From: a virus
DNA: 23,079 bases
Direction: 5' to 3' (one strand)
Virus record (IMG/VR): IMGVR_UViG_3300037586_000815
Coordinates: 1 to 23,079 of that record
The notes under the pieces are model-generated. The model ran no database searches, was not told the origin of the DNA, and saw only the letters and a program-made list of their open reading frames with translations. Shown piece after piece: positions 1 to 23,079 of this stretch. The first letter of the stretch is position 1; every line of letters starts with the position of its first letter. The position numbers and the translations under genes are program-made.

Positions 1-11
1 ATCTCTCATCT

Positions 12-30
12 ATTTAGACTTAGTCTAAAT
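12..30. repeat. Perfect inverted repeat, 8-bp arms
   Basis: The arms ATTTAGAC and GTCTAAAT are perfectly complementary and separated by TTA. No T-tract follows directly on either strand, so it is not a clear terminator. It could be a protein-binding operator or a stem of a structured element. Two copies of ATTCTAAATAA follow at 51-61 and 85-95. Confidence 0.5.
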
Positions 31-168
31 TAAAATAGTTATATAGATTAATTCTAAATAATATATGATATGTTATTTATAATCATTCTAAATAAATAAA
101 TATATCTATGTACATAAATAAAATATATATACAATGATATAATATATATATATAATATATGATAATAC

Positions 169-180
169 TATGCGCGCATA
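169..180. repeat. 12-bp perfect palindrome TATGCGCGCATA
   Basis: The sequence TATGCGCGCATA equals its own reverse complement. Its GC-only core stands out in an otherwise A/T stretch. It lies immediately upstream of a TATATTTG promoter-like core at 187-194, so it is placed where a regulator could bind. Function is not known. Confidence 0.45.
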
Positions 181-186
181 ACAAAT

Positions 187-194
187 TATATTTG
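187..194 (+). promoter_or_regulatory. Possible Bacteroidota-type promoter core
   Basis: TATATTTG matches the TAnnTTTG core used by Bacteroidota sigma factors and is the same octamer found before several real genes in this window. No clear -33 TTG is seen at the usual spacing. Nothing clearly coding lies downstream on the + strand, so if active it would make a non-coding transcript or a very short ORF. In such AT-rich DNA a chance match is possible. Confidence 0.3.
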
Positions 195-201
195 TATCTG
201 T

Positions 202-211
202 GGACATGTCC
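202..211. repeat. 10-bp perfect palindrome GGACATGTCC
   Basis: GGACATGTCC is self-complementary. It begins the GC-rich island, just after the promoter-like core at 187-194, and would lie at or just after the start of any transcript from it. It is a candidate operator or recombination/replication site; this is inference from position only. Confidence 0.4.
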
Positions 212-312
212 GCGCTCGCGCCGTCGCTCGTTCGCATTGAGGAAACGATACAATACTATATTGATATATTCCATATCACACTAACCCCTGCGACGCATTC
301 CGTTTTTAGTTA

Positions 313-366
313 GTATTAATTCGCTACGGTTCTGTATATTGTCCCATCCCCAAGCAGAACTAATAC
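313..366 (+). other. Candidate structured RNA with alternative pairing
   Basis: GTATTAATTC at 313-322 can pair with GAACTAATAC at 357-366 (9 of 10 pairs). GTTCTG at 329-334 can pair with CAGAAC at 355-360, using some of the same right-hand bases, so the two helices exclude each other. A T-run follows at 368-373. This resembles a switchable RNA or attenuator on the + strand, but stems this short can arise by chance in AT-rich DNA. Confidence 0.2.
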
Positions 367-374
367 CTTTTTTA

Positions 375-396
375 TACCAACGTATATACCTTGGTA
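375..396. repeat. Inverted repeat TACCAA / TTGGTA
   Basis: TACCAA (375-380) and TTGGTA (391-396) are complementary across a 10-base loop. Related short inverted repeats follow at 492-504 (TACC-CATTT-GGTA) and 517-530 (CACC-CATATA-GGTG). The recurring ACC/GGT half-sites hint at repeated binding sites for one protein. No T-tract supports termination. Confidence 0.3.
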
Positions 397-533
397 ATAC
401 TATATATTATATGTTATATATATATATAGTTTATATATACTTAGTAGCACTACAAAGAAAGAATTAAAAATAAGAAAGAAAGTAACGACAGTACCCATTT
501 GGTATATAAGACACCCCACCCATATAGGTGTAT

Positions 534-564
534 AAACAAAAATAACCCCTATTTAAGGAGTTAT
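534..564 (-). terminator. Intrinsic terminator of the small-gene chain
   Basis: Read on the minus strand, ATAACTCC and GGGGTTAT form an 8-pair stem (one G-U) around a TTAAATA loop, followed at once by TTTTGTTT. It sits about 70 bases beyond the stop codon of the last minus-strand gene (632-967), where the chain from 2040 should end. Confidence 0.7.
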
Positions 565-576
565 CTTGTATTTCTG

Positions 577-591
577 GGGGTTGTATACCCC
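577..591. repeat. GC-rich hairpin GGGGT-TGTAT-ACCCC
   Basis: Five perfect pairs close a 5-base loop. On the + strand it is followed by TTTG, a weak T-tract, so it might terminate a rightward transcript from the non-coding region. On the minus strand it lies between the last stop codon and the stronger terminator at 534-564. Confidence 0.35.
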
Positions 592-631
592 TTTGTATCT
601 TAAAGTGTCTTAGAAGTGTTTAATTGAGCTA

Positions 632-967
632 TTAACTTGGGTCAGGACAAGTTGGTTTTTTACAACCACTACAGTCTTTTCCTTGGCTTTTACAGTCTCC
701 CATACATTTGTAATAGTTATACCACGCATTTTTACACTCATCAGATGTCTTCTCAGATGTCTTCTCAGATGTCTTCTTTGGAGGTATAGGCGGTCTACCC
801 GTACCATCATTATGTGGGTTTGCAGCTAATAACGCATTTAATTCATTTTGATATTTATTTATATGTTTTTGTATCTCTGCTTTTTCAGCACCTTTAGAGT
901 TCTTTAGATGTTCTTGTAGTTTAGCTATCTGAGCTCTTAATCTTACTATTTCGTCTTTAATCTCCAT
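632..967 (-). CDS. Small coiled-coil, cysteine-rich protein, unknown
   Basis: I do not recognise a family for this 111-aa protein. Residues about 1-48 form a charged helical, probably coiled-coil segment. Next comes a Pro-rich linker with DGTGRPPIPPKK, then TSEK tandem repeats encoded by a perfect 12-bp DNA repeat. The C-terminal 35 residues contain six cysteines, including CMGDC and CSGC pairs, which may bind a metal or form disulfides. It is the last gene of the minus-strand chain and is preceded by an A-rich leader rather than a Shine-Dalgarno. Stop is TAA and a terminator follows. Coding is supported by the A-rich leader, by spacing of 28 bases from the gene upstream, and by the biased, low-complexity but non-random composition. 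Its role could be virion-internal or early host takeover. Confidence 0.75.
   Translation of the reverse strand: MEIKDEIVRLRAQIAKLQEHLKNSKGAEKAEIQKHINKYQNELNALLAANPHNDGTGRPPIPPKKTSEKTSEKTSDECKNAWYNYYKCMGDCKSQGKDCSGCKKPTCPDPS
741..776 (-). repeat. Three perfect tandem copies of a 12-bp unit
   Basis: TCAGATGTCTTC on the + strand occurs three times head to tail (741-752, 753-764, 765-776). It encodes the four-residue TSEK-type repeat in the minus-strand gene. The unit is a multiple of three, so a change in copy number would lengthen or shorten the linker without breaking the frame. Confidence 0.85.
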
Positions 968-995
968 ATTATTTAGTTTTTTAATTTTTTATTTA

Positions 996-1265
996 CTATG
1001 CTTGAGGTGGTGCACCTTTACCTCCTCCTTGAGCTCCTCCTTGAACTTTTTTCATTAAGGCTTGAGCTTCTTCTTGAGTCATACATTTCATTTTAATAGC
1101 TTGCTTTAAAGCTTCAACTAACTTTTCCATATCTCCACTTTGAGCTATTTGCATAATTTGTTTTTTAACTTGGTCGCATTTACCTCCTGATTTTCTTGAC
1201 CCTCCACTTGATTCTTCATATTGAGCGTTGTCCATTGAACTTTGTCCATCTCTATTTTCTGGCAT
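996..1265 (-). CDS. Small helical protein with Gly-rich tail, unknown
   Basis: This 89-aa protein has no family I can name. The first 28 residues are polar and Ser/Gly-rich. Residues about 30-73 are predicted to be two amphipathic helices (a CDQVKKQI-type helix, then one around EALKQAIKMKC and EEAQALMKK), and the tail is Gly/Ala/Pro-rich. The arrangement suggests a small helical bundle with flexible ends, as in cargo or decoration proteins, but no function is shown. It ends with TAG followed directly by TAA; this is the only TAG stop among the genes here. Its leader is A-rich with no Shine-Dalgarno, and it lies 28 bases before the next gene of the chain. Confidence 0.72.
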   Translation of the reverse strand: MPENRDGQSSMDNAQYEESSGGSRKSGGKCDQVKKQIMQIAQSGDMEKLVEALKQAIKMKCMTQEEAQALMKKVQGGAQGGGKGAPPQA

Positions 1266-1299
1266 AATTTCTAATTTTTATTTATTTGTTATTATTTAT

Positions 1300-1587
1300 T
1301 TAACTTCTTGTACCAGTGGAAGTAGACTTTCTAGTTCCTGTTCCTGGTGATTTTCTATTTTTTGGATAGTTATGTTTAACTCCTTTCTTTCTACCTCCCT
1401 CTCCTTTCTTACCTCTATTTATAGAAGCTTTAACGAATCCTGTTATCTTACCTCCACAATGAGAAGCGTCTTTACCATCTCCATTACCATATGTACCTTT
1501 TTCTCTATTGTACTTATTAAGAAGTACACGTCTTTTACGCCTAGACTTCTTTTCGTTACGATATTCTTTTTTATAATCTCTAGGCAT
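1300..1587 (-). CDS. Basic phage protein, degenerate HNH-like
   Basis: The 95-aa product is very basic. It begins MPRDYKKEY, an opening I associate with a family of small phage proteins often annotated as HNH-like. Those proteins continue with a basic helix and a GDGKD-H motif; here GDGKDASH is present at about residues 37-44. The later asparagine/histidine residues expected of an active HNH nuclease are not evident, so it may bind DNA or virion components rather than cut. The C-terminus is low complexity and carries GTGTRK, closely matching the tail of the protein at 1705-2040. The start lies two bases after the stop of the tiny Cys-rich ORF, so its translation is probably coupled to it. Family link is from memory of the motif. 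Confidence 0.7.
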   Translation of the reverse strand: MPRDYKKEYRNEKKSRRKRRVLLNKYNREKGTYGNGDGKDASHCGGKITGFVKASINRGKKGEGGRKKGVKHNYPKNRKSPGTGTRKSTSTGTRS

Positions 1588-1589
1588 AA

Positions 1590-1661
1590 TTACTTATTAC
1601 AAGTACAATTATTCTTTCTTTTACGACACTTAGGGCATAATTTACTACAACCACATCCCAT
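1590..1661 (-). CDS. Tiny Cys-rich zinc-knuckle-like peptide (23 aa)
   Basis: The peptide starts MGCGCSKLCPKC and ends NNCTCNK. It has six cysteines in 23 residues, in the order CxC, CxxC, CxC, joined by a basic RKRK patch. This is the pattern of a small zinc-binding peptide. The ATG shares one base with the stop of the 14-codon ORF upstream (TAATG), and the next gene starts two bases after its stop, so it is tightly packed inside the chain and not spacer. It may be made by re-initiation, or by -1 frameshifting from the upstream ORF at the A7 run (1671-1677), which would give a 39-residue fusion. Function unknown. Confidence 0.55.
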   Translation of the reverse strand: MGCGCSKLCPKCRKRKNNCTCNK

Positions 1662-1705
1662 TAGTATCCTTTTTTTACTGGTTTCTTTTTCTTTCTTTTT
1701 ACCAT
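1661..1705 (-). CDS. Very short lysine-rich peptide (14 aa)
   Basis: The ORF reads MVKRKKKKPVKKGY. Its ATG overlaps the TAA of the gene at 1705-2040 by one base, and its own TAA overlaps the ATG of the Cys-rich peptide by one base, a TAATG arrangement repeated twice in a row. It ends in GTA AAA AAA GGA, an A AAA AAA slippery heptamer in the correct phase for a -1 shift into the Cys-rich frame. It could be a DNA/RNA-binding basic peptide, the N-terminal half of a fusion, or a coupling leader. It is so short that coding is inferred from arrangement only. Confidence 0.4.
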   Translation of the reverse strand: MVKRKKKKPVKKGY

Positions 1706-2040
1706 TATGATATTTGTTTTCTAGTTCCTGTACCATGAGATGGTTCATTATAAGAAGTGTCAAGACTTTCTGAAGTTTGACTAGTCTTCTTCACTGCTCC
1801 AACTCCTGGTTTTTCTGTTGCTTTACTTTCTGTTGATTTTGTTTTCTTATTCTTTTTCATACAAGCTTTGATATCAATTCTTAATTGTTTGATAGCTTGC
1901 TCAGCAGTATAAATATCTTCTTGTACAGACTTATTAACCTCTCCACTAACAGTTGAATCATTTAGTTTTTTTTTAAGAAGTCTTATATCATCTTCTTTTT
2001 TACGTTTACTTTCTCTCATTGAACGACATGGGTCTGACAT
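1705..2040 (-). CDS. Lysine-rich helical protein, unknown
   Basis: This 111-aa protein heads the minus-strand chain. Residues about 5-65 look helical and highly charged, with a probable coiled coil. Residues 66-111 are Ser/Thr/Lys-rich and probably disordered, ending in GTGTRKQIS. The GTGTRK tail recurs in the protein at 1300-1587, although the rest of the two sequences differs. It is transcribed from a well-formed promoter (TTG, 19 bases, TATATTTG) between 2070 and 2099 and has an A-rich leader. I do not recognise a family; small, basic and partly disordered would suit a host-takeover or nucleic-acid-associated protein. Confidence 0.75.
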   Translation of the reverse strand: MSDPCRSMRESKRKKEDDIRLLKKKLNDSTVSGEVNKSVQEDIYTAEQAIKQLRIDIKACMKKNKKTKSTESKATEKPGVGAVKKTSQTSESLDTSYNEPSHGTGTRKQIS

Positions 2041-2069
2041 AATTTTTAATTTTTATTATTTTTATTTTA

Positions 2070-2099
2070 CAAATATAGTGAAAAACTATTTACTAACAA
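2070..2099 (-). promoter_or_regulatory. Promoter for the minus-strand small-gene chain
   Basis: Read on the minus strand, TTG at 2099-2097 is followed after 19 bases by TATATTTG at 2077-2070. This matches the Bacteroidota TTG / TAnnTTTG pattern. It lies 30 bases before the start codon at 2040 and faces away from the + strand promoter core at 2125-2132, forming a divergent control region. Confidence 0.7.
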
Positions 2100-2124
2100 A
2101 ACATATTCTTTTAAATAATTTTCT

Positions 2125-2132
2125 TATATTTG
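2125..2132 (+). promoter_or_regulatory. Promoter core for the 2153-3811 operon
   Basis: TATATTTG followed by TATT lies 20 bases before the first start codon of the + strand block. A -33 TTG at the usual distance is not clear. Its position, and a matching core facing the other way at 2070-2077, support it. Confidence 0.6.
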
Positions 2133-2152
2133 TATTATAAATTAAATTAAAA

Positions 2153-2383
2153 ATGAAAAAACCCAGCATAATACATCAAGCTTGGAATCTAAGTAAATCA
2201 ATAGTAGAGTATACTAAATCTGGATTTAAAAATACATCAGAAGATAAGTATAAAGAACGTCTTACTATATGTGATAATTGTGAACTCCTTGATAAAAAGA
2301 ATGGAAGTTGTTCTGTTTGTGGATGTATAATGTCGGTGAAGGCAAAATGGGATGTAGAAAAATGTCCTAAAGAAAAATGGTAA
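2153..2383 (+). CDS. Small phage zinc-ribbon protein
   Basis: The 76-aa protein has an N-terminal helical part and a cysteine cluster with C40-x2-C43, C53-x2-C56-G-C58 and C71, ending WDVEKCPKEKW. The pattern CxxC...CxxCGC...K..W....CP..KW is one I recognise from small, uncharacterised zinc-ribbon proteins common in tailed phage genomes. It probably binds zinc through these cysteines. It is the first gene of a five-gene + strand operon, preceded by an A-rich leader and the promoter core at 2125-2132. Its role is unknown; nucleic-acid binding or a structural accessory role are both possible. Confidence 0.85.
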   Translation: MKKPSIIHQAWNLSKSIVEYTKSGFKNTSEDKYKERLTICDNCELLDKKNGSCSVCGCIMSVKAKWDVEKCPKEKW

Positions 2384-2401
2384 TAATTAAAATAAATTAA
2401 A

Positions 2402-2671
2402 ATGGATATAGCTGAAGGTTTAATAAGAAAGGTTATTGTTTCCGCAGGAGATAGAGATATAACGTATCTTAGAGGACAAACAATAGCAAAAGGAGCTTTG
2501 AAAATTGTAGATATTACATTTGATAAAGCGTACTCAGAACACTATCAAGAAGCTAGATATAATATATATGTAGTCCCAAGTGGTGAGAAATATACTAGAT
2601 TATGGAAATCAATACCTGGGAATAAGTGTGTACCAGAATATGAATTAGGAATTGAAAAACAAATATCATGA
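2402..2671 (+). CDS. Small protein of unknown function
   Basis: This 89-aa protein is not recognised. It has a mixed alpha/beta pattern with no membrane segment, no cysteine cluster and no obvious motif. It begins 18 bases after the zinc-ribbon gene and its TGA stop overlaps the ATG of the GroES-like gene (ATGA), so the two are probably translationally coupled. Coupling suggests it could act with the co-chaperonin or be needed at a similar level; that is inference. Confidence 0.75.
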   Translation: MDIAEGLIRKVIVSAGDRDITYLRGQTIAKGALKIVDITFDKAYSEHYQEARYNIYVVPSGEKYTRLWKSIPGNKCVPEYELGIEKQIS

Positions 2672-3240
2672 TAAAAAGTGCAATGGGTAATGTAGTTCTT
2701 ATAGAACTAGAAACAGAAACAGAAGATAAATATAAGATGTCTAACGGCACTGAACTATGGTTAGATACAGATTTAGATAGACTATGGCATGCTAGACAAC
2801 ATGGTATAGTAAGACATATACCTCCAAATCCAGATAAGAGAGTTAAGGATAATATAGATTTACAAAAAGGAGATAAGGTATTTATACATCATCTTGTAAT
2901 AGATAAAGCTGTTGAAATAGAAGGAGATAAGTATTATAAATGTGATATAGACCAAATATATGCTTATGAAAGAGATGGTAAGATAACTATGTTAATGGAT
3001 TTTATTTTTGTGGAGCCAGTTAAAGATGAAGATATAGTTTCAGAATCAGGTATTATAACAAAAACAAAACAAGAAGAGTTAATAGATAGAGGTATAGTTA
3101 GATATACGAATCAATTCACCGAAGGTTTCAATATAGGAGATAAAATTCTTTTTGAAAAGAACTCAAATTATAAAATGAAAATTAACGATAAACACTTTTA
3201 TAGGATGAGAAATAGTAATGCTATGTGCGTTTTAGGATAA
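2668..3240 (+). CDS. GroES-like co-chaperonin with two tandem domains
   Basis: The 190-aa protein appears to contain two GroES-type units. Unit 2 (about residues 108-190) follows the GroES order closely: a FIFVEPV strand, a mobile-loop-like stretch with SESGIITK (the place of GroES GGIVLP), then GIVRY, IGDKILF and a closing strand to AMCVLG. Unit 1 (about 5-105) has the same order with a longer loop: VVLIELE, GIVRHIPP, KGDKVFIHH, YYKCDIDQIYAY. GroES is about 95 aa, so the length fits two copies. T4 gp31 and related phage co-chaperonins replace GroES on host GroEL to fold the capsid protein; the same role is plausible here. Starts overlap neighbours (ATGA upstream, TAATG downstream). Family call is from motif reading. 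Confidence 0.72.
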   Translation: MIKSAMGNVVLIELETETEDKYKMSNGTELWLDTDLDRLWHARQHGIVRHIPPNPDKRVKDNIDLQKGDKVFIHHLVIDKAVEIEGDKYYKCDIDQIYAYERDGKITMLMDFIFVEPVKDEDIVSESGIITKTKQEELIDRGIVRYTNQFTEGFNIGDKILFEKNSNYKMKINDKHFYRMRNSNAMCVLG

Positions 3241-3539
3241 TGGAAAAGAAAACAGAAATACAATTGTATGTAGAGGAAACAAGTAGTCAACTTGTAGACG
3301 CTGCTAAAGAAGGAATATCTACATTAATAGCAGATGTTAGAAGACCTATAGCTGATGATGTAGCTGATGAGAGAAGAAAATCTGCATTAGAGTCTAAGAA
3401 GAAAGCATTTATGGATGCTCAAGAAATGTTAACAGCTCTTGTGCATTTAGATAACAAAATGAAAGGAGAACAAGTACAAGAGGATAATAATAAGGATAAC
3501 CACTTTAAAGGTGGTGCCGCTGAAAAATTTGCAAAATGA
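3240..3539 (+). CDS. Small helical acidic protein, unknown
   Basis: I place the start at 3240, where ATG shares a base with the stop of the co-chaperonin gene (TAATG). The upstream in-frame ATG at 3225 lies inside that gene and would add only five residues. The 99-aa product is almost wholly helical with many Lys/Glu/Ala residues, then a hydrophilic tail with QEDNNKDN. No family is recognised. Its stop overlaps the next start (ATGA), so it belongs to the same coupled operon. Confidence 0.75.
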   Translation: MEKKTEIQLYVEETSSQLVDAAKEGISTLIADVRRPIADDVADERRKSALESKKKAFMDAQEMLTALVHLDNKMKGEQVQEDNNKDNHFKGGAAEKFAK

Positions 3540-3811
3540 AAAGACCATTAGATAAATTAGATGATTTCCAACATAGAGAAGAGATTATAAATAATACAAT
3601 GCATTATTCATATCTACTTATTACAAATCAAATTACATTTGCTGAATTACTTGATTTATCAACAATCAAGGGATTTGGACTTATATTTGACCCAGAAGAC
3701 CCTAATCTTAATGAAGATGAAATAATAGACACACTTCTAGACCACTTTATATACCTAGAAGAATACGAGAAGTGTCAAGACTTAATAGAAATCAAAAAAG
3801 TAAAAAAATAA
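3536..3811 (+). CDS. Small acidic protein, unknown
   Basis: The 91-aa protein is acidic and helical, with DPEDPNLNEDEIID in the centre and EEYEKCQDLIEIKK near the end. Such short EEYEKC-type helical proteins occur in many phage genomes without a known function. It is the last gene of the 2153-3811 operon; a bidirectional terminator begins just after its stop. It starts within the stop codon of the gene before. Confidence 0.75.
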   Translation: MKRPLDKLDDFQHREEIINNTMHYSYLLITNQITFAELLDLSTIKGFGLIFDPEDPNLNEDEIIDTLLDHFIYLEEYEKCQDLIEIKKVKK

Positions 3812-3812
3812 A

Positions 3813-3840
3813 AAAAGGGACATAAAGTCCCTTTTCTTTT
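3813..3840. terminator. Bidirectional intrinsic terminator
   Basis: AAAAGGGAC (3813-3821) pairs with GTCCCTTTT (3827-3835) around an ATAAA loop. A T-rich run follows on the + strand, and on the minus strand the stem is followed by T-rich sequence as well. It lies between two converging genes, ending at 3811 (+) and 3856 (-), and can serve both. Confidence 0.85.
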
Positions 3841-3855
3841 AACATTTAACTTTAG

Positions 3856-4080
3856 TTATTTCTTTTCTAGAAGTTGATACATAACTACAAGAGCTATAAG
3901 TCCTACCACTCCATTATCTCCGAACATCTTAATTAAATCCATTACGTTTTCAATTACAGACATTCCAAATACTGGACTCCCGAATAAAACTTCCGCAATA
4001 ATACCAAAGGATAATAATCCTACTAATAGTGTTGTCATTTTACCAAAGAAATTGTTTACCATGTTAAATACATTTTCCAT
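3856..4080 (-). CDS. Small two-helix membrane protein, possible holin
   Basis: The 74-aa product has two hydrophobic segments, at about residues 16-34 (TTLLVGLLSFGIIAEVLFG) and 56-71 (NGVVGLIALVVMYQLL), and a short basic end (EKK). Size and topology match small phage holins, which open the inner membrane for lysis, but no lysis enzyme is visible next to it, so this is only a candidate role. The leader is A-rich. No promoter core is seen directly upstream; a hairpin at 4123-4146 lies between it and the minus-strand gene at 4201-5199, so it may depend on readthrough. Confidence 0.7.
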   Translation of the reverse strand: MENVFNMVNNFFGKMTTLLVGLLSFGIIAEVLFGSPVFGMSVIENVMDLIKMFGDNGVVGLIALVVMYQLLEKK

Positions 4081-4122
4081 TTTTTTGTTTTTTTAGTTAA
4101 TAAAAAGTTATTAATAAAACAT

Positions 4123-4146
4123 ACCCCTGATATTTCTATCAAGGGT
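4123..4146 (-). terminator. Hairpin with GAAA loop, terminator or attenuator
   Basis: Read on the minus strand, ACCCTTGATA pairs with TATCAGGGGT (10 pairs, one G-U) around a GAAA tetraloop. It is followed by ATGTTTTATT, an interrupted T-tract. It lies 55 bases after the stop of 4201-5199 and before the start of the membrane-protein gene, so it probably ends most transcripts and limits expression of the latter. Confidence 0.65.
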
Positions 4147-4200
4147 AGTTCGTTTGTTTTGCCATATTAAATGGACTTTTTAATTTTATTTAATTAAGAA

Positions 4201-5199
4201 TTATGTTGTTTGTGATGCTTCAGTTGACCCTACTACATTTGATAAAGAATCATCAATTACTAATGTGTCAAGTCCATTCTTACCAGAACCTTTCATAAGA
4301 AGATAAGTATCTCCTCCACTTTCATAAGCACTTATAACATTCTTTAATCTAAGTAATCCAGAAGCAGAAACATCTGGGAAGCTAACTGTATTTCCGTTAA
4401 CAGTTAAACTTAAAAGACTTTCAGGACCTCCTTTTCCACCAATATGGTCTATAAAGTAAGTCACTGTTGTTCCATCTCCAAAATCTTCATTGATTTGTAG
4501 AAAATCAACAAATGGACTATCAAATCCTGCGTGATTAGTATTTGAAGCATCATACCACATCCAGAAATCATTTGAACCACTTCCATCTTCATAAACTAAT
4601 ATAGCTCTATCAAGATTAATCATCATATTTTCAACTGTTGTTCCTGTGGATACTCCATTTTTAGTTTCTACATTTACACTCATTAATTGATTAGATAATG
4701 CTGCTATTGAAATAGCTGGTGTTCCAGAACATGTTTCAACTGTTTCAATATCAACAGGGCGAGCAGATGACATTCTATCTGCATATTTAACTATTCCTCT
4801 AACTTTAAATGCTTTACATGTATCGGTAAAATTAGCACCTATACCAACTCCACTTCCTGCTTCAGAGGTTGATATTTTAATTGTATCCACTGTAGGAACT
4901 TCAATTACTGCATAAATTAATTCAGCAGTAACATTTGAAGGAGTACCATCTCCTGAATCCCGAAATAAAATGCGGTCGTTTATTGCTAGACCATGAGCTA
5001 CGATTGTGATTGTTTCAGCAGCATCACTAGCTGCGGTAACATCTGTTAGTGCATATTCTTTATTTGTTCCATAAATAATATGCTCAGTGTTGAATCCCAT
5101 TTCTTGTCCGATTGCATTCAAAGATGCTCCACTCCCTGTATAACTACCAAGGGTTTTCCCATCTCTTGACCAAACGCTCAGACTTATAAAATTTGCCAT
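4201..5199 (-). CDS. Beta-rich virion-type protein, unknown
   Basis: The 332-aa protein is rich in Gly, Ser, Thr and Asp and dominated by predicted beta strands, as in phage fibre, decoration or tail proteins. Residues about 64-105 contain HGLAINDRILFRDSG followed by IYAVIEVPTVDTIKIS, a pattern that resembles a short domain repeated in many phage tail/head fibre proteins. No enzyme motif, signal peptide or membrane segment is seen. It is transcribed away from the terminase gene, probably from the promoter core at 5239-5246. Being divergent from the main virion operon it may be regulated separately, for example as a decoration or host-contact protein. The family is not identified. Confidence 0.75.
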   Translation of the reverse strand: MANFISLSVWSRDGKTLGSYTGSGASLNAIGQEMGFNTEHIIYGTNKEYALTDVTAASDAAETITIVAHGLAINDRILFRDSGDGTPSNVTAELIYAVIEVPTVDTIKISTSEAGSGVGIGANFTDTCKAFKVRGIVKYADRMSSARPVDIETVETCSGTPAISIAALSNQLMSVNVETKNGVSTGTTVENMMINLDRAILVYEDGSGSNDFWMWYDASNTNHAGFDSPFVDFLQINEDFGDGTTVTYFIDHIGGKGGPESLLSLTVNGNTVSFPDVSASGLLRLKNVISAYESGGDTYLLMKGSGKNGLDTLVIDDSLSNVVGSTEASQTT

Positions 5200-5238
5200 T
5201 TGTTTATTTTTTTAATTATTAAAAGATTGATTGTTGTA

Positions 5239-5246
5239 CAAATATA
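5239..5246 (-). promoter_or_regulatory. Promoter core for the minus-strand 5199 gene
   Basis: On the minus strand the sequence reads TATATTTGTAC, 40 bases before the start codon at 5199. A -33 TTG at the usual spacing is not clear. It faces away from the core at 5279-5286, so the interval between the two genes is a compact divergent control region. Confidence 0.55.
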
Positions 5247-5278
5247 ATTATATTCTGGGTAAATTCCTAATAATTTAC

Positions 5279-5286
5279 TATATTTG
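5279..5286 (+). promoter_or_regulatory. Promoter core for the virion operon
   Basis: TATATTTG followed by TATT lies 16 bases before the ATG at 5303. Near the expected -33 position the sequence is TCTGG, an imperfect match to TTG. The location at the head of the terminase-portal block supports it. Confidence 0.6.
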
Positions 5287-5302
5287 TATTATTAAATTAA
5301 AT

Positions 5303-7333
5303 ATGAACGAAAAAAGTATACAAGGAATACCAATTAACATCCCTAAGAAGCCGAAGAAAAGTTCTATTATAGGTTATAATAAATCTAATAAGAATCAAAA
5401 GTGGACTAGAACTCCAATTCCAGATAGATGGGATTCATTAAGTGAAGTTAAAAAAAGTAAATTTATTGAACAGGAGTTTGATAGAAGGTTAAATGGAGTG
5501 TGGTTTATGAATAATGGTATAGCTACATATATAACAGGAGCTCATTATTATTATTTAAATTGGTGTAAAATTGATATAGGATATCCAGATTACTGGGATA
5601 GAGATAGAAGGTTTTTTCTTGTATGGGATGCTTCTAGAAAAGATAATCATAGTTTTGGTGTTATAATGCCTAAACATAGAAGACAAGGAGCATCTTGGAA
5701 AGCGGCATCTATTGTATTGCATGATATTACACTTTCATATAATTCTAATGGAGGTATATTAAGTAAGACAGGTAGTGATGCTAAAAAGCTCTTTGACAAG
5801 GTTGTTTACATTTTTAGAAAGTTACCATATTTCTTTCAACCTATTATTGAAGGAACGGATTCTCCTAAAACTGTACTATCGTTTAAGAAGCCTGGGGAAA
5901 GAATTACAAAGAATAATAAACAGGTTAAAGCCTCAGAAGCATTAGATAGTCAGATAGATTGGAGAAATACAAAGAATAACTCATATGATGGAGAGAAATT
6001 AAAAACTTTTATTTCAGACGAGGGTGGTAAATGGTTAGAAGCTGATTGTTCAAAGAATTGGCAAATAGTTAAACCGTCTCTTTCTCAAGGGAATAAGATT
6101 ATTGGTAAAGCTTTTTTACCATCTACAGTAAATGAAATGGAAGAAGGAGGTAAAGCATTTAAAGATATATGGGATGATTCAGACCAAGAAGATAAAGTTT
6201 TAGGTACACATAGAACTAAATCAGGACTTTACAGATACTTCACCCCTGCTTATGATGGGTTTGAAGGATTTATTGATGAGTATGGAAATAGTATTATAAA
6301 TAATCCAAAAAAGAAAATCTTTGATAAATATGGAGATGAAATAAAAATAGGAAGTAAAGATTATTTACAAAAGATAAGAGATGGTTTTAAAAACGATACT
6401 AATAAATTAGCTGAACATAAGAGACAATTTCCATGGACTCCAGAAGAAGCTTTTCGTGTTAGTACTGATGATTGTTTATTTGATTCAGAAAAAATATATC
6501 AACAAATAGATTATATAGAAGGTTCAGGAGGAAAGATGGTAACAAAAGGTAATTTTATATGGAGTAATGGTATTAAAGATACGAAAATTGTATGGAAACC
6601 AGACAAGAAAGGGAAGTGGTCTGTAGTTCTTTTACCAGATAAAGAAAAATATAATGCTCAAAAAATAAAATTTGGTAGTAAATATCCAGGTAATGATTTA
6701 GAGTTTGTTTCTGGATGTGACCCTTTTGACCATGATACTACAACTGATGGTAGAAGGTCTGATGCCGCTAGTTATGTATTTAGAAAATTTAATGCACATG
6801 AACAAGATAATTCACATATGTTTGTGTCTCAATATATACATAGACCTCCAAAAGCAGAAATATTCTTTGAAGATATATTAATGCAATGTATATTTTATGG
6901 ATGTCCTATCCTTGTGGAAAACAATAAGATAGGATTGATACAATATTTTAAACGGAGAGGATATGAAAAATATTTAATGGCTAGGCCAGAGTCTACACAT
7001 ACTTCTTTTAGTAGAAAACAAACTGAAGTTGGAATACCAGCAACAGGAGTTGCTGTTGCTAATGCTATTGTGGACTCTATACAGGCTTACGTTTATGATT
7101 ATGTGGGAGTTAATGAAGATGGGGATATAGGAAGAATATTCTTTTATGAATTATTAAAAGATTGGTTAGAGTTTGATGTAAACAATAGAACAAAACATGA
7201 CGCTAGTATGGCTAGTGGATTTACTTTATTAGCGTCGCAGAAACATATAAAACCAAAAATTAAAATAAGTACAAAACTACCTTTTGTAAGGAAATATAGT
7301 AATAATGGAAAAATATCTAAAATAATAAGATAA
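5303..7333 (+). CDS. Terminase large subunit (DNA packaging motor)
   Basis: This ATPase/nuclease pumps DNA into the prohead through the portal and cuts it. I use the ATG at 5303 (676 aa); the in-frame ATG at 5231 would place the promoter core inside the gene and add an unlikely Tyr/Ile-rich leader. A divergent Walker A, KHRRQGASWK, lies at about residues 123-132. Walker B is FISDEGG at about 235-241. The RNase-H-like nuclease domain shows GCDPFDHD at about 471-478, LVENNK at about 536-541 and KHDAS at about 631-635, giving the expected acidic triad. Length suits crAss-like terminases. No small terminase subunit is recognised nearby. The stop overlaps the portal start (TAATG), so the two are coupled. 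Confidence 0.92.
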   Translation: MNEKSIQGIPINIPKKPKKSSIIGYNKSNKNQKWTRTPIPDRWDSLSEVKKSKFIEQEFDRRLNGVWFMNNGIATYITGAHYYYLNWCKIDIGYPDYWDRDRRFFLVWDASRKDNHSFGVIMPKHRRQGASWKAASIVLHDITLSYNSNGGILSKTGSDAKKLFDKVVYIFRKLPYFFQPIIEGTDSPKTVLSFKKPGERITKNNKQVKASEALDSQIDWRNTKNNSYDGEKLKTFISDEGGKWLEADCSKNWQIVKPSLSQGNKIIGKAFLPSTVNEMEEGGKAFKDIWDDSDQEDKVLGTHRTKSGLYRYFTPAYDGFEGFIDEYGNSIINNPKKKIFDKYGDEIKIGSKDYLQKIRDGFKNDTNKLAEHKRQFPWTPEEAFRVSTDDCLFDSEKIYQQIDYIEGSGGKMVTKGNFIWSNGIKDTKIVWKPDKKGKWSVVLLPDKEKYNAQKIKFGSKYPGNDLEFVSGCDPFDHDTTTDGRRSDAASYVFRKFNAHEQDNSHMFVSQYIHRPPKAEIFFEDILMQCIFYGCPILVENNKIGLIQYFKRRGYEKYLMARPESTHTSFSRKQTEVGIPATGVAVANAIVDSIQAYVYDYVGVNEDGDIGRIFFYELLKDWLEFDVNNRTKHDASMASGFTLLASQKHIKPKIKISTKLPFVRKYSNNGKISKIIR

Positions 7334-9618
7334 TGGCAAAAACATCATTTAGCGGTTACCCAGACCCTTTCGTTTCACGAGAAGAGAAATTAGAACAAAA
7401 ATATGGGATTCAGTATTTTAAAAGAATGTATAACGAGTGGTCTAATGAAGAAGTGGGAAGTGGCTCGTATGTATCTCGTAATGAGAGATATAAGAGATAT
7501 AGAGAGTATGCGGAAGGGATGCAATCTATTGAACAATATAAAGATTTATTAGGAGCTAATGGAGATAGTTCTTATCTTAATCTTAATTGGGAAGTAGTTC
7601 CTGTTATACCTAAATTTGTAGATGTTATTGTTGGGGGACTAACTAATCAAGAGTATCAAATTAAATGCACTGCAATTGACCAAATATCTAAAGATAAAAG
7701 AACTGAAGATAGATTAAAAAAATTAACAGAAATGGAATTAAAAGAATTTCATTCTGAAATGGCTGGACTTACAGGTTTACCTTTTGATAAAGGGAACGAA
7801 GAATTACCAGAAAGCAATGAAGAATTAGACTTATACATGAATCTGAATTACAAACAGATGACTGAAATTGCAATGGAAGAAGGTATTGAGTTAACCTTTT
7901 ATTTAAATGATTGGGATGAAGTTAAAAAAAGAATAGCTAGAGACTTTGTTGTTTTAAATATAGGAGCTAGTAAAACTTCTGTTGAAGATGGTAAGTTAAC
8001 AATTAGATATGTAGACCCTTCTAATTTAATAACATCTCATACTTCAAGACCAGACTTTAAAAATATACAACATGCTGGAGAGATTATATATTTGACTATA
8101 CATGAATTAAAAAGATTAGCTGGAGATGAGTTCACTGAAGAAGAGTATATAGAGATTGCTAGAAATAATGGAGGTAAATATGGTAATCCTAAAAATTTAG
8201 GAAAGGGTTCTAATTATTATAATGAATATGAGTTACATGAGTATGATACTTATAAAATAGCTGTATTAGATGGTTTATATAAAACTGTAGATGATTTACA
8301 TTATGAGAAAAAATCTAATAAATTTGGAGGTTATTCTATTAATAAAAAAAATAAAGATTATAAACAACCTAAAAATTCAAAACAAAAGAGAACTAAATTA
8401 AAAACTACTGTAGAAAATATTTATAAAGGGAAATGGATTATTGGTACAGATTATATTTTTGATTATGGATTAGCCACTAATATACTTAGACCAAAAAGTA
8501 ATCTTTCTACAGCTATATTACCCTACTCTATTTATGCTCCTAATATATTGAATATGAATAATAAAGGTCTTGTAGAAAGAATGATTCCTTTTGCTGACCA
8601 AATACAATTATGTCATCTTAAAATACAGCATCTTATGTCTAAAGCAAAACCAAAAGGTTCTGCTATTGAATTAGGAGCTATAGAAAATGTAGGTAAGGGA
8701 GATGGAGGGACATTCACTCCTATTGAAGTTCAAGATATATATCAACAAACAGGTAATTTATATTATAGAAGTCAGCAAGATGATGGTAGTCCTTTACCAT
8801 CTATGCCTATACAAGAGTTAGGAGGAGGAATTGGTGGTGCATTACAAGAGTTAATCGCTATCTATCAATATAACTTACAAATGCTTCGTGATGTAACAGG
8901 TATAAATGAAGCTAGAGATGCAACACAACCAGATAAAGAATCTTTAGTTGGAGTACAGAAAATGGCTTTACTTGCTTCTAATAACGCTACAAGATGGATT
9001 AACCAAGCTTTACTTTCTGTAACACAAGGTACAGCTAAAAGTATAGCTTTAAGAGTTCAAGACCTTGTAAAATATACAGGAACTTATAAAGGTTATATAC
9101 AAGCTATAGGAGAATACAACATGAAAGCTATTGAAGTTAGTAAAGATGTTACTATGGCTGATTATGGTATTATGATTGAGCCGTTACCAGATGATGAGCA
9201 AAAAGCTATATTAGAACAAAATATTCAAATGTCTATACAACAAAATGCTTTAAGATTAGAAGATGCTATTATGATTAGAAATATTCATAATATTAAATTA
9301 GCAAATCAATTATTAGTTATAAGACGTAAAAAATACGCTCAAGAAGCTGCTAAAGCTGCTCAAGAGAATGCAAGAGCTAATGCTGAACAACAACAAGCTT
9401 CAATTGCTGCTAAAGCTCAAGCTGATGCTCAAGCAAAACAAATGGATGCTCAAGCTGATTTACAACAATTACAAGCTGAGTACCAAATGAAAGAAGAGTT
9501 CGCTAAAGCTGAACATGAAAGAAAGTTAGAAATAATAGAAGCTAGTGGAGAAATTAAGTCAGAACATATTGAATTAGCTCAAGATGATTCTGATTTAGTA
9601 AGAACTAAGGTGAAATAA
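7333..9618 (+). CDS. Portal protein
   Basis: The portal forms a 12-subunit ring at one capsid vertex, through which DNA enters and to which the tail attaches. The 761-aa protein follows the terminase directly. Its opening, FSGYPDPFVSREEKLEQKYG, resembles the start of crAss-like portals. A long helix-rich centre includes RDVTGINEARDA near residue 520, typical of portal proteins, where the motif DVTGI-E recurs. Residues about 665-745 form a long Ala/Gln/Glu-rich coiled coil, matching the barrel region of long portals. Size fits the family. Start codon shares one base with the terminase stop. Confidence 0.88.
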   Translation: MAKTSFSGYPDPFVSREEKLEQKYGIQYFKRMYNEWSNEEVGSGSYVSRNERYKRYREYAEGMQSIEQYKDLLGANGDSSYLNLNWEVVPVIPKFVDVIVGGLTNQEYQIKCTAIDQISKDKRTEDRLKKLTEMELKEFHSEMAGLTGLPFDKGNEELPESNEELDLYMNLNYKQMTEIAMEEGIELTFYLNDWDEVKKRIARDFVVLNIGASKTSVEDGKLTIRYVDPSNLITSHTSRPDFKNIQHAGEIIYLTIHELKRLAGDEFTEEEYIEIARNNGGKYGNPKNLGKGSNYYNEYELHEYDTYKIAVLDGLYKTVDDLHYEKKSNKFGGYSINKKNKDYKQPKNSKQKRTKLKTTVENIYKGKWIIGTDYIFDYGLATNILRPKSNLSTAILPYSIYAPNILNMNNKGLVERMIPFADQIQLCHLKIQHLMSKAKPKGSAIELGAIENVGKGDGGTFTPIEVQDIYQQTGNLYYRSQQDDGSPLPSMPIQELGGGIGGALQELIAIYQYNLQMLRDVTGINEARDATQPDKESLVGVQKMALLASNNATRWINQALLSVTQGTAKSIALRVQDLVKYTGTYKGYIQAIGEYNMKAIEVSKDVTMADYGIMIEPLPDDEQKAILEQNIQMSIQQNALRLEDAIMIRNIHNIKLANQLLVIRRKKYAQEAAKAAQENARANAEQQQASIAAKAQADAQAKQMDAQADLQQLQAEYQMKEEFAKAEHERKLEIIEASGEIKSEHIELAQDDSDLVRTKVK

Positions 9619-9649
9619 TTGTATAATAAAGATTTTTTTATTATATTTG
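9619..9649 (+). promoter_or_regulatory. Promoter before scaffold and capsid genes
   Basis: TTG at 9619-9621 is followed after 20 bases by TATATTTG at 9642-9649, a good Bacteroidota promoter. The spacer holds a 9-bp perfect inverted repeat, TATAATAAA (9622-9630) with TTTATTATA (9637-9645), which could bind a regulator or act as a weak terminator for the portal transcript. It lies between the portal stop and the scaffold start, giving the capsid genes their own transcription. Confidence 0.7.
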
Positions 9650-9674
9650 TATATATTAATTTAAATTTAAGAAA

Positions 9675-10676
9675 ATGTCAAACGAAAAATTTGAAAAGTT
9701 AGCTGCTAAAAATATGGGTTATGAATTAGCAGAAGAAACAAAAACAACAGAAGTAACCCAAGAAGAAAGTTCTTTGAAAGAAGATTCTACTCAAGAAACA
9801 AGTGAGGAGACGACAAGTTCTGAAAAAAGTTTTGAAGACTTATTAGCCGAAAAGACTAATGGTAAATTTAAAAACTATGAAGAAATTGAATCCTTACTTT
9901 CATCTAAAGAAACATCATCAAGTTTCGCTAACGAACAGATAGAGAAGCTAAACGATTATGTTGCTAAGGGTGGTGATGTGAATGAGTATTTAAGAACTCA
10001 AACTGCTGATTATGAAAAGATGGAGGAGTTAGATTTAGTTAAAAATCATCTTAAATTCCAAAATCAAGATTTAAAAAGTGATGAAGTTGATTTACTTTTT
10101 AATAGTTCATATAAGCTAGACGAGGACTTGTATACCAATGATGAGATAAAGTTGTCTAAGATTAAATTAAGAACTGATGCTAAGAAAGCTAAAAAAGAGC
10201 TTACATCATTTCAAGATGAATCTTCAGTACCAAAACAACATAGACAACAGGTTGCTAATAAAAAGCAAGCTGAAGAAAATACAAAGTTATGGGCTGAAAA
10301 AATAGATAAATCTTTATCAGACTTTAAAGAAGTGTCTTTTGATATAAACGATAAGGGAGAAAAATTTTCTTATGGATTATCAGAAGAAGCTGTTAATACT
10401 GTCAAATCATCAAACAAGAATCTATCTGAATTTTGGAACAGATATGTCAATGAAGATGGTAGTGAGAATATTACTAAACTAAATAGAGACATGGCTGCTT
10501 TAAATAATTTAGATTCAATAGTTAGAAGTGCGTTTGCTCAAGGATTATCAAAAGGAAAAGGTGATATAATAGATGATATTAAAAATCCTTCCTATACTCC
10601 TGATAGTAAAAGTTCTTCTGGCAAATCTCTTTCTATATCTGAGCAGATTGCTGCTGAGTTAAGAAAGAACATGTAA
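9675..10676 (+). CDS. Probable capsid scaffolding protein
   Basis: The 333-aa protein is acidic, Ser/Thr/Glu-rich and apparently disordered in its first 60 residues, then largely helical with coiled-coil character. It lies between portal and major capsid genes, where tailed phages normally place the scaffold that shapes the prohead. The C-terminus, SEQIAAELRKNM, is a short amphipathic helix; in other phages a C-terminal helix of the scaffold binds the capsid protein. There is no protease motif. The call rests on position and composition, not on a recognised domain. It has its own promoter at 9619-9649 and the leader TTAAATTTAAGAAA shared with the gene at 12180. Confidence 0.72.
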   Translation: MSNEKFEKLAAKNMGYELAEETKTTEVTQEESSLKEDSTQETSEETTSSEKSFEDLLAEKTNGKFKNYEEIESLLSSKETSSSFANEQIEKLNDYVAKGGDVNEYLRTQTADYEKMEELDLVKNHLKFQNQDLKSDEVDLLFNSSYKLDEDLYTNDEIKLSKIKLRTDAKKAKKELTSFQDESSVPKQHRQQVANKKQAEENTKLWAEKIDKSLSDFKEVSFDINDKGEKFSYGLSEEAVNTVKSSNKNLSEFWNRYVNEDGSENITKLNRDMAALNNLDSIVRSAFAQGLSKGKGDIIDDIKNPSYTPDSKSSSGKSLSISEQIAAELRKNM

Positions 10677-10713
10677 AATAACTAAATTATTAATGTATAA
10701 AAAATAAAATAAA

Positions 10714-12096
10714 ATGCCTTATACTACTACACCTGGGATTCCTAGTGCTTTCCAGGTCGCTACAAGCGAAAATTACGTTTCTACGCTTAGTATTCACAAA
10801 CCAGAAATTGCTGAAGACTTTGTTAATAGATACGGAGAACAATCCCTAATGGGATTCTTAGATGCAGTTGGAGCTATGGCTCCTGTTTCTCAAAGAAAAT
10901 ATGAACACTATGAAGATGATTATTTACACCAAAACTTCAAACAAACTGGGACACCTACTATTACCACTGCTGGGTCTCCAAATATTACTTTAGACGATTC
11001 TTATTCTTCTGATGGTACCTCTGCTGGTAACTTCTTTTTAAGAGTTGGAGATATTGTACAAAATAGTTACGGAGAGATTGCTCTTTGTACTGCTAGACCT
11101 GCTAACAATACAGCTACTTTAGTACCTTATAAAAATTCATCATGGACAGCTTTAACTGCTGCGGATGTATTAATTATAATTGGTAATGAGTGGGAAGAAG
11201 GTACTGGTCAACCAGATGGTATCACTCCAACGGCTAATCACTATGAGAACTATACTATGATTATGAAAGATTCATTCCAGGTAACTGGTTCTGAAGCTAC
11301 TAATAAAATATGGTTTAAAGTGAATGACGCTGCAACTGGAAAATCTGGATACCTATGGTACTTAAAAGGTGAAGGTGATACCTACAAAAGATTTAATAAC
11401 TATTGTGAAACTCAAATGTTATTAGGTCAAGTTGTTACTAACACGAATGCTGCTATACAGCCATTAAGTTATACTACACAGACTGGTGGTATTAATGGTA
11501 CTGAAGGTTTAATTGACTTTATGAGAAGTGGTAATTCACAGACTTATAATCAATTAGCTGGGTTTAACTTATCTGATTTTGATTCTATGATTCGTACACT
11601 AGATGCTAACAGAGGAGCTAAAGAAAACACTATGTGGTGTGGAATTGACTTATCATTAGCTATTGACGATGCAGTTGCTGCAATGTTTGCTGGTGGAGGT
11701 ATTTCTTATGGAGCATTTAATGGTTCTGAGGAAATAGGAGTTGCTTTCGGATTTAAATCATTCGCAAGAGGTGGATATACTTTCCATAAGAAAGCATATG
11801 AAGCTTTAAGTTATTCTCCAATGATGGGTGCTTCAGGATACAACTATGCTGGAATGGGACTTGTTATTCCTGGAGATAAAGGTAAAGATGCTAAATCTAG
11901 AGAGTCTATTCCTTCTTTAAGAGTTAGATATAAAGAAGCTGGAGGATACTCTAGAAAAATGGAGCACTGGTTAACAGGTTCTGCTGGATTAGCTAATCCT
12001 ACTTCTGATGTAGATGAGTTAAGATGTCACTACAGAACAGAAAGAGGATTTGAAGGATTCGCGAACAACAGATTCATCTTACTTGAAAGAGCTTAA
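10714..12096 (+). CDS. Major capsid protein (HK97 fold)
   Basis: This 460-aa protein should form the icosahedral shell. It follows the scaffold and is followed by an intrinsic terminator, as expected for the most abundant product. The N-terminal part has IHKPEIAEDFVNRYGEQS at about residues 28-45 and a long helix-turn region up to YEHYEDDYLHQNFK, a pattern seen in crAss-like capsid proteins. Later regions, GGISYGAFNG and GYTFHKKAYEALSYSPM, resemble the closing beta sheet of the A domain. Length is close to crAss-like capsid proteins of about 490 aa. No pro-peptide is obvious. It may be a folding client of the GroES-like protein at 2668-3240. Confidence 0.85.
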   Translation: MPYTTTPGIPSAFQVATSENYVSTLSIHKPEIAEDFVNRYGEQSLMGFLDAVGAMAPVSQRKYEHYEDDYLHQNFKQTGTPTITTAGSPNITLDDSYSSDGTSAGNFFLRVGDIVQNSYGEIALCTARPANNTATLVPYKNSSWTALTAADVLIIIGNEWEEGTGQPDGITPTANHYENYTMIMKDSFQVTGSEATNKIWFKVNDAATGKSGYLWYLKGEGDTYKRFNNYCETQMLLGQVVTNTNAAIQPLSYTTQTGGINGTEGLIDFMRSGNSQTYNQLAGFNLSDFDSMIRTLDANRGAKENTMWCGIDLSLAIDDAVAAMFAGGGISYGAFNGSEEIGVAFGFKSFARGGYTFHKKAYEALSYSPMMGASGYNYAGMGLVIPGDKGKDAKSRESIPSLRVRYKEAGGYSRKMEHWLTGSAGLANPTSDVDELRCHYRTERGFEGFANNRFILLERA

Positions 12097-12121
12097 TTAA
12101 GTTCTTGATTACATAAAGAAA

Positions 12122-12155
12122 GGGGAGGACTTGTCTCCTCCCTAATCTTTTTTTT
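12122..12155 (+). terminator. Terminator after the capsid gene
   Basis: GGGAGGA (12123-12129) and TCCTCCC (12136-12142) form a seven-pair GC-rich stem around CTTGTC. TAATC and eight or more T residues follow. It is 26 bases beyond the capsid stop codon and should reduce transcription into the following gene. Confidence 0.85.
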
Positions 12156-12179
12156 ATTAATTATATTAAATTTAAGAAA

Positions 12180-13067
12180 ATGGCAAAAAAGAAAAAACAA
12201 ATTACTATCTTTAGATTAGTAAACAAAAATGAAAAACCTTCCACTGAAGGTCGTCAATATCCAGTTAGTCACAGAATACCATCAATAGACGAAGTATTTG
12301 ATGAAACAACTGGAAGAAACAGAAAAATCCAATATGTTTTAGGGGAACAATCAATTTATGCAGATGAACAATCATCTTTTAATCCCGTATTAGGAGATAT
12401 TATATTTCATAATGGTTCTTTACCTGTTCAATATCAGCAAGTTACTTTAAGAGAGTTTTTAGAAAAAAGTAATTATAATATTTCTAATCCAGAAAGAATG
12501 AGTAATAAGAAATCTATTTTTGAAACTGTTAATTTAGAAAGTAATGCAGAGAAAGATTTAGAAAGCTTAGAGTCAGAATTTCATGTTATGGAAACCTTAA
12601 TGTCTATGGATGCACAAAAAATGGTTGGATACGCTAGAGCTATGGAAGTAGATGTAGATAGAAGTATGTATGAAATTAAACATGATATGATGGTTATGGC
12701 TAAAAATAATCCAGAGTTATTTATGGAGAAAATTTCTAATCCTAAACTTGAAAGAAAACAAGTTATTATGGATGCTGAAGAAGGTAAAATATTAACAATA
12801 GATGTAGTTAATAGACAAGTTAAATGGGGGTTTGGTTCAAAACAAATGATAACTGTTATTCCTGTAGGACTTAATCCTTATGACCATTTTGTGGATTACA
12901 CTTTTGAAACTGAAGGTAAAGAAGTTTTTAATAAAATTGTTAAATTATTAAAAGGTGAAACTATAGAGAAAAAAGTATCAAAACCAAAATTACCTTCAAC
13001 ACCTAGTCAACAAGATATAAGTGATGTGAATATTAAGAAAAGTAATACTGTTAGTAAGGTAAAATAA
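12180..13067 (+). CDS. Putative virion-associated protein, unknown
   Basis: The 295-aa protein starts MAKKKKQITIFRLVNKN. Residues 1-85 are a beta-rich region. Residues about 115-190 are helical, with FHVMETLMSMDAQKMVGYAR. Residues about 195-255 form a second beta region ending in PYDHFVDYTFETEGKEVF. The last 35 residues are Lys/Ser/Pro-rich. No family is recognised. Position between capsid and fibre genes and a terminator on each side suggest a structural or assembly role at a level different from the capsid. The leader TTAAATTTAAGAAA matches that of the scaffold gene, but no TATATTTG core lies just upstream, so it probably relies on readthrough of the terminator at 12122-12155. Confidence 0.75.
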   Translation: MAKKKKQITIFRLVNKNEKPSTEGRQYPVSHRIPSIDEVFDETTGRNRKIQYVLGEQSIYADEQSSFNPVLGDIIFHNGSLPVQYQQVTLREFLEKSNYNISNPERMSNKKSIFETVNLESNAEKDLESLESEFHVMETLMSMDAQKMVGYARAMEVDVDRSMYEIKHDMMVMAKNNPELFMEKISNPKLERKQVIMDAEEGKILTIDVVNRQVKWGFGSKQMITVIPVGLNPYDHFVDYTFETEGKEVFNKIVKLLKGETIEKKVSKPKLPSTPSQQDISDVNIKKSNTVSKVK

Positions 13068-13090
13068 TTCTTATTATATAAGATGAAAAA

Positions 13091-13126
13091 AAAGGGGTAT
13101 GTTTTATACATATCCCTTTCTTTTTT
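13091..13126 (+). terminator. Intrinsic terminator before the fibre gene
   Basis: AAAGGGGTATGT (13091-13102) pairs with ACATATCCCTTT (13108-13119) over 12 pairs with one G-U, around a TTTAT loop, then CTTTTTT. It lies 23 bases after the stop at 13067 and just before the fibre promoter core. Confidence 0.88.
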
Positions 13127-13139
13127 GCAATAATTTCAC

Positions 13140-13147
13140 TATATTTG
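13140..13147 (+). promoter_or_regulatory. Promoter core for the fibre and tail genes
   Basis: TATATTTG followed by TATT lies 27 bases before the ATG at 13175. A TTTG is present at 13124-13127 but its spacing of 12 bases is too short; no good -33 is seen. The strong terminator just upstream makes a new promoter here likely. Confidence 0.6.
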
Positions 13148-13174
13148 TATTCATATCATTAAAAATAAAATAAA

Positions 13175-16051
13175 ATGGCAGGAGCAGTAGGATATTTTTT
13201 AACCGCTTTTTCAAGAAGATATAAAACAACAGACCCATCATACTTTGTAGATGTTATGTTTACGCAAGGTACTATTACTATGGGGGGTATATCAAATTCC
13301 CCTCAGTTTATGAACTTATCATTAGGGAATAATCATACTGTTGAAGATATCACAGGAGATAACTCTACTAATCCTAATATGTTTGTTGGCAATACTAATG
13401 AACCAAATGGTGCTATTGATTTTGGTGCATATGCTTCTGGTATTAGGTATGATTATTCTGATTTACCATCTGCTGCTACAGATAGAACATATAGAATTAC
13501 TTGGGGTCCTTGCGTATCTTGTCCTCCATCTACAACATTACCAAATGGTACTACAAAGATAGTAACATTAATGGTTCAAGGTAAAGCTCAATTCCAAAAT
13601 TCCACTGAGGCTTTAATGGATGCGGATGAAATACCAGGAGAAGTGTCTCAACTTGTAAGTCATCTAGCAGTTAGAGAATTTATAGCTGGATTAGGTCCTG
13701 GTGGATATGGGGATGTATGGCGTATCAAAGAGATGAGCTTTATAGGTTTATGGATGACTGAAGGAGGAAGGCCTCTATCTGGAGGAGCGAATTTAGATTG
13801 CACTTTAGTTATGGGCCCCACTGACTTTGCTAGTACTAATAATGCTATCCCAGATTTAACATTCTATACTAGAGAAAATATTGACCAAAAGGGTACATTT
13901 CAAGATTTTAAATTTAGACCAGATGCTGATGCAGATTACTCAGCTGGTGTTACTCATACTGATAATGTTGGATGTGGTAATACTCCTAGAATAGCATTTG
14001 ATTCTAAATGGATGAGGAAGGAATTAATAAATCAAGGAGCTTCTGGAATTAATGATGATAGTCAATATCTTTCTTATTGGAGAAGTCCTATTGGATTAGT
14101 ACCAGACACGCATATATCAGTTATTATAGGCCCTGAATTTTTAGGTGCGAGAGGTACTGTTTCTGATTTAAGTTATACTAATAATGCTTCTTATGCTACT
14201 ATTCTTGATGAATACAAAAAAACAGCTACTTATAATTTTACTACAAGTGGGGTTCCTTCTGGTAATGGGTTTGCTTTTACAACTTGGGCAGATAGTAATA
14301 TTAATCCTTGTGAAAATTCTACTCTTTCTTATAGCTTAGTAACACATAATAATGAGAGTGTAGCTGGAGCGAATGATGGGGAATTAGAAATAGTAGGTAC
14401 AGGAGGATTAGCTCCATATACTTATGAGTGGAGTGATGCAAGTGGTGGTGTTTGGGGTAATACAGCTTTAATAACAGGATTACCTCCTAATACTTACTTT
14501 TGTAAAATAGAAGATGCGTTTGGGTGTACAGTTAGTGTTTCTTTCACAATTCTTGGTGGTCCTGCTCCATGTCAAGGAACGGTTACTATAAGTCAACAAC
14601 CAGGGGATGGATGTGCTATGGTTGATTTAACTCCTACAGTTTCAAATTTAGCTAATGGGGTAACAACATATACTTGGGAATGGTTAGACCCTAGTGGTAG
14701 TGTCGTTTCTTCTGGAAACAATACTCAAGGACAAACATGGGCGGCAAATTCTGCTACAGACCCAGGATTATATACTTTTCAGATAGATTTAGGAAATGGA
14801 TGTATACAAAGTGGGACTATTGCTGTAGTCGCTGCTAATACTCCGACATTAAATGTAACATATACAAATGTTACTGTTAGTGGTGGTTCTGATGGTACAG
14901 CTACAGTCACAGTTACTGGGGGGGTATCTCCATATACTTATTTATGGTCTAATGGAGCAACTACAGCTGCTATCACTGGATTAACAGCTGGTACTTATAC
15001 AATTGTAGTAACTGATGATAGAGGATGTACCGATACGAAGACTATTGTAATTACAGAGCCACAAATTTATATTCCTTCAACTGTTTCTCCATTAGATGTG
15101 TGTGTAGATTTATCAACAAATACATTTATTTTTACAGATAATCAAAATTATGTTGGTGCTGGTTTAATATTACCATATAAAATAGCTATTACGGTTAAAC
15201 TTGTAAATAATGGAAATACTATCTATACTGGGAACTTATCTTCTCCAGATATTTATATAGATAATGATATATCTGCCGCTAGAACATATAATGCTACAAC
15301 AAAGTATGGTACAAATGAGATTATACCTATATTATATTTAGGAACATTATATAATGATATTTATGAAATAACATTTGATTGGAATTTTCAAGGTACTATT
15401 ACAGTAGATGCAACTCAAACAATTAATTTAAATTTATTAAATATAATTACATTTAACTCTTTATCTATCACTTCTTCAATGAGTTATAATTGTAATGATG
15501 ATATAATAAATAGTTTAGATACAACCAGTTATTCTATTAACAGTATTCCTTATACATTTACAAGAACACATTCTTTATTACCTCCAAATGCATCTAGCCT
15601 TTCGTCTCCTGTGTTATCTTCTTCTGCAAGTGCATTGAATTATACAGGATTAGAAATTGGAGTGTGGTCTAATAGTATTGAATCAAGTATTATATGGGAT
15701 TTCCCAGGCACTCCAAATTATCTGGAATATTGTATTATTCAAGACTTAACACATACAAATAGTATAGATGTAGATTGTTATGTTGACCCTTGTGTAATAG
15801 TACAGTGTATTGAAAAAGTTAGAGATAAATTAGCAACTGCTGAATGTGATTGTAATGAAAATGATATTAAAAAATATAGAGGAATATTAAAGAGAGTTGG
15901 TCATTTATTAGCTATGTTTGATATTGCATTAACATGTAGTGATATAATTCTTGACTATACATTACTATATGATATAATAGATTTAACTGACTGTGGTTGC
16001 GATTGTGAGTGTCCTGATGGTTGTGATGGAATGGAGATTAGTAGTGGATAA
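13175..16051 (+). CDS. Fibre/adhesin-type virion protein with SprB-like repeats
   Basis: The 958-aa protein has four parts. Residues 1-380 are a beta-rich, probable virion-anchoring region without a recognised family. Residues about 383-462 and 558-628 are two SprB-type repeats (GG--PYTYEWS / GGVSPYTYLWSNG, then ITGLTAGTYTIVVTDDRGCT), the module of the gliding adhesin SprB of Bacteroidota. Between them (about 466-551) is a PKD/Ig-like domain with WEWLDPSG and PGLYTFQI. A beta-rich stretch follows to about 870. The final 85 residues are Cys-rich, starting near CIEKVRDKLATAEC and ending in CGCDCECPDGC. The next gene copies this last domain. Position between capsid and ring genes and the adhesin repeats suggest a head or tail fibre that contacts the host. 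Runs of G6 and G7 occur inside it. Confidence 0.78.
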   Translation: MAGAVGYFLTAFSRRYKTTDPSYFVDVMFTQGTITMGGISNSPQFMNLSLGNNHTVEDITGDNSTNPNMFVGNTNEPNGAIDFGAYASGIRYDYSDLPSAATDRTYRITWGPCVSCPPSTTLPNGTTKIVTLMVQGKAQFQNSTEALMDADEIPGEVSQLVSHLAVREFIAGLGPGGYGDVWRIKEMSFIGLWMTEGGRPLSGGANLDCTLVMGPTDFASTNNAIPDLTFYTRENIDQKGTFQDFKFRPDADADYSAGVTHTDNVGCGNTPRIAFDSKWMRKELINQGASGINDDSQYLSYWRSPIGLVPDTHISVIIGPEFLGARGTVSDLSYTNNASYATILDEYKKTATYNFTTSGVPSGNGFAFTTWADSNINPCENSTLSYSLVTHNNESVAGANDGELEIVGTGGLAPYTYEWSDASGGVWGNTALITGLPPNTYFCKIEDAFGCTVSVSFTILGGPAPCQGTVTISQQPGDGCAMVDLTPTVSNLANGVTTYTWEWLDPSGSVVSSGNNTQGQTWAANSATDPGLYTFQIDLGNGCIQSGTIAVVAANTPTLNVTYTNVTVSGGSDGTATVTVTGGVSPYTYLWSNGATTAAITGLTAGTYTIVVTDDRGCTDTKTIVITEPQIYIPSTVSPLDVCVDLSTNTFIFTDNQNYVGAGLILPYKIAITVKLVNNGNTIYTGNLSSPDIYIDNDISAARTYNATTKYGTNEIIPILYLGTLYNDIYEITFDWNFQGTITVDATQTINLNLLNIITFNSLSITSSMSYNCNDDIINSLDTTSYSINSIPYTFTRTHSLLPPNASSLSSPVLSSSASALNYTGLEIGVWSNSIESSIIWDFPGTPNYLEYCIIQDLTHTNSIDVDCYVDPCVIVQCIEKVRDKLATAECDCNENDIKKYRGILKRVGHLLAMFDIALTCSDIILDYTLLYDIIDLTDCGCDCECPDGCDGMEISSG

Positions 16052-16079
16052 TAAAATAAATAAATAAAAAAAAGAAAAA

Positions 16080-16337
16080 ATGGCAATAACTACAATATGT
16101 GATGTATACTGTTGTATAGAAACAATAAATAATAAATACCTTGCAGCTGAATGTGCAAATCCAAAATTAGCTGAAGAATATTTAGCTATATTAGATAAGG
16201 TTACTGTACTTATTGGATTATATGGGATTGTTTCTAATTCTAGTAACGCTCCTTGTTATGATGAAACACAAGCAACGGCATATTTAACAGAAATAGCAAC
16301 ATTAACAAACTGCAGTGAAACCTGTGGTTGTTCATAA
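16080..16337 (+). CDS. Small Cys-rich protein, paralogue of fibre C-terminus
   Basis: This 85-aa protein aligns with the last 85 or so residues of the fibre before it. CIETINNKYLAAEC here matches CIEKVRDKLATAEC there with identical cysteine spacing. A Y--IL--V--L helix follows in both, and both end with an I--LT-C segment and CGC. It is therefore a free-standing copy of that domain. The copy may cap, stabilise or help trimerise the fibre, or decorate the same site. It lies 28 bases after the fibre stop with an A-rich leader and no promoter core of its own, so it is probably co-transcribed with the fibre. Confidence 0.72.
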   Translation: MAITTICDVYCCIETINNKYLAAECANPKLAEEYLAILDKVTVLIGLYGIVSNSSNAPCYDETQATAYLTEIATLTNCSETCGCS

Positions 16338-16347
16338 AAAATAAAAT

Positions 16348-17118
16348 ATGGCTATTAATATAGATGAAATGTACAGGTTTGTTCAATTTGTAGCAAACAA
16401 AGAACAATCAGGATTTATAAAACCTTCAGAGTTTAATCTTGCCGCAGATAGAGCTCAGATGCAATTATTTATGGAAAGATATAATAATCCAGCTGAATAT
16501 CAACCAGGTAGACCAATACCTAGAGTTGCTTATCAACAAACTCAAAAAATATCTGATGATTTAAGGATGTTTATAAAAAGAGTTACTCTAACTATTAACT
16601 CTAATGGCATGATGAATTATCCTGATGATTATATACATTTTAGTAAAGCGACATATAGATATTTTTCAGAAATAGATATAGATGATAGTTCTGCAAATGC
16701 TGGATGTGTGGATTGTTCATCTCCTGTTTCTGGTCAATCATCAACAACTACAATAGAAAAAACTGTTGGAATTAAACCTGTAGATGATTCAGAATTAAAT
16801 AAACTTTTATCAAGTAGTATTGTAGCTCCTACATTAGAGTTCCCTATACTTGCATTTTTTGAAGATGGTATCCAATATTATCCTAAAACTTTATCTTCTG
16901 CAGAATTAACATATTTACATAGACCTACAGTTCCGTTTTGGGATTCAACTTTAGTGGATGATAGACCAGTATATAGTCCTGGTGGCTCTACAGATTTAGA
17001 ATGGTCTGAACAAGTTTTTAATGAAATTGCTGTTAGAATATTAGCATTTGTAGGAGTGAATCTTAGAGAGGTTGAGTTAACTCAATATAGTGAAGGTAAA
17101 CGACAAACAGGAATATAA
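16348..17118 (+). CDS. Probable head-tail connector/ring protein
   Basis: The 256-aa protein is mostly helical at the N-terminus (INIDEMYRFVQFVANKEQSG, then a FNLAADRAQMQLFMERY helix) with a beta-rich centre and an LEWSEQVFNEIAVRILAFVG helix at the end. This architecture, and position as the first of three similar-sized genes before the muzzle, suits a ring protein of the crAss-like tail or a connector that seals the portal. A Cys pair (CVDC, near residue 120) is unusual. There is no enzyme motif. It begins 10 bases after the previous stop and ends 3 bases before the next start. Identity is inferred from synteny more than from motif. Confidence 0.6.
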   Translation: MAINIDEMYRFVQFVANKEQSGFIKPSEFNLAADRAQMQLFMERYNNPAEYQPGRPIPRVAYQQTQKISDDLRMFIKRVTLTINSNGMMNYPDDYIHFSKATYRYFSEIDIDDSSANAGCVDCSSPVSGQSSTTTIEKTVGIKPVDDSELNKLLSSSIVAPTLEFPILAFFEDGIQYYPKTLSSAELTYLHRPTVPFWDSTLVDDRPVYSPGGSTDLEWSEQVFNEIAVRILAFVGVNLREVELTQYSEGKRQTGI

Positions 17119-17121
17119 TAT

Positions 17122-17748
17122 ATGGCGACAACAAAATTACAAATATCAGAACAAATACTTAGAATATTAAATTCAGGAGATATAACTAACGATAATGATA
17201 TTGATATTAGAGAAATAATTCTTGCTGTTGAGCAAGAAAGAGATAGATTAGTAAGATTAAGATTATTTGAATCTTTACAAATGGGAGAGATGATTGTAGC
17301 TGGGGATGTAATATCTTCTTTTGATGATGTTTTAATAAAAAAAGACCATGATAAAGATATGTTATATTCAGAGTTACCAGGGAATCCTTTATCATTACCA
17401 AATGATTATGGAGTTTGGCAAGTAAGTTATCAAAAAAATCAAAAGAGTTCATTTATAAGGATGCCTAATGGCTCTATGGGATTATATAATGGATTAACAT
17501 CTTCTGCTTTAGGAGGTAGAGATGGATTTTTTGTAGAAGGTAATAGAATTTATTATAATGATAGTGTGAGTGACTGTTGTGGACATACAGTATTAATTAA
17601 AATGGTATTAAATTCTGGCAGTATAGCTAATGATGTTATATTCCCAATTCCAGCTGATATTCAATCAGAAGTTATTAAAAATGTAGCTCAGTTATATTCT
17701 ATGACAAAACAGATACCACATGACGAACAAAACGATAATATAGAATAA
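17122..17748 (+). CDS. Probable ring/tail-connector protein
   Basis: The 208-aa protein starts with a helix pair (TTKLQISEQILRILNSGD and IREIILAVEQERDRLVRLRLFE). Residues about 95-150 are beta-rich, with SFIRMPNGSMGLYNGL and FFVEGNRIYYND. It closes with PIPADIQSEVIKNVAQLYSM. Short-tailed phage head-tail connector proteins (P22 gp4 / T7 gp11 type) share a helix-sheet-helix order like this, and the PxPxxIQSEVI ending is typical of related crAss-like ring proteins as I recall them. It sits between two other presumptive ring genes with intergenic gaps of 1-3 bases. No promoter or terminator interrupts the run to the muzzle. Confidence 0.65.
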   Translation: MATTKLQISEQILRILNSGDITNDNDIDIREIILAVEQERDRLVRLRLFESLQMGEMIVAGDVISSFDDVLIKKDHDKDMLYSELPGNPLSLPNDYGVWQVSYQKNQKSSFIRMPNGSMGLYNGLTSSALGGRDGFFVEGNRIYYNDSVSDCCGHTVLIKMVLNSGSIANDVIFPIPADIQSEVIKNVAQLYSMTKQIPHDEQNDNIE

Positions 17749-17749
17749 T

Positions 17750-18487
17750 ATGAATAGTAGTGTAAAGTTAGATGAAGTAGTTAAGTCCTTATTAATACAA
17801 CAAGGAGAATATACAGAGCATAAATATATGCAATATTTAGAATTAGCTCTTAGAGGGTTAAAAGAATTATCTTTTGATGTATTAATGGAGGTTAAAGTGG
17901 CTACATTACCTGTTAATACAAATTTAACTGTAGATTTACCATGTGATTATGTAAACTATACTAGAATAGGTGTATGTAAACCTGATGGTAGAATATATAC
18001 ATTAGGAGTGGATGAGCAAATTTGTTTAAGTAGAGATATAGATTACTGTGGTGAAGAAGAAGCTAATACAGGAAGATTAGGAGGCACATGGATAGGGAAT
18101 TATAGAAATGGAGAATCTGTTGGTGGAGTTTATGGATTAGGAGGGGGTCAAAACGCTAATGGTTATTATAGAATAGATAGAGAAAATAATCAAATTGCTT
18201 TATCTTCAGATGTTCAGCATACAGAAATTGTTTTAGAATATATTAGTGATGGTTCTAATGTAAATGGAGATAATGTAATCAATACATTATCTGAAGAAGC
18301 TTTAAGAGCTTATATATATTGGAAATCTATACAAAGAAAAAGAAATTCTACTGGGCAAGATAGAGAAATGGCTAGAAGAGATTGGTATAATGAAAAGAGA
18401 CTTGCTAGAGCGAGAGTGATAAACTTCACTCCTGACCAAGCTAGAAGAATTACAAGAAAAGGATTTAAGCAATCTCCTAGATTTTAA
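17750..18487 (+). CDS. Tail tubular/ring protein (T7 gp11-like)
   Basis: The 245-aa protein has helices at residues 5-50, then TVDLPCDYVNYTRIGVC (about 65-81), a Gly-rich loop (GLGGGQNANG) and GYYRIDRENNQIAL (about 142-156). It ends in EIVLEYISDG and an EALRAYIYWKS helix. The order LP-DYV-Y-RIG, then YRID-ENNQI, then EY-SDG, then a helix with YIYWKS is characteristic of tail tubular/ring proteins of crAss-like and T7-like phages. It probably forms the ring joining the portal-side rings to the muzzle, as it is the gene directly before the latter. A basic C-terminus (RRITRKGFKQSPRF) is noted. Confidence 0.75.
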   Translation: MNSSVKLDEVVKSLLIQQGEYTEHKYMQYLELALRGLKELSFDVLMEVKVATLPVNTNLTVDLPCDYVNYTRIGVCKPDGRIYTLGVDEQICLSRDIDYCGEEEANTGRLGGTWIGNYRNGESVGGVYGLGGGQNANGYYRIDRENNQIALSSDVQHTEIVLEYISDGSNVNGDNVINTLSEEALRAYIYWKSIQRKRNSTGQDREMARRDWYNEKRLARARVINFTPDQARRITRKGFKQSPRF

Positions 18488-18490
18488 CAT

Positions 18491-21400
18491 ATGTTAGAGA
18501 AGAAAATAGTCGCTGGAGGTGGGATGGACATGGATACAGATGAAAGATTTGTAGCTAAATCAGATTACCGTAAAGCTATTAATTGTCGTATTAATGCGTC
18601 TGATGAAGATAGCGTTGGGACTGTTGAAAATATACGCTCTAATAAACTTATAATAAATCCTGATTTTACAAATGGTATAGTTATAGGTAGTTATGAAGAT
18701 TTAAACGCTCATGTTATATATTATTTTGTATCTGGTACTGCTTCAGGAACAGATTCTATATTTAAATATAATCCTCAAAATGAAGTAATAGAAACAGTAT
18801 TACAAAGTAATATATTAAATTTTAGTAAAAACAAATTAATTACTGGAGTTAATGTATTGGGAGATGATAAAGATAAATTTCCACAAGGATTGCTTTATTG
18901 GACTGATGATAGAAATCCTCCTAGAAAAATAAATATAGCTAAAGCATTAACAGGAGGGTATCCAACTATAGACGCTCAAACACTAGATGCTATTAAGTAT
19001 CCTCCTGCAAAATATCCAGAAGCTATAGGAGTTAATAATGGGTATACTAATGATGTATTAATAAACTCTAATCAATTAAAAGGTAAATCATATCAGTTTA
19101 AGTATAGATGGGTATATGATGATGGAGAAAAAAGTACATGGTCTCCTATTAGTCCTGTTTATATAGACAATACATTTGCTGCTTTTTATAATGTTTCAGG
19201 ATTAACTCAAAATTTAAATAATGTTCTTCCAATTAAGTTTAATTCAGGACATCATACCGTAGATAGAATACAGATATCTTCTAGAAATACAAATGGATTA
19301 GATGATTTTGTATTAATAGCTGATATTAAGAAAAATGACGTAACAGAACAACTTGCTTTAAGTACAACAGCAACTGTTACTACAATTTCTCCTGCTCCTT
19401 ATCCAGGCTCATTATTAGATGATACAGATTATGAGTTTTATTTTTATAATGATGGTATATATGCTACTATTGATATTATAGAATCAAATATGTTATATAG
19501 TGATATACCTCATCAAGCAAAAGCTCAAGAAATTGTAGAAGGAAATAGATTAGTCTATGGTAATGTTGTTTCTGGTCAAACTGGTATTACTGGTAAAAAC
19601 ATAACTTTAACAGCAATACAACCTACTACATCAGCTATAAATAATACAGCAGCTCAAGTTCAAAATCCAAATGTACAATATCAAGCTCGTCTTTGTATAG
19701 GGTGTGACCTACCTGCAGTAGGTAGTGGTACAAGAAGGGTCACTCAATCAACGTATATGATTAGGTGGCAAATAACACAACCAGCGGTAGGATGTTTTAG
19801 CGCATATAGTTTAAATTTAAATAATTTACTTTTCTCTAAGATAATAGCAAAAAACGACCAAGGTGGTCCTTTCGGAGCTGGAGAAGAAGACCACGAGTCT
19901 AATTTAGGTATTATCAATCTTGCTTATAATTCTGGATTATACGCTAGCACGATTAATGTTAATAATATAGCGGCTGCTATAGCTGTGGAATTAAATAGTT
20001 ACGCTCAAACTGGTTTTAATACCGTTGATGGGGGTGAGACTATAGTAACGAATGGAGGTGGGGGTAATTATTCAGTTAGAAGTATAGGAGCTAATGATGT
20101 TGATAGTTCAGAAGGCCCAAAGGGACATGCTCATACAGGAATTAACGGAATTGTATTTTCATCTAATGGTAGTTGGGTTCAGATGAATGTTACAATGCAG
20201 GTAGGAACTGATTACCCTCTTGATACTACTAGTACTTGTCATATTGATTCTACACCTCCAGATACAGCAAATGAGCCTTTTAGTATGTATACAGGTTGGG
20301 TTAATGCACTAACTGGAGACTGTACAGTTTCTGGAGACGCTAATCAACATGCTTTATGTTTAGCGAAAGCTAAAATTGGTTTTAAGGTTGGAATGGGGTA
20401 TGACTGGGCTGGTACTCAAGGAGCTGCTGGTAGGTTTGAAACAGGTTCAAATAGTACAATAGAATTAGAGGTGAATGCTGCCACTCATAATAGAAGTTGT
20501 GACCATGATATTTCTAATGGAGACCAAGCTTTTATGGTTACATATGCAGCATGGGTTGCAGCGATAGGAGCAGCTAATGGAAAATTACAAGAAGCAGGTC
20601 AGAGTTTTACATCTACAATATGTCCAATTGCAGGACAACAACCTATAGTACCTTCTTTTAAAACAGGAGCAAAACATAGATTTGGGTTAGTTTATTATGA
20701 CGAAGGTAATAGAAGTTCATCTGTTCAACTAGCAAGTGTTTCTGATGTTTATATTCCTAAAAATCCAGACGCAGCTACAGCTACGAATCCAGTAGGTAAT
20801 TTTGGGGAATGGAATATTGATTGGACTATTAATCACCCTCCTCCAACATGGGCAACTCACTATCAATGGGTTTATGGAGGTAATACATTAACAGATGATT
20901 TTATTCAGTTTGTTACAGATGGTGTTTATGATGGAGTTAACGCTCTTAAGGATGATATGAGTGGTAATAATTTTTCAGCAGGTAACTTTGGAGATAATAT
21001 ATTAGTAGATATTAGTAATATAAAACAGTTTGCAGATGCTAACGGAGGAGGTACAGTAACATATGATTTTCAAGAGGGAGATATTTTAAGGTTCGTATTA
21101 GACCAAAATGATGTTGAACCTACAGCTGCTAATAATCCAACTATTACACTTAATGGAGTTGTAACGAATATAGCAAATGGTACTCCTTGGGAATTTAAAA
21201 TTATAGGGGTAGTAGGTCAAAAAGATATACCTGATATTTTATTTCAAAGTGTTAATCCTAGTACAACAATTACTACAGGAACTCCATCAGCTGGTATTAG
21301 TGGAAATGGAATTTTTGCCAGTCCAATAGTAGGAGCTCAACACTATCTTGTATTAGCTAGAGAAACGGTATTAACGCCATTTTTAGATTCATCACCTAAC

Positions 21401-22852
21401 GCTGCCCCAACATTTGCTGGGTGGACTTTAGAGATATATTCTCCTAAAAAGACGACAGAAGAAGATAATGTTATATATAGTGAATTTGGAGAATGGGGAA
21501 CTATACAATCAGGTAATCATAGAGCTATAGATGACCCTACCATAGTAGCTAATACATGGGCTCAACATCAAATAATTGGGACTCAATCAGCTACAGGTAG
21601 ATTTAGAAGTGGAGATGTTTATTTAAGAAATAGAGTTACTAGAAGTGTTAAAATGATTACTCCAATGGAATCTTTTCATTTTTCTGATAATTTTAAATCT
21701 GATTATTGGGATAAAGGTAGACCTAATGCTGTATTAGAAGACTTTAAAAGAACTAGAAAATTTGCAACATGTTTGTATTCAGAACCTTATATACCTAATA
21801 CAAATATTAATGGATTAAACATGATTGTGCCAGATGTTTCTTTCCAAGAATTTGAAAGGTCGTATAATTCTATACAAAAAATACATTCTAGAGATAATAA
21901 TTTAATTATTTTCCAAGAAGATAAAATATCTAAATCTTTAGTAAATAAAAATATTATGTATAATATGGATGGTAGTGGTAATATAGCTGCTACAGATTCA
22001 GTGTTATCCGTAGCTGTACCTTATTTAGGTAATTATGGTATATGTCAAAATCCAGAATCATTTGCTTCTCATGGATTAAGAATGTATTTTACAGATATTA
22101 AAAGAGGTTGTGTTTTAAGATTATCTCAAGATGGATTAACTGAAATATCTATGTATAAGATGAAAGATTACTTTAGTGATTTAAGTGTCACTATTCTTAA
22201 AGAAGCTAATTTTAATAATTATAAAATAAAAGGAGTTTTTGATAGAAAATATGGAGAATATATTATTTCGTATGATAAGATATTAGGAGAGATGATGGAC
22301 CCTAATAATCCTACTATACAAGAAATTATTTTACATTCTTCTACACTAGGATTTACAGAGCCAACTAATAGATGGAATAGTTTTTATAGTTATTATCCAG
22401 AAATGATGTGTTCTTCAGGGGTTGGTATTGTATCTTATGTAGGAGGAAATTTATATCATCATGATATAGGAGTGGATGCTTTACAAGAAAGAGAGTATAA
22501 TAAATTTTATGGGAATAATGTCTCAAGTGACTTATGGTTAGTTAGTAATGTAGCTCCTTCAAATAATAAAATATATAAAGCTATATCTACAGAATCCGAT
22601 AATATTTGGAGCGTTACAATTGATAATAAACAAGGTCAATCAACTAATATTTTTACTACAGATTTTGATACTAGAGAAAATATTCATTATTCTAAAATAT
22701 ATAATGATATAAATAGTCCAGGAGGCATGATAGAGGGAGATAAGATAAGAAGTACGTCTGCTTTAATTAAATTATCTATTACATCAAATAGTCTTGAAAG
22801 ACTGTTTGGAGTGAATATTAATTTCTCTCCAAGCGAAAGAAGTAATAAATAA
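18491..22852 (+). CDS. Tail muzzle/stabilisation protein
   Basis: This 1453-aa protein is the largest in the window. It opens with VAGGGMDMDTDERFVAKSDY and INCRINASDEDSVGTVENI, the usual N-terminal signature of phage stabilisation proteins (P22 gp10-like) and of the crAss-like muzzle. A long middle is beta-rich, with YRWVYDDGEKSTWSPISPVY (about 201-220) and repeated fibronectin/propeller-type strands. The C-terminal third contains NPESFASHGLRMYFTDIKRG and VLRLSQDGLTEIS (about 1180-1220), also typical. It should form the tail tip that closes the DNA channel and carries host-binding proteins. Cysteines are scattered. It ends just before a new promoter at 22854. Confidence 0.82.
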   Translation: MLEKKIVAGGGMDMDTDERFVAKSDYRKAINCRINASDEDSVGTVENIRSNKLIINPDFTNGIVIGSYEDLNAHVIYYFVSGTASGTDSIFKYNPQNEVIETVLQSNILNFSKNKLITGVNVLGDDKDKFPQGLLYWTDDRNPPRKINIAKALTGGYPTIDAQTLDAIKYPPAKYPEAIGVNNGYTNDVLINSNQLKGKSYQFKYRWVYDDGEKSTWSPISPVYIDNTFAAFYNVSGLTQNLNNVLPIKFNSGHHTVDRIQISSRNTNGLDDFVLIADIKKNDVTEQLALSTTATVTTISPAPYPGSLLDDTDYEFYFYNDGIYATIDIIESNMLYSDIPHQAKAQEIVEGNRLVYGNVVSGQTGITGKNITLTAIQPTTSAINNTAAQVQNPNVQYQARLCIGCDLPAVGSGTRRVTQSTYMIRWQITQPAVGCFSAYSLNLNNLLFSKIIAKNDQGGPFGAGEEDHESNLGIINLAYNSGLYASTINVNNIAAAIAVELNSYAQTGFNTVDGGETIVTNGGGGNYSVRSIGANDVDSSEGPKGHAHTGINGIVFSSNGSWVQMNVTMQVGTDYPLDTTSTCHIDSTPPDTANEPFSMYTGWVNALTGDCTVSGDANQHALCLAKAKIGFKVGMGYDWAGTQGAAGRFETGSNSTIELEVNAATHNRSCDHDISNGDQAFMVTYAAWVAAIGAANGKLQEAGQSFTSTICPIAGQQPIVPSFKTGAKHRFGLVYYDEGNRSSSVQLASVSDVYIPKNPDAATATNPVGNFGEWNIDWTINHPPPTWATHYQWVYGGNTLTDDFIQFVTDGVYDGVNALKDDMSGNNFSAGNFGDNILVDISNIKQFADANGGGTVTYDFQEGDILRFVLDQNDVEPTAANNPTITLNGVVTNIANGTPWEFKIIGVVGQKDIPDILFQSVNPSTTITTGTPSAGISGNGIFASPIVGAQHYLVLARETVLTPFLDSSPNAAPTFAGWTLEIYSPKKTTEEDNVIYSEFGEWGTIQSGNHRAIDDPTIVANTWAQHQIIGTQSATGRFRSGDVYLRNRVTRSVKMITPMESFHFSDNFKSDYWDKGRPNAVLEDFKRTRKFATCLYSEPYIPNTNINGLNMIVPDVSFQEFERSYNSIQKIHSRDNNLIIFQEDKISKSLVNKNIMYNMDGSGNIAATDSVLSVAVPYLGNYGICQNPESFASHGLRMYFTDIKRGCVLRLSQDGLTEISMYKMKDYFSDLSVTILKEANFNNYKIKGVFDRKYGEYIISYDKILGEMMDPNNPTIQEIILHSSTLGFTEPTNRWNSFYSYYPEMMCSSGVGIVSYVGGNLYHHDIGVDALQEREYNKFYGNNVSSDLWLVSNVAPSNNKIYKAISTESDNIWSVTIDNKQGQSTNIFTTDFDTRENIHYSKIYNDINSPGGMIEGDKIRSTSALIKLSITSNSLERLFGVNINFSPSERSNK

Positions 22853-22853
22853 C

Positions 22854-22884
22854 TTGTAAAAGTTGTTAAAAATAAGTATATTTG
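22854..22884 (+). promoter_or_regulatory. Promoter for the gene running off the right edge
   Basis: TTG at 22854-22856, a 20-base spacer and TATATTTG at 22877-22884 match the promoter at 9619-9649 in both elements and spacing. The leader TTAAATTTAA follows, as before 9675 and 12180. The ATG is at 22904. Confidence 0.75.
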
Positions 22885-22903
22885 TAGAAATTAAATTTAA
22901 GTA

Positions 22904-23079
22904 ATGGATTCATTAGTAATAACAGATGAATTAAAGAAAGAAATAAGACAATCTATATATGATATAGAGAATAACTTAAAAAGTATAGACTCTGTTGATT
23001 TTAATACTTATATAGGTGATAATGAAGCTTGTCCGTTAAAACATTCTTTTTCTGATGGCATATATGTTAGAGAAATATT
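22904..23079 (+). CDS. Partial gene, probable cupin-fold phage protein
   Basis: The reading frame is open from the ATG at 22904 to the window edge (58 codons and two bases). It begins MDSLVITDELKKEIRQSIYD, a helix, and then reaches NEACPLKHSFSDGIYVREI. The H-F--G-YVRE motif is one I associate with small cupin-fold proteins found in many tailed phages, where a metal-binding H-x-H pattern follows; that part lies beyond the window. It has a well-formed promoter and the shared TTAAATTTAA leader. The truncation is the window edge, not a mutation. Confidence 0.6.
   Translation, partial: MDSLVITDELKKEIRQSIYDIENNLKSIDSVDFNTYIGDNEACPLKHSFSDGIYVREI

Follow-up and report, generated by a model that had tools for sequence, protein, structure and literature searches.

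SprB repeats in a putative modular adhesin encoded among the structural genes of an uncultured crAss-like phage

The window analysed here, the whole 23,079-nucleotide stretch of IMG/VR record IMGVR_UViG_3300037586_000815, is on its profile matches a cluster of crAss-like phage structural genes, with capsid and muzzle profiles found together with terminase and portal in order (PF23898, PF25731, PF25729, phrog_6681 and phrog_6547; Table 1). The gene under study, P0001, has an unbroken reading frame over 958 aa and is located between the capsid and muzzle genes. Three genes occupy the ring position, two of which match PHROG virion structural families. Beside the terminase gene stands a conserved 332-aa gene on the opposite strand (4201-5199, minus), with counterparts of 376-378 aa in the related records L003 and L004, and a cluster of small, highly charged proteins is encoded at 632-2040, also on the minus strand. 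By capsid protein (27-29% identity) the nearest cultured phages are Cellulophaga phages phi38:1 and Calle, Maribacter phage Panino and Flavobacterium phage elemo. No gene was found between the post-capsid gene and the first ring gene in phi38:1, elemo or the environmental record MW202828, and at the P0001 locus Panino has only five short ORFs; P0001 and the 85-aa gene that follows it are thus absent from these relatives. The initial annotation had treated P0001 as a virion protein and its position in the structural cluster fits that setting; from this position we infer that P0001 is incorporated in the virion.

Table 1. Genes of the structural cluster and domains of P0001, by position in the window
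Feature	Position	Strand	Basis
Terminase large subunit	5231..7333	+	phrog_6681, E 6e-149; ATG at 5303 likelier than the mechanical TTG start
Portal protein	7333..9618	+	phrog_6547, E 2e-132
Major capsid protein	10714..12096	+	PF23898 Crass_capsid, E 3e-9; phrog_13704, E 1e-62
Protein downstream of capsid gene, possibly gp33-like	12180..13067	+	phrog_34748; hhalign to crAss001 gp33, 54% probability
P0001, modular SprB-repeat adhesin/fibre gene (putative), 958 aa	13175..16051	+	Pfam and PHROG matches
P0001 N-terminal domain, residues 1-378, unassigned, fast-evolving	13175..14308	+	Orthologue identity; no Pfam match
SprB repeat 1, residues ~385-462	14327..14560	+	Pfam, repeat profile, AlphaFold2
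Middle beta-sandwich, weakly PKD-like, residues 463-556	14561..14842	+	PKD_6 below cut-off; AlphaFold2
SprB repeat 2, residues 557-632	14843..15070	+	Pfam, repeat profile, AlphaFold2
C-terminal module, tandem FN3-like beta domains, residues 633-868	15071..15778	+	Conservation, AlphaFold2, Foldseek
C-terminal Cys-rich three-helix domain, residues 869-958	15779..16048	+	Homology to next gene product
85-aa protein, stand-alone Cys-rich helical domain	16080..16337	+	Similarity to P0001 C-terminus
Virion structural protein, putative tail ring	16348..17118	+	phrog_14543; weak hhalign match to crAss001 gp34, 33%
208-aa protein, ring-gene block	17122..17748	+	61-91% identity in L004, L180 and L019
Virion structural protein, putative tail ring, adjoining muzzle gene	17750..18487	+	phrog_13977
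Tail muzzle protein	18491..22852	+	PF25731 crAss_MUZ, E 9e-19; PF25729

The Pfam SprB profile (PF13573) matched two stretches of P0001 (E 6.7e-13; 48.5 bits against a cut-off of 28), and a repeat profile built here matched residues ~391-461 at 64 bits and ~559-632 at 103 bits, numbered in the stop-to-stop frame, which starts two residues ahead of the ATG. The two SprB modules that had been read by eye at residues 383-462 and 558-628 are thereby confirmed, with positions that agree within a few residues. The claim of a PKD-like domain between them held in part: AlphaFold2 gave a beta-sandwich (pLDDT about 70-88) whose fold is compatible with PKD, but the PKD_6 profile scored below its cut-off (E 0.025; 15.3 bits against 25). 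Together, the first repeat, the middle domain and the second repeat were modelled as three beta-sandwiches with pLDDT of about 70-93. In Foldseek searches this Ig-type part matched GhpA, an adhesin of Aureispira, better by fold than any other solved structure (E 3.5e-9, 19-21% identity), and RB49 Hoc also ranked among its top matches. The Hoc-like head decoration profiles PHROG 2973 and 4069 matched the repeats of P0001.

SprB repeats in a phage are not unique to P0001. In a different phage group (L181, L182 and L185-L192), genes encode proteins of some 680-1180 aa in which our own profile counts 6-8 SprB-like repeats. These array ORFs lie near 9.4-13 kb, downstream of genes for a 302-aa and a ~990-aa protein, and have a similar C-terminal region; the upstream neighbours of the L185 array that were compared had no PHROG match. 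The array protein of L189 matches Hoc-like head decoration (phrog_2973, E 1.4e-11) and that of L185 gave a marginal, unrelated PHROG match only. Two repeats flanked by long Thr/Pro-rich stretches were found in L183 (9365-10639) and L184 (9422-10576), and the SprB gene of L184 is preceded, at a distance of a few genes, by a baseplate-wedge gene. One further SprB-like repeat occurs in L193 and two in L194, and BFVD contains an entry titled 'SprB repeat [uncultured Caudovirales phage]'. At first-look sensitivity, SprB was not found in 50 other capsid-related records among those listed, which include L019 but not L100 or L180, so that the distribution seen here is a minimum. In the literature, mostly openly accessible papers, we found no account of SprB repeats in phages.

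We examined the origin of the repeats by scanning viral and genome collections with repeat 2. The closest bacterial repeats share ~63-65% identity with it and represent more than one order of Bacteroidota, their sources including Flavobacteriales, Saprospiraceae, Chitinophagales and Hymenobacter. Throughout the crAss-like clade the repeats scored higher on a bacterial-only profile than on an other-phage profile: repeat 2 reached 105.8 and 86.1 bits and repeat 1 69.2 and 61.4 bits, respectively. Both sets were collected with one query, although the much greater size of the bacterial set gives its profile an advantage. A weakly resolved tree (107 repeats, 73 columns) placed repeats 1 and 2 of the clade apart, each among Bacteroidota repeats. 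In AU tests on a reduced set of 47 repeats, a single clade of all sampled phage repeats was disfavoured (p-AU 0.023), as was a single clade of all crAss-like-clade repeats (p-AU 0.034); groups were named by sequence source, but the 47 were picked after the first tree, so that these p-values are indicative. The separate nesting among Bacteroidota repeats and the disfavoured single phage clade support an ultimately bacterial source for the P0001 repeats. The bacterial affinity anticipated in the initial annotation was thus upheld by profile scores as well as by a tree that includes bacterial SprB repeats. Tandem duplication of one repeat within the phage was also considered, and the p-AU of 0.034 counts against it. 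Base composition was uninformative as a sign of recent transfer: the GC3 of the SprB part resembles that of the remainder while its total GC is higher.

Diverged orthologues of P0001 with the same neighbour genes were detected in L003, L004, L180 and L100. Those in L003 and L004 stand at the same locus and share 49% and 45% identity with P0001. P0001 diverges much faster than its neighbours: in a gene-by-gene comparison it is 46-49% identical, where the terminase, portal and capsid proteins reach 89-92%. Divergence is uneven along the protein, with 37-45% identity in the N-terminal domain and 72-77% in the C-terminal module; in the comparison with L004 the values fall from 72-77% in the C-terminal module to 59% in the second SprB repeat and 37% in the N-terminal domain (terminase, portal and capsid, 89-90%). 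A variable N-terminal domain with a conserved C-terminal module is the pattern that a ligand-binding tip carried by a constant base would produce. The N-terminal domain (residues 1-378) had no Pfam match, and sequence comparison recognizes it in the window phage, L003 and L004 alone; when AlphaFold2 was run on residues 1-634, the first ~380 were unreliable and gave no usable model. The L004 orthologue is split by a frameshift where its second SprB repeat ends (L004:11700-11860), with its remainder in the next ORF (11839-12783); the frameshift lies at no obvious homopolymer and may reflect assembly error, decay or switching.

The conserved part, residues ~636-953, comprises two FN3-like domains followed by Cys-rich helices, and AlphaFold2 modelled it as two FN3-like sandwiches and three helices (mean pLDDT 78). 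Foldseek returned generic FN3 folds only, with low TM-scores; a profile of the module had no match among PDB sequences and two queries of cultured phages returned none. At the same locus the module was found in L004, L100 and L180, in two ORFs of L019 and, truncated where the contig ends, in L003; a more distant version was found in L101. In the window phage, L003, L004, L100 and L180 the module follows other domains; in L019 it is N-terminal in its ORF and is followed by a leucine-rich stretch (Pfam LRR_4). We take the C-terminus as the likely attachment end because the module stays while other parts change, and it is probably this module that holds P0001 to the virion. An N-terminal virion anchor, as envisaged previously, finds no support here, since the conserved module exchanged between relatives is C-terminal; this likely C-terminal anchor, within a module exchanged among related phages, is a new feature.

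The 85-aa protein encoded next to P0001 shares 30-33% identity with the P0001 C-terminus (profile E about 1e-27 to 1e-31), and its match to PHROG 13715 was marginal (E 0.011; 0.0013 for one record). At the same locus, relatives carry three further fibre-like genes, of about 220-270, 530-545 and 510 aa (L019:14329-18161, L100:13455-17329 and L180:13474-17541). The window phage has the 85-aa gene only, which is perhaps a remnant of the ~530-aa gene.

Our preferred reading, to which we give a probability of roughly 0.6, is that P0001 is a Hoc-like modular display adhesin, either a head decoration or a tail fibre, with a C-terminal anchor, an Ig-type stalk and an N-terminal tip. An uncultured crAss-like phage, infecting a Bacteroidota host, would attach the protein to its particle through the two FN3-like domains and the Cys-rich helical domain. 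The SprB, PKD-like and SprB domains would form the stalk, and the fast-evolving N-terminal domain would be the tip, contacting ligands (probably glycans) on the host surface or in the environment. The repeats themselves would derive ultimately from Bacteroidota adhesin genes and would have entered the lineage before its sampled members diverged. We infer ligand binding and the tip-out orientation, in which the C-terminus is the attached end.

Alternatively, the Ig-type domains may be passive spacers or decoration that stabilize or disperse particles and have no ligand of their own, a minority view that nevertheless deserves some weight. Phage particles commonly carry Ig-like domains, many of which may have no ligand, repeat 2 has weak matches to T5-type decoration proteins and to a neck-whisker protein, and Hoc aids virion dispersion (PMC10385173). 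However, both repeats group with Bacteroidota adhesin repeats and not with other sampled phage repeats, and it is the N-terminal domain that changes fastest, as a binding tip would.

It is unlikely, although the gene order invites the comparison, that P0001 is a tail-hub fibre in which the C-terminal module corresponds to crAss001 THA (gp38) and the 85-aa protein to THB (gp39), so that the SprB adhesin would be fused directly to the collar hub with no separate docking fibre. The hubs of crAss001 are disulfide-containing A2B trimers (PMC10172136), and the THA and THB genes lie just upstream of a ring gene, as do P0001 and the 85-aa gene; both systems also share the order of a beta domain followed by Cys-rich helices that end, as read by eye, in a CxC motif. 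Pfam crAss_THA (PF25724), however, was not found in P0001 or its kin. An hhalign comparison of the C-terminal module, or of its helical part, with 11 THA homologues gave probabilities of <1%, and our own profile test matched only a five-column CxC tail, which an unrelated control equalled. Homology to THA/THB, promising by eye, was hence rejected on Pfam, hhalign and a controlled profile test. Homology aside, the FN3 and Cys-helix module could serve environmental crAss-like phages as an exchangeable adapter that matches the tail-collar hub in place and role and onto which whole adhesin modules (SprB, LRR and others) are directly fused. We hold this to be unlikely; if true, it would unite hub and receptor-binding fibre in one protein.

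The initial annotation had also pointed to a gliding, flavobacterium-like host and to possible mimicry of its adhesin. SprB matches numbered from 4 to 63 per genome in the four Bacteroidota genomes checked, and T9SS sorting domains scored above cut-off in three of four tested bacterial SprB-repeat proteins (L117, L134 and L107; L102 was below). This spread over Bacteroidota orders, together with the sorting domains, makes SprB a mark of secreted Bacteroidota proteins and not of gliding. As a marker of a gliding host it was ruled out as too widespread, occurring also in other phages, and a gliding host is thus not supported. The kinship of the phage with Cellulophaga, Flavobacterium and Maribacter phages is a better hint of a Flavobacteriia-like host than SprB is. 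Mimicry, in which the phage protein would compete with or latch onto the SprB of a gliding flavobacterium or the ligands of that adhesin, is very improbable and no evidence was found in its favour beyond the repeat homology to SprB and the infection of Flavobacteriaceae by cultured relatives. The Flavobacteriaceae include gliding members, but SprB repeats occur in many secreted proteins of several Bacteroidota orders, and the NCBIfam T9SS sorting domain was not found in P0001.

That P0001 is an artefact of chimerism or host contamination and no phage gene at all is next to inconceivable: its repeats do look bacterial, but contig L002 is 99.995% identical to the window across an 18.5-kb overlap (although L002 is probably the same phage and hence no independent support), and the diverged orthologues with unchanged neighbours in L003, L004, L180 and L100 contradict this reading.

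Among known systems, Hoc of T4 and RB49 is linked to P0001 through the PHROG profiles that match its repeats. P0001 differs in that its Ig-type domains are SprB repeats and in having a 378-aa N-terminal domain in addition. It has a conserved, exchanged C-terminal module, which is likened to the capsid-binding domain of Hoc by arrangement only and may bind capsomers; in some cases Hoc carries its binding domain at the opposite end (PMC10385173). The SprB gliding adhesin and other T9SS-secreted SprB proteins have repeats homologous to those of P0001, but the giant bacterial proteins have many repeats where P0001 has two, and P0001 stands at a phage structural locus, has no T9SS sorting domain and has no link to motility. 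Aureispira GhpA resembles the Ig-type part by fold. The crAss001 THA and THB proteins are alike in gene-order place and in their succession of domains, but lack significant sequence or profile similarity to P0001.

Close precedents are the BACON and PKD modules. Near the structural genes of crAss-like gut phages, modular proteins are encoded that combine BACON, PKD and further Ig-like domains, and BACON repeats were partly gained via horizontal transfer of single domains (PMC6949934, PMC13370021). P0001 likewise comes from a crAss-like phage, putatively of Bacteroidota, and has Ig-type domains near structural genes. It differs in its SprB repeats and its different, previously undescribed C-terminal module, and in that the BACON and PKD adhesins belong to gut phages whereas the window phage has no known gut link. 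P0001 is thus a new example of a known theme and not a new kind of system. Residues ~636-953 provide a defined module for recognizing more adhesins of uncultured crAss-like phages, and our findings lead to the testable idea that surface-binding parts are exchanged between these phages and bacteria of the host phylum. In parallel with BACON in the gut, crAss-like phages beyond the well-studied gut group appear to carry the SprB repeat on a conserved, swappable module.
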